Assembly (NCBI RefSeq): GCF_002216145.1
Contig: NZ_CP022278.1
Location: 310,001-374,000, forward strand
Direction: 5' to 3'
Source of the DNA: Neisseria chenwenguii
GTDB lineage: Bacteria; Pseudomonadota; Gammaproteobacteria; Burkholderiales; Neisseriaceae
DNA: 64,000 nucleotides
In this document: piece by piece, positions 1-64,000 of the stretch
Layout of the letters: each line of letters begins with the position of its first letter
Position numbering within the stretch: the first letter of the stretch is position 1
Translations under genes and position numbers: made by a program
Notes under the pieces: generated by a model
Told to the model about the DNA's origin: nothing
The model's input: only the letters and a program-made list of their open reading frames with translations
Databases searched by the model: none

Positions 1-1096
1 CTGTTGGCGGTCTGTCGGGCATCGGCCTACAAAGTTGCGCCTGCGGCAATAAAACCGCTGTTGTTCAGGCCGTCTGAAACGGTTTCTGCAAAACCGCCGT
101 CGGACGCAGCGATGCTGCCGCTGTTATCGATCAAGCCGTCGGCGCTTAACCGACACGTTTCCCGCCCGGGCAAACAGTTGCCCTGCATTACGGATAACGG
201 CACCTTTTTCATGGCTGAGAAGCGTAATTTTGTCTGCATACATTCCGCCCAGCCGACCGGTATCGATGGCGGTATAGCCCGACGGGACGGTGCTATCCCC
301 CTACTCTGCCGCCTGCCGCATCAGTGCGGCTGCCTACGGCGACGGTCAGGTTTTTTGCCCAAATGCCCGCATCGGTCTGTACGCCGCGTGCCAAAATCCG
401 GGTGCAGTCGGCATCGGCGGTGTCCAAACCCGCCCCGCCGATACGGATGCCGCCGCTGTGTGCGAAACCGTCGATGGCACCGTCTTTCCAAACCGGCCTC
501 CCGCCTGCCAGGGTAACGCCTGCGGCATTGATAAAACCGCCGCTGACGCTGATGCCCGCCGGATTGGCCATGACGGCTTCGGCACGCCGTCCGCCCACTT
601 CGATATAGCCGTTCAGCAGACTGGGATTAGCGCTTTCAATCTGGTTGACGATGACGCGGGCTTCGCCGCGCGCCAGCCACGGATTGCCCTGTATCCAGCC
701 GCCGAGCTGTGTCTGCACGTCGGTACGGCTGTTGTTGAACAGCGCGCCTCTGCCGTCCACGTCGAAACGGCTGAAGCGGTTGAGCGAAACGCCCGCGCCG
801 TTCGGCGTTTGGATGTTGGCCTGCGGCAGGCCGTTGGCGCTCAGCAACACGGTTGCCTGCTCATGTGCCGCCGCGCTGCGGTCGGTACAGATGTCGGCAG
901 CTGCTGCAAAGCCTGCCGAACCCAGCGCGGCGGAGGTAAAGAAAGCGGCGGTGCAAAGGCGCAGGTTCGGCATACGCGGGCTGCGGCGGCTTGTGCGCCT
1001 GCCTGCGCTGCGGCCTGCGGCAGATGCGGTTTCGGGTACGGCCATCAGGCTGTTTCGGTGCGGATTGAAAATGATTTTGTAGAGGTTGCGGTTCAT
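1..1096 (-). pseudogene. tpsA: TpsA-type two-partner secretion exoprotein, N-terminal part, frameshifted
   Basis: The leftward gene begins at 1096 with MNRNLYKIIFNPHRNSLMAV, an extended signal peptide region (ESPR) typical of large TpsA/filamentous haemagglutinin-like exoproteins, then a hydrophobic signal segment ending near AAA. The TPS secretion domain follows (LSANGLPQANIQTPNGAGVSLN, VIVNQIESANPSLLNGYIEV, AVMANPAGISVSGGFINA). The frame ends at a TAG near 293-295, beside a run of five G. Removing one base there restores a good TpsA continuation (GYTAIDTGRLGGMYADKITL). A second +1 shift near 143-147 leads to SADGLIDNSGSIAASDG, and this frame stops at a TAG just after IAAGATL. Three lesions within about 300 bases suggest decay. 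The gene runs off the left edge, and the passenger is not visible. Sequencing error could explain one or more of the shifts. Confidence 0.8.
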
Positions 1097-1185
1097 GATG
1101 CGGCTTTCGGTGCCGTCTGAAAACCTGCCTGCGGCAGCGGGCGTATTCGGACGGCACGGCAATGGTTGGAAAATGTCCGGTGGGA

Positions 1186-2898
1186 TTAAAAGCTGTAATT
1201 CAGGTTGAAGCCGTAAACAGGTGAGGCGGTTTGGAGATAATCGGGCTTTCTGAACGGCCTGCCCGCGAAAACGTCATACGACAAAACACCGCCCGCTTTC
1301 AGACGGCCTTTCAACCCGACGGCACCGCCCGACAGGCTGCTTGCGCCTGTATTTCTTCCACCGCCGACACCGCCTGAATCGGCGGCAAGATAAACCTGAT
1401 GCGACGGCAGATACTGCCAGCCCAGCGTGTTGCACCATTGCCAACCCCTTTCGCCGAGCAGGGTCTGTTCGCCGTCGAATCCGCGGATGCTGTAACGCCG
1501 CCCCAGCGACATTTGCTCCTGAAGCGTCAGCGGGGTGAAATTCCATTGGCGCCGGAAAGCCGTGTCATAGGCAAAAGTCTGCCCGCCGATGCAGAAAGAA
1601 ATACCGGCGCCGATGTCGGCGGTCAGAGTCTGCATTCGCGACGTGCCGCCGCCGAATGCTTCTTCAGGCGCACTCAGACTGTGGTTGCGGCCGGTCCCGC
1701 GTTTGTAGTCCAAACCCAACGTCAGCGTGCTGCGGCCTATGTATTCTCGGTGGTCGAAATGCGCCGACCAACCTGCCGTTCTGCGGTGTTGGACGTCGAT
1801 TTCCGCGTCGTCGATGTAGGTTTGCGTTTCGCGCTGCCAAAGTTTGAAGCCTGCACTGCTCCTGCGCCGGGCGTCGCGGTAAAACGTATAGTCCGTACCG
1901 AAACTGCTGCTGCGGCTTTTCCCGCTGTAACTGTAATTCTGCAACAGCCTGACGGTAGCGGTAGTAGCTGTGTTCCGCCGTCCAGAGCCATTGCCGGCGG
2001 GTACGGAGTAATGGAACGAATAACTGTTGCTGCCGCTGTCCGGACGCCCTTCCAGCGTTTCGTCGGGCTTGGCTTCATGCCCCAATCCGCGCCCGTAGGA
2101 AACGTAAAACATATCGCTGAGGCCCAAAAGATTGTCCGCCGCCAGCGCCAGCGCGCCCTGATATTTGCCCGTTGCTTTGCTGCCCGAGTCATCAAGATTC
2201 AGAGAAACCCGGAAAGGCAGAAGCTGCTGCCGCCATTCGACGGCGACATCGCTTTCAGACGGCCTGTCCGTCCCCGAGGGTTCGATGCGGATACAGGCAT
2301 CTGCCGTCGGCAGGCGTTTCAGGTTTTCCAAACCGTGTTCCAAATCGTGCAGATTCAGAATCTGCCCTTCGGCAAGCGGGAATTCGTTTTGAAACGCGGC
2401 AATCCGTTCCGCATGGGTTGTTTCGTCATGATTGCGGTCGATAAAGCCTGCCGATGCGGCCGGGCAATACCGTCAGCACTAAAACGCCGCTGTTCAGGTT
2501 CTGCCGCCCCGTTACAATCCGCGTCGTGAAATAGCCGCGCCCGATAACGGCGTTCTGTGCCGATACCGTCAGGCGGTTGATGCCTGCCGCACCCAAACAT
2601 TTCCCGCCGCAAACTCCGTCTGCCGCAGCGCCTTTTTCAGCGCGAACTGAAAGCGGTGTGAAGCCTTGCCCTCCAGCCGCACTTCACGAATCGGAAAACA
2701 AGGAACATCCGGCTGTGGTCCGGATGTGGCAGCGGCAGGTTCGGTTTGCTCCAAACAGACGGAAACATCAGGCTGGAACCGCTGCCGCAAAGCCTCCTGC
2801 CTCTGGGATTCCTGTTGCAGGATTCCGGCTTCGGCATAAGCGGGAAAAGACAACGCGGCGGACGACACGGAAAAAATAATCGGATAAAGCAGTTTCAT
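1186..2898 (-). pseudogene. tpsB: TpsB-type outer-membrane transporter, frameshifted
   Basis: This is the partner of the downstream TpsA. In working form it would be an Omp85/TpsB-superfamily outer-membrane barrel exporting TpsA. The N-terminus at 2898 has a signal peptide (MKLLYPIIFSVSSAALSFPAYA), a Q/R-rich stretch and a POTRA domain (CFPIREVRLEGKASHRFQFALKKAL). The frame is lost near 2601-2607. The next frame reads GKCLGAAGINRLTVSAQN through VLTVLPGRIGR, and a second shift near 2441-2451 leads into GFIDRNHDETTHAERIAAFQ and then the long barrel frame ending YGFNLNYSF, with the C-terminal phenylalanine usual for outer-membrane proteins. Summed length is about 570 residues, normal for the family. 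Two frameshifts make it a probable pseudogene. The terminal frame could in principle begin at a TTG near 2343, but without signal peptide or POTRA it would not be functional. Confidence 0.82.
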
Positions 2899-3012
2899 AA
2901 CGGATTCACGGCAGTATTTACATATGTCGTTTTAATTTAATTTCATAACGATATTTCCAATCTTTTCCAAACGGCCGCTTTATATGACAAACGGCATTTA
3001 TCGTAAAAAACA

Positions 3013-3039
3013 AGGCCGTCTGAATATTCAGACGGCCCT
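3013..3039 (-). terminator. Inverted DUS pair acting as terminator
   Basis: AGGCCGTCTGAA and its reverse complement face each other across a very short loop. On the minus strand a T-rich run follows. It lies after the tRNA pair and before the broken tpsB, so it would insulate the two. Confidence 0.6.
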
Positions 3040-3071
3040 GATGCCATAAAACAGAAGACTGATTCAAAGAA

Positions 3072-3101
3072 TAAAAGCCACTTCCGACGATGGAAGTGGC
3101 T
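3072..3101 (-). terminator. Rho-independent terminator after the tRNA-Arg/tRNA-Glu pair
   Basis: AGCCACTTCC and GGAAGTGGCT form a perfect 10-base stem with a six-base loop. On the minus strand the stem runs into TTTTATT. It starts 10 bases past the 3' end of tRNA-Glu. Confidence 0.8.
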
Positions 3102-3110
3102 CTCTAAATC

Positions 3111-3185
3111 TGGCACGCCCACGGGGAATCGAACCCCGGTTACCGCCGTGAAAGGGCGATGTCCTAACCGCTAGACGATGGGCGC
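3111..3185 (-). tRNA. tRNA-Glu (anticodon TTC)
   Basis: On the minus strand the sequence starts GCGCCCATCG and ends GTGGGCGTGCCA, giving a clean acceptor stem with encoded CCA. The anticodon loop CTTTCAC holds TTC. The T arm reads CGGGGTTCGAATCCCCG. The length is 75 with CCA. It differs from the second tRNA-Glu at 34861 in the D loop and at two stem positions. Confidence 0.96.
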
Positions 3186-3197
3186 GGATATTGTGTT

Positions 3198-3274
3198 TGG
3201 CGCACCCGGAGCGATTCGAACGCCCGACCCTCTGGTTCGTAGCCAGATACTCTATCCAACTGAGCTACGGGTGC
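3198..3274 (-). tRNA. tRNA-Arg (anticodon ACG)
   Basis: Minus strand, 77 bases with encoded CCA. The acceptor stem GCACCCG pairs with CGGGTGC, the D arm holds AGCTCAGTTGGAT, the anticodon loop CTACGAA gives ACG, and the T arm contains GTTCGAATC. It lies 12 bases upstream of tRNA-Glu and is probably co-transcribed with it. Confidence 0.96.
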
Positions 3275-3489
3275 ATCCTCATCACTTCGCTTGCGCGTTG
3301 TGAATCAAGAAAACGGAATATATAGAAAACGGCTGAAACTGTCCAGCTTTTTCAGGCTGTTTTTGTGTATAAAAAATCCAACTGTTTGAAAGACAAAAGT
3401 TAAATTTCAGGCCGTCTGAAAATCGTTTACCGAAACGGTGAGACGGCTTTCAGACGGCCTGTTTGTTTACCCGATGCAAAACGCCGAAT

Positions 3490-4848
3490 TCAACGCAGCA
3501 TGCCCAATCCCGACAAATCCTGCGCCATTTTGGCGGCGGCGTTGTCGGTCATGCCGCCGACGAAGTCGAGGATTTTCATGTAGGCCTGATACAGGCTGTC
3601 GTCGGCGCTGACGGGGTTTTCGTTTTTCAGAAGTTCCAAAGCGAGCGACTGGCGGGTGTCGGTTCGGCCGTTGGCCAACAGCGCATGGGCGGCGGGAACG
3701 AGAATATCAAGCAGCGTGCCGAGGCAGGGGAAAGTGGCGATTTCGGTAATCAGCTTGGTGTGGTGGCGGAAAATGCGGGTGCGCGCCAACTCTTTGGCTT
3801 TTTCCAGCGTATTCTGCACTTCGGGGCTGCACAGGGCGAGCAGGTCTTTGCCTTTGAACGCACCGCGCAACAGATCGGACTGGTGCATGATAAAGGTTTG
3901 CGCGACATCTTCAATCGCCCGCCCGATGGCGATGCCGCGCAGCATGGCGCAGCGTTGGCGGCTGGATTGGGCGTGCCACGCGCTTTCGCTGTAGGTCAGC
4001 TCGGAAAGGATGCTTTCGACTTCGGTATCGGTCAATAGGTCGAGTTCGACCGCGTCTTCCAAATCCAGCAAGGCATAGCAGATATCGTCGGCGGCTTCCA
4101 TCAGGTAAGACAGCGGATGGCGCGCCCAATGGTCCGCACCGAGCGGCAGCAGCCCGAGCTCGTCGGCTACGCGGCGGATAAACGGCAGCTCGGTTTGGTA
4201 GATATTGAACTTTTTCATGCCGTATTGCGGATGCAGCGTTGTCCACGGATATTTCAGCAGCGCACCGACGGTGGCTGCGGTCAGGCGCATGCCGCCGCGG
4301 TTGGGGTACATTTCCAAACTGGCCAGAATCCGCAGGCTGTGGGCGTTGCCCTCGTAAGTCTGCACATCGTTGCGCTCGGCCTCGCTCAAACCTTGCAGAT
4401 ACGCGGCGTTTTGCGGATTGCGGAACCAGTCGCGCAGCGCGTCTTCGCCGGTATGGCCGAACGGCGGATTGCCCAAATCATGCGCCAGACAGGCCACTTG
4501 AACCACGGCGCCGATGTCGCCCGGCGTGTTGCCCTGCGGCAGAAAACCGCCCGCCTGAAGCATCACGCCGCCGCGGTTGCCCAAACTGCGGCCGACGCTG
4601 GCGACTTCGACGCTGTGGGTCAGGCGGTTGTGGGTCAGGTCGTGCTGCGCCAGCGGATGCACTTGGGTTTTGCGCCCGAGCCGTCTGAACGAGCCGGAAA
4701 ACACCACGCGGTCGTAGTCGATATGGAAATCCGTGCGCAGCGCATCCGCGCCCTCTTGGGTCGATGGGGTAACGGTGGGGACAATTTCGCCTTCTTTAGT
4801 ACGGAATCGGGTGGTGGAAAGAAGGTTTTGCCAGTTCATCGCATTCAT
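3490..4848 (-). CDS. dgt: dGTP triphosphohydrolase-like HD-domain protein
   Basis: The 452-residue product belongs to the deoxyguanosinetriphosphate triphosphohydrolase family, which cleaves dGTP (and often other dNTPs) to the nucleoside and triphosphate in the cytoplasm. The N-terminus has the family signature RTDFHIDYDRVVFSGSFRRLGRKTQV. The HD metal site is visible as H78 in NRLTHSVEVASVGR and H123-D124 in ACLAHDLGNPPFGHTGEDAL, with a later aspartate in MEAADDICYALLDLEDA. It is full length. An in-frame second ATG three codons in is an alternative start. Rho follows upstream on the same strand, with an inverted DUS pair between them, so the genes are probably separate units. Substrate preference beyond the family cannot be told. 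Confidence 0.92.
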   Translation of the reverse strand: MNAMNWQNLLSTTRFRTKEGEIVPTVTPSTQEGADALRTDFHIDYDRVVFSGSFRRLGRKTQVHPLAQHDLTHNRLTHSVEVASVGRSLGNRGGVMLQAGGFLPQGNTPGDIGAVVQVACLAHDLGNPPFGHTGEDALRDWFRNPQNAAYLQGLSEAERNDVQTYEGNAHSLRILASLEMYPNRGGMRLTAATVGALLKYPWTTLHPQYGMKKFNIYQTELPFIRRVADELGLLPLGADHWARHPLSYLMEAADDICYALLDLEDAVELDLLTDTEVESILSELTYSESAWHAQSSRQRCAMLRGIAIGRAIEDVAQTFIMHQSDLLRGAFKGKDLLALCSPEVQNTLEKAKELARTRIFRHHTKLITEIATFPCLGTLLDILVPAAHALLANGRTDTRQSLALELLKNENPVSADDSLYQAYMKILDFVGGMTDNAAAKMAQDLSGLGMLR

Positions 4849-4898
4849 GGGCAGGCTCTTTGGATTTAGGAATTTTGAAACGGAAACCGATATTCGAA

Positions 4899-4927
4899 AG
4901 GCCGTCTGAATGATTTTCAGACGGCCT
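4899..4927 (-). terminator. Inverted DUS pair downstream of rho
   Basis: Facing AGGCCGTCTGAA copies with a short loop start seven bases past the rho stop codon. A short T run follows on the minus strand. It probably ends the rho transcript before dgt. Confidence 0.6.
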
Positions 4928-4933
4928 CATGTT

Positions 4934-6196
4934 TTATTTGCTGCCGCGCATCAGCTCGAAAAATTCATCGTTGTTTTTCGAGGCTTTGAGCTTATCGACC
5001 AAAAATTCCGTTGCCTCGATTTCGTCCATCGGGTGCAGGAATTTACGCAACAGCCACATCCGCTGGAGCCGGTCGTTCGGCACCAGCAGCTCTTCGCGGC
5101 GCGTGCCCGATTTGTTGATGTTGATGGCAGGGAACAGGCGTTTTTCGGCCATGCGGCGGTCGAGGTGCAATTCCATATTGCCCGTGCCTTTGAATTCCTC
5201 GTAAATCACATCGTCCATGCGGCTGCCGGTTTCCACCAGCGCGGTGGCGATGATGGTCAGCGAACCGCCCTCTTCCACATTGCGCGCCGCGCCGAAAAAG
5301 CGTTTCGGGCGGTGCAGCGCATTCGCGTCCACACCGCCGGTCAGGATTTTGCCCGAAGTCGGCACGACGGTATTGTAGGCGCGGGCAAGGCGGGTAATCG
5401 AATCGAGCAGGATGACTACGTCTTTTTTGTGTTCCACCATGCGCTTGGCTTTTTCAATCACCATTTCCGCCACCTGCACGTGGCGCGTGGCCGGCTCGTC
5501 GAAAGTCGAAGAAACCACTTCGCCGCGCACGGAACGGCTCATTTCGGTCACTTCCTCGGGGCGCTCGTCAATCAGCAGAACAATCAGCTCGGCATCGGGA
5601 TAATTCGCCGTAACCGCATGGGCGATGTTTTGCAGCATCATGGTTTTACCTGATTTCGGCGGCGCCACCAACAGCGCACGCTGGCCGCGGCCGATGGGCG
5701 AGACCAAATCAATCGCGCGGGCGGTAATGTTTTCTTCCGACTTAATCTCGCGCTCGAGTTTGAACTGTTTGGTCGGGAACAGCGGCGTCAGGTTTTCAAA
5801 CAAAATCTTATGCTTACACACTTCCGGATCGTCACCGTTAATCGAATCCAGCCGTACCAGCGCAAAATAGCGCTCGTTGTCTTTCGGCACGCGCACCGTC
5901 CCCTCAATCGTATCGCCGGTGTGCAGGTTAAAACGGCGGATTTGGTTGGGCGAAACATAAATATCGTCCGGCCCCGCCAGATAAGACGTGTCGGCGCTGC
6001 GCAGAAAACCGAAGCCGTCGGGCAGGATTTCCAGTGTGCCCGAGCAAGTAAATCCTTCGCCCTGCTTCATCAGCTGGCGGACGATGGCAAATACGAGGTC
6101 TTGCTTGCGTAAGCGGTTGGCATTTTCAATGCCGTGTTCTTCGGCCATTTCCAAAAGTTTGGAAATGTGGAGGGTCTGAAGTTCGGAAACGTGCAT
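4934..6196 (-). CDS. rho: Transcription termination factor Rho
   Basis: The 420-residue protein matches Rho over its whole length, the usual size. The N-terminal helical domain ([22 protein letters not shown]) is followed by the cold-shock-like primary RNA-binding site with DGFGFLR (about 60-66). The RecA-like ATPase core has the Walker A motif [11 protein letters not shown] at about 177-187, the Walker B-type [17 protein letters not shown], and the Q/R-loop region [21 protein letters not shown]. Rho is a hexameric ATP-driven RNA translocase that ends untranslated transcripts. The leader of about 100 bases upstream of 6196 is rich in DUS-like and T-rich stretches. No attenuator could be defined. 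Confidence 0.98.
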
Positions 6197-6455
6197 GATT
6201 TTTGGATGGAACCGATTGGAAAGTAAAAGGAATTTTTTAAGATTTTTTAGAACGACGGAGAGGCCGTCTGAAAAGATGTTTTCAAGACTGCCGCAGAGCG
6301 CGGCGTTTTGAGAATGGCGGAATTCTAGGCTTTCGGGGCGGAAGTGTCAACTTTTATATGGCGCGGCAGGCTTTTCAGACGGCCTGTCTGCCTTGTTGGG
6401 TTAAGACGCTTTTTTAATCCGAATCAGATTGTTCATTTTTATCCCGATATGAAGC

Positions 6456-6491
6456 AGGCCGTCTGAAAAAACGCAAAATTTTCAGACGGCC
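6456..6491 (-). terminator. Inverted DUS pair downstream of the small GNAT gene
   Basis: AGGCCGTCTGAAAA and TTTTCAGACGGCC face each other around a short A-rich loop, starting 16 bases past the stop of the acetyltransferase gene. Confidence 0.55.
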
Positions 6492-6507
6492 CAGCTGTTT
6501 GGCATAT

Positions 6508-6774
6508 TCAACGCGCCAACAAACCTTCGCGCGTCAAGACTTCTTCGGCATAGCCGCATTCCGCTTCCAGCGGCAGGCCGAGTTTTCCCGCTTCGGCAAC
6601 AGCGGCATCGAGCAGATGTTTCGCCAAGCCCTGCCCCCGAAATTTCGGATCGACGCGGGTATGGACGATGTTGAACATCCCGTCGGCCAGCCGGTAGTCG
6701 AGTTCACCGGCGATTTCGTTTTCGTGCGAAAGGACGAAACAGTGCGCTTCAGGGTAATGTTTGACGGTCGGCAT
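6508..6774 (-). CDS. Small GNAT-fold acetyltransferase (YjdJ-like)
   Basis: The product is 88 residues if begun at 6774, preceded by a good AGGAG site. A longer in-frame reading to 6927 passes into a Correia-like repeat and is rejected. It matches the minimal GCN5-related family (about 90 residues) that keeps only the acetyl-CoA part of the fold: EIAGELDYRLADGMFNIVHTRVDPKFRGQGLAKHLLDAAVAEA, where RGQGLA is the pyrophosphate-binding loop. Substrates of this family are mostly unknown. It is a single-gene unit between rho and brnQ. Confidence 0.85.
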   Translation of the reverse strand: MPTVKHYPEAHCFVLSHENEIAGELDYRLADGMFNIVHTRVDPKFRGQGLAKHLLDAAVAEAGKLGLPLEAECGYAEEVLTREGLLAR

Positions 6775-6851
6775 AACGGTCTCCTCAGGTTTTGATTGGC
6801 AACGGTTTGAGTATAAAGCGGTTTGGCAGGAAAACCAATGCCGGAAAAAAG

Positions 6852-6931
6852 TATAGTGAAATAAAAGTAAGAAAGATACGAGGCGGCAAGGCGCAGCCAA
6901 CGAAGTAGATTTTTTATTTTGGTTCACTATA
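6852..6931. repeat. Short Correia-like element (internally deleted)
   Basis: The 80-base segment begins TATAGTGAAATAAAA and ends TTTATTTTGGTTCACTATA, near-perfect terminal inverted repeats shared with the three longer copies in this window. The middle keeps only AAGATACGAGGCGGCAAGGC and GCAGCCAACGAAG, so most of the internal part is missing. It sits upstream of the small GNAT gene, next to the inverted DUS pair that ends brnQ. Confidence 0.7.
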
Positions 6932-6932
6932 A

Positions 6933-6960
6933 AGGCCGTCTGAAAATTCAGACGGCCTTT
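6933..6960 (-). terminator. Inverted DUS pair downstream of brnQ
   Basis: AAAGGCCGTCTGAAAA and TTCAGACGGCCTTT form a tight stem 16 bases past the brnQ stop, directly abutting the short Correia-like element. Confidence 0.6.
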
Positions 6961-6975
6961 TCGGTTTACGGCACA

Positions 6976-8304
6976 TCAGCCCCGTTTTTTCAGGGCGGCG
7001 TTCAGAATGCAGCCGAGCACGAAACCGACCAGCGCGGGCACAATCCAGCCCAAGCCGATGTCGTACCAGGGCAGGGTTTTGTTGATGGCGGCGGCGGTTT
7101 CTTCGCCAAAGCCAAACGCAGCTTTATAAGCATCCAAAACGCCGACAATCAGCGTGAAAAACATGGTGCAGACGTAAACGATGCGGCTGCCGCTGAAAAA
7201 TTTGTCGAGAAACGCGAGCAGAATCAACACAATAGTCAGCGGATACAGCAGCATCAAGACGGGGATCGAGAAGCTGATAATGCCGGCCAGACCTTTGTTG
7301 GCCAAGCCCATGGAAACGAGGGTGAAAATGACGACGAAGGCTTTGTAGGAAATGCCCGGGCAGAGGCGGTTGAAATATTCCGAACATGAGGTAATCAGGC
7401 CGACGGCAGTGCTCAGGCAGGCGAGGAAAACGATGACGCTCAGGAGGATATTGCCGCCGGTGCCGAAATAGTGTTGCGCCGTTTTGGAAAGCACGTTTGC
7501 GCCGTTTTCCTGCAACCCCAAGCCGGCCACGCTGGTCGCGCCCATGTAGCCGATAAGCAGGTAAACGACCGCCAGACAGCTTGCGGCCACCACACCGGCG
7601 ATGGTGGTCGTGCGCAAAAGTTCGTCGCGATTGTCCACGCCCATTGCGCGCACAGCGTCAATCACGATGATGGCGAACACCAATGATGCCAACGCATCCA
7701 TCGTGCCGTAACCTTCCAAAATGCCTTTGGCGAGCGGGCTGACGGCAAAATCGCCCTGCTCGGGCATCAGCGCGCCCATCGGATTGAATGCGGCATAGCC
7801 GACCAATACAGTAATAGTCAGCAGCAAAACGGGGGTCAGGATTTTACCGATTCGATCAACCAGTTTACCCGGCGAGAGCGACAGCCAAAAGGCAACGGCA
7901 AAGAAAAACACGCTGAACAGCGCCAAACCGATGGTTTTATCGCTTTCACCGATAAACGGCGCGACACCGATTTCAAACGACACCGTCGCCGTGCGCGGCG
8001 TGGCAAACAGAGGGCCGATGGCGAGATAAAGCGCAGATGCAAACGCAATGCCGTACCACGGCGTGACCCTTGAGGCCAGCGCCTGCACGTCGCGCGAACT
8101 TGAATAGCCGATGGCAATCACGCCCAAAAGCGGCAGCCCCGCGCCCGTCAGCAAAAAGCCGAGCATGGCGGAAAACCAGTTTTCACCGGCCTGCTGGCCT
8201 AAAAATGCGGGGAAAATCAGATTGCCCGCGCCGAAAAACAAAGCGAACAACATCAGGCCGACAGCCCAAAGCGATGCTTTTTGGTTTCCAGTTGAAGAAT
8301 TCAT
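6976..8304 (-). CDS. brnQ: Branched-chain amino acid carrier BrnQ
   Basis: The 442-residue polytopic membrane protein has about 12 hydrophobic segments and the LIVCS-family N-terminus (WAVGLMLFALFFGAGNLIFPAFLGQQAG), followed by RVTPWYGIAFASALYLAIGPLFATPRTATVSFEIG. BrnQ carriers import leucine, isoleucine and valine with sodium or protons across the inner membrane. The length is normal. Its long upstream gap (8305-8709) contains a full Correia element and no recognisable regulator site. It is transcribed alone. Confidence 0.95.
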   Translation of the reverse strand: MNSSTGNQKASLWAVGLMLFALFFGAGNLIFPAFLGQQAGENWFSAMLGFLLTGAGLPLLGVIAIGYSSSRDVQALASRVTPWYGIAFASALYLAIGPLFATPRTATVSFEIGVAPFIGESDKTIGLALFSVFFFAVAFWLSLSPGKLVDRIGKILTPVLLLTITVLVGYAAFNPMGALMPEQGDFAVSPLAKGILEGYGTMDALASLVFAIIVIDAVRAMGVDNRDELLRTTTIAGVVAASCLAVVYLLIGYMGATSVAGLGLQENGANVLSKTAQHYFGTGGNILLSVIVFLACLSTAVGLITSCSEYFNRLCPGISYKAFVVIFTLVSMGLANKGLAGIISFSIPVLMLLYPLTIVLILLAFLDKFFSGSRIVYVCTMFFTLIVGVLDAYKAAFGFGEETAAAINKTLPWYDIGLGWIVPALVGFVLGCILNAALKKRG

Positions 8305-8484
8305 GTGCTAAACACCTGTTTTTCTAATTGAAAATCCCTGCTGCAAAACAGGGTTGGTCTGACTGCCCGACCGAACGGCAAAAGCCAAAAACGGTTAAAA
8401 ATACGCAGCTTGCGCAAGAGAATAGTCAAAAAAACCGTTATCTTCAACTGGTTTTTCACGCAAACGGGGCATAAACCGCCCTTT

Positions 8485-8638
8485 TATAGCGAATTAAAAT
8501 AAAAAATCTACTTCGTTGGCTGCGGCTGAGCCCAAAGAGGACGATTCACTAAGGCGCTGAAGCGCCAAGCTCATCTGTCCCGTACCTGTACTGTCTACAC
8601 CTTGCGGCCTTGTATCTTTCTTATTTTATTTCACTATA
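8485..8638. repeat. Full-length Correia repeat enclosed element
   Basis: 154 bases bounded by TATAGCGAATTAAAATAAA and its inverted counterpart ending TTTATTTCACTATA. The interior has the classical Correia features: CAAAGAGGACGATTC, AAGGCGCTGAAGCGCCAAG (a small hairpin) and CCGTACCTGTACTGTC. It lies between brnQ and bfd. Together with the following DUS pair it accounts for most of the 400-base gap at 8305-8709. Nothing else recognisable is seen there. Confidence 0.88.
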
Positions 8639-8653
8639 TACGCTGCCCACGCG

Positions 8654-8702
8654 AAAGGCCGTCTGAAAATCCGGCAATGCCAAATTTTCAGACGGCCTTT
8701 TT
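8654..8702 (-). terminator. Inverted DUS pair downstream of bfd
   Basis: AAAGGCCGTCTGAAAAT and ATTTTCAGACGGCCTTT enclose a loop of about 17 bases, eight bases past the bfd stop. Confidence 0.6.
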
Positions 8703-8709
8703 GAATTGA

Positions 8710-8907
8710 TTACGACTGGACATTAATTCCCGTACTTACGCTCTGCACCGTACTTGCCGTCAGAAACGAAGCCGCCAGCTCGCTGCAACAGCCACAGCAG
8801 GTTGCCACGCCCAGCTGCGCCTGCAAATCACCTATCGTCATCGCGCCTGCGGCAACGGTTTCTTTGATTTCGCGGTCGGTAACGGCATTACAGATACAGA
8901 CAAACAT
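8710..8907 (-). CDS. bfd: Bacterioferritin-associated ferredoxin
   Basis: The 65-residue [2Fe-2S] protein starts at 8907 after a good AGGAGCAC site. The cysteine pattern is that of Bfd: C4 and C6 in MFVCICN, then C37, C38, C40 and C41 in ATCCGCC. In other Bfd proteins positions 4, 6, 38 and 41 bind the cluster. Bfd reduces and releases iron stored in bacterioferritin. No bacterioferritin gene is adjacent. The upstream region is very AT-rich, and a Fur site would be expected from the family, but no convincing palindrome was found. Confidence 0.92.
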   Translation of the reverse strand: MFVCICNAVTDREIKETVAAGAMTIGDLQAQLGVATCCGCCSELAASFLTASTVQSVSTGINVQS

Positions 8908-9093
8908 GATGTGCTCCTGTGTTCTTTCCAATGAGAGTTAGTTTTATTATTAAACACAAATATAAATAAAAACGGTTTGCATTGCAAGAGTAGAAAACTC
9001 AGGGATTATTTTAAAATCGCTATGAATTTTAATAATTCGATTGATTTTAATTAAATTTTTGATTTTAAAAATAAAAATGCTGTTTAAAAACAA

Positions 9094-9137
9094 AAGGCCG
9101 TCTGAAACGGTTGCAATGCAACCTTTTTCAGACGGCC
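9094..9137 (-). terminator. Inverted DUS pair downstream of the Mop-domain gene
   Basis: AAAGGCCGTCTGAAA and TTTTTCAGACGGCCT flank a small inner hairpin (GGTTGCAATGCAACC). It lies about 30 bases past the stop at 9167, in an otherwise AT-rich gap between bfd and the Mop-domain gene. Confidence 0.55.
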
Positions 9138-9166
9138 TGATTTACGCAACAGGCGCTCTGAGAATG

Positions 9167-9595
9167 TCAGGCCAAAACGCCCAAAATCACGCTTCCGGCT
9201 TTAAACACTGCCGTCGCCCGCTGACCGGGACGCAAATCCAGCGCCTCCGTACTCTGCATGGTCACGCCCGCGGTAATCTGTATGCCGTTTTCCAGATCCA
9301 GCGTAACCACGGAATTAACCGCTCCGCGTTCGACGTGCGACACCAAACCCGCCAGTTGGTTGCAGGCGGAAAGGCGGATATGTTCCAAATCGGTGGCGAT
9401 AATCACGCCGGTGGATTTAATCAGCGCAACCGCCGTCTGCCCGACTTCCAAACCCAATTCATCGCAGCTTTCGCGGGTAATCGAAGCGGTAATTTCCAAA
9501 CCGCCCGCCAAAGCCAATACGACGATACAGCCGACATCGCCGCGTTTGATGCTTTTAATGGTGCCGGCAAACTGGTTTCTGGCGCTGGTTTTCAT
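9167..9595 (-). CDS. Tandem Mop/TOBE-domain molybdate-binding protein
   Basis: The 142-residue protein starts at 9595 behind AAGGAA. Longer upstream readings have no family support and overlap xerD. It is two copies of the roughly 68-residue molybdopterin-binding (Mop/TOBE) domain: ARNQFAGTIKSIKRGDVGCIVVLALAGGLEITASIT and CNQLAGLVSHVERGAVNSVVTLDLENGIQITAGVT, each ending in a GVI/SVILGV strand. Molbindins of this kind assemble into oligomers that bind molybdate or tungstate in the cytoplasm and buffer the metal. No mod transport genes are adjacent. It is probably an independent gene. Confidence 0.88.
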   Translation of the reverse strand: MKTSARNQFAGTIKSIKRGDVGCIVVLALAGGLEITASITRESCDELGLEVGQTAVALIKSTGVIIATDLEHIRLSACNQLAGLVSHVERGAVNSVVTLDLENGIQITAGVTMQSTEALDLRPGQRATAVFKAGSVILGVLA

Positions 9596-9696
9596 GGGTT
9601 TGTTCCTTAAAATCGGGTTGGGTTGGCGGTTTATTTCTTTCAGACGGCCTGAGACTTTGAAAAAATCATAAATGCCGTTTAAAGGCCGTCTGAAAC

Positions 9697-10569
9697 TCAA
9701 CTGCGCGGATGATGTTGCGCAACCACGCTTTTCAAACGCTGGTTGGCGACGTGGGTGTAAATCTGGGTGGTGCTGATGTCGGCGTGACCGAGCAGGGTTT
9801 GCACCACGCGCAAATCGGCGCCGTGGTTGACCAAATGGGTGGCAAACGCGTGGCGCAGCCCGTGCGGGCTGAGGTCGCGGATGCCGGCGGCGGCGGCGTA
9901 TTCTTTCACAATCAGCCAGGCGAGCTGACGGCTGATGCCGACGCGTTTTTGGCTGACGAACATCTCGTCGCATTGGCGGTTTTTCAGTAGCGCACCGCGC
10001 GCTTCGGCGCAATAACGCATCACCCAATAGGCCGCCTCTTCGCCCATCGGCACCAGCCGCTGCTTATTGCCCTTACCGACCGTCCGGATCAGCCCTTTTT
10101 GCAGGTCGATTTCGGTCAGTTTCAACTTCACAGCTTCGGTCACGCGCAAACCTGTGGCATAAATCAGTTCCAACAGCGCTTTATCCCGCAGGCCGTGCGG
10201 CGTTTCGGTATTAGGCGCGGCGAGCAGCGCGTCGATTTGCTGCTCGGTAATCAGCTTGGGCAGCGTTTGCGCTTTTTTCGGCGCGGTCAGAAAACGGGTC
10301 GGATTTTCCACCCGCTGCCCGGTTTCTTCCAGCCAACCGTAAAGACGCTTGCAGGCCGACAGCGCGCGCGCCTGCGAGCTGTTTTTTTCAGACGGCACAT
10401 ACACGGCATCAGCCAGATCGACGCTTTGCACGTTCAGCCAATCCAGGCATTTTTCATGCAAACGCGCCGCAACTTTTTCCAAATCGCGGCGGTAGCTTTG
10501 CAGGGTGTTTTGGCTCAAACGCTGGCTCAGCCATAAATGTTCGAGCAGCCTTTCGATTAAATCGTTCAT
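9697..10569 (-). CDS. xerD: Site-specific tyrosine recombinase XerD
   Basis: The 290-residue protein is the normal length for XerC/XerD. It has an N-terminal SAM-like core-binding domain (IERLLEHLWLSQRLSQNTLQSYRRDLEKV) and the catalytic domain. Visible catalytic residues are R in YATGLRVTEAVKL, K in GKGNKQRLVP, the HGLRHAFATHL box, H in LLGHADISTT and the tyrosine nucleophile in TTQIYTHV. XerD resolves chromosome dimers at dif together with XerC. The match is to XerD rather than to phage integrases, and no att-like repeats are nearby. Confidence 0.93.
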   Translation of the reverse strand: MNDLIERLLEHLWLSQRLSQNTLQSYRRDLEKVAARLHEKCLDWLNVQSVDLADAVYVPSEKNSSQARALSACKRLYGWLEETGQRVENPTRFLTAPKKAQTLPKLITEQQIDALLAAPNTETPHGLRDKALLELIYATGLRVTEAVKLKLTEIDLQKGLIRTVGKGNKQRLVPMGEEAAYWVMRYCAEARGALLKNRQCDEMFVSQKRVGISRQLAWLIVKEYAAAAGIRDLSPHGLRHAFATHLVNHGADLRVVQTLLGHADISTTQIYTHVANQRLKSVVAQHHPRS

Positions 10570-10597
10570 TTTGATTGAAGCCGTCCGAATTTTCCAA

Positions 10598-10671
10598 CTA
10601 CGGCCTCAGAGGTTGCTGAGCGAAGCCGAAGCACCTGTGCTGAACGAAATCGAAGCATCAGACGGCCTGTT
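10598..10671. repeat. Degenerate DUS-linked repeat (GGTTGCTGAGCGAAG type)
   Basis: Most of the short xerD-bcp gap reads GGTTGCTGAGCGAAGCCGAAG, then a near-repeat ending GAAGCATCAGACGGCCT. A closely related stretch ends at the DUS at 20452-20489, and an inverted, longer relative lies at 44020-44110. Its role is unknown. Confidence 0.45.
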
Positions 10672-10674
10672 CCG

Positions 10675-11112
10675 TCATTTTCCCAAAGTTTCCAAAACCT
10701 CCTGCGCGTGGCCGGCGACTTTGACCTTACGCCATTCGTGAATGATTTCGCCGTTTTTGTCCAAAACAAAGGTGCTGCGCTCGACGCCCAGAGATTCTTT
10801 GCCGTACAGTTTTTTCAGCTTGATGACGTCAAATAATTTGCACACGGTTTCATCTTTGTCGCTCAACAATTCAAACTGAAAGCCTTGTTTGGCACAGAAA
10901 TTCTGATGCGATTTCACACCGTCACGGGAAATGCCGACCACGGTGTAACCCAAACCGGCGAATTGCGCCAAGCGCGCGTTAAAATCCAAGCCCTCGGTGG
11001 TGCAACCGGGCGTGCTGTCTTTCGGGTAGAAATAAACCACCAGCGGCAGGTGTTCGGCGGAATGAAAATCTGTGCCACTGCTGGAAGGCAGAGTGAATTT
11101 GTATTTCGGCAT
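10675..11112 (-). CDS. bcp: Thioredoxin-dependent peroxiredoxin (Bcp/PrxQ)
   Basis: The 145-residue AhpC/TSA-fold protein reduces hydrogen peroxide and organic hydroperoxides. The peroxidatic cysteine is C37 in YPKDSTPGCTTEGLDF. Many PrxQ proteins have a resolving cysteine five residues later. Here that position is leucine, so it is a one-cysteine form or resolves through a more distant cysteine (NFCAKQG or ETVCKLF). It starts at 11112 with a strong AAAGGAGC site. It is encoded alone between xerD and a deoxynucleoside kinase gene. Confidence 0.93.
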   Translation of the reverse strand: MPKYKFTLPSSSGTDFHSAEHLPLVVYFYPKDSTPGCTTEGLDFNARLAQFAGLGYTVVGISRDGVKSHQNFCAKQGFQFELLSDKDETVCKLFDVIKLKKLYGKESLGVERSTFVLDKNGEIIHEWRKVKVAGHAQEVLETLGK

Positions 11113-11180
11113 GACAGCTCCTTTAGATTTTTTCAGACGGCATTCAAGCGGATGTTTATTATTTTTGCAAAAGTCTCAGC

Positions 11181-11813
11181 CTATTCGCTTAAATTCAAGT
11201 AGTTACGACTTCCCTGCAATTCAGTCATCGCGTTGAGCAGCAGGCGGAAATGCTCTTCGTTGCCGTTCAAATCCAGCTCGTCGGCATTCACAATCAGCAG
11301 CGGCGCGTTTTGATAGAGATGGAAAAAACGGCTGTATTCGTCGTGAATCTGCCCCAGATACCCCTGCGGAAACAGATTGACCACGCCGTCACCGCGCTTT
11401 TGCAGGCGCTTGCGGTTGTTGTCGGCGGCAGTTTGCAAGTAAACCACCAAATCGGGCACGGGATATTGCGGCAGAGTCTTGCGCTTGATTTCCCAAAACA
11501 GCGTCTGTTCTTGGTCGTTCAACACCACGGGCACGAAAATCTGGTCTTTTTCCAGCAGGAAATCGGCCACGATGATGCCGCCCAAATCGTCTTCGCTGTT
11601 GATGGTTTCCACGCTTTCGGCGCGACGCATCAGAAAATACAGCTCGGTCGCCAAACCGTGATTGCTGGCATTGGCGTAAAACTGCGCCAAAAACGGATTT
11701 TTATCAGGATTTTCAGTCAGATGCAGCGCACTGAAATGTTTGGCCAAACGGCGGCTCAATTCGGATTTGCCGCTGCCGATTGCGCCCTCGACAACGATAT
11801 AACGGTAATTCAT
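11181..11813 (-). CDS. Deoxynucleoside kinase
   Basis: The 210-residue protein of the deoxynucleoside kinase (dNK) family phosphorylates deoxynucleosides for salvage. The P-loop is VVEGAIGSGKSELSRRL at residues 7-23. The family features ENPDKNPFLAQFY, the DRY-like loop region (VADFLLEKDQIFVP) and LVVYLQTAADNNRKRLQKRGD follow, and the length is normal. Betaproteobacterial members usually prefer deoxyadenosine or deoxyguanosine, but that cannot be settled here. In many relatives it lies next to folK, as here, suggesting a common nucleotide/pterin neighbourhood. Confidence 0.88.
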   Translation of the reverse strand: MNYRYIVVEGAIGSGKSELSRRLAKHFSALHLTENPDKNPFLAQFYANASNHGLATELYFLMRRAESVETINSEDDLGGIIVADFLLEKDQIFVPVVLNDQEQTLFWEIKRKTLPQYPVPDLVVYLQTAADNNRKRLQKRGDGVVNLFPQGYLGQIHDEYSRFFHLYQNAPLLIVNADELDLNGNEEHFRLLLNAMTELQGSRNYLNLSE

Positions 11814-11980
11814 GGGATTCCTGTTTGGTTATGTTCTGAGAAATGTCGTAATTTCTGCAATTCTAACACACCCGAACCGCCCGACCGGCGCATTCGGCTC
11901 TGAATGCGTCATTTTATACCAATAGATTATTTCAAAATCATATTCCCGCTTAAATTTAATCACGCCTTTGCCATAAAACA

Positions 11981-12012
11981 ACAGGCCGTCTGAAATATTC
12001 AGACGGCCTGTT
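11981..12012 (-). terminator. Inverted DUS pair overlapping the folK stop codon
   Basis: ACAGGCCGTCTGAAATATTCAG forms a stem with its reverse complement. The folK stop TGA at 11999-12001 lies inside the right-hand uptake sequence, so the coding end and terminator are the same bases. Confidence 0.6.
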
Positions 12013-12514
12013 TGCCATCTCCGCCCCCGTCCAACAGCACAATGCCCTCATCCCCCAGCGCCGCCGCCAAATCTGCGGCTTTGCCGTGTTTGCCCAACAC
12101 AAAATCAGGCAGGATTTCCGCCAGCGGCACCATCACAAAACCGCGCTCGTGCGCGCGCGGGTGCGGCAGGGTCAGGTGCGGGTCGGCGCTGGTTTCGCCG
12201 TTGAAATCGACAATGTCCAAATCCAGCGTGCGCGGGGCGTTGCGGAAACTGCGTTCGCGGCCGAAATCGGCTTCGATGCGGTTTAAAACGGACAACAGCG
12301 ACACACCGTCCAAGCCGGTTTCGGCCAAACAGACTGCGTTGACAAAATCAGGCTGGTCGTCGTAGCCGACGGGCGCGGTTCGGTAGAGCGACGAGGTTTT
12401 GAGGATGCGGATTTGCGGATGCACAGCAAGGGCTTCCAGCGCGGTACGGATTTGCGCGGCGGGCTTGTCGAGATTGGCACCTAGCGCGATAACAGCCTGT
12501 TTTCGTTCAGACAT
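11999..12514 (-). CDS. folK: 6-hydroxymethyl-7,8-dihydropterin pyrophosphokinase
   Basis: The 171-residue enzyme transfers pyrophosphate from ATP to 6-hydroxymethyl-dihydropterin in folate synthesis. Family landmarks are IALGANLDKPAAQI, SSLYRTAPVGYDDQPDFVNAV, FGRERSFRNAPRTLDLDIVDFNG (the HPPK signature with catalytic aspartates DLDI) and LTLPHPRAHERGFVMVPLAEI. The C-terminus ends QAV-stop, encoded by an AG-DUS (GCC GTC TGA). A SirB2-type gene lies 13 bases upstream on the same strand, and the two may be co-transcribed. Confidence 0.96.
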   Translation of the reverse strand: MSERKQAVIALGANLDKPAAQIRTALEALAVHPQIRILKTSSLYRTAPVGYDDQPDFVNAVCLAETGLDGVSLLSVLNRIEADFGRERSFRNAPRTLDLDIVDFNGETSADPHLTLPHPRAHERGFVMVPLAEILPDFVLGKHGKAADLAAALGDEGIVLLDGGGDGKQAV

Positions 12515-12527
12515 TTTTCAGACAGCC

Positions 12528-12899
12528 TCAGAAAAACGGTTTGAAACGCGCAAGGTAAACGATGGTCGCCACGCAAAGCATTGCCAGCGCGTAAGCGGCG
12601 TAAAATTTGCCCGAACGCGGGCGGGCGCGCATCATCATCATGCCCAAACCGATGTAAACCAACACCAGCAAGACTTTCAAACCCAGCCAGTGTACGGTGA
12701 AAATGGAAAGATGAGTCAGCTTCAGCAGCCACATCGCGGTAAACAGCAGCATGGTGTCGTTAAGATGCGGCAGCGCTTTCCAAACACCCGCCAGCGGTTT
12801 TTCGGGGTTGGCGCGCAGCAGGAAAAAGCGGACATTAAACAGTAATATAGTAACTGCCACAAAAAACATATGGCTGTGTTTGACAATCAGATATTGCAT
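12528..12899 (-). CDS. SirB2-family inner-membrane protein
   Basis: The 123-residue protein has four predicted transmembrane helices (for example HMFFVAVTILLFNVRFFLL, MLLFTAMWLLKL, WLGLKVLLVLVYIGLGMMMM and YAAYALAMLCVATIVYLA). It matches the SirB2 (invasion gene up-regulator) family by the conserved start YLIVKHSHMFFV and the LPHLNDT motif. The biochemical role of SirB2 proteins is not established. It is 13 bases from folK and probably in the same transcript. Confidence 0.85.
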   Translation of the reverse strand: MQYLIVKHSHMFFVAVTILLFNVRFFLLRANPEKPLAGVWKALPHLNDTMLLFTAMWLLKLTHLSIFTVHWLGLKVLLVLVYIGLGMMMMRARPRSGKFYAAYALAMLCVATIVYLARFKPFF

Positions 12900-12969
12900 T
12901 TCAAACGCCTCAACAGAGGTTAAAAACAGAGCGCTTATTCTACCTTAACATTCATTTTTGATGTCGGTT

Positions 12970-13536
12970 TCAAGCCGTTAATTTTTCGACCGCCAGAAGA
13001 TACGGCGGCGCATTTCTGCGGTTGGTAAAACCGTATTTCAAGACCGAAAATTCCTGCTGCGGCAGGTTTTCCGCCCAATTTTCAACGGCCTGCGCTTCCC
13101 TTCGCCCGACTTCGTGACCGGGGTAAAGCACCGCCAGCAAAAGGCCGTTTGGCTTGAGCAGCGGCAGCACGGCGTTGAGGGCGTTGACGCTGCTTTGCGC
13201 TTCGGTCGTGCAGCTTTTGTCGCCGCCCGGCAGCCAGCCGAAATTAAATACCGCTGCGTCCAGCGGTTCGTCCACATAATCCGTCAGCTTTTCATGGCTG
13301 TCGTGTATCAGCGTAACCCGCGCCGCCACGCCCGCCTGTGCCAGACGCGAGGCCGTCTGAAACAGCGCGGCTTCCTGCACGTCAAACGCCAACACTTTGC
13401 CTGACGCGCCGACCAATTCTGCCAAAAGCAGCGTATCGTGGCCGTTTCCCGCCGTACCGTCGAGCGCGCGGCAGCCTGCGCTCAGACGGCATGATAAAAG
13501 TTTGCGGGCAAACGGAAGGATATTGTCGAGATACAT
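12970..13536 (-). CDS. Class I methyltransferase, YtqB-like
   Basis: The product is 188 residues if begun at 13536 (MYLDNILPFARKLL), where homology of the family starts. A longer in-frame start at 13599 adds an unsupported 21 residues. The SAM-binding motif I is ALDGTAGNGHDTLLLAELVG, followed by the acidic loop AFDVQEAAL and the YtqB-family segments AAVFNFGWLPGGDKSCTT and LLKPNGLLLAVLYPGHEVG. Members are annotated as rRNA or tRNA methyltransferases. The exact target here is unknown. It is a single gene between the SirB2 protein and hfq. Confidence 0.85.
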   Translation of the reverse strand: MYLDNILPFARKLLSCRLSAGCRALDGTAGNGHDTLLLAELVGASGKVLAFDVQEAALFQTASRLAQAGVAARVTLIHDSHEKLTDYVDEPLDAAVFNFGWLPGGDKSCTTEAQSSVNALNAVLPLLKPNGLLLAVLYPGHEVGRREAQAVENWAENLPQQEFSVLKYGFTNRRNAPPYLLAVEKLTA

Positions 13537-13623
13537 GATGTTTGAAAACAATGGGTTAGAGAAAGCGGCAGGATTTTCAGGCGGCCTGAGGTTTTGCAAA
13601 AATGAGAAAGGCAGTCTGAAAAC

Positions 13624-13662
13624 AAAAATACCCTACCGGAAACAACCGGTAAGGTATTTTTA
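13624..13662 (-). terminator. Rho-independent terminator of hfq
   Basis: The arms AAAATACCCTACCGG and CCGGTAAGGTATTTT pair with one mismatch around a six-base loop. On the minus strand the stem is followed by T residues. Unlike most terminators in this window it is not built from uptake sequences. Confidence 0.82.
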
Positions 13663-13676
13663 AAGCATGAGCTGCG

Positions 13677-13970
13677 TTATTCTGCTGCCTGCGGCGCGGT
13701 TTCAACCTGAACCGGCGCGGCGGCTTGTGCGGCCTGCGGTTTTTGCTCGTGTTGCAGGCTGACGGCGCGTGCGGGCACGATGGTCGAAATGGCGTGTTTG
13801 TAAACCATTTGGGTTACAGAAGTATTGCGCAGCAAAACAACGTATTGGTCGAATGATTCGACCTGGCCTTGCAGCTTGATGCCGTTGACCAGGTAAATCG
13901 AAACCGGAACGTGCTCTTTACGCAACGCATTCAAAAAAGGATCTTGTAACATTTGTCCTTTAGCTGTCAT
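13677..13970 (-). CDS. hfq: RNA chaperone Hfq
   Basis: The 97-residue protein starts at 13970 ([19 protein letters not shown]), the usual Neisseria Hfq start. A longer in-frame start at 14045 is rejected. The Sm1 motif ([29 protein letters not shown]) and Sm2 motif ([15 protein letters not shown]) are intact, including the distal-face YxxxL-type residues. The tail ([21 protein letters not shown] in part) is alanine- and glutamine-rich and probably disordered. Hfq hexamers pair small RNAs with mRNAs. Confidence 0.97.
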
Positions 13971-14268
13971 ATTCTTAAACTCCGTTATTATGTTTATAAA
14001 AGGGCTTGTTAAAGTGCTGATTTCGGATTGTAGCCTTGAATGCAACTTTTTACCAACAATTTATCCGTAAGAATGTGCAAACTTGCAGTGAATGACCGTC
14101 TAAAAATTTCATCTTTCGGACTGTTTTCATTCTCAAAAACTGATTACGCGCATATTTTCACTTTTGACTGTTAAACCGCATTAAACGGGCTTCTTTCAGA
14201 CGGCCTGAATGTCTTGCCAAACGCCGAATCATGCCGTCTGAAACCGTAGCGCGCGCAATCATCACGCC

Positions 14269-15726
14269 TTATTTGCTGTGCTGCTTTTTCACACTGACTT
14301 TGGCTTTTTTCTTGAAGCGGTTTTTCTCTTCTTTGCGGTTTTCGCGTTTTTCGATGCGGTTGCTCAAAGTAACGCGGCGCAGCGGTTTCTTTTTCGGTTT
14401 TTCATCGGCGTTTTCATACGGATTTTCCGAAACATTGTATTGGATGCGCAGCGGTGTTCCCTGAAGATTGAAGGCTTTGCGGAAAGTTTGCGTCAGATAG
14501 CGGGTGTAGCTGTCGGAAATCGCGCCCAGCGCGTTGCCGTGCACCACAATCACGGGCGGATTCATGCCGCCTTGATGGGCGTAGCGCATTTTCGGGCGCA
14601 CCAGACCTGCGCGCGGCGGCTGCTGGCGCTCGATGGCGCTTTGCAAAACGCGGGTGATTTTCGGCGTCGGCATTTTAATCATGGCCGCATTGTAGGCCGC
14701 CTGAATGCTTTCAAACAGGCCGTCTATGCCGCGTTCTTTCAGCGCGGAAATGTAGTGGAACTTCGCAAAATCAAGGAAATACAGCTTGCGGGCAATGTCG
14801 CGCTTGACCTGCTCGCGGCGCTCGTCGGAAATGCCGTCCCATTTGTTGACCGCCACCACCAGCGCGCGGCCTGCTTCCAGCGCAAAGCCGGCAATCGTCG
14901 CGTCTTGGTCGGCGATGTCCTGCTGTGCGTCCAACACCAAAACGGCCACATTCGAGGCTTCTACCGCCTGCATCGCTTTGATTACAGAGAACTTTTCCAC
15001 CGCCTCGTCAACTTTTCCGCGACGGCGCACGCCGGCTGTGTCGATGATGGTAAACGGCTTGCCGTCGCGCTCGAAATCAATGTGGATGCTGTCGCGCGTC
15101 GTACCCGCCATGTCGAAGGCGATGACGCGTTCTTCGCCCAAAATGGCGTTCACCAGCGTCGATTTGCCGACGTTCGGGCGGCCGATAACGGCGAAAACGG
15201 GGTGTTTCGGCGCTTCGCCCTCCTCTTCGGGCCCGGGGAACTCTTCCAGAATTTCTTCAATCAGGTAATACACGCCGTCGCCGTGCGCGCCGGAAATAAC
15301 GTGCGGCTCGCCCAACGAAAGCTCGTAAAACTCGGCCGCCAAAACCGCCTGATTGCCGCCCTCGCCTTTATTAACGGCAAGATAAACGGGGCGCGGGCTT
15401 TGGCGCAGGCGGTCGGCGATGATTTTGTCCTGCGGTGTCAGGCCGGTGCGGGCATCAACCAGAAACACCACCGCATCGGCTTCGTCCACCGCCTGCAGCG
15501 TCTGTTTGGCCATTTCATGCAGAATACCGCTGTCCACCACCGGCTCGAAACCGCCCGTATCCACCACCAGATAAGGCTTGCTGCCGACTTTGCCGTGTCC
15601 GTAATGGCGGTCGCGGGTCAGGCCTGGCAGGTCGTGTACCAGTGCGTCTTTGGTGCGGGTCAGACGGTTGAACAAAGTAGATTTGCCGACATTCGGGCGG
15701 CCTACCAAGGCTATGGTTGGTTTCAT
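14269..15726 (-). CDS. der: Ribosome-assembly GTPase Der (EngA)
   Basis: The product is 485 residues from 15726 ([20 protein letters not shown]), the usual start. An in-frame ATG five codons earlier (15741) is an alternative with a slightly better upstream AAGG. There are two tandem Era-like G domains, the first P-loop at residues 9-16 and the second [16 protein letters not shown] near 183-198, with [10 protein letters not shown] and NKWDG motifs, then a C-terminal KH-like domain. The very basic tail ([25 protein letters not shown] in part) is typical of neisserial Der. It acts in 50S subunit maturation. Confidence 0.96.
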
Positions 15727-15950
15727 TTCGGGAACTTTCATGGGTTTTCGGACTGCCTTTATAAGGATGCCCGCCGTCTGAAAACGGTTTGTTTCTTTTG
15801 TTTTCCAATCAATTAATCAATTGAGAATTTACCCGATCTCATTATTACATTTTCGCAGATCGGCACTCAACCCGGCATCTTTGACAATATTAAAGTACAT
15901 TAACATTTTTAACCGGGCTGAAGTTCAACCTATACGGATTGTGTGAGTTA

Positions 15951-16115
15951 TCAAGCGATGTATCCGCTACCTGTGAGTTGAGGCATACCAATCGCGTCCA
16001 CGGCAAAATATGCGCTGCCGCCCTGTATGCGGTACATTCCGCACTGACGGCCATGTGCATGGCTGTCGTGTTCCACTTTCAGCGATACCGCTCCGCATGA
16101 GCATTGGGCTTTCAT
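15951..16115 (-). pseudogene. Truncated GFA/CENP-V-domain protein remnant
   Basis: 54 codons from ATG 16115, with a good AAGGGA site, read MKAQCSCGAVSLKVEHDSHAH, the N-terminus of a GFA (glutathione-dependent formaldehyde-activating-like) zinc protein. They continue through QGGSAYFAVDAIGMPQLTGSGYIA to a stop. Complete members are about 120-140 residues. The second zinc motif, normally CxxC, appears as GRQCGMYR with a cysteine lost. The upstream ribosome-binding site is intact but the C-terminal half is missing, so this is a decayed fragment. Confidence 0.65.
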
Positions 16116-16177
16116 GTTTTTTCCCTTATGAATAAAAAAGTTGAGAAAATTCAAGCTGCCTGAAATAAGCATGCTGG

Positions 16178-16339
16178 TCACGATAAATCAATCAATACGC
16201 CGAACAGCAATCCGGCCACCAAGCCGAGTGAAATGCTATATGAAAGGTCTGTTTGCAGGGTATGGGATACCACCACGCCTGCCAGCATACCAAAAGTGGC
16301 AAAGAGGGGGAGCGTCTGTCCTTTTTTCTTCATAATCAT
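16178..16339 (-). CDS. Small hydrophobic membrane peptide, unknown function
   Basis: The 53-codon frame MIMKKKGQTLPLFATFGM ends VAGLLFGVLIDLS. It contains two hydrophobic helices (LFATFGMLAGVVVSHTL and ISLGLVAGLLFGVLI) separated by a short polar turn. The start could be 16339 or 16333. No strong ribosome-binding site is visible. It lies just upstream of the GFA remnant on the same strand. No family is recognised, and the call rests on composition and frame only. Confidence 0.45.
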   Translation of the reverse strand: MIMKKKGQTLPLFATFGMLAGVVVSHTLQTDLSYSISLGLVAGLLFGVLIDLS

Positions 16340-16597
16340 AATATAGTATCTAACAGTTAAATCAGTACCTGACAATACAGTTACCGTAAAACAAACAGTC
16401 TCATTCTGCACGGCTTCATGATTTTGGAGCAACAACACAGGCACAGGTAAAATTCCATCCCGTTTTTCAGGCCGTCTGAAAACAGATAAGGGCTTGCCGG
16501 AGGATTCCGACAAGCCTGTTTGCAAACGCGGTTTAAACGGCGTTTATCCGGCGCGTTTTCTGTTTAAATAGGCAAACCGTTTTTTTTTCAGACGGCC

Positions 16598-17227
16598 TTA
16601 TTTCAGCGCATCGCGTTTCATTTGGATCAAATCGCGGCCGGCAGCTTCCTGCGGCATTTTGGCCAGCGCCTGATCGTAGCTTTGCACGGCTTCTTTGGCT
16701 TTGTTTTGCGCGGCGTAAACGTCGCCTTTGGTATCCAGCAGCAGCGGCTCGAAATCAGCTTCGACTTTGGTGTCCAAAACCGTCAGCGCTTCATCGTATT
16801 TTTTCTGCTGCATTTTGACCACCGCCAGACGCTGCGCCGCCAAAGCCTGAACCAGCGGTGCCGGCTGGTTTTTCAACACCCAGTTCAGATGGCCTGCGGC
16901 CACGTCGTGACGGCCGGCGTCAAACTCGGAGGCAGCCGCCATCAGCGTGGCCTGCGCGGCGGCGACGGTTTCGGGATAATCCTGCTGAAGTTTGAGCAGG
17001 TCGGCGTTGGCCAATTTCGGATCCTGTTTTTGCTGAACCTTTTCAACCATTTGCGCCAACACTTCGGCTGCTTCCTGATTTTTGGTCACCAAATGGCGCT
17101 GGTACATGGTGTAGCCCAGATAGCCCAAAGCCGCCAAAACCAGCAGCACAAAAACCCAGCGCCCTGTTTTTTTCCAGAAATATTTGAAATTGTCGAGTTC
17201 CTGCTGTTCGTCGATATGTGCCGCCAT
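16598..17227 (-). CDS. yfgM: YfgM-like TPR protein, ancillary to the Sec translocon
   Basis: The 209-residue protein has a short cytoplasmic N-terminus (AAHIDEQQELDNFKYFWKKTG), one membrane helix at about 23-43 (RWVFVLLVLAALGYLGYTMY) and a periplasmic tetratricopeptide-like domain (ADLLKLQQDYPETVAAAQATL, FDAGRHDVAAGHLNWVLKNQPAPLVQALAAQRLAVVKM, YDEALTVLDTK). In enterobacteria YfgM binds SecYEG and PpiD and helps periplasmic trafficking. Its ATG directly follows the hisS stop (TAAATG), so it is translationally coupled. This hisS-yfgM order is widely conserved. bamB, which often follows, is absent here. Confidence 0.9.
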   Translation of the reverse strand: MAAHIDEQQELDNFKYFWKKTGRWVFVLLVLAALGYLGYTMYQRHLVTKNQEAAEVLAQMVEKVQQKQDPKLANADLLKLQQDYPETVAAAQATLMAAASEFDAGRHDVAAGHLNWVLKNQPAPLVQALAAQRLAVVKMQQKKYDEALTVLDTKVEADFEPLLLDTKGDVYAAQNKAKEAVQSYDQALAKMPQEAAGRDLIQMKRDALK

Positions 17228-18523
17228 TTATGCGCTCTTCCATTGTTGTAAAGTATTGATTAAATCGGCTGCCGCCACCGTTTGCTGTCCGTGCATGCCT
17301 TGCAGGTCTTTCAGCGTGGCGCTGCCGGATTCCAACTCGCTCTGCGCCACAATCAGCGCAAAGCGCGCACCGCTTGCATCGGCTTTTTTCATCTGCGCTT
17401 TCAGGCTCTGACAACCCGAATGCTGCATCACATCAAAACCCGCCGCACGCAGTGCCTGCGCGTATTTCATCGCCTGCAAATCCGCACCATCGCCCTGATG
17501 GATAACGTAAACATCAGGCGCAGCGTCGGCCTTGAGGCTGCCGTATTCGTGTACCAGCAGCAAGAGCCGCTCGATGCCCATCGCAAAACCGATAGACGCC
17601 GCCGGTTTGCCGCCCAATTCCTCAATCAGGCCGTCGTAACGTCCGCCGCCGCACACCGTCGCCTGCGCGCCGAGTTTGTCAGTCGTCCATTCAAACACAG
17701 TCTGGTTGTAATAATCCAAACCGCGCACCAGCCGTGGGTTTTCGACATATTTGATGTCCAAACCGTCGAGCATGGTTTTGAAGCAGCGGTAATGCGCCTG
17801 CGACTCTTCGCCGAGATAGTCCACCAAGCGCGGCGCAGCGTTGCAGATTTCCTGCAAATCGGGATTTTTGCTGTCCAACACGCGCAGCGGATTGGTTTTC
17901 AGACGGCGTTTGCTGTCGTCGTCCAATTTATCTTCATAACGGGTCAGGTAATCCACCAAAGCCGCGCGGTGCGCCGCACGCTCTTTGCGGTTGCCCAAGC
18001 TGTTGATTTCCAAAGTCAGATAACCGCGGATGCCGAGTTTGTCCCACAAATCCGCCGACATGGCGATGATTTCGGCGTCGATGTCCGGCCCTTCAAAGCC
18101 CAGCGCCTCGATGCCGACTTGGTGAAACTGGCGGTAACGCCCTTTCTGCGGGCGTTCGCGGCGGAACATCGGCCCCATGTACCACAATTTCTGCGGGCTG
18201 TTGTAAAGCAGATTATGCTCCACCACCGCGCGCAGGCAGGAAGCGGTCCCTTCGGGGCGCAGGCTCAGGCTCAGAGAATCGTTGGAATCGGAAAACGTGT
18301 ACATTTCCTTGCCGACCACGTCGGTTTCCTCGCCGATGGAACGCACAAACAAACCCGTCTGTTCGACAATCGGCGTGCGGATTTGGCTGTAGCCGTAGCT
18401 TTTCGCCCAACGGCCGACCACATCCTCAAACGCCTGCCAAAACGCGGCGGTCAGTTTGAAATCTTTCTGCTCGACGGGTAAAAGGTCGTTCATGCCTTTT
18501 ACGGATTGGATTTTCTGTGCCAT
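17228..18523 (-). CDS. hisS: Histidyl-tRNA synthetase
   Basis: The 431-residue class II synthetase charges tRNA-His. Motif 2 is visible as [24 protein letters not shown] and motif 3 as [13 protein letters not shown]. The histidine-specific signatures [15 protein letters not shown] and [14 protein letters not shown] are intact, and the C-terminal anticodon-binding domain is [29 protein letters not shown]. The length is normal. The stop is directly joined to the yfgM start. A nine-G run lies about 80 bases upstream of the start codon. Confidence 0.97.
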
Positions 18524-18781
18524 TTCTAATCAAAACGCCCGAATCAAATAGCTGGGAATTATAGCCGATTTTTCGCCGTTTGTGGTTTTCAGACGACATC
18601 AGGGGGGGGGAGAGAGGCCGTCTGAAAACGCCGCACCGGTTTTTCAGACAGCCTGAGCAACGCATCCATAAAACAGTATTTGCCACACCCGTATTTGCTA
18701 CCCATAAAATTCAAACCGAAAAAACCGCTTCCGCCTGCAAAAGCCGTCTGAAAAACCCGCCGCCTCGGCTACAATACGTCC

Positions 18782-19708
18782 ATGAAAAACCGCACCGCCC
18801 CCCTGCCCGTTTCAGACGGCATCAAACCCAGCTATCTCGTTCTGCCGCACGACAAACAGTTTTACGGCCTGCCGCTGCTGCATTTCCTCTGTATCCGCTT
18901 TCCCTTTGTCGGCGAAGCGGGCTGGCGCGCGCGGCTCAACAGCGGGTTTGTCGTCGGACAAAACGGCGCGCCGCTTAGCGAACACACGCTGTTTGCCGCC
19001 GGCGAAACCGTCTGGTATTACCGCGAAACCAGCCGCGACAGCGAACCGCACATTCCGTTTGACGAAAAAATCCTCCATATCGACAAACACTTAATCGTCG
19101 TCGATAAACCGCATTTTCTGCCCGTCATCCCCAGCGGCCGCTTCCTGCGCGAAACCCTGCTCACCCGCCTGCGCCTCAATCCCGCGCTGCAACATCTTGA
19201 TACGGAGGCCATTTCCCCCGTCCACCGCCTCGACAAAGACACTGCCGGCGTAATGCTGTTTTCCCATAACCCCGAAAGCCGGCGCGATTATCAAATGATG
19301 TTTCAAAACAAAGAGACCGTCTGCAAAACCTACGAAGCCCTCGCGCCCTACCGCGCCGGTTTGCAGCTTCCCGCCAAAATCCAATCACGGCTGGTGCGCG
19401 GCGAAAAATTCTTCCTCAGCCAAGAAAGCAAAGGCGAAGCCAATGCCTTCACCACAGTCGAACTCATTGAAACCAATGGCGGAACCGCCCGCTACCGCCT
19501 GTTTCCGCACACCGGTAAAAAACACCAGCTCCGCATCCACATGATGAAACTCGGTATCCCGATTCTCAACGACCCGCTCTACCCGACCGTATCGGAAGCG
19601 GGCGCGGAAGATTATGAAAAACCGTTGAAATTATTGGCGAAAAAGATTGAATTTACCGATCCGATCAGTGGGGAAACACGCTGTTTCGAGAGTTTGCAGC
19701 AGCTTTGA
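18782..19708 (+). CDS. RluA-family RNA pseudouridine synthase
   Basis: The 308-residue enzyme has an N-terminal S4-like part (PLLHFLCIRFPFVGEAGWRARLNSGFV) and the RluA catalytic domain. The catalytic aspartate is D151 in VHRLDKDTAGVMLF (HRLDKDTAG at 148-156). The KRY/RLFPHTGKKHQLRIHM and PLYP motifs are present. It converts uridine to pseudouridine in rRNA or tRNA. Which site cannot be decided, though relatives of this short-N-terminus type are often annotated RluC/RluD-like or TruC-like. It is divergent from hisS, and the shared gap holds the G9 run and two DUS. Confidence 0.9.
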   Translation: MKNRTAPLPVSDGIKPSYLVLPHDKQFYGLPLLHFLCIRFPFVGEAGWRARLNSGFVVGQNGAPLSEHTLFAAGETVWYYRETSRDSEPHIPFDEKILHIDKHLIVVDKPHFLPVIPSGRFLRETLLTRLRLNPALQHLDTEAISPVHRLDKDTAGVMLFSHNPESRRDYQMMFQNKETVCKTYEALAPYRAGLQLPAKIQSRLVRGEKFFLSQESKGEANAFTTVELIETNGGTARYRLFPHTGKKHQLRIHMMKLGIPILNDPLYPTVSEAGAEDYEKPLKLLAKKIEFTDPISGETRCFESLQQL

Positions 19709-19903
19709 ATTTGGGAAAACAGACAGGCCGTCTGACATTTCAGCTACGCTCCGTAATCGGGTTTCAGACGGCCTGTCTGCCCCTGCTTCACGCCTCAGGC
19801 GAAAATCCTGTAAAATAGCGTAAACCCGATTCAAGGCCGTCTGAAATCCGGCTTCACCGCAAGCGGATTTCAGACGGCCTCAACCAAAGGAACCCCAACC
19901 ATT

Positions 19904-20323
19904 ATGGATACCAAAACAAAAATCCGTTTAGGCGGCCTGCTTCTCCTCGCCACCGCCGTTTTAAGCCTGATTCTGGTGTTGTTCACCGACTCATGGCCGC
20001 TTGCCATTTTACTTGCCGTAGTAATTATGGCCACTGCCGCGGGCGGTTTTGTTTGGACTTCGCGCCGTCAGCAGCGTCAGTTTATCGAGCGTCTGAAAAA
20101 ATTCGACATCGATCCGGAAAAAGGCCGCATCAATGAAGCCAACCTGCGCCGCATGTACCACACCGGCGGACAGGCGCAGAAGGATGCGGTGACGCTGATT
20201 TGTCTGTCGCAGAAATGCTCGGTTGACGAGGCGCATGCGATGTTTAAAAAACGCCCGACCCGTCAGGAAATGAACCAGATGGCGATGCAGCAGGCCAAAG
20301 GCCGGAAGCGTCCGCACCGCTGA
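19904..20323 (+). CDS. Conserved neisserial membrane protein, unknown function
   Basis: The 139-residue protein has two closely spaced membrane helices (residues about 9-28, GGLLLLATAVLSLILVLF, and 31-50, WPLAILLAVVIMATAAGGFVW). A basic cytoplasmic domain follows (RRQQRQFIERLKKFDIDPEKGRINEANLRRMYHTGG) and a C-terminus QMAMQQAKGRKRPHR. A good AAAGGAACC site precedes the ATG. The cytoplasmic part, with its short helices, could be a small binding domain, but no family function is known to me. It is preceded and followed by inverted DUS pairs, so it is an isolated unit. Confidence 0.75.
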   Translation: MDTKTKIRLGGLLLLATAVLSLILVLFTDSWPLAILLAVVIMATAAGGFVWTSRRQQRQFIERLKKFDIDPEKGRINEANLRRMYHTGGQAQKDAVTLICLSQKCSVDEAHAMFKKRPTRQEMNQMAMQQAKGRKRPHR

Positions 20324-20343
20324 TTTTGTTTCCGACAAAATGC

Positions 20344-20388
20344 AAAAAGGCCGTCTGAAAATCTTTTATTTTTTCAGACGGCCTTTTT
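20344..20388. terminator. Bidirectional inverted DUS pair
   Basis: AAAAAGGCCGTCTGAAAA and TTTTCAGACGGCCTTTTT face each other around an AT-rich loop, with T runs on both sides. It lies between the convergent unknown membrane gene (+) and the RDD gene (-). Confidence 0.68.
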
Positions 20389-20479
20389 GCATTTTGCAGG
20401 AAAGTTGTTTGGGGAAGCTGTTGGAAAGGGGAAATGGCGGCCGCGAACAATCGGTTGCTGAGCGAGCGAAGTCGAAGCA

Positions 20480-21016
20480 TCAGACGGCCTTTTCTCCGTC
20501 TTCCCCCTGCCCCGCTTTCAGATCTACCAAGCGTGTTCCGGCCAGAAAATCATAAAGAAACTGGCGGTCGGGGTTGAAGAGCGCAAAGCCCCACGGCAGA
20601 ATCAGCCAAATCAGCGCGGCGCCGAATGCACCCATCGGCGGGATGTTGAGCAGATGGCGCAGGCCGGCGTAGGCCAGCATGGGGATGAACACAATAAACA
20701 CGCATGCCCAAATAAAGCGCAGGCGCAGGATGTGCAGCGGCGGGCGTACGCCGCGTTGGTCGGTCAGGCCGATTTTCCAGGTCTGCATCGGCAGGGTTTG
20801 GCCTTTGAGCAGCCAGTTTGTGCGGAAGTAATACCACCAGAAACCGAACATCAGCAGGCAGGTGACGAAAGCGGAAAGCCGGGGAGAAACAGGGTTGAGG
20901 AAAATCGCGGCAATGCCTGACAGAATAGCGGCAATCGCGCTGACGGCGCCGACAAGCAGCAGCTCGTAAAGCATGGCGGCAAGGCGGCGTTTGAGGGATA
21001 CGGTGGGGAAGGTCAT
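20480..21016 (-). CDS. RDD-family inner-membrane protein
   Basis: The product is 178 residues from ATG 21016 (MTFPTVSLKRRLAAMLYELLLVG), where the RDD signature (R in LKRRLAAMLYE, D residues in LTDQRG and NPDRQFLYDFLAGTRLVD) begins. The longer frame to 21142 is unsupported. There are four membrane helices. RDD proteins are mostly uncharacterised, and some act in ion exchange. The protein ends GEKAV-stop, with the stop formed by an AG-DUS. It is convergent with the 139-residue membrane protein. Confidence 0.85.
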   Translation of the reverse strand: MTFPTVSLKRRLAAMLYELLLVGAVSAIAAILSGIAAIFLNPVSPRLSAFVTCLLMFGFWWYYFRTNWLLKGQTLPMQTWKIGLTDQRGVRPPLHILRLRFIWACVFIVFIPMLAYAGLRHLLNIPPMGAFGAALIWLILPWGFALFNPDRQFLYDFLAGTRLVDLKAGQGEDGEKAV

Positions 21017-21299
21017 AGCGTCGGCAGATAAAGCGTAAAAGATTTTCAATATTTCAGACGGCCTGCACATTAAGCCAAACCGTCTGCTCGGAAAGATACG
21101 GGGAAACAGTCGGGAATCCGCCGGTTCAGCCGCACAAAACACCGGAACAATGCCGTCCGAACCCGTTTACGGGCATACATTGCCGTCTATGCACATTCAG
21201 ACGGCCCGAAACCCTGTCGGAATGAAAATCAGCCGCCCGAACCACCGCCATTTTCAGACGGCATTCGGACAATTTCTCCATACAGGGTATTGCCCGGAC

Positions 21300-22403
21300 T
21301 TATCCGTAACGCCGTTGGAAATCGCGCATAAATTCCGCCAGCGCTTCCACGCCCGCGAGCGGCATGGCGTTGTAGATGCTGGCGCGCATTCCGCCGACGG
21401 TTTTATAGCCTTTGAGCTCTTTCAGGCCGCGCAGTCCGGCTTCCAATACGAATTTTTTGTCCAATTCCGCATCGCCGGTTTGGAAAACCACATTCATTTT
21501 CGAGCGCGCATCGGGGTGGATGTTGTTTCGGTAGAAACCGCCGCTGCCGTCAATGGCATCGTAAAGCGTTGCGGCTTTGAGTTTGTTGACCGCCTCAATC
21601 TGCTTCACGCCGCCCTGCGCGAGCAGCCAGCGGAACACCAAACCCGCCATATAAATCGGATAGGTGGCAGGGGTGTTGTGCATGCCGTTGCGGTTGACGT
21701 GGGCGCGGTAGCTGAACACGTCGGGAATGTCGTCGGGGCAGCGTTCCAGCAAATCTTCGCGGATGATGACCACGGTCGCCCCGGCGGGGCCGATGTTTTT
21801 CTGCGCCCCCGCGTAAATCAGGCCGTAATCGTTCACATCAAATTCGCGCGACAGAATTTCGCTCGACATATCGCAAACCAGCGGCGGCAGGCCGTCTGAA
21901 AGTTTGGGCACTTCTTTATATTGCAGGCCGTTGACCGTTTCGTTGATCGCGAAATGAACAAACGCGGAATCTTCGGCGATATCCCAATCCGCCACCGCCG
22001 GCAGGCTTTGATGGTCAGACCCTTCACCGGCAAGTGCCGCGATGCGGATTTGCGCGTCGGTCAGGCGCTGCATCTGTTCGGCGGCAATTCGGCTCCAGTT
22101 GCCCGTTACCACCGCATCGGCGGTTTTAAAGCCGTGCGCCAGATTCATCGCCACCATATTGAATTGGGTAGTTGCGCCGCCTTGCAGAAACAGGATTTTG
22201 TAATGGTTCGGAATGTTCAGAAGCGTGCGCAAATCCTGTTCGGCGTGATGCAGAATACTCAAAAACGTGTCGGAACGGTGGCTCATCGCCATCACGGGAA
22301 AACCCGTACCCTTGTAATCGAGCATTTCCTGCTGCGCCGTGCGCAAAACGGCTTCGGGCAAAACGGCAGGGCCGGCGGAAAAATTGTAAATCGGGGCGGA
22401 CAT
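21300..22403 (-). CDS. serC: Phosphoserine aminotransferase
   Basis: The 367-residue class V PLP aminotransferase converts 3-phosphohydroxypyruvate and glutamate to phosphoserine (serine synthesis), and also acts in vitamin B6 synthesis. Landmarks are YNFSAGPAVLPEAVL at the N-terminus, FLQGGATTQFNMVAMNL, the PLP lysine in YAGAQKNIGPAGATVVI, HNTPATYPIYMAGLVFRWLL, and the C-terminal GLRGLKELKGYKTVGGMRASIYNAMPL. The length is normal. It is a single leftward gene, and no partner serA or pdx gene is adjacent. Confidence 0.97.
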   Translation of the reverse strand: MSAPIYNFSAGPAVLPEAVLRTAQQEMLDYKGTGFPVMAMSHRSDTFLSILHHAEQDLRTLLNIPNHYKILFLQGGATTQFNMVAMNLAHGFKTADAVVTGNWSRIAAEQMQRLTDAQIRIAALAGEGSDHQSLPAVADWDIAEDSAFVHFAINETVNGLQYKEVPKLSDGLPPLVCDMSSEILSREFDVNDYGLIYAGAQKNIGPAGATVVIIREDLLERCPDDIPDVFSYRAHVNRNGMHNTPATYPIYMAGLVFRWLLAQGGVKQIEAVNKLKAATLYDAIDGSGGFYRNNIHPDARSKMNVVFQTGDAELDKKFVLEAGLRGLKELKGYKTVGGMRASIYNAMPLAGVEALAEFMRDFQRRYG

Positions 22404-22793
22404 GAAACGGCCTTTGGTCGGGGATAAAAAAGAGGCTTTGATTTTAGAGGCCGCCCTTGCTTAATGCAAGGGCAAAGCGGGGGAAACAGAGAGATTGATA
22501 TGCCGTCTGAAAAGCTGTTTTATCAGTTAATTTTTTGATTTTAAAAGAATTATTTTTTCAGACAGCATTTAGGCGTTTGGAAATTTGTTGACAATTTTTC
22601 GGCTGTTTCAATGATTGTTGCGATTTTTCAGACGGCCTTTCCGCTGTTTGCGCCGCGTCAGGCCGTCTGAAAAAACTTCCGTCGAAACAACGGCTTTTCT
22701 TTTTGCCGCAAAACGGGTTATAATAAGCAAATTTTTCAGTTTTCCCGAAAAATGGCCGCGAGCCATTTTTTTGTTTTTGCACTTTGGAGCAGC
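22404..22793. other. Intergenic region between serC and rimP
   Basis: This divergent gap of 390 bases has no gene. It holds an AT-DUS at about 22501 facing a degenerate copy (TTTTCAGACAGCAT) near 22556, two further DUS near 22626 and 22661 in inverted order, and a TTATAAT -10-like box at 22718-22724 that probably drives rimP-nusA-infB. Confidence 0.5.
22719..22724 (+). promoter_or_regulatory. Probable -10 box of the rimP-nusA-infB operon
   Basis: TATAAT lies 70 bases upstream of the rimP start. No good -35 hexamer is found at 16-18 bases (only a T-rich TTTCTT), so only the -10 is claimed. Confidence 0.45.
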
Positions 22794-23225
22794 ATGGATA
22801 TTCAGAATATTCTTGATAAAACCCTGCCGGGCTTGGGCTACGAGCTGGTGGATTTCGAGCTGACCGCGCAAGGCGATTTGCGTGTTTTTATCGACAAAGA
22901 AGGCGGCATCACCGTAGAAGACTGCGCGACCGTCAGCAACCACTTGAGCCGCGTGTTTATGGTGGAAGACATCGACTACAAACGCCTCGAAATTTCCAGC
23001 CCCGGCCTCGACCGCCCGCTGAAAAAAGCGGCGGATTTTGTGCGCTTTGCAGGACAGCAGGCCAAAATCAAGACCCGTCTGCCCATCGACGGCCAGAAAA
23101 ACTTCATCGGACGCATCGAGCGCTGTGAAAACGATACCGTAACCCTTTCTTTCGACGGCAAAACGGCTGAAATCGAAATCGCCAATATCGACAAAGCCCG
23201 CCTGCGCCCTGAATTTAAATTTTAA
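22794..23225 (+). CDS. rimP: Ribosome maturation factor RimP
   Basis: The 143-residue protein starts at 22794 ([23 protein letters not shown]) behind TTGGAGC. Longer readings extend into the leader. The two-domain RimP fold shows in [27 protein letters not shown] and [29 protein letters not shown], followed by the SH3-like C-terminal half. RimP is required for 30S subunit assembly. It is first in the rimP-nusA-infB operon, and nusA begins 39 bases downstream. Confidence 0.96.
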
Positions 23226-23264
23226 TTTTTCGTTATTTGAATAAAAACTTGGAGATTCTAAAAA

Positions 23265-24773
23265 ATGAGTCGCGAAATGTTGCAGTTGGCCGAAGCGCTG
23301 GCCAGTGAGAAAAACGTAGAGGCAGGCGTGGTATTTGATGCTTTGGAAGAAGCGCTGTCTATCGCCGCCCGTAAAAAAGCCAGCCGAGAGCACATGGATG
23401 TGCGCGTGGAAATCGACCGCGAAACCGGCGGATACCGTACCTTCCGCCGTTGGCTGATTGTTGCCGACGAAGATTACACCTACCCCGATGTGGAAAAAAC
23501 CATCGAAGAAATCCAGGAAGAAATTCCGGGTACCGACATCCAAATCGGCGAATATTACGAAGAACAGCTTGAAAACGAAGGTTTCGGCCGCCAAGCCGCG
23601 CAAACGGCCAAACAGATTATTCTGCAACGCATCCGCGATGCCGAGCGCGAGCAGATTTTGGGCGAATTTATGACGCAAAACCAAGTCGGCGAAAGTGTTG
23701 TCATGGGTACGGTCAAGCGTTCCGAACGCCACGGCGTGATTGTCGAGCTCGGCCGTTTGGATGCGCTGCTGCCGCGCGACCAAATGATTCCGCGCGAAAA
23801 TTTCCGCACGGGCGACCGCGTTCGCGCACTGTTTCTGCGTGTGGACGAACTCGGCAACACCGGCCGCAAGCAGGTTGTTTTGAGCCGTACCGCCGGCGAA
23901 TTTCTGGCCAAACTGTATGAAATGGAAGTGCCCGAAATTGCAGACGGCCTGCTGGAAATCCGCGATGTCGCCCGAGATCCGGGTCATCGCGCCAAAGTGG
24001 CGGTGAAAGCCAACGACCAGCGCATCGACCCGCAGGGCACCTGCATCGGCGTGCGCGGTTCGCGTGTGAACGCAGTGAGCAACGAGCTCTCCGGCGAGCG
24101 CATCGACGTGGTGCTGTGGTCGCCCGAAACCGCGCAGTTTGTGATCAACGCGCTGTCGCCCGCCGAAGTCAGCCGCATTCTGATTGACGAAGACAAACAT
24201 TCCGTTGACGTGATTGTGGCGGAAGACCAGCTTGCCCTGGCCATCGGCCGCGGCGGTCAAAACGTGCGCCTCGCTTCCGATCTGACCGGCTGGCAGTTGA
24301 ACATTATGACTGTGGAAGAAGCCGACGAGCGCAACGCCGCCGAAGACGCCGCCATCCGCAATCTGTTTGTCCAACACCTGAACATTGACGAAGAAACCGC
24401 AGATATTTTGGTGCAGGAAGGTTTTGCGACTTTGGAAGAAGTGGCGTATGTGCCCGCTTCCGAGTTGCTGGAAATCGAAGGCTTCGACGAGGAAATCGTG
24501 GAAGCCCTGCGCAACCGCGCCCGCGATGCAGTGTTGACGCTGGCGATTGCGTCCGAAGAAAAACTGGAGGACGTTTCAGACGACATGCGCAATCTGGAAG
24601 GCGTGGATTCGGAAATGCTGCGCGATTTGGCGCAGGCAGGCATCACGACCCGCGACGATTTGGCGGAACTGTCTGTGGACGAACTGATTGAAATTACCGG
24701 TGTGACCGAAGAAGCGGCTAAGAAAGTGATTCTGGCGGCGCGTGCGCACTGGTTTACTGAAGAAAGCAACTGA
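23265..24773 (+). CDS. nusA: Transcription elongation/antitermination factor NusA
   Basis: The 502-residue protein has the full NusA order: N-terminal RNA-polymerase-binding domain (residues 1-125), S1 domain ([29 protein letters not shown]), two KH domains ([32 protein letters not shown] and [24 protein letters not shown]), then two acidic C-terminal repeats with helix-hairpin-helix features ([22 protein letters not shown] and [22 protein letters not shown]). It controls pausing, termination and antitermination. It lies between rimP and infB, in the classical order. Confidence 0.97.
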
Positions 24774-24789
24774 GGGGGGGTGAAAAACA

Positions 24790-27606
24790 ATGAGTAATGC
24801 AACCGTAGAACAATTTGCCGCCGAACTGAAACGACCCGTTGACGAATTGCTGCAACAACTCAAAAGCGCCGGCGTCAACAAATCCAGCGGCAGCGACAGC
24901 CTGACGCTGGAAGACAAACAGCTTCTGAGAAGTTACTTACAGAAAAAACACGGCGGCGACAATGCGACCATCAGCATCCGCCGCACCAAAACCGAAGTCA
25001 GCACCGTGGACGGCGTGAAAGTCGAAACCCGCCGCCGCAGCCGTTCGGTCAATATTCCGTCTCCGCAGGATTTGGCGGCGGAAGCGAAAGCCAAAGCCGA
25101 TGCACAAAAAGAGGCGGCAGAAGCCGAACAGCAAGCCCAAGCGGAAGAGGCGGAAAAAGAAGCCGCCCGCGCGGCGGAAAAAGCCAAGGCCGAAGCGGAA
25201 GCCGCCCGTTTGAAAGCGGCGCAGAACGCGAAAGCCGATACGCCGAAAGAGGCTGTTGCCGCTGTTGAAGCAGAAGGGAAGCCGTCTGAAAAAGTGCCGT
25301 CTGAAAACAAAGCAGACGCGAAACCCAAACACGACAAGCCGAAAAAAGACAAAAGCAAAGATGCGAAAAAAGCCGCTCCCGCCGCCCCTGCCGTTCCGCA
25401 ACCCGTAGTCAGCGAGCAGGAACAGGCTCAGCGCGACGAAGAGGCGCGTCGTGCCGCCGCTTTGCGCGCCCATCAGGAAGCCTTGTTGAAAGAAAAACAA
25501 GAGCGTCAGGCACGCCGCGAGGCTGCCAAGCTGCAAGCGCAGCAGGAATCGAAAACCGCGCAGGAAGCCAAACTGGCCGAACAGCGTACCGCCAAGCCGT
25601 CCAAACCCAAACCGGCTGCGGCAGACAGCAGCGTGCCGTCTGAAAAAACCGCCGCACCCGCCAAAGGCCGCAAAGACGAACGCCGCAGCCGTGACGATTC
25701 AGACGGCCGTCCGCGCGGCGGCAAAGGCGGTAAAGGCCGCAACCAAAGCGCGGGTCAGGAAGAACGCGTGCGCGGCGGCAAAAAAGGTAAAAAACAGCTC
25801 AAACTCGAGCCGAACCAACACGCCTTCCAAGCGCCGACCGAGCCTGTCGTTTACGAGGTATTGGTGCCCGAAACCATTACCGTGGCCGATTTGGCGCACA
25901 AAATGGCGGTGAAAGGCGTAGAAGTCGTCAAAGCGCTGATGAAAATGGGCATGATGGTGACCATCAACCAATCCATCGACCAAGACACCGCCCTGATTGT
26001 CGTGGAAGAGCTCGGCCACATCGGCAAACCCGCCGCCGCCGACGATCCGGAGGCCTTCCTGAGCGACGGCGCCGAAAATACGGTCGAAGCCGAACTGCTG
26101 CCGCGTCCGCCCGTCGTCACCGTGATGGGTCACGTTGACCACGGTAAAACCTCGCTGCTCGACTACATCCGCCGTGCCAAAGTGGTTCAGGGCGAAGCGG
26201 GCGGCATTACCCAGCACATCGGCGCCTACCATGTCGAAACCCCGCGCGGCGTGATTACCTTCCTCGACACCCCGGGCCACGAAGCGTTTACCGCCATGCG
26301 CGCGCGCGGTGCGAAAGCCACCGACATCGTGATTCTGGTCGTGGCCGCCGACGACGGCGTGATGCCGCAAACCATCGAAGCGATTGCCCACGCCAAAGCG
26401 GCGGGCGTGCCGATTGTGGTTGCGGTAAACAAAATTGATAAAGAGGCCGCCAACCCCGAGCGCATCCGCCAAGAACTGACGGCGCACGAAGTCGTGCCTG
26501 ACGAATGGGGCGGCAACGTACAGTTTGTCAATGTTTCCGCCAAACAGGGCATCAACATCGACGCGCTTTTGGAAGCCGTATTGCTCGAAGCCGAAGTTTT
26601 GGAACTCAAAGCCCCGGTCGAAACGCCGGCCAAAGGCATCATCGTCGAAGCCCGCCTCGACAAAGGCCGCGGCGCCGTCGCCACCCTGCTGGTACAAAGC
26701 GGCACGCTGCGCAAAGGCGATATGCTCTTGGCCGGTACCGCCTTCGGCAAAGTCCGCGCCATGTCCGACGAAAACGGCAAACCGATTCTCGAAGCCGGCC
26801 CGTCGATTCCCGTCGAAATCCTCGGCTTGTCCGACGTGCCCAATGCCGGCGAAGACGCGATGGTCTTGGCCGACGAGAAAAAAGCCCGCGAAATCGCGCT
26901 GTTCCGCCAAGGCAAATACCGCGATGTGCGTTTGGCCAAACAGCAGGCCGCCAAGCTGGAAAACATGTTCAACAACATGGGCGAAAACCAGGCGCAGTCG
27001 CTGCCGGTCATCATCAAAGCCGACGTGCAGGGTTCTTACGAAGCCCTTTCCGGCAGCCTGAAAAAACTCTCGACCGACGAAGTCAAAGTGCAGGTCTTGC
27101 ACAGCGGCGTCGGCGGCATTACCGAGAGCGACGTCAACCTTGCGATTGCATCAGGCGCCGTGATTATCGGCTTTAACGTCCGCGCCGACACTACTGCGCG
27201 CAAACTGGCCGAAACCGAAGATGTCGAAATCCGCTACTACAACATCATCTACGATGCCATCGACGACGTGAAAGCCGCCATGAGCGGTATGCTCGCGCCG
27301 GAAGAAAAAGAGCAGGTTACCGGCACGGTCGAAATCCGCCAGGTCATCAGCGTTTCCAAAGTCGGCAACATCGCCGGCTGTATGGTGACAGACGGCGTCG
27401 TCAAACGCGATTCGCACATCCGCCTGATCCGCAACAACGTGGTCATCCACACCGGCGAACTTTCCTCGCTCAAACGCTATAAAGACGACGTTAAAGAAGT
27501 CAAAATGGGCTTTGAGTGCGGCCTGATGATTAAGGGCTACAACGACATCATGGAAGGCGACCAGCTCGAATGCTTCGACATCGTCGAAGTCGCGCGCTCG
27601 CTGTAA
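24790..27606 (+). CDS. infB: Translation initiation factor IF-2
   Basis: The 938-residue GTPase places initiator tRNA on the ribosome. It has an N-terminal IF2_N domain (residues 1-50), then a long, low-complexity charged linker (about 95-340, rich in A, E, K, R). The IF2_N repeat [34 protein letters not shown] follows, and the G domain has [16 protein letters not shown] (about 440-455), DTPGHEA and NKID, then domains II-IV. The linker encodes two adjacent uptake sequences in frame (PSEK, PSEN). The Shine-Dalgarno region is GAGGGGGGGTG, including a seven-G run. rbfA and truB, common next genes, do not follow. Confidence 0.97.
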
Positions 27607-27622
27607 AGCCGTTTTGAAACAG

Positions 27623-27653
27623 AGGCCGTCTGAAACTTTCAGACGGCCTTTTC
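27623..27653 (+). terminator. Terminator of the rimP-nusA-infB operon (inverted DUS)
   Basis: GAGGCCGTCTGAAA and TTTCAGACGGCCTTTTC face each other with almost no loop. The stem is followed by TTTT and starts 17 bases past the infB stop. Confidence 0.7.
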
Positions 27654-27753
27654 GTATCACAGCATTCTTCATACATCCAAACATTCTCCCGTTTCCCGCT
27701 GTGCCTGTTTGTGCTATAAACAGACTCCTTAATTCCAACCCGAAAGCCGAATC

Positions 27754-28311
27754 ATGGATGCCCTCACTTTATTGACCACACGCCGTTCCTCTAAAAAACT
27801 CACCGCGCCCGCACCGAATGCCGGACAACTCGAAATCATGCTGCAAGCCGCGACGCAGGTGCCCGACCACGGCAATATGCGGCCGTTCCGCTTTACCGTG
27901 ATTGAAAGCGAAGCGGGCATGGCGCGCTTTCGCGGGCTGTTGCGCCAAACCGTTACCGCGCTGAATTTCGGCGAAGAATCCATGATTAAAGCCGAAAAAG
28001 TCGGCAACATGGCGCCGATGGTCATCGGCGTGACATTCGCACCGAATCAGGAAGTGCCCAAACCCAAACCCGAATGGGAACAGATGCTCAGCGCCGCCTG
28101 TTCGGCCTACGCGCTGCAACTGGCGGCCAAAGCGCAAGGCTTTGACAATATTTGGATTACGGGGCTTTGGACAAACAGCCCGCTGCTGCGCGAAGCCTTC
28201 GGCTGCGGCGAAAAAGACAGAATCATCGGCCTGATTCTGGTCGGCACGCCGGGCGAGGAAACCTGCGGCGCGAAAAATACCGATTTGACGCAGTTTGTCA
28301 GCCGCTGGTAA
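27754..28311 (+). CDS. Small nitroreductase-family protein (YdjA-like)
   Basis: The 185-residue flavoprotein of the minimal nitroreductase family has the FMN-binding pattern TTRRSSKKLTAPAPNAGQLEIMLQAATQVPDHGNMRPFRFTVI (the RRS and PDHGNMRPF motifs of YdjA) and the C-terminal LVGTPGEE. YdjA-type enzymes use NAD(P)H and FMN, but physiological substrates are unknown. It is monocistronic, downstream of the infB terminator. Confidence 0.9.
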   Translation: MDALTLLTTRRSSKKLTAPAPNAGQLEIMLQAATQVPDHGNMRPFRFTVIESEAGMARFRGLLRQTVTALNFGEESMIKAEKVGNMAPMVIGVTFAPNQEVPKPKPEWEQMLSAACSAYALQLAAKAQGFDNIWITGLWTNSPLLREAFGCGEKDRIIGLILVGTPGEETCGAKNTDLTQFVSRW

Positions 28312-28411
28312 GGCGGTTTCTTAATCAGGCCGTCTGAAAACGCCGAACGCGCGCGGATTCTCAGACGATTTTTTTTACCGATTGTTTCCATCCGCAAAAA
28401 ACGCCTGTTTT

Positions 28412-28569
28412 TATAGTGAATTAAAATAAAAAATCTACAGCGTTGGCTGCGCCTGAGCTCAAAGAGGACGATTCACTAAGGCGCTGAAGCGCCAAGTTCA
28501 TCTGTCCCGTACTACCCCGTACTGTCTTCGCCTTGCCGCCTTGTATCTTTCTTATTTTAATTCACTATA
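28412..28569. repeat. Full-length Correia repeat enclosed element
   Basis: 158 bases with terminal inverted repeats TATAGTGAATTAAAATAAA and TTATTTTAATTCACTATA. The interior carries GAGCTCAAAGAGGACGATTC, AAGGCGCTGAAGCGCCAAG and CCCCGTACTGTCTTC. It occupies most of the 334-base gap between the nitroreductase and RTX genes and ends 76 bases before the RTX start codon, so it may shape transcription of that gene. Confidence 0.9.
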
Positions 28570-28645
28570 TTTATATTTTTCCGAACTATTCCGCCCAAAA
28601 TCAGTCTGATAACGAATTCTCAGCCCCAACCGAACGGACATCAAA

Positions 28646-30475
28646 ATGACGACCAAACAGACAGTTGCAGAAAACCATCTCGTTCCCGCCACGCCTGCGG
28701 CCAGCACCGGCGGCACCCTGCTGAAATTTATTACCGGCGGCAAAGGAAACGACACGCTCAACGGCAGCGCCGCCGCCGAAATCATGCTCGGCCTCGCGGG
28801 CAACGATCGCTTAAACGGCAATGCGGGCAACGACAAACTTTACGGCGGCAACGGCAACGACATTCTGTCCGGCGGCATCGGGCAAAACATGCTCAACGGC
28901 GGCAACGGTGACGATACCTACCTGTTCGGCAAAGGGCACAACACCGTCGTTTCCAATATCGGCCGCGACAGCGTGCACTTTTCAGACGGCATCGGTTTGG
29001 CAGACATCACGCTGAAAACCGTCGGGAAAAACTGGGTTATCGACGCCAAAGGCGGCAGCATGACGCTGGTCGGTCAGGCCGACGGTCCTGCCGTTGCCGA
29101 CACCTTCCAAGTCAGCGGCAAAATCTACGCCGCCCATGATTTCGCCGCCGCCCTCGCCGCCGGAAAAACCGGCAAAACGCTCACGGGCACCGACGGCGAC
29201 GACGTTCTGCGCGGCACAGAATACGCCGACACCATCAGCGGCGGCAAAGACGGCCAAGACACGCTCTACGGCAACGGCAGCGACGACGTCATCAGCGAAA
29301 AAAGCCTGACTTATTGGGGCAGCGAACCCGACGACAAACTCTACGGCGGCGCGGGTAACGACAAACTTTACGCCGCCACGGGCAACGACCTGCTCGACGG
29401 CGGCACAGGCCGCGACCATATGGAAGGCGGCGACCACAGCGACACCTATCTTTTCGGGCGCGACTACGGGCAGGACACGCTGTTCGACTACAATTTCCAG
29501 CCCGACGAAGAGTTCCTGCTTCACAAATCCAACGCCAACACCGTCAGATTTTCAAACGGCCTCACGCTCGATGATCTGACGTTGAACATCAGCAGCGGCT
29601 ACGACCGCAGTTTGATCAAAAATATGCCCGAAATCTACGGCTACACCGGCGCCCCGCTGCTCGAGGGCGACACTTGGAAAATCGGCATCAAAGGCACTGC
29701 AGACACCCTGACCATCCTCAACCAAAGCCCCCTGCACGGCGCGGTCGATCAGTTCCAAATCGGCGGCAAAACCTACACCGCAGGCGAAATCCTGCAACAT
29801 TTCTACCCCGACCCCGGGCAGATTACCACCCTGCACAACCACGCCGTCAGCAGTTTTTCAGACGGCAAATTAATCGTTTACGGCACATCGCAAAACGACG
29901 CAAACCTGACCGAAGGCAGTTTCCAAACCGAAAACAGCCCATACAACACCGACCGCCTGATTTACGGCGGTGCCGGCAACGATACCGTCGAGCTTGCCGC
30001 GTCCGACTTTTTCGAAGTCTCGTTTTACGGCGGCACGGGCAACGATGTCTTCACCGCCAACCGCCAAACCGCCGTATTCGAAGGCGGCGCCGGTAACGAC
30101 ACCGTCACCGACCTCTACAACTCGGAAGCCGCCAATACCATAATCTTCGGCAAAGGCGACGGCCGCGATACCGTCGAGTCCCAATCCGCCACCCCCAATG
30201 CCGTCTTACATTTTTCAGACGGCCTCACCCTTTCCGACCTCGTGTACAGCCAAACCGCCGAAAACGCCGTTGTCAGCCTAAAAAACAGTGCCGACAGCGT
30301 CAGCATCAGCCTGACCGACAGTAACGGCGACGGCAAAGCCGACACCCCCGCACTGCAAAAAATCCGCTTTGACAACGGCAAAACCCACAACATCAGCGAA
30401 ATTTCCGGTTACAGCAGCGCCTGCGCGGATGCGGTGAATATTCCCGATGCGGCGGATAACGCGGGGATTTTGTAA
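28646..30475 (+). CDS. RTX-repeat calcium-binding protein, no recognisable toxin domain
   Basis: The 609-residue acidic protein is made almost entirely of RTX-type material. It has no Sec signal peptide. GGxGNDxLxG nonapeptide blocks lie at about 31-92 (GGKGNDTLNG, GNDRLNGNAGNDKLYGGNGNDILSGG), 178-262 (GTDGDDVLRG, GGAGNDKLYAATGNDLLDGG) and 440-500 (YGGAGNDTV, YGGTGNDVF, EGGAGNDTV). Each block is followed by a haemolysin-type C-terminal-like unit with GRDTV...F(S/A)DGLTL and a ...F..GGKxY motif. By family it should bind calcium and be exported by type I secretion, but no HlyB/HlyD pair is adjacent. FrpC-like proteins of Neisseria share the repeats, but the FrpC self-processing module is not seen. 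Function unknown. Confidence 0.85.
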   Translation: MTTKQTVAENHLVPATPAASTGGTLLKFITGGKGNDTLNGSAAAEIMLGLAGNDRLNGNAGNDKLYGGNGNDILSGGIGQNMLNGGNGDDTYLFGKGHNTVVSNIGRDSVHFSDGIGLADITLKTVGKNWVIDAKGGSMTLVGQADGPAVADTFQVSGKIYAAHDFAAALAAGKTGKTLTGTDGDDVLRGTEYADTISGGKDGQDTLYGNGSDDVISEKSLTYWGSEPDDKLYGGAGNDKLYAATGNDLLDGGTGRDHMEGGDHSDTYLFGRDYGQDTLFDYNFQPDEEFLLHKSNANTVRFSNGLTLDDLTLNISSGYDRSLIKNMPEIYGYTGAPLLEGDTWKIGIKGTADTLTILNQSPLHGAVDQFQIGGKTYTAGEILQHFYPDPGQITTLHNHAVSSFSDGKLIVYGTSQNDANLTEGSFQTENSPYNTDRLIYGGAGNDTVELAASDFFEVSFYGGTGNDVFTANRQTAVFEGGAGNDTVTDLYNSEAANTIIFGKGDGRDTVESQSATPNAVLHFSDGLTLSDLVYSQTAENAVVSLKNSADSVSISLTDSNGDGKADTPALQKIRFDNGKTHNISEISGYSSACADAVNIPDAADNAGIL

Positions 30476-30540
30476 AGCGTTTCCAAACGGGAAACACGGA
30501 CTTGCCGCAGGAGTTTGAACCATGCAGCCCGAAGCAAGCG

Positions 30541-30580
30541 TAGGGACGGTTAGCTTTGTCCCAAGCAAAGCATAACCGTC
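30541..30580. repeat. Long palindrome of the ACGGTTAGC family
   Basis: GGACGGTTAGCTTTG pairs with CAAAGCATAACCGTCC (one bulge) around a short loop. The outer arms (ACGGTTAGC ... GTAACCGT or ATAACCGT) recur at 62521-62556 in another intergenic gap, so this is probably a dispersed repeat family rather than a dedicated terminator. Confidence 0.55.
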
Positions 30581-30728
30581 CGAATGATAATGCCGTCTGA
30601 AAAGCAATAAACCTTTCAGCCACCCACAAGCCGTCTGAAAACAACCATTTGTAACGCCTTGAAATTGCCACGCCCGCCGCAGCGGGTTAAAATGCCGTTT
30701 CGATTTTAACTGCTAAAAACAACCCGAC

Positions 30729-30770
30729 AGGCCGTCTGAATACTCCGTTACCGAATATTCAGACGGCCTT
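30729..30770. terminator. Inverted DUS pair before the acyltransferase gene
   Basis: AGGCCGTCTGAATA and TATTCAGACGGCCTT face each other across about 14 bases. It ends nine bases before the acyltransferase ATG, so it may lie in that gene's leader rather than end the RTX transcript. Confidence 0.45.
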
Positions 30771-30778
30771 GAAACACC

Positions 30779-31528
30779 ATGAACACCCGTTTACGCATTA
30801 CATTCCGCCTCTTCTGCATCGTCCTCTGCCTGCTTTACGGCATGGCCGAAATGTTTTTCCTCTTTCCCTTCTACAGCAAAACCCGCAAGCTGCGCGCGAT
30901 TCAGATTTGGTCGCTGCGCGTGATGGCTTCCTGCGGCATGAAGCTGGAAACCTTCGGCGTTCCGCCCTCTTCCGCCCACGGCCAGCTTGTCGTCGCCAAC
31001 CATATTTCATGGATGGACATCATGGCGTTCAACGGCGCGTTCCCCGGCCGTTTCGTCGCCAAAGACGATGTCGCCGGATGGCCGGTGATCGGCTACCTCG
31101 CCACGCAGGCGCAAACCGTTTACGTTGCCCGCAACAAAGGCACGGCCGGCAACGGCGAAAAAATCCGAACCGTCACCCAAGCCCTGCAAAACGGCGATAC
31201 CGTCGCCCTCTTCCCCGAGGGCACGAGCACCGGCGGCAGCAGCATCCTGCCGTTTAAAACCAGCTTTTTCCAAGCCGCATACGACGCAGGCGTACCCATC
31301 GTACCCGCCCTCTGCCGCTATCCCAACCCCGACGGCACTTCGCCCAGCCCGCATTCCGCCTACCACACCGACATCAGCCTGTGGCAGTCCATCATCATGA
31401 TCATCAGCCAGCCCGAAAGCAAAGCCGAACTGCACTTCCTCCCGCCCGTTTCCCCGCACGAAGACCGCCGCGAAAGCGCTGCCGAAGTCCATGCTTTGCT
31501 GTTGGCGAAGCAGAAAGAACTGGGCTGA
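30779..31528 (+). CDS. PlsC-family lysophospholipid/1-acylglycerol-3-phosphate acyltransferase
   Basis: The 249-residue protein has an N-terminal membrane helix (ITFRLFCIVLCLLYGMAEMFFLF) and the PlsC catalytic domain: NHISWMD (HX4D catalytic box), the GRFVAKDDVAGWPVIGYLATQAQTVYVAR segment and FPEGTST (glycerophosphate-binding box). It transfers an acyl chain to a lyso-lipid at the inner membrane. The next gene is an OlsB-like N-acyltransferase 100 bases downstream, so it may be the O-acyltransferase (OlsA role) of ornithine-lipid synthesis. A general phosphatidate-forming role is also possible. Confidence 0.88.
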   Translation: MNTRLRITFRLFCIVLCLLYGMAEMFFLFPFYSKTRKLRAIQIWSLRVMASCGMKLETFGVPPSSAHGQLVVANHISWMDIMAFNGAFPGRFVAKDDVAGWPVIGYLATQAQTVYVARNKGTAGNGEKIRTVTQALQNGDTVALFPEGTSTGGSSILPFKTSFFQAAYDAGVPIVPALCRYPNPDGTSPSPHSAYHTDISLWQSIIMIISQPESKAELHFLPPVSPHEDRRESAAEVHALLLAKQKELG

Positions 31529-31628
31529 ACATCTTTTCAGACGGCCTGAAACATCCGCAAAAATCAGAAAGGCCGCCTGAAAACCACGCCCCCTTTGCCT
31601 TACCTGCTTTTCAACGAAAAGAGTAAAA

Positions 31629-32384
31629 ATGACCACAGCCGCCACTTTCAACCAAAGCACCCCGCGCATCGGCCTAAGCGTGCGCCTTGCCGAAACCGAC
31701 GCCGAAATCCGCGCCGCCCAGCGCCTGCGCTACCAAGTGTTCGCCGAAGAACTCGGCGCCGACATCTACAACGAAGAAGGCATAGACGCCGACGAACTCG
31801 ACGCCCACTGCCACCACCTGCTCGCCTTCGACGACGCTACCGGCGAAGTCATCGGCTGCTACCGCCTGATTACCGAAGAAGCCGTCCGCGCCGCCGGCTC
31901 GTGGTACAGCGCCCACGAGTTCGACCTCACCCCCTTGCAGCCCATCCTTTCCCAAGCCGTCGAACTCGGCCGCGCCTGCATCCACCCCGACTACCGCAAC
32001 GGTGCCGTCATCACTCTGCTCTGGAGTGGTCTGGTCAAATTCATGAAAGACGCCGGCCTGCGCTACATGCTCGGCTGCGGCAGTATCGACACCCGCGACG
32101 GCGGCCACAACGCCGCAGGTATCTATTTGGATTTAAAAGAAAAACACCTCGCGCCCGAGCCGTTCCGCGTCAAATCGCTCAACCCCATGCAGTGGGACAA
32201 GCTCTCCCCTGTGCGCGGCGCCGAATGCCCGACGCTCATCCGCGGCTACGTCAAAGCCGGCGCATGGATTTGCGGCGAACCCTACGTCGATGAAGCATTC
32301 AACTGCGTCGATGTGCTGATTCTGATGGACATCGCCCAACTGAGCGACCGCTACCTGCAACGCTTCGCGCCTAAGGATTTGTAA
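31629..32384 (+). CDS. OlsB-like GNAT-fold acyl-ACP N-acyltransferase
   Basis: The 251-residue protein matches the family often annotated as haemolysin or ornithine-acyl-ACP N-acyltransferase. Its signature is VRLAETDAEIRAAQRLRYQVFAEELGA, followed by DEYDxHCxHLLA-type IDADELDAHCHHLLAFDDATGEVIGCYRLI and VELGRACIHPDYRNGAVITLLWSGL. Members add a 3-hydroxyacyl chain to the alpha-amino group of ornithine. The neighbouring PlsC-type enzyme would complete an ornithine lipid. This is inferred from family and context. The true amino acceptor is not shown. An inverted DUS pair follows. Confidence 0.83.
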   Translation: MTTAATFNQSTPRIGLSVRLAETDAEIRAAQRLRYQVFAEELGADIYNEEGIDADELDAHCHHLLAFDDATGEVIGCYRLITEEAVRAAGSWYSAHEFDLTPLQPILSQAVELGRACIHPDYRNGAVITLLWSGLVKFMKDAGLRYMLGCGSIDTRDGGHNAAGIYLDLKEKHLAPEPFRVKSLNPMQWDKLSPVRGAECPTLIRGYVKAGAWICGEPYVDEAFNCVDVLILMDIAQLSDRYLQRFAPKDL

Positions 32385-32400
32385 TCGTCCGGCAAAACAA

Positions 32401-32437
32401 TCAGGCCGTCTGAAATTCAGACGGCCTGATTGTTTTT
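32401..32437. terminator. Inverted DUS pair with T run
   Basis: TCAGGCCGTCTGAAATTCAG forms a near-loopless stem with its complement and is followed by TTGTTTTTTG. It is the plausible terminator of the OlsB-like gene, 16 bases past its stop. Confidence 0.68.
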
Positions 32438-32564
32438 TGTCAAACGGCAATTTTACGGACAAGGACGGCAAGGACGGAATTACGCTGCCCTTAATGGTTT
32501 TGCGGACAAACCGGCAGCCCAAAGAAACCCCGAAAGGCCGTCTGAAAATCCGTTTCGTTCCGTA

Positions 32565-33131
32565 TCAAGTCTTAGGCAGCGTCACGCCCGTCTGCCCCAT
32601 GTATTTGCCGTTGCGGTCTTTATACGAAGTTTCGCAGATTTCGTCGCTCTCAAAAAACAGCACCTGCGCCACGCCTTCGCCGGCGTAGATTTTGGCGGGC
32701 AGCGGGGTAGTATTGGAAAACTCCAGCGTAACGTAACCTTCCCATTCGGGTTCGAACGGCGTGACGTTGACGATGATGCCGCAGCGGGCGTAGGTCGATT
32801 TGCCGAGGCACACGGTCAGCACGTTGCGCGGGATGCGGAAATATTCCACCGTACGTGCGAGCGCGAAGGAATTGGGCGGGATGATGCAGCAGTCGTCTTC
32901 GACGGTAACGAAGTTTTTCGGGTCGAAGTTTTTCGGATCGACGATGGTGCTGTTGATGTTGGTAAAAATCTTGAATTCGTTGGCGCAACGGATGTCGTAG
33001 CCGTAGCTGGACGTGCCGTAGGAGATGATGCGTTTGCCGTCGGCCTCTTTGATCTGGTTCGGTTCAAACGGCTCGATCATGCCGTATTCTTCGCTCATGC
33101 GGCGTATCCATTTGTCGGATTTGATGCTCAT
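32565..33131 (-). CDS. dcd: dCTP deaminase
   Basis: The 188-residue enzyme of the dCTP deaminase/dUTPase superfamily makes dUTP from dCTP for thymidylate synthesis. Landmarks are [33 protein letters not shown], the catalytic region [76 protein letters not shown] and a C-terminal [11 protein letters not shown]. The length is normal for the proteobacterial form. It is a single leftward gene with a Correia element upstream. Confidence 0.97.
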
Positions 33132-33184
33132 TTTGGGATTCCTTAGGGTCGGTTTTCAGACGGCATTGAGGCCGTCTGAAATTT

Positions 33185-33331
33185 TATAGTGAAATAAAAT
33201 AAAAAAGATACACGGCGGCAAGGCGCAGACAGTACGGGACAGATGAACTTGGCGCTTCGGCGCCTTAGTGAACCGTCCTCCTTGAGCCCGGCCGCAGCCA
33301 ACGAAACAGGTTTTTTATTTTAATCCACTAT
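33185..33331. repeat. Full-length Correia repeat enclosed element, abutting a coding end
   Basis: 147 bases, opposite in orientation to the copies at 8485 and 28412. It starts TATAGTGAAATAAAATAAA, contains GACAGTACGGGACAGATGAA and CTTGGCGCTTCGGCGCCTTAG, and ends TTATTTTAATCCACTAT. The last bases supply the TAG stop codon of the MORN-like gene at 33328. Confidence 0.9.
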
Positions 33332-33753
33332 TTTTTCGCGTTTGCCAGCTTGGCCTCCTTCATCACGCCTTTGTCGAATTTCATCACAAACAGCGCCTCA
33401 CCGTTTTGGCTGACGTTGAAATGGCCGTGTGCATAACCGTTTTTGAACATGCCTTCCAAAACCATTTTGTTGAGTTTGGTGCTGTTGACGTTGAACGGCT
33501 CAATAAAGATAGTTTTCGCGGGGTTGACGTTCACGCTGTACACGCCTTTGCCGTCGAAGCGGCCGTTTTTAAAACCGCCTTTGTAGCTGCGCCCGTCCTG
33601 ACACGCCCACGCGCCCTGCCCCTGCGGCATGCCGTCTTTGCCGACTGCGCCCTCGTAGCGGCAGCCTTTGGACTGAAAGGGCTCGATAACGGCGGCGGCG
33701 GCGGGCAAGGCAAGGCCGAAGGCGGGCAGCAGGAAAATAAAGCGTTTCAACAT
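33328..33753 (-). CDS. Secreted MORN-repeat-like protein
   Basis: The 141-residue protein has a clear signal peptide (MLKRFIFLLPAFGLALPAAAA). Then come MORN-like glycine/tyrosine repeats: CRYEGAVGKDGMPQGQGAWAC, DGRSYKGGFKNGRFDGKGVYSV and LEGMFKNGYAHGHFNV. MORN-type repeats form beta-hairpin stacks and often bind membranes or partners. No enzyme activity is evident. The last codons (AKK) run into the terminal repeat of a Correia element, which supplies the stop. The natural C-terminus may therefore have been shortened. The function is unknown. The likely location is periplasm or surface. Confidence 0.8.
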   Translation of the reverse strand: MLKRFIFLLPAFGLALPAAAAVIEPFQSKGCRYEGAVGKDGMPQGQGAWACQDGRSYKGGFKNGRFDGKGVYSVNVNPAKTIFIEPFNVNSTKLNKMVLEGMFKNGYAHGHFNVSQNGEALFVMKFDKGVMKEAKLANAKK

Positions 33754-33844
33754 AATTCGTTCCTTTCGTTTTTTCAGACGGCATGGACGTTTGCGGCTGA
33801 TGTTTTCAGACGGCCTGACTGCTTAAAAAGGCCGTCTGAAAAAC

Positions 33845-34744
33845 TTATTCCTGCCAACCGCCCAGCAACGACACCAGCTCTTCCAGCATTGTCGCCACTG
33901 CCTCGGTCATCAGAATCTGCGAAGCAAATTCGAGGCTGGCGGCATCGTCGCCGCTGCTTTCGGCCTCTTCCTGCAACACATCCAGATACTGAACGCGCTT
34001 GATGGTGAAATCCTGCGTCAGCACAAACGCCAGCTGCTCGCGCCACACCAACCCAAGCTGGGTCACGGTTTTGCCGTTTTTAACGTGCTGCACCACTTCG
34101 TCGGCAGTCAAATCCTGTTTCGACACTTTGACCACCGGCGCCACATCACCCGTGCCTTTCAATTCGCAATCGCTGTCCAATTCAAAACCGCCGCCGCAGG
34201 CGCCGTCGAGCAGCCACGACGTCATCAGCGACGAAGGCGACTGCTTGGTGTTCGGCAGGCGCGCTTCCAAGCCGCCCAAGGCCTCGCGCAGTTTGGTCAG
34301 CACGTTTTCCGCTTTCGCCGACGAAGCGTTGTTGACCAGCAGAAAACCGCGGCGCGTATCGAAAACCGCCTGCGTCGTACCGCTGCGGGTAAACGCGCGC
34401 GGCAGCAGATCGTCGGTAATCTGTTCTTTCAATTCCTGTTTTTCCTTGCGGCCGACATTGCGCGCTTCGTTATTCTGAATTTCGGCGACTTTCTCGTCCA
34501 AAATATCGCGGATCACACCGGCGGGCAAGACTTTTTCCTCTTTTTTCAAGGCCACGCGCCAAGTGTAGTCGGCAGGGAAAACCAGCTCGGGCGAAAAGGA
34601 AACCGGTGCGGAAAACCCCTCGCTGAACCAGTCCAAACCCTGACAGCGGGCGAATTTTTCTTCTTCGAGTTTGACGGCAAGCTTGTCCAAATCGGGCAGC
34701 TTGTCTTTGTCGAGCGGATAAAAACTGATCTGCTTAAACCACAT
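33845..34744 (-). CDS. rdgC: Recombination-associated protein RdgC
   Basis: The product is 299 residues from 34744 (MWFKQISFYPLDKDKLPDLDKL), the family start. The longer frame to 34831 includes a DUS and is rejected. RdgC forms a ring-shaped dimer on double-stranded DNA and modulates RecA. In Neisseria it is linked to pilin antigenic variation. Landmarks are RVALKKEEKVLPAGVIRDILDEKVAEI, LLPRAFTRSGTTQAVFDTRRGFLLVNNASSAKAENVLTKLREALGGLEARL and LTSWLLDG-type MTSWLLDGACGGGFELDSDCELKG. The length is normal. Confidence 0.95.
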   Translation of the reverse strand: MWFKQISFYPLDKDKLPDLDKLAVKLEEEKFARCQGLDWFSEGFSAPVSFSPELVFPADYTWRVALKKEEKVLPAGVIRDILDEKVAEIQNNEARNVGRKEKQELKEQITDDLLPRAFTRSGTTQAVFDTRRGFLLVNNASSAKAENVLTKLREALGGLEARLPNTKQSPSSLMTSWLLDGACGGGFELDSDCELKGTGDVAPVVKVSKQDLTADEVVQHVKNGKTVTQLGLVWREQLAFVLTQDFTIKRVQYLDVLQEEAESSGDDAASLEFASQILMTEAVATMLEELVSLLGGWQE

Positions 34745-34860
34745 GATTGCGTCCTTGAGTGAAAACCGCAGCATTATACAGATTCGCAGGCCGTCTGAAA
34801 AACCCGCCGGCTGCCGGGATTGACAGCACAACGGCGTTTCGGTATAGTTGCGCCCGGTAC

Positions 34861-34936
34861 GCGCCCATCGTCTAGAGGCCTAGGACACTGCCCTTTCACG
34901 GCGGCAACCGGGGTTCGAATCCCCGTGGGCGTGCCA
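34861..34936 (+). tRNA. tRNA-Glu (anticodon TTC), second isodecoder
   Basis: 76 bases, GCGCCCATCG to GGGCGTGCCA with encoded CCA. The anticodon loop CTTTCAC holds TTC. Relative to the copy at 3111-3185, the D loop reads AGAGGCCTAGG instead of AGCGGTTAGG, and there are small compensated changes in the anticodon stem. It stands alone. Confidence 0.96.
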
Positions 34937-34948
34937 GATTTTGAATGA

Positions 34949-34977
34949 AAAGCTCCGCATCAATGCGGGGCTTTTTT
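34949..34977 (+). terminator. Rho-independent terminator of tRNA-Glu
   Basis: AAGCTCCGCAT pairs with ATGCGGGGCTT (one G-T pair) around two bases and runs into TTTTTT. It starts 13 bases after the tRNA. Confidence 0.85.
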
Positions 34978-35044
34978 GCGTTTGCAGGCCGTCTGAAAAC
35001 CTGCGTTTTACCTTTCCCCCCTTGCCCGCATTTTTCAGACGGCC

Positions 35045-35078
35045 TATACTGGACGCCTGACCAATGAACGCCTGTCCA
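35045..35078 (+). promoter_or_regulatory. Candidate promoter and operator of the TetR-led efflux cluster
   Basis: A TATACT -10-like box (35045-35050) is directly followed by TGGACGCCTG, ACC, AATGAA, CGCCTGTCCA. The outer TGGAC and GTCCA are inverted and CGCCTG is repeated directly. A palindrome overlapping the -10 and ending nine bases before the regulator's ATG is the typical place for TetR autoregulation. This is inference from position and symmetry only. Confidence 0.4.
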
Positions 35079-35086
35079 ATCCTGAA

Positions 35087-35725
35087 ATGACTGAAAACAC
35101 CCGCACCCGATTTCTCGAACCCGGTCTGCGCCTGTATCCGCAATACGGCTGCCAAAAGCTGACCGTCCGCCTGCTGGCCGCCGAAACGGGGCTGAGCTTG
35201 GGGATGTTCCACCACCATTTTGCAAGCAAAGATGCCTTTATCGGCGAACTTCTGACGCTGAAATACGAAACCGCGCTGGCCGGCATGATGGCGTAGGCCG
35301 AAACCGGAACGGCGCCGGAGCGGCTGCGGCAGGCGGTGTTTTTTATTGCAGTGTTTGTGCGCGACAATCTGAACTGGATCAACCGTGTACTCGACGACAG
35401 CTCCTACGGTGACGAGGCGGTGAACCGCTTTCTCAAGCAGCACGCCACGCGCCATGTCGCACCCCTGCTCGCATTGATCAGACAAGCCGATAAAACGGCG
35501 CAGGCAGCAAAAAACGTTCCGATACAGCGTTTTGTCTTTTTAATGTCGTCTGTCAACGGCCCGATGATTACCGGCGACCACCTTATCGGATGCGGTCTTT
35601 GGCCGTCTGAATTCGAAGGGCAGTTTGCGCCGCAGATTCTTAGCGACGAGGCCATCAAACAGCGCATAGACTGGGCGTTTGCCGCGCTGTTCCCCGATGC
35701 CGCGCAAGCGCCCGAATCGAATTGA
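35087..35725 (+). pseudogene. TetR-family regulator interrupted by an in-frame amber codon
   Basis: The frame opens with a TetR helix-turn-helix (TRTRFLEPGLRLYPQYGCQKLTVRLLAAETGLSLGMFHHHFASKDAFIGELL). A TAG at 35294-35296 interrupts it after ALAGMMA. The same frame then continues without shift through AETGTAPERLRQAVFFIAVFVRDNLNWINRVLDDSS to LFPDAAQAPESN at 35725. The joined length (212 residues) is right for TetR. A single base change from CAG or GAG explains the break. The gene order (regulator, HlyD adaptor, ABC proteins, outer-membrane factor) suggests it once controlled the efflux genes. Without the effector domain the N-terminal piece alone is unlikely to dimerise. Confidence 0.85.
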
Positions 35726-35785
35726 AACCGTTTTTTCAGACGGTCTGACCATCCGACCGCTACGCCACCCGAAACGGAAACCCTT

Positions 35786-36757
35786 ATGAACAAACTCGTC
35801 CCCCTCGCCCTTGCCGCCGCCGTTGCCGCGGGCGGTTACTATATCTACACCCGACAGCACACCGACGCCCTGCCAGCCGGTATCGCCCAATCCAACGGCC
35901 GCTTGGAGCTGAACCGTTTTGATATCGCCAGCCTCTATCCCGGCCGCGTCGAAGAAATGCTTGTGGACGAAGGCAGCGAAGTGGCTGCGGGCGACGTGTT
36001 GGCGAAACTCTCGTCCGACACCAGCAGCAGCCGCGTCGAAGCCGCCAAAGCGCAGAAACAGCGGGCGGTCGAGAGCGCGACGCGGGCGGCGGCGGAGATG
36101 AAGGCTTTGGCACAGCGGCAGAAAGTGGCGCAGATGGAGTGGGACAACGCGCTGGAACTCAAACGCGACGATTTGGTGTCCGATTCCGAAGTGCGCCGCC
36201 GCAAAGCCGAACGCGACAGCGCCGCCGCGCAGGTTGAAGCCGCCCGCGCCGCGCAGGCCGAAGCGCAGGCCGCGGTCAACGCCGCGCAGGCGCAGATTAA
36301 CGAAGCGGCCTCCGCCGACGGCGACATGACCATCCGCAGCCCGAAAGCGGGGCGGGTGGAATACAAAATCGCCGAAACCGGCAGCGTGATTGCCGCCGGC
36401 AGCAAAGTCGTCAGCCTGCTCGACCCCGCCGACGTTTCGATGAACATTTTCCTGCCCAACGGTCAGGCAGGCCGTCTGAAAACCGGCGACGACGCACGCA
36501 TCCGCCTCGACAGCCTCAACGCCGTGTTCCCCGCCAAAATCAGCTTCATCGCCACCGACGCGCAGTTCACGCCCAAAGCGGTGGAAACCGCCGACGAACG
36601 CGCCAAGCTGATGTTTAAAGTGAAACTGAAAATCCCCGCCGACACCGCCCTCAAATACAACCGCCTGCTCAAAGGCGGCATGACGGGCAACGGGTTTGTG
36701 AAAACCGATGCGAAAGCGGCATGGCCGGCGGATTTGGCGGTGAAACTGCCGAAGTGA
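35786..36757 (+). CDS. HlyD/YhiI-like periplasmic adaptor (membrane fusion protein)
   Basis: The 323-residue protein has an N-terminal membrane anchor (LVPLALAAAVAAGGYYIYT), a split lipoyl domain (NGRLELNRFDIASLYPGRVEEMLVDEGSEVAAGDVLAKL and MTIRSPKAGRVEYKIAETGSVIAAGSKVVSLLDP) and a long alanine-rich coiled coil between them (about 80-185). A beta-barrel part ends with LLKGGMTGNGFV. It links inner-membrane ABC permeases to an outer-membrane channel. With rbbA- and yhhJ-like genes downstream it corresponds to E. coli YhiI. About 1 kb of other DNA now separates it from rbbA. Confidence 0.9.
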   Translation: MNKLVPLALAAAVAAGGYYIYTRQHTDALPAGIAQSNGRLELNRFDIASLYPGRVEEMLVDEGSEVAAGDVLAKLSSDTSSSRVEAAKAQKQRAVESATRAAAEMKALAQRQKVAQMEWDNALELKRDDLVSDSEVRRRKAERDSAAAQVEAARAAQAEAQAAVNAAQAQINEAASADGDMTIRSPKAGRVEYKIAETGSVIAAGSKVVSLLDPADVSMNIFLPNGQAGRLKTGDDARIRLDSLNAVFPAKISFIATDAQFTPKAVETADERAKLMFKVKLKIPADTALKYNRLLKGGMTGNGFVKTDAKAAWPADLAVKLPK

Positions 36758-36762
36758 GTTTG

Positions 36763-36862
36763 CTGGCATAGGTCGGGCATTCGTGCCCGACGCTACTAGA
36801 ATCTTCCGCCATGTTTGGAAATATGCGGGAAATGTCGGGAAAAAGTGTCCGACCTGCGGCTG
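36763..36862. repeat. GTCGG(N)CCGAC palindromes
   Basis: GTCGGGCATTCGTGCCCGAC (36768-36787) and GTCGGGAAAAAGTGTCCGAC about 70 bases later are imperfect palindromes. Relatives built on GTCGGAT and ATCCGAC occur at 41871-41940 and 62611-62680. They appear to be a dispersed intergenic repeat. An isolated DUS follows near 36940. Confidence 0.5.
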
Positions 36863-36987
36863 AAGTGGGTTTGGTGGCAATGTGTTCATAAAATAAAACG
36901 GCAGGCCGAAGCCTACCGTTTGCACCGCCTAAAAAGTTTCAGACGGCCTGTATAAAAAAACAGAAATACTTGCTTTAAGGTTTAGCG

Positions 36988-37143
36988 TCAGCGGAACAGG
37001 CGGATAAGGATAATCGTAATCAGCATACTGACCGCCATCTGCCAATAAAACATATCCTTCCCTGGAAACAGATGTTTCATTGCCATTGCTACTGCAGCGG
37101 CGGCTACCGTTACACTTAATAGTAACACAAACCCTTTTTTCAT
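36988..37143 (-). CDS. 51-residue membrane peptide, candidate bacteriocin immunity protein
   Basis: The frame starts at 37143, one base after the stop of the double-glycine peptide gene (TAGTATG), so the two are coupled. The product MKKGFVLLLSVTVAAAAVAM continues AMKHLFPGKDMFYWQMAVSM and LITIILIRLFR. It has two hydrophobic helices joined by a short charged loop, with positive ends. Small two-helix membrane peptides directly downstream of class II bacteriocin genes are commonly their immunity proteins. No sequence family is recognised, so the role is inferred from position and topology. The region is AT-rich compared with its neighbours. Confidence 0.6.
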   Translation of the reverse strand: MKKGFVLLLSVTVAAAAVAMAMKHLFPGKDMFYWQMAVSMLITIILIRLFR

Positions 37144-37144
37144 A

Positions 37145-37417
37145 CTAGAAATACGGGCTACCTACTGCAGTAGCAACAGCACTAGTAGTAAAAGCTCCAC
37201 CTGCAGTCATCGCCGCCGAGCGGATACCGTTAACCGGACTGAATGCCCCACTTAAGCCGCCAATCGCCACAGCACCTAAAAATTTGTTTGGGTCTTTGCC
37301 TCCACCTGCAAGATAGCCATACCCTGCACCGTATGCACCGGCTATCCCGCCTACTGCATTGGCAACCCAGCCGCCAGAAACTTGATTCATTTCATTTTCA
37401 TCTAAAATAATATACAT
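37145..37417 (-). CDS. Double-glycine-leader bacteriocin-like peptide
   Basis: The 90-residue product opens with MYIILDENEMNQVSGG, which fits the classical leader cleaved by C39 peptidase ABC exporters: L at -12, E at -8, M at -7, V at -4, G at -2 and -1. The predicted 74-residue mature part begins WVANAVGGIAGAYGAGYGYL. It is rich in glycine and alanine, has many GxxxG spacings, contains no cysteine and ends AVATAVGSPYF. These are features of class II pore-forming bacteriocins/microcins. An AAAGGA site lies about 20 bases upstream, nearer an out-of-frame ATG. No C39 transporter is in the window. It sits in an AT-rich patch between the adaptor and RbbA genes, on the opposite strand. Confidence 0.75.
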   Translation of the reverse strand: MYIILDENEMNQVSGGWVANAVGGIAGAYGAGYGYLAGGGKDPNKFLGAVAIGGLSGAFSPVNGIRSAAMTAGGAFTTSAVATAVGSPYF

Positions 37418-37755
37418 AATAAATATACATAATATATTCCTTTGGGGTAATTAACTAGGAGTACAAGGAATCTGCATTATTTTTGCGGAGTTTCTTGTCT
37501 AATTAGTGACAGCCGGGAAAGGAAAAAGTTTAAAATTATTTAGAGTTATTTTTTTAATTTGTTGATTATATTGATAACATTATTTTCATTTTCTATTATT
37601 TGATAATTTGCTTTTGTCACTCTGTTTAGCTGTGTGGCTTAGAATGAAAATCCAACATGTTCTAAACAGCTATTTCGTCAAAATTGCATCCCAAGTTACA
37701 ATCCTTTCAGACGGCCTGAAATGCCGTCTGAAAAACCAAATCCAAGAACCCAACC
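37418..37755. other. AT-rich intergenic patch upstream of the bacteriocin gene
   Basis: 338 bases, markedly poorer in G and C than either side, with long T and A runs (for example near 37545-37600). It must hold the leftward promoter of the bacteriocin unit. No hexamer pair stands out. Facing DUS copies at about 37705-37735 lie just ahead of rbbA. A 73-codon rightward frame here (from 37608) has no gene-like features. Confidence 0.5.
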
Positions 37756-40731
37756 ATGAATACCGAGTTAACCCCCGCCGTTTCCCTCTCCGCCCTCTCC
37801 CACCGCTACGGCAAGACTCTTGCGCTTGACGATGTGTCGCTGGACATTCCGAAAGGCGCGACGGTCGGTTTGATCGGGCCGGACGGGGTGGGCAAATCGA
37901 CGCTGCTCTCGCTGGTTGCCGGCGCGCGCGAGATTCAGACAGGCACGGTAAACGTGTTCGGCGGCGACATGGCGGGAAAAGCCGTACGGCAGGAAATGTC
38001 GCACCGCATCGCCTTTATGCCGCAGGGTTTGGGACGTAATCTTTATCCCACTTTGTCGGTGTACGAAAACATCGATTTTCATGCGCGGCTGTTTGGGATG
38101 GCGGCAAACGAGCGTCGTGCGCGGATTCAACGGCTGCTGGACGCGACGGGTTTGGCGCCGTTTCCCGACCGCGCGGCGGGCAAACTTTCAGGCGGCATGA
38201 AGCAGAAGGTCAGCCTCTGCTGCGCGCTGGTGCATTCGCCCGACCTGCTGATTTTGGACGAACCGACCACCGGCGTCGATCCGCTCTCGCGCCGCCAGTT
38301 TTGGGCGCTGGTTGACGAATTGCGCGCGGAACACGCGGGGATGACGGTGATTGTGGCGACCGCCTACATCGAAGAGGCCGAGCGTTTCGAGCACCTGCTG
38401 GCGATGGATGCGGGCAGACTGCTGGTCAGCCGCCCCACCCGCGAAGTGATGGCGCAATACGGTACGAAAACGCTGGAGGAAGCCTACATCGCCATGCTGC
38501 CGTCTGAAAAACAGACCGGCGCGGGCGGGCTGGAAATCACGCCGTTCGTCCCCGATCCCGACGAGCCGCCGGCAATGGAGGCGCACGGCCTGACCAAGCG
38601 TTTCGGCGACTTTACCGCGGTCGATCATGTCAGCTTCACCATCGGGAAAGGCGAAATTTTCGGTTTTCTCGGTTCCAACGGCTGCGGCAAATCGACCACC
38701 ATGAAAATGCTCACCGGCCTGATCCGCGCAACCGAGGGCGATGCCAAGCTGTTGGGCGAACCGATTGCCGCCGACAATATGCAGACGCGGCTGCGCGTGG
38801 GCTATATGTCGCAGGCTTTTTCGCTGTATGAAGAGCTGACCGCTAGGCAAAACCTTGATTTACATGCCAAACTCTACCAAATGGGCAGCAGGGGCAAAGC
38901 CGCCGTCAACGATGCGCTCGCGCAGTTCCAGCTCGCCGACGTCGCCGACACCGCCCCCGCCGCGCTGCCACTTGGCATCCGCCAGCGCCTCCAACTCGCC
39001 GCCGCCTGCCTGCACAAACCCGAAGTGCTCATCCTCGACGAACCGACCTCCGGCGTCGACCCCGCCGCGCGCGATATGTTTTGGCGCCATCTGCTGAAAC
39101 TCTCGCGCGAAGACAAAATCACCATTTTCGTGTCCACCCATTTTATGAACGAGGCCGAACGCTGCGACCGCATTTCCTTTATGCACAAAGGCCGCGTGCT
39201 CGCCGTCGGCACCCCGCCGCAACTCACCGCCGCGCAAAATGCGCCGGATTTGGAAGAGGCGTTTGTGGCGTATCTGGTTGAGGCGGAGGGAGCGGAGAAA
39301 GATGGGCAAACCGCGCCGACGGGGAATCAGGCCGAACCACGCAGGCCGTCTGAAAATGAATGCCTGTCTGAAAAATCCATCCCTGTTGAAAATGAAAATG
39401 CCGGGCTGAAGCCCGGCCTACACGGTTCCGAACAAACCGCACAGCCAAGTAGGCCAGGCTTCAGCCCGGCATCCGTCCAAGCGATGCCGTCTGAAAAATG
39501 CTTGTCTGAAAACGCCGATACGGATCCATCAAATCCTCCACCCCAACCCACACCCCGTCTTTCAGACGGCCCAGACCCTGACCCAACTTCCACTCCCCCG
39601 CGCCGCCCTTCCCTTTCCACCGTTTGGGCGTTCGCGCGGAGGGAGACGAAAGAGTTGTTGCGCGACAAAATCCGGCTGTTTTTCGCCATCTGCGGACCGC
39701 TGATTATGATGTCGGCGATTGCGTGGGGGATTTCGTTTGATGTGCAGAACTTGAGATTTTCGGTGTTCGACCGCGATCAGACGGTGGCGAGCCGGCAGTT
39801 GGCGGAATATTTTTCGGGTTCGCGCTACTTTTTGCAGCAACCTGAAATCCATGACGAAAGCCGGATTGATACGGTGTTGAAAAGTTCGCAGGCGGTGTTG
39901 GTGATGGACATTCCGGCGGGCTTCGGGCGCGCGCTGATGCGCGGTGAAACGCCCGAAGTGAGTTTTTACATCGACGGGGCGCTGCCGTTTAATGCTTCCA
40001 ATATTCAGGGCTATATCGGCGGTATCATGACGATGTATGCGCAGGACGGAATCCGCGAAACGGGGCTGCCGGTGTCGTTGCAGGCGCCGGCGCAGGTGGT
40101 GCCGCGTTTCCGCTACAATCAGGATTTCAACAGCATCAATGCGATTGCGCCGGGCGTGATGATGCTGGTATTGGTGATGATTCCGGCGATGATGAGCGCC
40201 ATCGGGGTAGTGCGCGAGAAGGAAACGGGATCGATTACGAATCTTTATATTTCGCCCGCGGGCGTGCCGCAGTATTTAATCGGCAAGCAGCTTCCTTATA
40301 TTGCGGTGGGGATGTTGAACTTCCTCTCGCTGGCGCTGGTGATGAATTTGTGGTTCGGCGTGCATCTCAAGGGCTCGTTTTTCGGGCTGGCATTCGGTAC
40401 GCTGCTGATGGTAACGGCCTCAACCGCGATGGGCTTGCTGATTTCGTCGTTTGTGCGCTCGCAGCTTGCGGCGATTTTCGTAGCCGCCATCGGCACGCTG
40501 CTGCCGGCCATCAATTATTCGGGCTTCCTCTACCCGCTTTCCACCATGAGCGGCAGCGCCTATGTATTCGGCAAGATTTTCCCTGCTTCGTGGTACTTGA
40601 ACGTGAGCATAGGTTCGTTTACCAAAGGGCTGAACGCAGCCGATCTGCGGCAGGAATACGCCGTGATTGCCGTGTTTGCGCTGGCGTGTATCACGGCATC
40701 CTGCCTCTTGCTGAAAAAACAGGAGCGGTAA
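37756..40731 (+). CDS. rbbA: RbbA-like fusion: two ABC ATPase domains plus ABC-2 permease
   Basis: The 991-residue protein has the domain order of E. coli RbbA. ATPase 1 (about 8-235) has GPDGVGKSTLL Walker A, LSGGMKQKVSL signature and LLILDEPTTGVDP Walker B. ATPase 2 (about 272-505) has GSNGCGKSTTM and VLILDEPTSGVDP, but its signature reads LPLGIRQRLQL instead of LSGGxxQR. An ABC-2 permease domain (about 620-985) follows. RbbA was described as a ribosome-associated ATPase, but its neighbours make an export role likely. The linker (about 515-615) is low-complexity and built from uptake sequences and an inverted repeat. It lies one base before the YhhJ-like permease gene. Confidence 0.9.
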   Translation: MNTELTPAVSLSALSHRYGKTLALDDVSLDIPKGATVGLIGPDGVGKSTLLSLVAGAREIQTGTVNVFGGDMAGKAVRQEMSHRIAFMPQGLGRNLYPTLSVYENIDFHARLFGMAANERRARIQRLLDATGLAPFPDRAAGKLSGGMKQKVSLCCALVHSPDLLILDEPTTGVDPLSRRQFWALVDELRAEHAGMTVIVATAYIEEAERFEHLLAMDAGRLLVSRPTREVMAQYGTKTLEEAYIAMLPSEKQTGAGGLEITPFVPDPDEPPAMEAHGLTKRFGDFTAVDHVSFTIGKGEIFGFLGSNGCGKSTTMKMLTGLIRATEGDAKLLGEPIAADNMQTRLRVGYMSQAFSLYEELTARQNLDLHAKLYQMGSRGKAAVNDALAQFQLADVADTAPAALPLGIRQRLQLAAACLHKPEVLILDEPTSGVDPAARDMFWRHLLKLSREDKITIFVSTHFMNEAERCDRISFMHKGRVLAVGTPPQLTAAQNAPDLEEAFVAYLVEAEGAEKDGQTAPTGNQAEPRRPSENECLSEKSIPVENENAGLKPGLHGSEQTAQPSRPGFSPASVQAMPSEKCLSENADTDPSNPPPQPTPRLSDGPDPDPTSTPPRRPSLSTVWAFARRETKELLRDKIRLFFAICGPLIMMSAIAWGISFDVQNLRFSVFDRDQTVASRQLAEYFSGSRYFLQQPEIHDESRIDTVLKSSQAVLVMDIPAGFGRALMRGETPEVSFYIDGALPFNASNIQGYIGGIMTMYAQDGIRETGLPVSLQAPAQVVPRFRYNQDFNSINAIAPGVMMLVLVMIPAMMSAIGVVREKETGSITNLYISPAGVPQYLIGKQLPYIAVGMLNFLSLALVMNLWFGVHLKGSFFGLAFGTLLMVTASTAMGLLISSFVRSQLAAIFVAAIGTLLPAINYSGFLYPLSTMSGSAYVFGKIFPASWYLNVSIGSFTKGLNAADLRQEYAVIAVFALACITASCLLLKKQER
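39343..39575 (+). repeat. Uptake-sequence-rich insert inside the RbbA linker
   Basis: Within the coding frame lie AGGCCGTCTGAA (39343), TGCCTGTCTGAA (39361), ATGCCGTCTGAA (39484), a partial CTTGTCTGAA (39501) and a reverse copy TTTCAGACGGCC (about 39560). Between them, GCCGGGCTGAAGCCCGGC and GTAGGC...GCTTCAGCCCGGC form an inverted repeat (39400-39470). The encoded stretch is low-complexity and separates ATPase 2 from the permease. Confidence 0.8.
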
Positions 40732-40732
40732 A

Positions 40733-41848
40733 ATGCGCGTTATCCGCAATATTTGGACATTGGTGCTGAAAGAGTTCCGCAGCCTGTTCGGAGATCCCGT
40801 ATTGATGCTGCTGATTGCCTTTATGTTTACCGGCTCGGTTATCAGCGTGGCCAGAGGCATCAACACTGACGTGAAAAACGCCACCGTCGGCATCATCGAC
40901 CTTGACCGCTCGCCCCTTTCGATGCGCATCCGCGACGCCGTACAGCCGCCGTTTTTCAAACTGCCCGAAGACGTCAAGCATGAAAACGCCGACGAAGCGA
41001 TGGACAAGGGCAACTACATCTTCATCCTCGACATCCCGCCCAACTTCCAGCGCGACCTTGCCGCCGGCCGCAGCCCGCAAATCCAGCTACTCATCGACGC
41101 CACCACCATGACGCAGGCAGGCGTCGGCTCGTCCTACCTCACCCGGATTATCAATCAGGAAGTCAACGGCTTTCTCGGCCAGACTGCCGCCGCACCGCTC
41201 AAACCCGTGATCCGCAAGCGTTTCAACCCCAACGGCGAAAGCGCGTGGTTTATGCCCGTTTCCCAAGTCGGCAACAACGCCAGCCTGATTCTGCTCGTTT
41301 TGGTCGGCGCCGCCGTTATCCGCGAACGCGAACGCGGCACCATCGAGCATCTCTTGGTGATGCCGGTAAACGCTTTCGAACTGATGATGTCGAAAATCCT
41401 CGCCAACGGCCTCGTCGTCCTCGCCGCCGCCACCGCCTCGCAATGGTTTGTCGTCCACCTCTACCTCGGCGTACCGCTGCAAGGCGCGCTCTGGCTCTAC
41501 GCCGTAGGCATGATGCTGTTTCTCTTCACCATCGCCTCGCTCGGCGTCATGCTCGCCACCGTCGCCCCCAGCATGGCTCAGTTCGGCCTACTGATGCTGC
41601 CTGTTCACATCATTATGCTGATGTTTTCCGGCTCCGCCTCCCCGCGCACCAACATGCCCGAAGCCGCGCAAATCATCAGCGAATACTGGCCGCTGACCCA
41701 GTTTATGAAACTCTCCCAAGACGTGATGTTCCGCGGCGCGGGCTTCGGCATCGTCTGGCCGCAGATGGCCGCCATGTCCGCCCTCGGCGCCTGTTTCCTT
41801 GGATTCGCGCTGTTGAGGTTTCGCACGATGTTGGAGAAGCAGGGGTAG
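40733..41848 (+). CDS. YhhJ-like ABC-2 permease
   Basis: The 371-residue permease of the ABC-2 (YhhJ/YbhR) type starts one base after the rbbA stop, with GGAGCGG in the rbbA end as its ribosome-binding site. It has an N-terminal helix (PVLMLLIAFMFTGSVISV), a large periplasmic loop (about 45-170, ATVGIIDLDRSPLSMRIRDAVQPPF) and five to six helices in the C-terminal half, with the ABC-2 signature AAVIRERERGTIEHLLVMPVNAFELMMSKI. It should pair with the RbbA permease half in one exporter. Substrate unknown. Confidence 0.92.
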   Translation: MRVIRNIWTLVLKEFRSLFGDPVLMLLIAFMFTGSVISVARGINTDVKNATVGIIDLDRSPLSMRIRDAVQPPFFKLPEDVKHENADEAMDKGNYIFILDIPPNFQRDLAAGRSPQIQLLIDATTMTQAGVGSSYLTRIINQEVNGFLGQTAAAPLKPVIRKRFNPNGESAWFMPVSQVGNNASLILLVLVGAAVIRERERGTIEHLLVMPVNAFELMMSKILANGLVVLAAATASQWFVVHLYLGVPLQGALWLYAVGMMLFLFTIASLGVMLATVAPSMAQFGLLMLPVHIIMLMFSGSASPRTNMPEAAQIISEYWPLTQFMKLSQDVMFRGAGFGIVWPQMAAMSALGACFLGFALLRFRTMLEKQG

Positions 41849-41870
41849 GCTGTCTGAAAAACTGCAATGC

Positions 41871-41942
41871 CGTAGATCGGATACCCGTATCCGACGCCTG
41901 TGTTATGAAAATAATCCGTCGGATTCAAGAATCCGACCTACC
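41871..41942. repeat. Pair of GTCGGAT/ATCCGAC palindromes
   Basis: ATCGGATACCCGTATCCGACG and CGTCGGATTCAAGAATCCGAC lie 25 bases apart between the permease and NodT genes. They resemble the elements at 36768 and 62611. A facing DUS pair (about 41970-42010) follows, so this 193-base gap may hold a weak terminator before nodT. Confidence 0.5.
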
Positions 41943-42041
41943 GCCCGTTTGAAAAAACAAAACGTATTCCAGACGGCCTGAACCTCACAAACCCCCAAAG
42001 GCCGTCTGAAAACCCACCATCCCAAAACGAAAGGAACGCCC

Positions 42042-43502
42042 ATGCTCCGCCCCACCCGCTTAACCGCCGTCCTCGCCACCGCACTTTCCCTCGCGGCCTG
42101 CCAACACACCGCCGTTCCGCAAAGCACCTTACCCGTGCCGCAGAAATTCGACCAAGCCGAAGCGGCGCGGGGGAGCGCGGAGATTGCTCAATGGTGGCGG
42201 CAATGGAACGACCCGGTTTTGAGCAGGCTGATCGAACGCGGTTTGCAGCAGAATTTCGACGTGCTCATCGCACAGGGCCGTCTGAACGAGGCGCGGTCGA
42301 ATGCGGATTTGGCGCGTGCGGATTTGGGGCCGACGGCGGGCGCGAAGGCCTCCGCCGGGCGCATGGTTTCGGGGCGTGCGGATAATCCTTTGAGCAACGG
42401 AACCCGTGCGGCGGCGGCACGGTTTACCGGCTCGGACAAACTTTCAGGCGACGACATCAGTTTCTCAGGCAATAATTACCAGGCCGCGCTGTCGGCTTCT
42501 TGGGAACCGGATATTTTCGGGAAAAAACGCAGCGATGCCGACGCCGCGCGCTATGCGGCGCTCGGGATGCAGGAGCAGGTGTACGGCACGCAGGTTTTGG
42601 TAGCGGCGGAAATCGCTGACAATTATTTCCAAGCCCGCGCCGCGCAAGGCCGTCTGAAAAACGCGCAGCGCACCGTTGCCGTGCTGCGCCGCATGAAACA
42701 GTATGCCGACGCCCGTTTCCGCGCAGGGCAGACCACGGCTTACGAAACCAACGAGGCCGCCAGCCGCCTGAGCGCGGCGCAGGCCGTGCTGCCCGCGTTA
42801 GAAGCGCAATACGCCGTGCGCGTGCGCAATCTGGCGGTGCTGACGGGGCAGGTTCCGCAAAACTTCAGCCTGCCCTCAGGCCGCGCCGACATCCTCGCCA
42901 ACCAGCCGCAGGCGCCCGCGGGGCAAACGCCGCAAGGGCTGATTGAACGCCGTCCCGACCTCCGCGCCCACGCCGCGCAAATCAGCGCTTACGCCGCGAA
43001 ACTTGCCAGCGCCAAAGCCGACCTGCTGCCGCGTTTTTCCATCGATTTTCTGTCGCAAGGCATCCGCATCAGCGGCGACACCGCGCTGCAAAGCTGGGGC
43101 AACCTGCTTAGCGCCGGCATTCGGATCCCGCTGTTCACCAACGGCCGCGTCAAAGCCAACGTCGCTGCCGCCGACGCCCGCCTTCAGACGGCCCTGCTGC
43201 AATACGACCAAACCCTGCTCAAAGCTCTGGGCGAAACCGACAATGCCTACCAAACCCACGCTGCGCTGGTGCGCCAAAACCGGCAGCTTGCCGAAGCCCA
43301 CCGCCTCGCGGCTAAAGAAGCCGACGACGCGGAAAAGCTGTTCAAACACGGCCAAAAAACCTTAGACACCGCCCTCACTGCCCGCCTGCGCGAAACCGAA
43401 GTCCGCGACAACCGTTTGCAGACCGAGCTGGCTCAAGCGCAAACACTGCTGGGGCTGTATAAGGCGCTGGGCGGCGGATGGACGGCAAAACAGGCCGTCT
43501 GA
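42042..43502 (+). CDS. NodT/TolC-type outer-membrane efflux lipoprotein
   Basis: The 486-residue protein of the RND/ABC outer-membrane factor family has a lipoprotein signal ending LSLAAC (lipobox cysteine at residue 20). Two repeated efflux-protein halves follow (WWRQWNDPVLSRLIERGLQQNFDVLIAQGRLNEARSNADLARADLGPT and a second half after LIERRPDLRAHAAQISAYAAKLASAKADLLPRFSIDFLSQG). It would form the outer-membrane channel for the HlyD-RbbA-YhhJ exporter. It ends KQAV-stop, made by an AG-DUS. A terminator follows at once. Confidence 0.92.
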   Translation: MLRPTRLTAVLATALSLAACQHTAVPQSTLPVPQKFDQAEAARGSAEIAQWWRQWNDPVLSRLIERGLQQNFDVLIAQGRLNEARSNADLARADLGPTAGAKASAGRMVSGRADNPLSNGTRAAAARFTGSDKLSGDDISFSGNNYQAALSASWEPDIFGKKRSDADAARYAALGMQEQVYGTQVLVAAEIADNYFQARAAQGRLKNAQRTVAVLRRMKQYADARFRAGQTTAYETNEAASRLSAAQAVLPALEAQYAVRVRNLAVLTGQVPQNFSLPSGRADILANQPQAPAGQTPQGLIERRPDLRAHAAQISAYAAKLASAKADLLPRFSIDFLSQGIRISGDTALQSWGNLLSAGIRIPLFTNGRVKANVAAADARLQTALLQYDQTLLKALGETDNAYQTHAALVRQNRQLAEAHRLAAKEADDAEKLFKHGQKTLDTALTARLRETEVRDNRLQTELAQAQTLLGLYKALGGGWTAKQAV

Positions 43503-43515
43503 AAACCCAAACCAT

Positions 43516-43549
43516 AAAAAAACACCGCTTTTCCAAGCGGTGTTTTCGT
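43516..43549. terminator. Bidirectional terminator between nodT-type gene and rpsO
   Basis: AAAAACACCGCTT and AAGCGGTGTTTT form a perfect stem with a four-base loop, with A and T runs on either side. It serves the convergent efflux gene and rpsO. Confidence 0.85.
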
Positions 43550-43558
43550 TTGCACAAA

Positions 43559-43828
43559 TTATTTACGCAGACCCAAGCGGGTAATCAACGCGCGATAAGT
43601 ATCGGGTCGGGTACGGCGCAGGTAGGCCAACAGGCGGCGGCGGGCGCTGACCATTTTCAACAGGCCGCGGCGGCTGTGGTGGTCTTTCGGGTTGGTTTTG
43701 AAGTGCGGGGTCAGGTCGTTGATGCGGAAAGTCAACAATGCAACCTGTACTTCAGACGAACCGGTATCGCCTTCTTTGCGTTGGAAATCTTTAACGATTT
43801 GTGCTTTTTGTTCTACGGACAATGCCAT
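43559..43828 (-). CDS. rpsO: Ribosomal protein S15
   Basis: The 89-residue protein starts at 43828 ([39 protein letters not shown]). The longer frame to 43873 is not supported. The S15 signature [34 protein letters not shown] is complete. S15 binds 16S rRNA in the 30S platform. It is alone here. pnp, a frequent partner, is not adjacent. Confidence 0.98.
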
Positions 43829-44137
43829 AACGGAATACTCCAAAAAATAAAATGAACCTTGCGGTTCGGACAAGTCTGCGCAAGCCGGAACCGGCGCAAA
43901 CTCCTGAATGTCTTTAAAAAAGACAGACGGATTATGCCACAGCTTGCGCGGTTTTGCACGGCTTGCGTGTGTTTTTCGGAATTTTTTCAGACGGCCTGAA
44001 CCTTTTGTGCAAATCGGAACTGCCGTCTGACACTTCGGCTACGCTCAGTGCTGGCGTTTCGGCGACGCTCGGCAACCGCCAATGCCGTTCCCGCGCGTGC
44101 ACGGCAGCGCCTGAAGCATCAACATTTTCAGACGGCC

Positions 44138-45295
44138 TCAAACCATATGCACCGCCAGATACAGCAAAAACCGGCTGTCGGTCTGGTTTAAATCCAGCCG
44201 CGTCAGTTCGGCGATTTTGTTGAGGCGGTATTCCAGAGTATTGCGGTGGATAAACAGCGATTGCGCGGTGGCGGCGGCGTGCATATTGTGGTCGAACCAG
44301 GCCAGCAGGGTTTTGATCAAAAGGCCGTTTTTATCGGCCTGTTTGAGCTTGACCAGCGTGCGCTCGAGTTCGCGGCGCTGCCAACCGTCTTTGAGCTGGT
44401 TGAGCAATACGGGGAGCACCAGCTCCTGATAATTGTAAATCCTCTGCTCGGGAAAGCGGCTTTTGCCGACTTCGAGCGTGGTTTTGGCTGTCTGATACGA
44501 AAGTGCAATGCTGTTGCCTCCGCTGCTTTCGGCAAAATAGTTGCCCAAAGCGATGCGGATATTGAGCGAAGTCTGCTCGTTCATGCGTGAAACGAGCAGA
44601 TGCACGCGCTCCATGTGGTTTTTCACATCCCACCTGCCGAAAGCATCCAGCGCCGGCTTAAGGATAACGATTTGGGTCAGCGAAAGAATCGCCACGAGAT
44701 TGTCGCGTTCGGGGTAGTTGAGCAGATTTTGCAGATTATGCAGTTCGTTGCTGATAGCATCGATGCCCAGATGTCCGGTATCGACTTCGATGATGCACAC
44801 CACGCGCGGCATGGCGATGTCCACTCCGAGGCGGTTTGCCCATTCGGTCATCGCGGGCGTGATCTGCTCGGCGGAAACCAGGTTCAGAATCAGTTCCTCT
44901 TTCAGCCGCGCATCCTGCGCCAGCATTTCAAACAAGCGCGCCTGCTCCAGCATCATTTCGGCAGTCATGCACACGAGTTTGCCGAATTCTTTCAGGTGCA
45001 GCGGATTGCCGGTCAGTCCGATCACGCCGACGGCTTCGCCGTCGAGCCGCAGCGGCAGGTTGATGCCGGGCCTGACGCCGTGCAGGTTTTTGGTGTGTTC
45101 GTCGATGTCGACTGTGCGTTCCTGCGACAACGCCAGCAAGGCACCGTCGTGGATCTGGCCGATGCGCTCTTCGTCGCCGCTGGCGATAATGGTGCCGTTG
45201 GCATCCATGATGTTGATATTGCAGCCGATGATACTCATCGTGCGCTCGACGATTTTTTGCGCAAGTTTGGAATCGAAGGAATAAAGGGAAGTCAT
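44138..45295 (-). CDS. cdaR: CdaR-family sugar-diacid regulator
   Basis: The 385-residue transcription activator has an N-terminal sugar-diacid-binding domain (LAQKIVERTMSIIGCNINIMDANGTIIASGDEERIGQIHDGAL, about 10-140). A GGDEF-like middle part and a C-terminal PucR-type helix-turn-helix (WFDHNMHAAATAQSLFIHRNTLEYRLNKIAELTRLDL, about 335-370) follow. In E. coli CdaR senses glucarate, galactarate or glycerate and turns on the gar/gud genes. Here it is divergent from a GntP-type permease and glycerate kinase, with a 184-base shared gap. garR and garL lie at 58.4-60.2 kb, so it probably controls both sets. Confidence 0.93.
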   Translation of the reverse strand: MTSLYSFDSKLAQKIVERTMSIIGCNINIMDANGTIIASGDEERIGQIHDGALLALSQERTVDIDEHTKNLHGVRPGINLPLRLDGEAVGVIGLTGNPLHLKEFGKLVCMTAEMMLEQARLFEMLAQDARLKEELILNLVSAEQITPAMTEWANRLGVDIAMPRVVCIIEVDTGHLGIDAISNELHNLQNLLNYPERDNLVAILSLTQIVILKPALDAFGRWDVKNHMERVHLLVSRMNEQTSLNIRIALGNYFAESSGGNSIALSYQTAKTTLEVGKSRFPEQRIYNYQELVLPVLLNQLKDGWQRRELERTLVKLKQADKNGLLIKTLLAWFDHNMHAAATAQSLFIHRNTLEYRLNKIAELTRLDLNQTDSRFLLYLAVHMV

Positions 45296-45479
45296 GCGGT
45301 TTCCGTTTTGGATTCGGCAAAGGCGGCGGATGCCGTCTGAATGAACTGGTGGAACTACAGTGCGGATACACAGAGTATTGTAGCCTCATCCTGTTTTTTT
45401 TGTAACTTTTTACAAGTCTTTTTCAGACGGCCTCCCGTATCATAACACCTGTCCATCTCCCTTCCGTTAGGAGTGTTTC

Positions 45480-46739
45480 ATGCCTGCCGTATCCGCACTC
45501 GGCGCAATCGTTGCCCTGATTGTTGCCATCTTCCTGATTTTGAGAAAAGTCCCGCCTGCCTACGGCATGATTGCGGGTGCATTGGCCGGCGGTTTGGTCG
45601 GCGGGGCGGATTTGGCCGCCACGGTCAAGCTGATGATTGAAGGCGCTCAGGGTATCACCACCGCCGTGATGCGGATTTTGGCCGCGGGCGTGTTGGCGGG
45701 CGTGCTGATTGAGTCGGGCGCGGCGACTTCCATTGCCGAAACCATCGTGAAAAAACTGGGCGAGAGCCGCGCGCTGCTGGCTTTGGCCGCCGCCACGATG
45801 ATTCTGACCGCCGTGGGCGTGTTTGTCGATGTGGCCGTGATTACCGTGTCGCCGATTGCGCTGGCTTTGGCGCGCCGCGTCGATTTGTCGAAACCCGCCG
45901 TGCTGCTGGCGATGATCGGCGGCGGCAAGGCGGGCAACATCATTTCGCCCAACCCCAACGCGATTGCCGCGTCCGACGCGTTCCAACTGCCGCTCACTTC
46001 CGTGATGGCGGCGGGCATCGTTCCCGCGTTGGTCGGGCTGGTGTGCACTTATTTTCTGGACAAACGGCTGATGAAGAAAGGTTCGCGCGTGAGCGGGGAC
46101 GAAGCCGCCGCAGCACACGTCGGCAAGCTGCCGTCTTTCGCCGCGGCCATGGTTGCGCCGCTGGTGGCGATTCTGCTGCTCGCGCTGCGCCCGCTGGCAA
46201 ACATCGCCGTCGATCCGCTGATTGCCCTGCCGGTGGGCGGCTTGGCCGGTGCACTGCTGATGGGCAGAATCCGGATGATCAACACTTATGCCGTCAGCGG
46301 TCTGGGCAAGATGGCGCCGGTGGCCGTGATGCTGTTGGGAACGGGGGCGCTGGCCGGAATCATCGCCAATTCGGGGCTGAAAAATGTCTTGATCGATGGC
46401 CTTACCTCCTCCGGCCTGCCGTCCTACCTGCTTGCCCCCGTGTCCGGCATCCTGATGTCGCTGGCCACCGCGTCCACCACGGCCGGTACGGTGGTGGCGT
46501 CCAACGTATTCGGCAGCACGCTGGTCGAGCTGGGCGTAACCGGCATCGCCGCCGCCGCCATGATTCACGCGGGCGCAACCGTGGCCGACCACATGCCGCA
46601 CGGCTCGTTTTTCCACGCCACCGGCGGCAGCGTCAACATGGACATCAACGAACGCCTGAAACTGATTCCCTACGAGAGCGCCATCGGCCTGATGATGACC
46701 GTGATTTCGACCCTGATATTCGGCGTATTCAAATTTTAA
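45480..46739 (+). CDS. GntP-family gluconate/glycerate permease
   Basis: The 419-residue polytopic carrier has about 12 helices. The N-terminus is ALGAIVALIVAIFLILRKVPPAYGMIAGALAGGLVGG, and the conserved middle VDVAVITVSPIALALARRVDLSKPAVLLAMIGGGKAGNIISPNPNAIAASDAF is typical of GntP. The C-terminal part contains LATASTTAGTVVAS and AGATVADHMPHGSFFHATGGSVNM. GntP members import gluconate or related sugar acids with protons. Next to glycerate kinase and CdaR, D-glycerate or a sugar acid is the likely substrate. Divergent from cdaR. Confidence 0.9.
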   Translation: MPAVSALGAIVALIVAIFLILRKVPPAYGMIAGALAGGLVGGADLAATVKLMIEGAQGITTAVMRILAAGVLAGVLIESGAATSIAETIVKKLGESRALLALAAATMILTAVGVFVDVAVITVSPIALALARRVDLSKPAVLLAMIGGGKAGNIISPNPNAIAASDAFQLPLTSVMAAGIVPALVGLVCTYFLDKRLMKKGSRVSGDEAAAAHVGKLPSFAAAMVAPLVAILLLALRPLANIAVDPLIALPVGGLAGALLMGRIRMINTYAVSGLGKMAPVAVMLLGTGALAGIIANSGLKNVLIDGLTSSGLPSYLLAPVSGILMSLATASTTAGTVVASNVFGSTLVELGVTGIAAAAMIHAGATVADHMPHGSFFHATGGSVNMDINERLKLIPYESAIGLMMTVISTLIFGVFKF

Positions 46740-46837
46740 AACCCGTTTTCAGACGGCCTTGCCGGATTTTCACGAAATATCCCATGCCGTCTGAAACCGC
46801 CCGCAGACTACCCCGTAAAAATCAAAAGGAACGACCC

Positions 46838-47971
46838 ATGAAAATCGTCATCGCTCCCGACTCCTTCAAAGAAAGCCTGACCGCGCTGGAAGTGGCCGAA
46901 GCCATCGAAACCGGTTTGAAAAAAGTGCTGCCCGATGCCGAATACGTCAAAGTGCCGATGGCCGACGGCGGCGAAGGCACCGTGCAGTCGCTGGCCGACG
47001 CCACTGGCGGACAACTCGTCGAAACCGAAGTAACCGCCCCCTTGGGCAACCGCGTTACCGCCGCCTTCGCCGTGTCCGGCGACGGCAAAACCGCCGTCAT
47101 CGAAATGGCCGCCGCATCCGGCCTGCACCTCGTACCGCCCGAACAGCGCAACCCGCTCATCACCACCAGCTACGGCACGGGCGAACTGGTCAAAGCCGCG
47201 CTCGACAAAGGCGTGGAAAAAATCATCCTCGGCATCGGCGGCAGTGCCACCAACGACGGCGGCGCAGGTATGCTGCAAGCCTTGGGCGCGAAGCTCACCG
47301 GTTCAGGCGGCCTCGACATCGGCTACGGCGGCGGCAGCCTGGCGAAACTCGACAAAGTGGATTTGTCCGCACTCGACGGCCGTCTGAAAAACGTTTCCTT
47401 TGAAGTCGCCTGCGACGTGGACAACCCCCTGTGCGGCAAGAACGGCGCATCCGCCGTGTTCGGCCCGCAAAAAGGCGCAAGCCCCGAAGCCGTCGCCGAG
47501 CTGGATGCCGCGCTCGAACATTTTGCCGCCACCGTATCGCGCGACACCGGCCTGAACATCCGCGACCACGCAGGCGCAGGCGCGGCGGGCGGCATGGGCG
47601 GCGGCCTGCTGCTCCTGCCCGAAGCAGAACTCAAAGCAGGCGTAGAAATCATCATCGAAGCCGCGAAACTGGCCGACAAAGTGCACGACGCCGACCTCGT
47701 CATTACCGGCGAAGGCCGCATGGACGCGCAAAGCGTCCATGGCAAAACCCCCGTCGGCGTAGCCAAAACCGCCAAACGCTTCGGCAAACCCGTCATCGCC
47801 CTCGTCGGCTGCCTGCGCGAAGACTACGAAGTCGTCTACCAAGCCGGCATCGACGCTGTGTTCCCCATCATCCGCCACACCGCCTCCTTGGAAGAAATCC
47901 TGAAACAAGGACGCGAAAACCTGATTTCCGCCGCCCAAAACGTGGGCAGGCTGTATCGGCTGGGGAAATAG
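46838..47971 (+). CDS. Glycerate kinase (GarK/GlxK type)
   Basis: The product is 377 residues from ATG 46838, preceded by AAAAGGA. A much longer open reading upstream overlaps the permease gene in another frame and is an artefact of GC-rich DNA. The family shows in MKIVIAPDSFKESLTALEVAEAIE, MADGGEGTVQSLADATGG, GIGGSATNDGGAGMLQALGA, FGPQKGAS and AGAAGGMGGGLLLL with DLVITGEGRMDAQSVHGKTP. It phosphorylates D-glycerate (to 2-phosphoglycerate in the GarK class) and so completes the GarL-GarR pathway found at 58-60 kb. Confidence 0.93.
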   Translation: MKIVIAPDSFKESLTALEVAEAIETGLKKVLPDAEYVKVPMADGGEGTVQSLADATGGQLVETEVTAPLGNRVTAAFAVSGDGKTAVIEMAAASGLHLVPPEQRNPLITTSYGTGELVKAALDKGVEKIILGIGGSATNDGGAGMLQALGAKLTGSGGLDIGYGGGSLAKLDKVDLSALDGRLKNVSFEVACDVDNPLCGKNGASAVFGPQKGASPEAVAELDAALEHFAATVSRDTGLNIRDHAGAGAAGGMGGGLLLLPEAELKAGVEIIIEAAKLADKVHDADLVITGEGRMDAQSVHGKTPVGVAKTAKRFGKPVIALVGCLREDYEVVYQAGIDAVFPIIRHTASLEEILKQGRENLISAAQNVGRLYRLGK

Positions 47972-47994
47972 GACGGATACGGATACATACGGTG

Positions 47995-48028
47995 AAGGCC
48001 GTCTGAAAAGTTTCAGACGGCCTTTTTT
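47995..48028 (+). terminator. Terminator after glycerate kinase (inverted DUS)
   Basis: AAGGCCGTCTGAAAA and TTTCAGACGGCCTTTTTTG face each other with a short loop, followed by T6. It begins 24 bases past the stop. Confidence 0.72.
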
Positions 48029-48148
48029 GTTTACCTTTCCAGGCAGCCTCAAAACAGAAAGCTTGTCTGAAAACATTCCCGCGCCGTAAGGTGGATGCGC
48101 CCCACCGTTTGATGCCGTCTGAAAAGCGGTGGCTTCGCCCCCTGCAAG

Positions 48149-48664
48149 CTACGCCTTAAAATCCTGCATCAAATCATCAATGAGTGCCTTGACAGGGCGG
48201 ATTTCTTTGATGAGCGATACGCCGTTGCCCACCGAGATATAGCCGTTTTCCAGGTCGCCTTCCAGCATTCCCAGACACATACCCGTGCCTGCTTTGCTCG
48301 CCTTTTCTATCTCATCACGGCTCACCCCTTGTGCGTCCATGGCGACCAATCTGGCACTCAACGCTGTCGGCACAGAGCGGTAGTAAGCAGGGTTGGTGCG
48401 GTAGATGTGCAGGTCGTTGGCGGTCATTTTGACCAGCAGTTCTTTGACGTTGTCCGCCATACGGCTCTCGGTCGTGGCAAGAAACGCCGTGCCGACCCAT
48501 ACGCCTTCTGCACCAAGGGCGAATGCCGCCCGCACGCCACGCACGTCCGCCACACCGCCTGCTTCGGCAACGGCGGCAACCAATTTGGCATCGGTCATCC
48601 AGCTCATCGGGGCTTGGACGATGGGGTATTTGATGTTTAGGATTTGGGTGATGCGGTTTTGCAT
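48149..48664 (-). pseudogene. Nitronate monooxygenase with large internal deletion
   Basis: The frame is open (171 residues), but it joins the first 37 residues of a nitronate monooxygenase/2-nitropropane dioxygenase (MQNRITQILNIKYPIVQAPMSWMTDAKLVAAVAEAGG) directly to the region that should follow the catalytic middle (VADVRGVRAAFALGAEGVWVGTAFLATTES). It then runs to the normal C-terminus (ISVGNGVSLIKEIRPVKALIDDLMQDFKA). Complete enzymes have well over 300 residues. The missing part holds the catalytic histidine and much of the FMN site. It was probably lost by recombination between two GGCGG-rich spots. Stability and function are doubtful. It marks the left edge of the accessory island. Confidence 0.75.
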
Positions 48665-48791
48665 GGTTTTTCCCTTTGAAATCAGGGAATGGGGTTATTT
48701 TAATGATTTTATATTTGGTAGGGAATGGCGAAAAACGGAAAGTTGGTTTTCGGATTTGGAAAGGTGGTTTTTAGGTCGTCTGAAAACAAGC

Positions 48792-48823
48792 ATGCCGTCT
48801 GAAATTTATTTTTCAGACGGCAT
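48792..48823. terminator. Inverted AT-DUS pair
   Basis: ATGCCGTCTGAAAT and TTTCAGACGGCAT face each other around a T-rich loop. This is the AT-DUS form, unlike the AG-DUS pairs in the core regions. Confidence 0.55.
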
Positions 48824-48848
48824 ACAGCCTTTTGCAAAATCCCAATAA

Positions 48849-48881
48849 AAAACACCGCTTTTATTTTAAAAAACGGTGTTT
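48849..48881 (-). terminator. Terminator of the DUF1269 gene
   Basis: AAACACCG and CGGTGTTT form the stem with an AT-rich loop. On the minus strand TTTTTTATT follows. It lies about 20 bases past the stop at 48900. Confidence 0.6.
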
Positions 48882-48899
48882 GTTTTTTATCTTATCCGA

Positions 48900-49523
48900 C
48901 TACGATTTGAATTTCTTGGCAAACGCATCAAGTTTGCTTTGCACGTCTGCTTTAAATTCATTGAACTTGTCCGCCCGTTCTTGGGCTTTTTTGGCTTTTT
49001 CGGCAGACTGCTCAATGTTTTGAGCGTCAATTTCAGCTTTTAGCTTATCGGCTACCGTATCTTGCACCGCCTGCAAATCCCAACGTGCGGTAACGGTGTC
49101 GTATTGCCCGAAAAATGCGTCCAAAGTGCTTTCGTCTTTTTCAAGTGCCAACACCAAAATCACGGTATCGCCATCTTGCATTTTTTCAACGGTGCTGTAC
49201 AAAAGTCCAACTTCACCCAGTGTCTCGGTTGCCCCAATCTGCGTGCCGAACAATGCTCCCAAAGAACCGCCGAGCAACATGCCAAAAGGGCCGCCCAAAA
49301 CACCGACCGCCGAGCCAATCAGCCCGCCTGCTAAGGCTTTGTTGCTGATTTCGGCATCAAAATCATGGTTGTCAATCTGCGTAATCACGCCGTTTTCTTT
49401 TTTGAGCAGTAAGGCTTGGACGATGACGGTATCCGATGTCTGCTTGTAGGCTTTTAGCTCGCTAAACGCCTGAAAGGCTTGGGGTTGGTTGTTAAACAGT
49501 GTGGCGATAATATTGCGTTTCAT
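48900..49523 (-). CDS. DUF1269-family glycine-zipper membrane protein
   Basis: The product is 207 residues from ATG 49523, which follows TAGGAG at proper spacing. The N-terminal part (KRNIIATLFNNQPQAFQAFSELKAY, ALLLKKENGVITQIDNHD) is a ferredoxin-like half. A glycine-zipper hydrophobic stretch follows (ALAGGLIGSAVGVLGGPFGMLLGGSLGALFGTQIG, about 63-98), then a soluble domain and an alanine/lysine-rich coiled C-terminus. DUF1269 proteins are linked to stress tolerance but have no fixed role. A run of 11 C on the coding strand lies 20-30 bases upstream of the start and may vary expression. First gene inside the AT-richer island. Confidence 0.85.
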   Translation of the reverse strand: MKRNIIATLFNNQPQAFQAFSELKAYKQTSDTVIVQALLLKKENGVITQIDNHDFDAEISNKALAGGLIGSAVGVLGGPFGMLLGGSLGALFGTQIGATETLGEVGLLYSTVEKMQDGDTVILVLALEKDESTLDAFFGQYDTVTARWDLQAVQDTVADKLKAEIDAQNIEQSAEKAKKAQERADKFNEFKADVQSKLDAFAKKFKS

Positions 49524-49542
49524 CACAAATACTCCTATATCA

Positions 49543-49553
49543 GGGGGGGGGGG
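49543..49553. repeat. Eleven-G/C homopolymer upstream of the DUF1269 gene
   Basis: Eleven G on the plus strand (C on the coding strand of the gene). It is preceded by TTGACA and TTGAAATTT and followed by TGATATAGGAG. Long G/C runs of this size are the usual slippage sites behind phase variation in Neisseria. It lies in the 5' leader or promoter of the downstream leftward gene. Confidence 0.85.
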
Positions 49554-49683
49554 AAATTTCAAATTGAATGTGTCAAGTTGATGATGTTTATTATAGATGT
49601 TTTAAGAAATTTATCTTGCCAAATGCTCCAAAATATTTGCCCAAAAGTCCAAATATGCTAAACTCATCAAAAAAGGATACGCC

Positions 49684-50550
49684 ATGACCCCAAACACCCT
49701 AAATACGCTGTTACGCCATGCCGGACAACATGACAAGCTAAAACCAAGTGCGATTGAACACATCAGCATCAATGTGGCAAAGCCCCCCATTTTGGTGGAC
49801 ACCTTAGCCGAGCATACTTTGCTTGCCTTTATCCTGTCGGGCGAGCAAGAGATATTTTTGGGTGAACAGTGTTATACGGTGCAGGCGGGCGATGTGCTTT
49901 TTGTGCCGTTTAATATGCCCATCAAAGTGCAATTCAAACTGGATAAAAGACCGCAATTTGTCAGTTTGAATTTGGCGTTGGACGAAAAATGGCTGGGCGA
50001 GATTATCCAAAAAATCCAAACCATAAACCATCACGCATCTTCATCAGGCGTGGCGGTAACCAAGATGACCGACCCTGTCCAAAACTGTCTTGCCCGTCTC
50101 ATTGACCAGCTTGACGACCCCAACCTTGCCTTAGCAGAACTCTACAAACAAGAGCTGATGGTGCATTTGCTGTCCACACCGTTAGGGGCAAGCCTGACGG
50201 CTTTTGTCAGCCAAGACAGTCATCTGCACAAAATCAAAAAAGCAAGCGACCATCTGTATGCCCATTTTGCCGATAAAATCACCGTGGCACAGCTCGCTGA
50301 CTTATCGGGCATGGGCGAGTCTTCTTTTTATCATCATTTCAAGGCGGTAACGGGATTTAGCCCCTTGCAATACCAAAAACAACTGCGGTTAAATCACGCC
50401 AATTTTCTGATTTTGACAGAAAAACGGTCTGTCTCCGAAACGGCATTTGCCGTGGGCTATGAAAGTCTCAGCCAGTTTAGCCGTGAATACAAAAGAGCCT
50501 TTGGGGTCAGCCCAAGGGACGATGTGGATAAGAACACTGCTTTTGGGTAA
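49684..50550 (+). CDS. AraC-family transcription regulator
   Basis: The 288-residue protein has an N-terminal AraC_N domain (IEHISINVAKPPILVDTLAEHTLLAFILSGEQEIFLGEQCYTVQAGDVLFVPFNMPI, about 24-140) and two C-terminal helix-turn-helix motifs (ITVAQLADLSGMGESSFYHHFKAVTGFSPLQYQKQLRL and VSETAFAVGYESLSQFSREYKRAFGVSPRDD). AAGGA precedes the ATG. It converges on the five-gene operon ending with the aldo/keto reductase. Homologues often regulate neighbouring oxidoreductase genes. Base composition is lower in G and C than the core genes. Confidence 0.9.
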   Translation: MTPNTLNTLLRHAGQHDKLKPSAIEHISINVAKPPILVDTLAEHTLLAFILSGEQEIFLGEQCYTVQAGDVLFVPFNMPIKVQFKLDKRPQFVSLNLALDEKWLGEIIQKIQTINHHASSSGVAVTKMTDPVQNCLARLIDQLDDPNLALAELYKQELMVHLLSTPLGASLTAFVSQDSHLHKIKKASDHLYAHFADKITVAQLADLSGMGESSFYHHFKAVTGFSPLQYQKQLRLNHANFLILTEKRSVSETAFAVGYESLSQFSREYKRAFGVSPRDDVDKNTAFG

Positions 50551-50574
50551 ATGCACTGTGGTTTAAAAAGCAAA

Positions 50575-50611
50575 ATGCCGTCTGAAATTTATTTTTCAGA
50601 CGGCGTTTTTC
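50575..50611. terminator. Inverted AT-DUS pair between AraC gene and reductase gene
   Basis: ATGCCGTCTGAAATTTATTTTT pairs with TTTCAGACGGCG and is followed by TTTTTC. It can end both convergent transcripts. Confidence 0.65.
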
Positions 50612-50623
50612 ATTTGTAAAAAC

Positions 50624-51571
50624 CTACGCCAGCATATCGTTTTCCCATCCGCCACGGGTATTGACGTTGATGCTTTGTGCCAAGGCTTCCAGTTCGCCGA
50701 CCTGTTCGTCAGTCAGCACAATTTTTGCGGCGGCTGCGGCATCGGTAACGTGTTGCGGTTTGGTTGCTCCGATAATCGGCAACGCACCTTTGGCGATGGC
50801 ATAGGCAATGGCGATTTGTGCGGTGTCGGCGTGATGGGTTTCGCCGATTTGTGCCATTTTTTGCGTCAGCACGCTTAATTCGGGCAAGAGTTTGTTGTAC
50901 GTTTGGGCGCGTTGGCTGCCGTCCGGCAAGGGATTTTGGGGAGAATAACGACCGCTCAACGCCCCTTGTTCCAGCACCATATAGGCAAAAAACGTGATGC
51001 CCTGTTCACGGCAATAATCCAAAATGCCCGCTTCTTCCGAGTTGCGGTACAGCAGGCTGTAATGGTTTTGCACGGCGGAGACGGCAAAGCCTGCGGTCTT
51101 TAAAATCTCGTTGGCACGCTTGATTTGTGCCAGATTGTGATTGGACACGCCGACACGCTTTACTTTGCCTGTCTGCAAAAGCTCAATCAGCATCGGTGTC
51201 CAGCGTTCCACGTCGTGCGGATTGTGAATCCAATAAATGTCAATAAAATCCGTGTTTAGGCGGTTTAGACTACCCAAAATCATTTCTACCGCCGCATTTT
51301 GTGCCTGTTCGTTGGCGATTTGCGGGGTGAATTTGGTGGACAAAACCACGTCCGCACGGCGGTTGCCGATGGCTTTGCCCAGTGCGTTTTCAGACGACCC
51401 CATGCCGTACACGGCGGCGGTGTCCCACAAATTCAAGCCGTTTTGCATGGCGGTGTCAAAGACCTGTTGCATCTGTTCATCGCTCAGATGGTTGCCGAAT
51501 ACGGCATCACCGCCTGCAAATCCTGTGCCCCACGACCAAGTGCCTAGGGCGATTTTGGGTAAGTTTTTCAT
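50624..51571 (-). CDS. Aldo/keto reductase
   Basis: The 315-residue TIM-barrel oxidoreductase has the catalytic tetrad visible as D in NLWDTAAVYGMG (with the tyrosine in VYG), K in VVLSTKF and H in YWIHNPHDVERW. The NADPH-binding C-terminal part is AKGALPIIGATKPQHVTDAAAA. Such enzymes reduce aldehydes and ketones in the cytoplasm. It is the last gene of the leftward operon, two bases after the YciI-like gene, with a good AAGGAG site. Substrate unknown. Confidence 0.92.
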   Translation of the reverse strand: MKNLPKIALGTWSWGTGFAGGDAVFGNHLSDEQMQQVFDTAMQNGLNLWDTAAVYGMGSSENALGKAIGNRRADVVLSTKFTPQIANEQAQNAAVEMILGSLNRLNTDFIDIYWIHNPHDVERWTPMLIELLQTGKVKRVGVSNHNLAQIKRANEILKTAGFAVSAVQNHYSLLYRNSEEAGILDYCREQGITFFAYMVLEQGALSGRYSPQNPLPDGSQRAQTYNKLLPELSVLTQKMAQIGETHHADTAQIAIAYAIAKGALPIIGATKPQHVTDAAAAAKIVLTDEQVGELEALAQSINVNTRGGWENDMLA

Positions 51572-51573
51572 AC

Positions 51574-51870
51574 TTATTCTCCTTGATGGACAGAAACGTC
51601 TGCCGCCATCGCTGCTTTAAATTCACGGATTTCATAGTCCGCACCGTTTTGCCAATACACATCGGCGGCCAAAATGTCGTCCAATTCGGCACGGCTGTCG
51701 GTTTTGGCGATAATCACGCCTGCGTGCTGTGCGTCCAAATAAGGGCCCAGCACCAAAAATTTTCCTGCGTCAAAATACCGGACGAACCACGCACGGTGTT
51801 CGGCGAACATGGCTTCGGCACGGTCGGCTGGGATTTCGTTCATGTTTAGGGTGATGTTGATTAAATACAT
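51574..51870 (-). CDS. YciI-family protein
   Basis: The 98-residue protein of the YciI fold (ferredoxin-like) has NMNEIPADRAEAMFAEHRAWFVRYFDAGKFLVLGPYLDAQHAGVIIAKTDSRAELDDILAADVYWQNGADYEIREF, with the conserved histidine and aspartate of the family (RAWF, GPYLD). YciI proteins have been proposed as small hydrolases or dehalogenase-like enzymes. AAAGGA precedes the ATG. Fourth gene of the operon. Confidence 0.88.
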   Translation of the reverse strand: MYLINITLNMNEIPADRAEAMFAEHRAWFVRYFDAGKFLVLGPYLDAQHAGVIIAKTDSRAELDDILAADVYWQNGADYEIREFKAAMAADVSVHQGE

Positions 51871-51913
51871 GAGCCTTTTCCTTTAAGTAAAAAATAAGAG
51901 AAATGAAATAGGG

Positions 51914-53050
51914 TTAAAACGATGTTCCAAACAGTTTTTCAGCATTTTGATGGGCGATTTTGGCTTTGTCTGCATAAGGAATTGGTAAATTTTCCAACCA
52001 ATTGCGTGCACCATTGAGCGACAAGTAAGGATAGTCCACCGAAAACAAAATCCTGTCCACGCCCACCACCGACTGGGCAAATTGCAAATGCGGCAAACTG
52101 AGCATACCGCTTGGTGTCAGATAGACGTGCTCACGATACGTTTCGGTAATACCACGCGACAAACCTGTTGCCGCTTGTGGCAAACCATCGTCCAAGCGTT
52201 GCAGATAAAATGGCACAAGCTCGCCCCAATGTCCGCTGATTACTTGTAAATTTGGGTATTTTTCAAATACACCTGCCAAAATCAAACGAATGGTCTGTAC
52301 GCCCACTTCGTGATGCCAGCCCCATGCAAACATGGACAATCGTGCATTGACTTCCCGATTAAAGCCTGTGTAATAGGCTTGCTGTACGGTCGGTATCGGA
52401 ATGCCGGGGTGCAGGAAAAGCGGCTTACCCAAATCACTGATTGCCTTTAAAACAGGCAGATAGCGTGCATCATCTAAAAAAACTCCGCTTGGGCGGCCGT
52501 TAATCAAAAAGCCGTTCAGCCCCAATTCGTTTACACAGCGTCTGGCTTCATCAACGGCTGCCTTCGGGTCTTGCCACGGTAAGGAAGCAAACCCGCCAAA
52601 ACGTTGCGGATAGGTACGAATCGCTGCCGCCAGTTGATCATTGTGCGTGCGAATCAATGCCACGCCCTTACCGTCCAAAATAAACTGCGGAGCACCTGCC
52701 AATGACAAAATCTGTGTATCAATACCCTGCTTGTCCATTTCGGCAATGCGGTTTTTACCAAAATCCAATAACTTACGGTTTGTTTCTGCTGCCAAATTGA
52801 TGCGTGGCCGGCTCGTGTCCTGTTCGCCAAATACGTCCGCCACGTCTTTGCCCCAATCCGCCAAATAAGGGGCTTGTTGCAAAACCTGAGCCATGCTGTT
52901 GCGGATAATCGGCAACTCGTTGATATGCTCTTCTACGCAAATCAATTTGAGTTTTTCGGCAGGCTGTCCAAAAACAGGCACAGCCGATACCTTGTTTGCT
53001 ACTGTCAGTATAGCCGCCGCACCCAATAATTTTCGGCGAGTTAAGCCCAT
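51914..53050 (-). CDS. Exported amidohydrolase (ACMSD-like amidohydrolase 2 family)
   Basis: The 378-residue protein starts with a twin-arginine-type signal (MGLTRRKLLGAAAILTVANKVSAVP), so it is probably exported folded to the periplasm. The metal-dependent TIM-barrel shows in CVEEHINE (a changed N-terminal HxH motif), GGFASLPWQDPKAAVDEARRCVNELGLNGFLINGRP, PLFLHPGIPIP, VISGHWGELVPFY and FSVDYPYLSL (the terminal aspartate). Family members decarboxylate or hydrolyse aromatic acids and related compounds. Third gene of the operon, eight bases after the ABM lipoprotein gene. Confidence 0.87.
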   Translation of the reverse strand: MGLTRRKLLGAAAILTVANKVSAVPVFGQPAEKLKLICVEEHINELPIIRNSMAQVLQQAPYLADWGKDVADVFGEQDTSRPRINLAAETNRKLLDFGKNRIAEMDKQGIDTQILSLAGAPQFILDGKGVALIRTHNDQLAAAIRTYPQRFGGFASLPWQDPKAAVDEARRCVNELGLNGFLINGRPSGVFLDDARYLPVLKAISDLGKPLFLHPGIPIPTVQQAYYTGFNREVNARLSMFAWGWHHEVGVQTIRLILAGVFEKYPNLQVISGHWGELVPFYLQRLDDGLPQAATGLSRGITETYREHVYLTPSGMLSLPHLQFAQSVVGVDRILFSVDYPYLSLNGARNWLENLPIPYADKAKIAHQNAEKLFGTSF

Positions 53051-53058
53051 ATTTGTTC

Positions 53059-53775
53059 CTATTTCAACCGCCCTTTACTGGTCAAAACCACACCGTCTAG
53101 CGCTTGAGAATGTGCGTTTGCCAACATCGGCGACACTTTGGCACGATACCGTGAAAACTCAGGCAATGCCTGCACCGCCTGATGAACACCGGCATTATCA
53201 TAGATTTCAAACAGATACCAATCATTTGGCGAATCTTTGGCGGTAACGGCATATAACGCCAAAATACCCGATTGATTATCTACCGCATGGCGTAACAAAC
53301 CCAACAATTCCTGTTTGAAATCATCATGATATTCAGGCTTTACCTGCATTTGTGCCAAACGTACAAACGGTTTTTTCAGGCTGCCTGAAATATTTACTGC
53401 TTCACGTTCATATAAAAATTGCGGTGCAGTCTCTATGACTTTGCGGCCATTTACCATTTCGGGTGCAATCGCACGATAATGCTTGAATGCGTCCGATTGC
53501 GTATGCACTTGATAGGCATCACCATCTTGATAAATTTCAAAGACATAGTTAAATGTTGCATCATCGGTTTTGCGTAAAGAATACATTGCCAACGTGTCAG
53601 GTTCATGTGCATGGGAAAATAACATCGTTTGGTGTACCGTATCGCTAAAACGCTGGATTTGCTGTGTGGGCGTTTGCAATTCAAACAAACGCACCATCAA
53701 CGATTGCGGGGGTTCTGGCAGCGTGGCACACGCGTTCAACAACATCGCCATCATTAAAACCGATAATTTTTTCAT
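53059..53775 (-). CDS. Lipoprotein with tandem antibiotic-biosynthesis-monooxygenase (ABM) domains
   Basis: The 238-residue protein has a lipoprotein signal (MKKLSVLMMAMLLNAC, lipobox LNAC) and two dimeric alpha-beta-barrel ABM-type domains. Domain 1 is about 25-115 (RLFELQTPTQQIQRFSDTV, LAMYSLRKTDDATFNYVFEIYQDGDAYQVHTQSDAFKHY). Domain 2 is about 135-225 (RLAQMQVKPEYHDDFKQEL, LALYAVTAKDSPNDWYLFEIYDNAGVHQAVQALPEFSRY). ABM domains are usually cytoplasmic cofactor-free oxygenases or quinol-modifying enzymes, so a membrane-anchored exported form is unusual. Its start directly follows the quinone-reductase stop (TAAATG). Confidence 0.83.
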   Translation of the reverse strand: MKKLSVLMMAMLLNACATLPEPPQSLMVRLFELQTPTQQIQRFSDTVHQTMLFSHAHEPDTLAMYSLRKTDDATFNYVFEIYQDGDAYQVHTQSDAFKHYRAIAPEMVNGRKVIETAPQFLYEREAVNISGSLKKPFVRLAQMQVKPEYHDDFKQELLGLLRHAVDNQSGILALYAVTAKDSPNDWYLFEIYDNAGVHQAVQALPEFSRYRAKVSPMLANAHSQALDGVVLTSKGRLK

Positions 53776-54333
53776 TTATGATAACTCTTTGATTTTTTTA
53801 ACTAACCGCATGGCATGATTTTTGGCTTCTTCACGCTGGGCAGCAACCGCCGCTTCGTCATCACGGGAGGTATAGCCGATACCGCAGGTGTAAACCGCCC
53901 CCTGATAATCCAAATTGCACAGCCGTGCGGTGGTTTCAAATTGTGGCAGATAGTCATCAACCCCATGTCCGAAAAACCCGTCTGGCTGGTAAACCTCTTC
54001 CGGAGCCCCTGTTGTAAACGACACGATGAATTTTTTACCGCCCAGCACCGCCTTTGAGCCGTGGGCAAAACCGTGCACAAACACTTCGTCCAGCCATTTT
54101 TTCATGAGTGCCGGCAGTGAATACCACGAAAACGGAAATTGCCACACAATCACATCGGCTTGTTCCAGTACAGCCTGTTCGGCGGCGATGTCAAATTGCC
54201 AAATGGGATAAAGTTTGTCCAATTTGCGGATTTGTGCATCAGGCAACGCCGTCTGAATTTCGTTTAAAATCGTGGCGTTGGCAACGGAATTGGCTAAATC
54301 AGGGTGTCCCGAAATGATGACGATGTTTTTCAT
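53776..54333 (-). CDS. NAD(P)H quinone oxidoreductase-like flavoprotein
   Basis: The 185-residue protein has a flavodoxin-like fold (MKNIVIISGHPDLANSVANATILNEIQTAL) and the quinone-reductase motif VIVWQFPFSWYSLPALMKKWLDEVFVHGFAHG with FIVSFTTGAPEEVYQPDGFFGHGVDDYLPQFETTA. Family members (MdaB/KefF/NQO-like) reduce quinones by two electrons. First gene of the leftward operon and divergent from a LysR gene 102 bases away. Confidence 0.9.
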   Translation of the reverse strand: MKNIVIISGHPDLANSVANATILNEIQTALPDAQIRKLDKLYPIWQFDIAAEQAVLEQADVIVWQFPFSWYSLPALMKKWLDEVFVHGFAHGSKAVLGGKKFIVSFTTGAPEEVYQPDGFFGHGVDDYLPQFETTARLCNLDYQGAVYTCGIGYTSRDDEAAVAAQREEAKNHAMRLVKKIKELS

Positions 54334-54435
54334 GATGATGCCTTTGGTGAAAAGATGGGTATATTATAGCGTGGCACATTATTCTTTTTTAGGTTATCAT
54401 TATTTAAAATATTATTAACCAATAAGGCAATAATT
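54334..54435. promoter_or_regulatory. Divergent control region between the LysR gene and the redox operon
   Basis: 102 AT-rich bases. It contains ATTATAGCGTGGCACATTAT and the imperfect palindrome GGTTAT...TAACC (54392-54420) with a TATTTAAAATA centre. A LysR T-N11-A type site is expected in such a gap, and these are candidates. No proof in the sequence alone. Confidence 0.4.
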
Positions 54436-55338
54436 ATGAACAGCATTTTGTTTAACCAACTGACCATTTTTCATGCCATTGCCGATACAGGCAGCCTGTC
54501 CGCCGCCGCCAAACGCTTGGGCATGACCGCACCCTCCGTCAGTAAGTCGTTGAAATTATTGGAGCAGGATTTGGGCGTATCGCTGTTTTACCGCACCACA
54601 CGCCACATCAGCCTGACCGAAGAAGGTACACGCTTACGCGAGCAGACCGCCACCGCCGTGCGTTCCTTGGAAACGGCGGTCAATGAATTAAAAAACAGCA
54701 CGGATAAAATTTCAGGCAGCGTAAAAATCACGCTGTCCCGTTTTGCCTATTATCTGGTGCTGCGTCCTGTATTGACGCAAATCCGCCAGAGCTATCCTGA
54801 TGTTTTATTGGAGATTTCGGTGAATGATGCCACGGTGGACATTGTCCAGCAGGGCTTTGATTTGGGCATTCGGTTTGCCGACACGCTGGACGAAGGCATG
54901 ATTGCACGGCGGGTGTTGCCGCCGTTTCAACTGGGACTGTATGCCGCAAAAAGTTACACCCAGCGATTTGGGCTTCCCCAAACGCCTGATGAATTGTCGG
55001 CACATGATTTCATCGCCTACCGCTTCGGCACGGCAAACCGCCTGTCGCCGCTGATCTTGGACATTGACGGCATCAACACGCCGATTACAACACGCAATAC
55101 GTTGATTATGAATGATATTGATGCGGTGATGGATGCGGTAAAAATGGGGCTGGGGCTGGGTCAGACTTTTGCCCCGATTTTTGATGAGCGTGAAGACAGG
55201 GCGGATTTTGTGGCAGTGTTGCCCCAACACTGGCGTACGTTTCCGCCTGTATCGCTTTATTATCAGGAACACAGCAAAAACCGGCGGTGTGTGCGTGCAG
55301 TCGTGGCGTTGATTTTGGGGTATTTTCAGGGCGGCTAA
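54436..55338 (+). CDS. LysR-family transcription regulator
   Basis: The 300-residue protein has an N-terminal winged helix-turn-helix (LFNQLTIFHAIADTGSLSAAAKRLGMTAPSVSKSLKLLEQDLGVSLFYRTTRHISLTEEG) and a substrate-binding effector domain (VKITLSRFAYYLVLRPVLTQIRQSYPDVLLEISVNDATVDIVQQGFDLGIRF). It is divergent from the quinone reductase and its operon and is the probable activator of that unit. AAGG precedes the ATG. Confidence 0.92.
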   Translation: MNSILFNQLTIFHAIADTGSLSAAAKRLGMTAPSVSKSLKLLEQDLGVSLFYRTTRHISLTEEGTRLREQTATAVRSLETAVNELKNSTDKISGSVKITLSRFAYYLVLRPVLTQIRQSYPDVLLEISVNDATVDIVQQGFDLGIRFADTLDEGMIARRVLPPFQLGLYAAKSYTQRFGLPQTPDELSAHDFIAYRFGTANRLSPLILDIDGINTPITTRNTLIMNDIDAVMDAVKMGLGLGQTFAPIFDEREDRADFVAVLPQHWRTFPPVSLYYQEHSKNRRCVRAVVALILGYFQGG

Positions 55339-55344
55339 AAACAA

Positions 55345-55378
55345 GAATGCCGTCTGAAATTTTCAGACGGCATTCTTA
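55345..55378. terminator. Inverted AT-DUS pair after the LysR gene
   Basis: GAATGCCGTCTGAAAT and TTTCAGACGGCATTC form a near-loopless stem seven bases past the LysR stop. Confidence 0.62.
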
Positions 55379-55415
55379 TTACAATTTATTGTTGTGTACT
55401 CAACTAAAAAGTAAT

Positions 55416-55452
55416 AAAAACCACCGCTCATCATCACGATAAGCGGTGGTTT
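55416..55452 (-). terminator. Rho-independent terminator of the alpha/beta hydrolase gene
   Basis: AAAACCACCGCT and AGCGGTGGTTTG pair around a loop of about ten bases, with the T run on the minus-strand side. It lies just past the stop at 55458. Confidence 0.8.
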
Positions 55453-55457
55453 GTTAT

Positions 55458-56366
55458 TTATTTTACTCGTTCGCCAATCCATTCTGCGACATCATCATTG
55501 ATTTTTTGTCCGCCTTTTTCAAGCATGAGCAAATGCCCAAAATTGGGATACAGCACCAAACTTTTATCGGCTGAGTTGGTTTCATTATAAAAATCAATGG
55601 CATCTTGCGGCACGACATACAAGTCGTCATTACCGCTAATAAGCATCACGGGGGCGGTAAATTTGCGGCCATTGTCTTTTAAGTATTCAAGCCCTTCTTT
55701 GAAGCTGTTGGCAAAGGATACCGAGAATTTCTCCAACATTAAGGGGTCGTTCGGCAAAGACAAGCCTGACTCATCGGACTTTGGCATGGGTAAATTCAAC
55801 GTGGTCAAGGCGACTGAACCGCTGACAAAGCTGTCCTTTGGCTCGGGGCGTGGCAAATAGCCGAAATTCATTTGATGATAACGCAGTACGCCCGCCGCCA
55901 AAATAAAGCCGTCCGCCCCTTGCGGGTATTTGGTGCCGTACAGTGCCGAGATGTGTCCGCCCATGCTGTGTCCCAGCACAAAGACAGGCGTGTTCGGGTT
56001 TTCACGTTTGGCTTTTTCTACGACAAGGCGTAAATCTTCGACCATTTCAAAATAGCTTTTGATGTGAATGCTGTCTCGTCCGTCCGATTTGCCGTGTCCA
56101 CGGTGGTCAAAGCGGTAAACGGCGATGCCATTGTCGTTCATGGTTTTTGCCATGTCACCGAACACGCCCGAATGGCTCGCCAGCCCGTGCGAAATCACGA
56201 GAACCGCTTTGGGTTTGCCGACTGGCATGTCTTTTTGCAGAAACAAAGACAGGCGGTCTTGGGTTTTGATGGTTTGGGTGGTGTGAACCGCATTATCCGC
56301 CCGTACCGTTGGTACGGAAAACACCAAACTCAATGATAACAAACTGACTTTAAATAAATTATTCAT
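55458..56366 (-). CDS. Exported alpha/beta hydrolase (lysophospholipase/monoglyceride-lipase-like)
   Basis: The 302-residue protein has a signal peptide (MNNLFKVSLLSLSLVFSVPTVRA). The hydrolase core has the oxyanion segment VLVISHGLASHSGVFG, the IAVYRFDHRGHGKSDG strand, the nucleophile serine in VLGHSMGGHISALYG, an aspartate in LISGNDDLYVVP and a histidine in YPNFGHLLMLEKG. Members cleave monoacylglycerols or lysophospholipids. It should act in the periplasm or at the surface. Monocistronic inside the AT-richer island. Confidence 0.9.
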   Translation of the reverse strand: MNNLFKVSLLSLSLVFSVPTVRADNAVHTTQTIKTQDRLSLFLQKDMPVGKPKAVLVISHGLASHSGVFGDMAKTMNDNGIAVYRFDHRGHGKSDGRDSIHIKSYFEMVEDLRLVVEKAKRENPNTPVFVLGHSMGGHISALYGTKYPQGADGFILAAGVLRYHQMNFGYLPRPEPKDSFVSGSVALTTLNLPMPKSDESGLSLPNDPLMLEKFSVSFANSFKEGLEYLKDNGRKFTAPVMLISGNDDLYVVPQDAIDFYNETNSADKSLVLYPNFGHLLMLEKGGQKINDDVAEWIGERVK

Positions 56367-56445
56367 ACTGTCTCTCTTTGAGATTGCAAGTCAAGGAATG
56401 GTTTTCAGGCCGTCTGAAAACAGGCAGCCTGAAACTTTCGCGGTT

Positions 56446-57120
56446 TTACCAGTGCAACACCGCGCTTTCGTTCACCGGCACACGCCCCAGATGTTTTTGA
56501 TTAGGCATCGCATCCCAGTCCGGATGTCCGAACGAAATGCCGTGCAGCAGTTTGAACTCATCGGAAACGCCCAGCTCGCAGCGGATGTCATCGGCAAACA
56601 GTCCTAAGAACAGCATCGGGATGCTGCCGAAACCGCGCGCCGTCAAAGACAGCATGAAGGTTTGCGAATACATGCCCATGTCGGCGGCAACGTTCACATC
56701 GTGATTGTCAATACTAGGCATAAACAGAAACGCCACATGCGGCGCGCCGTAAAATTCCGCGTTTCTTTGGATAACCGCCGCACGTCCCTCTTTGTCCTCA
56801 CGCGCCACACCGAAACTGTCGGTAAAAACGTGTTTGTACTGGTTGCGCCAGCGCGGTTCGTAAATGCCGCCGAATTTACTTTGGTCGAATTCGAAATCGG
56901 GCGTGAATTCCTGTTTGGCAAACTTTTCGGCAATCACTTTGCCCACGCGCCGCAGGGTTTCGCCCGAGACGATGTGGACGTGCCAGGGCTGGGTATTGCA
57001 GGCGGACGGTGCGTTTTGCGCATCGGCCAACACCCGCTCGATTTCGCTCCGGCTCATCGGCGTGGGCAGAAACTGGCGGATGGACTGGCGGGTTTTTACG
57101 GTGGTTTCAAAATCCAACAT
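56446..57120 (-). CDS. Nitroreductase-family flavoprotein
   Basis: The product is 224 residues from ATG 57120 (MLDFETTVKTRQSIRQFLPTPMSRSEIERVL). This start has AAGGA at about eight bases. Two nearby in-frame ATGs (57126, 57162) are less well placed. FMN-binding features are TRQSIRQF, APSACNTQPWHVHIVSG and TARGFGSIPMLFLGLFADDIRCELGVSDEFKLLHGISFGHPD. It reduces nitro compounds or quinones with NAD(P)H. Base composition is closer to the core genes than in the operon to its left. It stands next to the nitronate-monooxygenase remnant. Confidence 0.88.
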   Translation of the reverse strand: MLDFETTVKTRQSIRQFLPTPMSRSEIERVLADAQNAPSACNTQPWHVHIVSGETLRRVGKVIAEKFAKQEFTPDFEFDQSKFGGIYEPRWRNQYKHVFTDSFGVAREDKEGRAAVIQRNAEFYGAPHVAFLFMPSIDNHDVNVAADMGMYSQTFMLSLTARGFGSIPMLFLGLFADDIRCELGVSDEFKLLHGISFGHPDWDAMPNQKHLGRVPVNESAVLHW

Positions 57121-57180
57121 ATTCATATTCCTTAATTTTATCAACTGTTTATCAAACTGCATTCAGGCCGTCTGAAAAAC

Positions 57181-57294
57181 TCAGGCGGCGAAATCCTGCA
57201 TCACATCATCAATCAACACCTGCACGCTGCGGATTTCCTTAATCTGCGTGATGCCGTTGCCTAAAATCTCGGGAATACGGAATTGCAGTTTCAT
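57181..57294 (-). pseudogene. C-terminal remnant of a nitronate monooxygenase paralogue
   Basis: The 37-codon frame MKLQFRIPEILGNGITQIKE then IRSVQVLIDDVMQDFAA aligns with the last 30 residues of the deleted nitronate monooxygenase at 48149 (VGNGVSLIKEIRPVKALIDDLMQDFKA). The DNA is also clearly similar and lies in the same orientation. Nothing of the rest of the enzyme is present. It lies at the right edge of the accessory island, so the island is bounded by two related fragments. Confidence 0.72.
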
Positions 57295-57407
57295 GGTGTT
57301 GTCCGTCATTAAAAACGGAATGAGGTCATTTTAGTCATCTCGTATTCAAAACAGAATACCGAAAAACGGGAAGATATTTTCCAGATATGAAAAGCAGAAA
57401 CCGAACA

Positions 57408-57443
57408 AAATGCCTATCTGAAACCCATTTTCAGACAGGCATT
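57408..57443. repeat. Inverted pair of variant uptake sequences
   Basis: AATGCCTATCTGAAA faces TTTTCAGACAGGCATT. The right copy is a reverse TGCCTGTCTGAA, a dialect described for other Neisseriaceae. It lies in the 226-base gap before the second LysR gene. No gene is seen there. Confidence 0.55.
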
Positions 57444-57520
57444 CCTCTCCCGAAACATTCCAAAACCGAAAGCAAAACAGGTAAAATCACCCCGTCAATC
57501 CCGAATACGGAACGCAGAAA

Positions 57521-58387
57521 ATGGACTTGAACGCAGTCAGAATGTTTGTCGGCGTCGTGCAGGCGGGCAGCTTTTCCAAAGCATCGGAACGCCTGAACAT
57601 CCCGCTGGCCACCCTCAGCCGCAACATCGCCGCCCTGGAAAAATCGCTCGGCATCCAATTGCTCGAACGCGCCAAAACCGGCGTCGCCCCCACCCTGACC
57701 GGGCAGAAATTTTACGAACAGAGCTGTCTGGGCATCGACAGCCTGCTCGAAGCCGAACGCCATCTCCGTCAGGACGAACAGCAGTTCAGCGGCAAACTGC
57801 GCATCGCCACCCCGCCGTCCTTCCTGCCCGCATGGGACTGGATGGCGCAATTCCAGCAACGCTACCCCAACGTGCAGATCCACTGCACCGTCAGCGCACG
57901 GCTGATGGACTTCTTTTCAGACGGCATCGACACCGCCTTCCGCTTCGGCGACCTGCACACCGACAACGTCATCGCCAAACCCGTCGCCCGCTTCGGCAGC
58001 ATACTGGCCGCCTCACCGCAATTCGTGCAGCAGCACGGCATACCGCAAACCCTCGGCCAACTCGCCCGCTTTCCCTGCGCCACTTGGTCGGACGGCGGCG
58101 CCCCCGACTTCGGCCGCATCTTCCGCCGCACACCGCCGCCCCTGAACACCGTGTTCAGCAGCAACGACCTGCACGCCGTACTGCACCACGCCCTGCAAGG
58201 CCGCTCCATCGCCATACTGCCCCCTTACTGCGCCGCCGAAGCCCTGCAAAACGGCAGCCTTACCGAAGTCCTGCCCGACGAACCGAAACACGACTACCCC
58301 GTGCACCTCATCTACCCCGCCCACAAACACCCCTCCGCCCTGTTGCAGGCGTTTGCGGCGTTCTGTATGGAACAACAGGCCGTCTGA
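57521..58387 (+). CDS. LysR-family transcription regulator
   Basis: The 288-residue protein has an N-terminal winged helix (MDLNAVRMFVGVVQAGSFSKASERLNIPLATLSRNIAALEKSLGIQLLERAKTGVAPTLTGQ) and a CrgA/DsdC-like effector domain (LRIATPPSFLPAWDWMAQFQQRYPNVQIHCTVSARLMDFFSDGIDTAFRFGDLH). It converges on garR and may regulate garRL or the genes to its left. It ends QQAV-stop formed by an AG-DUS. GC-rich codon use as in the core. Confidence 0.92.
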   Translation: MDLNAVRMFVGVVQAGSFSKASERLNIPLATLSRNIAALEKSLGIQLLERAKTGVAPTLTGQKFYEQSCLGIDSLLEAERHLRQDEQQFSGKLRIATPPSFLPAWDWMAQFQQRYPNVQIHCTVSARLMDFFSDGIDTAFRFGDLHTDNVIAKPVARFGSILAASPQFVQQHGIPQTLGQLARFPCATWSDGGAPDFGRIFRRTPPPLNTVFSSNDLHAVLHHALQGRSIAILPPYCAAEALQNGSLTEVLPDEPKHDYPVHLIYPAHKHPSALLQAFAAFCMEQQAV

Positions 58388-58408
58388 AAACGGTTTTCAG
58401 ACGGCCTT
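58377..58408. terminator. Inverted DUS pair overlapping the LysR stop codon
   Basis: CAGGCCGTCTGAAAACGG and TTTTCAGACGGCCTTTGG. The LysR stop TGA (58385-58387) is inside the left copy. It can serve both this gene and convergent garR. Confidence 0.65.
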
Positions 58409-58435
58409 TGGTTTTCGTGCGGATACGGTCTGAAA

Positions 58436-59326
58436 TCAGCCGCCGCGTTTGACTTCGGTATTGGTCAGTTTTTCATAATACCGTGCCAACGCGCTGTGGT
58501 CGGACTGGCCGTGGCCGTCGAGTTTCAGCACCTGCATCATTTCCATCACGGCGGCGGTCAGCGGCAGGCTGGCGCCTACGCCGTGGGACGTGTCGAGCGC
58601 GTTGGACAGGTCTTTGATGTGCAGGTCGATGCGGAAGCCGGGTTTGAAGTTGCGGTCGAGCACCATCGGGGCTTTGGCGTCGAGTACGGTGCTGCCGGCC
58701 AGGCCGCCGCGGATGGCTTGGTAAACGAGTTCGGGATCGACGCCGGCTTTGGTCGCGAGCACGAGGGCTTCGGACATGGCGGCGATGTTGAGCGCGACAA
58801 TCACTTGGTTGGCGAGTTTGGTGACATTGCCTGCGCCGATTTCGCCTGTGTACACCACGGAGCCTGCCATGGCTTTCATTACGTCGTAGTATTTGTCGAA
58901 CACGGCTTTGCTGCCGCCGACCATGACGGACAGGGTGCCGTCGATGGCTTTGGGTTCGCCGCCGCTCACGGGCGCGTCGAGCATTTCGATGCCTTTTTTG
59001 GCCAGTTCTTCATGAATTTCGCGGCTGGCCAGCGGTGCGATGGAACTCATGTCGATAAAGCCCAAGCCTGCTTTTGCGCCTTCGGCAATGCCGTTTTCGC
59101 CCAATGCGACCTGTTTGACATGGGGCGAGTTGGGCAGCATGGTGATGACGACATCGACCTGCTGTGCGACTTCTTTGGGCGTGGCGGCGGCGGTTGCGCC
59201 TGCGTCAACCACTTCTTTGACCGCGTCTTGGTTGAAGTCGAGCACCACGAGTTCGTAGCCTGCTTTGAGCAGGTTTTTGCTCATGGGTTTGCCCATAATG
59301 CCTAAGCCGATAAAACCGATTTTCAT
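58436..59326 (-). CDS. garR: 2-hydroxy-3-oxopropionate (tartronate semialdehyde) reductase
   Basis: The 296-residue enzyme of the beta-hydroxyacid dehydrogenase family has the Rossmann motif IGFIGLGIMGKPMSKNLLKAGY, the substrate-binding DAPVSGGEPKAIDGTLSVMVGG, and the catalytic lysine in GAGNVTKLANQVIVALNIAAMSEAL. It reduces tartronate semialdehyde to D-glycerate with NAD(P)H. garL lies 93 bases upstream on the same strand. Its product feeds the glycerate kinase encoded at 46838. Confidence 0.94.
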   Translation of the reverse strand: MKIGFIGLGIMGKPMSKNLLKAGYELVVLDFNQDAVKEVVDAGATAAATPKEVAQQVDVVITMLPNSPHVKQVALGENGIAEGAKAGLGFIDMSSIAPLASREIHEELAKKGIEMLDAPVSGGEPKAIDGTLSVMVGGSKAVFDKYYDVMKAMAGSVVYTGEIGAGNVTKLANQVIVALNIAAMSEALVLATKAGVDPELVYQAIRGGLAGSTVLDAKAPMVLDRNFKPGFRIDLHIKDLSNALDTSHGVGASLPLTAAVMEMMQVLKLDGHGQSDHSALARYYEKLTNTEVKRGG

Positions 59327-59419
59327 AGATAAATCCTTTCGTTATAAAACCAAATCATCAAACCGGCAGATTTTTTCAGACGGCCTTTTCCTGATACGGA
59401 AGCCGTCCGGAATCTACCC

Positions 59420-60190
59420 TTAAGCCTTAAATTTATTGCGCAACTGCTGCGTTGCACCGCGGAATACGCCCAAGTCGCTGCCGACGGCAACAAAAGTCGC
59501 ACCCCATTCGATATAGCAGCGCGCATCTTCTTCCACAGGCGCGAGGATACCGCTGGCTTTGCCGTATTTTTTCGCAACGGCAAAAATATCCTTAATCACT
59601 TTCTGCACTTCGGGATGGTTGGGCTGGCCGAGATAACCCAGCGCCGCCGACAAATCGCCCGGGCCAACAAACACCACATCCACGCCGTCAACCGCAGCGA
59701 TTTTTTCCACGTTTTCAACGCCTTTCCGGCTTTCAACCTGGACCATCACGCCGATATTGTCGTTGATCACTTTGAAATAATCGGGAATCGTCGCGTAGCC
59801 GTTGTTGCGATGCGAAACCGAAACACCACGGATGCCGACGGGTGGATAACGGGTTGAAGCCACCGCCTGCAAAGCATCTTCCTCACTCTCTACATACGGG
59901 ACAAGAATATTGTAAAAACCGATGTCCAGCAGCCGCTTGATAACCACGGGGTCGTTTTTAGGCGGGCGCACAATCGGCATACTCGCGCTGTCTTTCAAAG
60001 CCATCAGTTGCGGAATAAAAGACAAAACATCATTCGGCGCGTGTTCGCCGTCGAGCAGCAGCCAGTCAAAACCCGCCAAACCCAAAACTTCCGTAGCAAT
60101 CGGACTGCCCAGCGCGCTCCAGCAGCCGATTGTCAGCTCGCCCGCTTTCAAACGGCTGCGCAGCGTATTCGGGACATATTTCTCGTTCAT
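59420..60190 (-). CDS. garL: 5-keto-4-deoxy-D-glucarate aldolase
   Basis: The 256-residue HpcH/HpaI-type class II aldolase has [76 protein letters not shown] and [38 protein letters not shown]. It cleaves 5-keto-4-deoxyglucarate to pyruvate and tartronate semialdehyde. It is first of the garL-garR pair. The dehydratases that make its substrate (garD/gudD) are not in the window. Confidence 0.95.
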
Positions 60191-60641
60191 GTTACGGCTC
60201 CTTTTTGAAATTTTCGTCAGTCTAAGATAGTTCCAAGCGTTTCATCATCGTGCAAATGAACAAAATATCAACCGAATCCGCCTGAAAATATGTGCATCCG
60301 ACGGCTGTCGACGGCTGTATCCTGTGGAAATGCCAAACACTCGGAAATTATTTTGTCTGAAATCACTTTTCAGACGGCCAAAAATCCTAAAAACCACCTC
60401 ACCCCCCTCCGCCCGCAGACCTTTTTACCACGCCCGCACTCCGCAGCCCGCTCAAGGTTTGGAGGGGTAAAAAACTTACTATATACTTCCACATCAGCCG
60501 TTTTCAGACGGCCCGTGCTCAAATTTACCGCAGGCCGTCTGAAAACAAAACCAAATAAAACTATACTTTTTCTTAATTTATGCGATAATGACTAAATATT
60601 TTCTTAGTTCAACTTCGCAACACTTTAGTAGGAAGCCCTCC
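60191..60641. other. Intergenic region between garL and recA
   Basis: 451 bases without a credible gene. It contains a DUS near 60369, another near 60503 and one near 60533 in facing order, a C-rich stretch (60400-60415), and the recA promoter region at its right end. No LexA-type CTGT-N8-ACAG box is seen, consistent with Neisseria lacking a classical SOS response. Confidence 0.5.
60581..60589 (+). promoter_or_regulatory. Probable extended -10 promoter of recA
   Basis: TGCGATAAT is an extended -10 element (TGn plus GATAAT) 53 bases upstream of the recA ATG. A weak TATACT lies about 16 bases further up. The -35 match is poor, as is common for extended -10 promoters. Confidence 0.5.
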
Positions 60642-61688
60642 ATGTCAGACGAAAAAAGCAAAGCCCTCGCCGCCGCCCTTGCCCAAATCGAAAAAAACTT
60701 CGGCAAAGGTTCCATCATGAAGATGGACGGCAGCCAGCAGGAAGAAAACCTCGACGTCATCTCCACCGGCTCGCTCGGCCTTGACTTGGCGCTGGGCGTC
60801 GGCGGCCTGCCGCGCGGCCGCGTCGTCGAAATCTTCGGTCCCGAATCCTCAGGCAAAACCACACTCTGCCTCGAATCCATCGCCCAATGCCAGAAAAACG
60901 GCGGCATCTGCGCCTTTATTGATGCCGAACACGCCTTCGACCCGATTTACGCCCGCAAGCTCGGCGTCAAAGTCGAAGAGCTTTACCTCTCCCAACCCGA
61001 CACCGGCGAACAGGCGCTGGAAATCTGCGATACCCTCGTGCGCTCCGGCGGTGTCGACATGGTCGTCGTCGATTCCGTTGCCGCCCTCGTCCCCAAAGCC
61101 GAAATCGAAGGCGAAATGGGCGACAGCCACGTCGGCCTGCAAGCCCGCCTGATGAGCCAGGCGCTGCGCAAACTCACCGGCCACATCAAGCGCACCAACA
61201 CCCTTGTCGTCTTCATCAACCAGATCCGCATGAAAATCGGCGTCATGTTCGGCAGCCCCGAAACCACCACCGGCGGCAATGCCCTAAAATTCTACGCCTC
61301 CGTCCGCCTCGACATCCGCCGCACCGGCCAGATTAAAAAAGGCGACGACGTCATCGGCAACGAAACCAAAGTCAAAGTCATCAAAAACAAAGTCGCCCCG
61401 CCGTTCCGCCAAGCCGAATTCGACATCCTCTACGGCGAAGGCATCAGTTGGGAAGGCGAACTGATCGACATCGGCGTCAAACACAACATCGTCGAAAAAT
61501 CGGGCGCGTGGTACAGCTATAACGGTGCCAAAATCGGCCAAGGCAAAGACAACGTGCGCCTGTGGCTGAAAGAAAATCCCGATACCGCCAACGAAATCGA
61601 CGCCAAAATCCGCGCCGCCGTCGGCGTGAATATGGACATCACCGAAGGCAGTCTCGACGAAACCGACGGCGAACGCCCCGAGGAATAA
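60642..61688 (+). CDS. recA: Recombinase RecA
   Basis: The product is 348 residues from 60642 ([30 protein letters not shown]), the usual start. The Walker A is [17 protein letters not shown], Walker [13 protein letters not shown], loop L1 [24 protein letters not shown] and L2 [33 protein letters not shown]. The acidic C-terminus ends [11 protein letters not shown]. It is complete. It drives homologous recombination, including transformation and pilin variation. Confidence 0.99.
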
Positions 61689-61711
61689 ACCGTCCGCATT
61701 GCCCGACAGTA

Positions 61712-61752
61712 AAAGGCCATCTGAAAACATCACGTTTTTCAGACGGCCTTTC
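61712..61752 (+). terminator. Inverted DUS-like pair downstream of recA
   Basis: AAAAGGCCATCTGAAAAC (one mismatch to DUS) faces TTTTTCAGACGGCCTTTCT around a loop of about ten bases, 24 bases past the recA stop. Confidence 0.65.
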
Positions 61753-61851
61753 TGATTTTTGCACAGGTCTCTACCTGTTTGCAGATGCAGGTTTTATGCC
61801 CGCCAAAACATCAGCACCAAACGGAAACGGCATCTGACACGGCCCCGTCCC

Positions 61852-62439
61852 TCACACCAATCCCGTCATTTCAAAAAACGTCCGATATGCCGCCGCCTTT
61901 TTCGCAAGCGCTAACGGATACGCTCGGGAAGTGGAAGGCAGGCGGGTCAGCGTCAAATCACGGCCGGCAAAAGGGAAAGCCACCGTTTCCCCCGTTTTCG
62001 GCATTCTGATTTTTTCAGACGGCATCTCCAGCAGAATCTCCGTCGCTTTTCCTCCCGTCGTACAGATATGGCGGCAATCGGGCATTTTCGCCAACACTTC
62101 CGCCAGAGGCACCGCCTCGACAACTTCAAGAAATTTATCAGACGCATTGTCCCGCCCGCGCACAGCCTTCCACACCGTCGGACAGGATGCAATTCCCCGT
62201 TCGTTCAGAAACGCCTTAATCCGTCCGCCGTCAAACGCCTTTTCAGACGGCCTCTTGAAATAATCGGGGTTATCAAAAAACACCATCCCGAAAATCCGCC
62301 ACATATCATTTTGGAAATTCGGGTAATGAAACTGCATCGCCCGCTTTTCACTTTTGGGCGGGAACGTCCCCATCATCATTACCGTCGCATGGGACGGCAA
62401 AACAGGCGGAAACGGATGGGTTTCAACGACGTCCGTCAT
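61852..62439 (-). CDS. Uracil-DNA glycosylase-superfamily protein
   Basis: The 195-residue protein has the superfamily's first motif as VMMMGTFPPKSEKRAMQFHYPNFQNDMWRIFG (the FPP and F/YPNFQNDMW elements, as in MUG- or hypoxanthine-glycosylase-like groups) and a second motif LTRLPSTSRAYPLALAKKAAAYRTFF (PSTS in place of HPS). A base-excision repair role is likely. The damaged base cannot be told. Two uptake sequences are read in frame (KRPSEK, EMPSEK). It converges on recA. Confidence 0.8.
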   Translation of the reverse strand: MTDVVETHPFPPVLPSHATVMMMGTFPPKSEKRAMQFHYPNFQNDMWRIFGMVFFDNPDYFKRPSEKAFDGGRIKAFLNERGIASCPTVWKAVRGRDNASDKFLEVVEAVPLAEVLAKMPDCRHICTTGGKATEILLEMPSEKIRMPKTGETVAFPFAGRDLTLTRLPSTSRAYPLALAKKAAAYRTFFEMTGLV

Positions 62440-62880
62440 ATTAAACTCCTACAAAAATTCAACCGCACCGCCTTTCAGACGGCATCAAATATTCCAAACC
62501 GCCATACAAAGCGGCAGTAGGTACGGTTAGCCGCCCAAAGGCGGCGTAACCGTACAACTTCATCACGCAAACCATACCATACAAATGATACAAACCCGCC
62601 GCTCCCCCCCATAGTTCGGATTCCCGAATCCGACATCACACCTGCCCAACCACGTCGGATATAAGCATCCGACCCAACCGTTTATCTAAAAAAATGACCG
62701 ACTGTTGTTTCCCATACACACAATCCTGCTATTTTCTTACAAAACTTAAAAATAAGTTGCCTGCAATCAAACGGTTGCTTAATATGACAAACGGTCAGAT
62801 AAGCACTGGCCGACACATATACTCACCCAATCCGGCGTATAAAAAAACCATGCCAAACACATTACTTAAGGAAATTCAAA
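62440..62880. other. Intergenic region upstream of the fimbrial operon
   Basis: 441 bases. It holds a DUS near 62475, a palindrome of the ACGGTTAGC family (62521-62556), a seven-C run (62604-62610), GTCGGAT/ATCCGAC palindromes (62618-62675), then an AT-rich leader with TATACT (about 62818) and TATAAAA (about 62840) boxes before the pilin gene. A 91-codon frame starting at 62694 overlaps the leader and pilin start and is not credible. Confidence 0.5.
62521..62556. repeat. Long palindrome of the ACGGTTAGC family, second copy
   Basis: GTACGGTTAGCCGCC pairs with GGCGGCGTAACCGTAC around CAAA. The outer arms match those at 30541-30580 while the inner arm differs, as expected for a compensating palindromic repeat. 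Confidence 0.6.
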
Positions 62881-63525
62881 ATGAAAAAACAGTTCAAAAT
62901 TGCCGCCATCGCGTTTGGTTTGTTTACCGCGTTTGCAGGTGCCCAAGCTCAGGCTGCCAACGGTACTAAAGAAGACCACTTCAACGTTACTATCAAATTG
63001 GAAGGCATGTGCGAAGTATTGCAAACCAATGGCGGTAAAACAACCGGCAATATTGCATCTGAAGGTGAAGTTGCTGCAATGGCCGGTGCCGACATTGACT
63101 TCGGTACGCATGACGCCAAATCCGCAGATCCTGCTCTGACCCAAGGCAACAAAGGTGCAGCAGCAGGTATTCAAGTTCATTGCAGCAAAAATACTCCCTT
63201 TAACGTTGGCCTGACACCGCTGAATGTAAACAGCACAACCGGTCAAGGCACAATGAACGGTTTGGCAAGCGGTAATAGCGATACCGTTATTTACCAACTG
63301 TACAAACCTACCGTAAATGGCAGCGGCCTGACTGAAAGCATTCAAAATACAGCTTCAACAAACGTTTGGGGCGATCAAATCGGCACGAACACACTCGCTC
63401 TGACCGGTAAAGGTTTGAACACACCGATTCAAATCCCAGTATGGGCAAAAATCAGCGGTGCAAACTCTATCGACAAATATGTTGACCGCTACCAAGACCG
63501 CGTAAAAGTTACCCTGACCTACTAA
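62881..63525 (+). CDS. Csu/SCPU-type fimbrial major subunit
   Basis: The 214-residue protein has a signal peptide (MKKQFKIAAIAFGLFTAFAGAQAQA) and a spore-coat-U-like (SCPU) immunoglobulin fold: CEVLQTNGG near the start of the mature protein, DIDFGTHDAKSADPALTQG, and AAGIQVHCSKNTPFNVGLTPL, the CxG..FG..C pattern typical of CsuA/B pilins with one disulphide. The C-terminus (YQDRVKVTLTY) has the alternating pattern of a strand bound by the chaperone. AAGGA precedes the ATG. It is the first gene of a chaperone-usher operon. Codon use looks like a highly expressed gene. Confidence 0.85.
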   Translation: MKKQFKIAAIAFGLFTAFAGAQAQAANGTKEDHFNVTIKLEGMCEVLQTNGGKTTGNIASEGEVAAMAGADIDFGTHDAKSADPALTQGNKGAAAGIQVHCSKNTPFNVGLTPLNVNSTTGQGTMNGLASGNSDTVIYQLYKPTVNGSGLTESIQNTASTNVWGDQIGTNTLALTGKGLNTPIQIPVWAKISGANSIDKYVDRYQDRVKVTLTY

Positions 63526-63534
63526 TCCGCCCTG

Positions 63535-63574
63535 CCCCGCAGAGCGGCCCTCCCTGACCGTTCTGCGGGGTTTT
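63535..63574 (+). terminator. Strong terminator between pilin subunit and chaperone genes
   Basis: CCCCGCAGAGCGG pairs with CCGTTCTGCGGGG (one mismatch) around a ten-base loop and runs into TTTTC. It starts ten bases after the pilin stop, so only read-through transcripts reach the chaperone gene, giving an excess of subunit. Confidence 0.82.
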
Positions 63575-63695
63575 CTGCGGACAAAGATGTCGATATGACC
63601 TTGCAGGTCTTTCCATAAACATAAAAACACTACCGAAAAGCCGTCTGAAGCAGTTTTCAGACGGCATTCCCATTTTTAACCCTACGGATTCACCC

Positions 63696-64000
63696 ATGCG
63701 TCATTTTATTCTTCTTTCTTCCGCCCTCCTCGCCGCCGCGCCTGCTTTTTCTGCTGGTTTACAGATTTCCCCCATCAGCCTTTCCATTCCCGCCAAACAG
63801 CGGGCGGGGATGTTTCATCTGAGCAATACGGGCAGCCGGCCGCTGACGGCGCAGGTACGCGTGTTCCGTTGGGAGCAGAACGACAAAGGCGAAGAGGTTT
63901 TGACGCCGAGTAAAGACGTACTCGCCAGCCCGCCGATGGTGAAAATTGCAGCAGGCGGCAAGCAGCAGTTCCGTGTAATCCGTACCAAACCTTCGAGCGG
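63696..64000 (+). CDS. Periplasmic fimbrial chaperone (CsuC/PapD type), partial
   Basis: The frame opens at 63696 with a signal peptide (MRHFILLSSALLAAAPAFSAG). The PapD-like N-terminal domain follows: LQISPISLSIPAKQRAGMFHLSNTGSRPLTAQVRVFRWEQNDKGEEVLTPSKDVLASPPMVKIAAGGKQQFRVIRTKPSSG, with the ASPPMVKIAAG...QFRVIR strand typical of pilus chaperones. It runs off the right edge after 101 codons. It would fold and deliver the SCPU pilin to an usher expected downstream. Confidence 0.88.
   Translation, partial: MRHFILLSSALLAAAPAFSAGLQISPISLSIPAKQRAGMFHLSNTGSRPLTAQVRVFRWEQNDKGEEVLTPSKDVLASPPMVKIAAGGKQQFRVIRTKPSS

Follow-up and report, generated by a model that had tools for sequence, protein, structure and literature searches.

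The question raised by this locus is what two small, coupled genes encode, and how the product of the first would leave the cell. The genes lie between an adaptor gene and an RbbA-like gene of Neisseria chenwenguii, on the opposite strand to both, within a window of 64,000 nucleotides (the whole stretch of DNA analysed here, C1:310001-374000 of a single-contig, 2.50-Mb genome). Family searches identify the flanking genes as a HlyD/RND-type adaptor (35786..36757, + strand), which is context only and outside the module, an RbbA-like ABC protein without a C39 domain (37756..40731, + strand; NF033858, 1369.7 bits against a cut-off of 1050), and, again as context, an ABC-2 type permease (40733..41848, + strand). 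An earlier note on this DNA described a 90-residue double-glycine (GG) peptide followed, at TAGTATG, by a 51-residue frame with two membrane helices, and both frames were recovered as described.

The first gene (37145..37417, − strand) is an open reading frame for a peptide precursor of 90 residues. It has homologues, and its dN/dS between relatives is 0.06-0.19 (8 of 10 pairs; dS was saturated in the remaining pairs). The N-terminus, MYIILDENEMNQVSGG, has L at −12, E at −8, M at −7, V at −4 and G at −2 and −1, just as the earlier note had read it, and is matched by the NCBIfam bacteriocin leader model TIGR01847 at 16.2 bits, above the cut-off of 15.7. This match, together with the alignment of relatives, delimits a leader of 16 residues ending in GG (37370..37417, − strand). 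Cleavage after the GG would leave a mature core of 74 residues (37148..37369, − strand), which on reading the sequence is rich in Gly and Ala and contains no Cys. The alignment also shows that close homologues keep the GG leader, the loss of which in all homologues would have spoken against the original description. The other models matched below their cut-offs, these being TIGR03949 for the lactobin A/cerein 7B class IIb family (19.5 bits, cut-off 21.5) and Bacteriocin_IIc (PF10439; 9.9 bits, gathering cut-off 27.1), and a Pfam search of the peptide found no family above cut-off. Searches of PADLOC and of PDB sequences gave no useful match, and searches of plasmid and phage collections gave no match at all, so that no carrier element was identified.

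It is worth adding that a 13-bp tandem repeat (37409..37434, − strand) lies across the start of the peptide gene and separates its ATG from an AGGA about 20 nt away, an arrangement absent from four intact relatives. Because of this repeat and of the distant AGGA, expression or translation of the window peptide may be weak or variable.

The second gene (36988..37143, − strand) has its ATG one base past the peptide stop (TAG T ATG). Its 51-residue product has two hydrophobic 19-residue stretches by the Kyte-Doolittle rule, at residues 4-22 and 32-50. A terminator-like hairpin of 11 pairs with a T-rich tail lies 3' of the pair (36896..36921, − strand), and is one of three such sites in the region, against a mean of 1.2 in shuffles. 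All five intact close copies of the peptide gene (the window, L006, L007, L008 and L010) are followed within 19 nt by a two-helix frame of 51-58 residues carrying the motif FP[GDN][KR]xMFYW. In a sixth copy, L009, most of the peptide core has been lost and the partner frame is retained. The partner gene has dN/dS values of 0.16-0.32 (7 of 15 pairs; dS was saturated in the others). A protein search with the 51-residue sequence found only itself. A profile of seven partners matched 7 of 83 Neisseriaceae genomes, six of which (G000, G020, G021, G042, G043 and G450) hold the core or a remnant of it, while the seventh, G427, is a borderline match (E=0.0095). The two peptides do travel together, a point that the earlier note had left for checking; it had also allowed that the second frame might be unconserved or untranslated, whereas that frame proved to be conserved, to occur together with the peptide and to evolve as coding sequence does. 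These observations indicate that core and partner belong together, as expected for a toxin and its immunity protein, and the pairing makes the 51-residue protein a candidate cognate membrane immunity protein. The same profile also matched what appears to be a frameshifted partner relic elsewhere in the same genome (L154, G000:C1:2062744-2062863), beside which no peptide gene was seen.

Measured in 300-base windows, the cassette has a GC content of 0.32-0.47, compared with about 0.6 in its surroundings, and is thus the AT-rich, antisense block that had been described. It does lie between the adaptor and RbbA-like genes, as had been noted. This splitting of the efflux cluster is nevertheless weak evidence of insertion, because genomes of the genus differ in the length of the gap between the two genes, which runs from about 60 bp (G042 and G043) through 373 bp (G029) and 839 bp (G003) to about 10 kb (G040) or more; RbbA was not reached in 7 of the 20 neighbourhoods examined. 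The gap itself (36758-37755 in the window) may be an insertion hot spot. Of the 46 genomes of the genus, 5 contain the peptide family by single-sequence search, and a scan of genome contigs found two loci, both in N. weixii. Three of the five intact copies adjoin the adaptor/RbbA operon, at two different junctions, and L008 is located elsewhere than L009 and L010, which lie beside a frame (seen in L009-L011) that we take to be TrpS-like. L009, L011 and L012 are decayed relatives in other genomes. Since the insertion places differ among relatives, the cassette has been mobile. The patchy distribution, the different insertion places and the low GC content support horizontal spread of the pair, in line with the acquisition proposed at the outset. 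Uptake sequences near the cassette might be taken as marks of insertion, but this evidence was rejected, there being 95 of the two main 12-mers in the window, or about one per 670 bp.

How would such a peptide be exported? The earlier note supposed either an exporter elsewhere or an orphan unit. A genome-wide C39 search found one place, a 717-residue frame with C39, ABC membrane and ATPase domains, located 0.76 Mb from the pair on the same chromosome; the first supposition is borne out, and the second falls, since the genome does encode an ABC-C39 exporter. Near this gene are a 436-residue HlyD-type adaptor, GG-leader peptides and a 447-residue TolC-like protein. From the GG leader of the window peptide we infer that this exporter handles it. 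Export via the neighbouring RbbA-like cluster was also considered, and was rejected because that cluster has no C39 domain.

The genome is rich in such leaders. At E≤0.07 the TIGR01847-type leader model has 12 matches here, none in 36 of the 46 genomes of the genus searched, and 5 in the next highest genome; among 14 named control genomes, Lactococcus lactis alone matched. With a leader pattern plus start codon, at least 28 GG-leader places were found in the stretches examined, three of them identical peptides. Only 5 of the 28, including the window pair and a paralogue pair at 0.936 Mb with a partner of 69 residues, have a small frame with two hydrophobic stretches in the next 220 nt, which counts against the reading as bacteriocin and immunity protein. 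Across the 46 genomes, a leader match is found in 10 and an ABC-type C39 in 13, with both in 7 (one-sided Fisher p=0.0025). Against the bacteriocin reading with ABC-C39 export stand N. weixii (G042), which has two intact GG copies and no ABC-C39 match, and likewise G025 and G029, which have GG matches without an ABC-C39 match. In N. weixii (L099, L059; C1 around 2326600) there is only a stand-alone C39, together with a NapF-like gene, and the Sec-type peptide nearby looks broken.

A wider comparison shows the same core behind a different front end. A profile search, which scored the 8000 candidates sharing most words, found 98 homologues of the peptide. Together with five loci these give 103 rows, of which 17 have a GG box, 77 a box ending in G-A (70), G-E (6) or G-T (1), mostly as EG-A, and 9 none that is recognisable. 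The non-GG box lies more than 30 residues into the protein in 75 of 77 rows. T at −4 is present in 77 of 77 and M at −7 in 76 of 77, counts that are partly selected for, since the scoring favours such boxes and required G at −2 and five of six features. Those non-GG relatives that are complete at the N-terminus start, by reading, with a Sec-like signal plus acidic spacer. We base the Sec assignment on this reading of the sequences; a rough Sec-signal rule was not specific, as 56 of the 75 late-box proteins satisfy it and so do 8 of the 15 short GG forms. In the alignment the 74-residue core is common to both types, and the Sec-type box and the GG leader match up column by column. The two types are bridged by P0009, which aligns from its first residue with the Neisseria Sec-type precursor L120 (43% over 142 residues), and whose box and core are 69% identical (59/86) to the window peptide. 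In a tree of 64 of 99 sequences over 75 columns (13 truncated or frameshifted sequences were excluded by name; the others left out had a weak box, lacked the core signature or were removed on identity), P0009 adjoins, with weak support (89/64), the eight-row GG clade that contains the window peptide. The tree is poorly resolved and needs five changes of leader label; a single origin is still compatible with it. A further short match to the core profile, the sixth (L122), covers 25 positions and has no visible peptide frame.

The partner can be followed across the same change. G450, which belongs to another genus of the family, encodes a two-helix protein of 59 residues after a Sec-type core. 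Pairwise BLASTP between this protein and the 51-residue partner gave no alignment, and the link between the two emerged only from profile comparison: against the profile of six GG-type partners it scores 34.0, with a probability of 92.5%, where nine other two-helix partners, from GG- or Sec-type peptides, score 9.5-14.7 and 100 shuffles reach a maximum of 14.4. The two-helix partner, as identified by this comparison, is present on both sides of the leader change.

The leader type can be set beside the type of C39 gene. When the loci of the Sec-type relatives were widened (L123-L127), all five contained a stand-alone C39 gene and a gene for a NapF-like barrel; of the eight Sec-type peptides in them, five are followed by a two-helix frame and three are not. 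No stand-alone C39 or NapF-like gene was found in the checked stretches of the GG-type loci of the window family, nor does the window contain a match to either. A neighbourhood scan covered 25 of 31 C39 places plus two loci from G450 and G318 (left out were three G019 places, one of which, of 463 residues, is of unsure type, and G028:C62, G015:C138 and G045). GG peptides were found in 10 of 14 neighbourhoods of ABC-type C39 genes and Sec-type peptides in none, whereas stand-alone C39 genes had Sec-type peptides in 9 of 13 and GG peptides in none, although five of these 13 loci had originally been found through their peptides. Eighteen control neighbourhoods contained neither. When the comparison is restricted to the 18 loci L128-L145, GG peptides are found at 7 of 11 ABC-type loci, with no Sec-type peptide, and Sec-type peptides at 4 of 7 stand-alone loci, with no GG peptide; both leader patterns used in the scan were written after earlier loci had been seen. 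The four ABC-C39 neighbourhoods of the 14 that have no GG peptide count against the reading of leader and exporter as matched. To judge by these neighbourhoods, leader type and C39 type correspond.

The balance of this evidence leans towards one toxin/immunity module that uses two secretion systems by exchanging its front end. A bare GG leader would take the peptide out in a single step through a type I exporter of the C39-ABC kind. With a Sec signal and a related box (L/M at −12, E/Q at −8, M at −7, T at −4, E/Q at −3, G at −2, A at −1) in its place, the peptide would go to the periplasm, for cutting by a stand-alone C39 peptidase and exit through a NapF/FapF-like barrel. The leader would then predict the machine, and the immunity protein would travel with the core. 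No description of the pair, or of such a leader exchange, was seen among the open-licence papers found by search, as judged by titles and the starts of abstracts. Some relatives already carry the NCBI name 'bacteriocin' or 'class IIb bacteriocin', and for this reason the kind is counted as known, and the novelty lies in one module using two routes.

For the window pair itself, we regard it as probable that it encodes a class II-type bacteriocin (with a GG leader and no modification genes adjacent) and its cognate membrane immunity protein, exported by the distant ABC-C39 transporter and with an exchangeable front end. The GG leader of the precursor would be recognised by the genome's one C39-peptidase ABC exporter, acting with the adaptor and the TolC-like protein, and type I secretion would then cut the precursor after the GG and take the peptide out of the cell in a single step. 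The glycine-rich core would then most likely insert into the membrane of related cells, while in the producer the 51-residue protein, in the inner membrane, would block its own peptide, as the pairing suggests. The exporter could be shared in trans among the many GG-leader peptides of the genome. Elsewhere the module appears to have changed its secretion route by means of a new front end, with a Sec-like signal, a GG-like box, a stand-alone C39 and a NapF/FapF-like barrel. Antibacterial activity, cleavage and export are all predicted here from sequence comparison.

A close parallel, by description, is the McbABCI system of Moraxella catarrhalis, which has a GG-leader peptide, a small gene directly downstream and export by a C39-type ABC protein with an adaptor. 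There the gene directly 3' of the peptide, McbI, gave immunity, and McbC and McbI were reported to have no significant similarity to other proteins, according to that report (PMC2761928). It differs in that its exporter is in the same operon, where here it is 0.76 Mb away, and in that killing and immunity were demonstrated there and are inferred here. The likeness to lactobin A/cerein 7B is limited to a weak match of the leader and first core residues, below the TIGR03949 cut-off as given above, and class IIb implies two peptides where one is seen. For the meningocin of N. meningitidis, it is reported that the secretion genes NMB0097/NMB0098 are needed for growth inhibition and that the bacteriocin gene was not identified (PMC9263626); these are comparable to the exporter here, by description, as two secretion genes.

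An alternative is that the peptide acts on the producer's own stationary-phase population, as a self-lysis peptide like the gonococcal Naps, with the two-helix protein as a modulator or holin-like partner. The nap report (PMC11798529) describes peptides with GG motifs, encoded with a stand-alone C39 peptidase (NapP) and a FapF homologue (NapF); these peptides promote autolysis and were inactive as antimicrobials in the assays published there. The loci at which Sec-type relatives of the window core are found resemble this island. Autolysis without inhibition of other bacteria would argue against a simple killing role, just as the immunity seen with McbC and McbI would argue for one. The window pair, however, has neither NapP nor NapF beside it, its genome has no stand-alone C39 match, and by description the Nap peptides and their reported effect differ from what is seen here. 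The partner is specific to the core family and persists where the peptide has decayed (L009), as expected of immunity, and self-lysis is to that extent an unlikely account.

It is similarly improbable that the locus is a decaying, unexpressed relic of a bacteriocin locus. The awkward start region with its 13-bp repeat, the decayed relatives L009, L011 and L012 and the frameshifted partner relic would fit such decay, but both frames and the exporter are intact, and sequence change between species is under constraint. A signalling peptide, or a secreted amyloid-like structural subunit, with the same leader and with the two-helix protein as its receptor or chaperone, is still harder to accept. 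GG leaders are also used by signal peptides, but the cassette contains no two-component or regulator gene, the core has by eye no amyloid-type repeat, and core and partner are linked one to one. In favour of an amyloid, FapF-like barrels export amyloid subunits in the Fap system, where (PMC5557850) a periplasmic C39 peptidase (FapD) and a barrel (FapF) resemble the Sec-like signal, stand-alone C39 and NapF/FapF-like barrel of the Sec-type relatives; the window peptide, unlike the Fap subunits, has no Sec signal. A bacteriocin/immunity module whose front end, and hence export route, was exchanged is most likely.

If this is true, the NapP/NapF-type machine would be a general route for bacteriocin export in Neisseriaceae and beyond, and the correspondence between leader type and C39 type would assign many small Neisseria peptides to a secretion route. 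The comparison also points to a role in bacteriocin-like modules for a machine known from the autolysis peptides of gonococci and the amyloid of Pseudomonas. As a case to test, the window pair is concrete: it has a candidate exporter, and its genome combines at least 28 GG places with one C39 exporter. Other members of this set have arrangements of their own. One region (L102, C1:526000-542000) contains twelve GG-leader frames, ten of them in tandem at 528.4-531.1 kb and two near 539.3 kb, and in this set one 40-residue GG peptide is present three times in identical form. Two further loci (L062 and L069, at C1 around 1172800 and 1136200) encode related glycine-rich GG peptides of 85 residues, followed by two-helix frames of 101 and 78 residues, respectively, that are also related to each other, making a second bacteriocin-like family with the same layout as the window pair.
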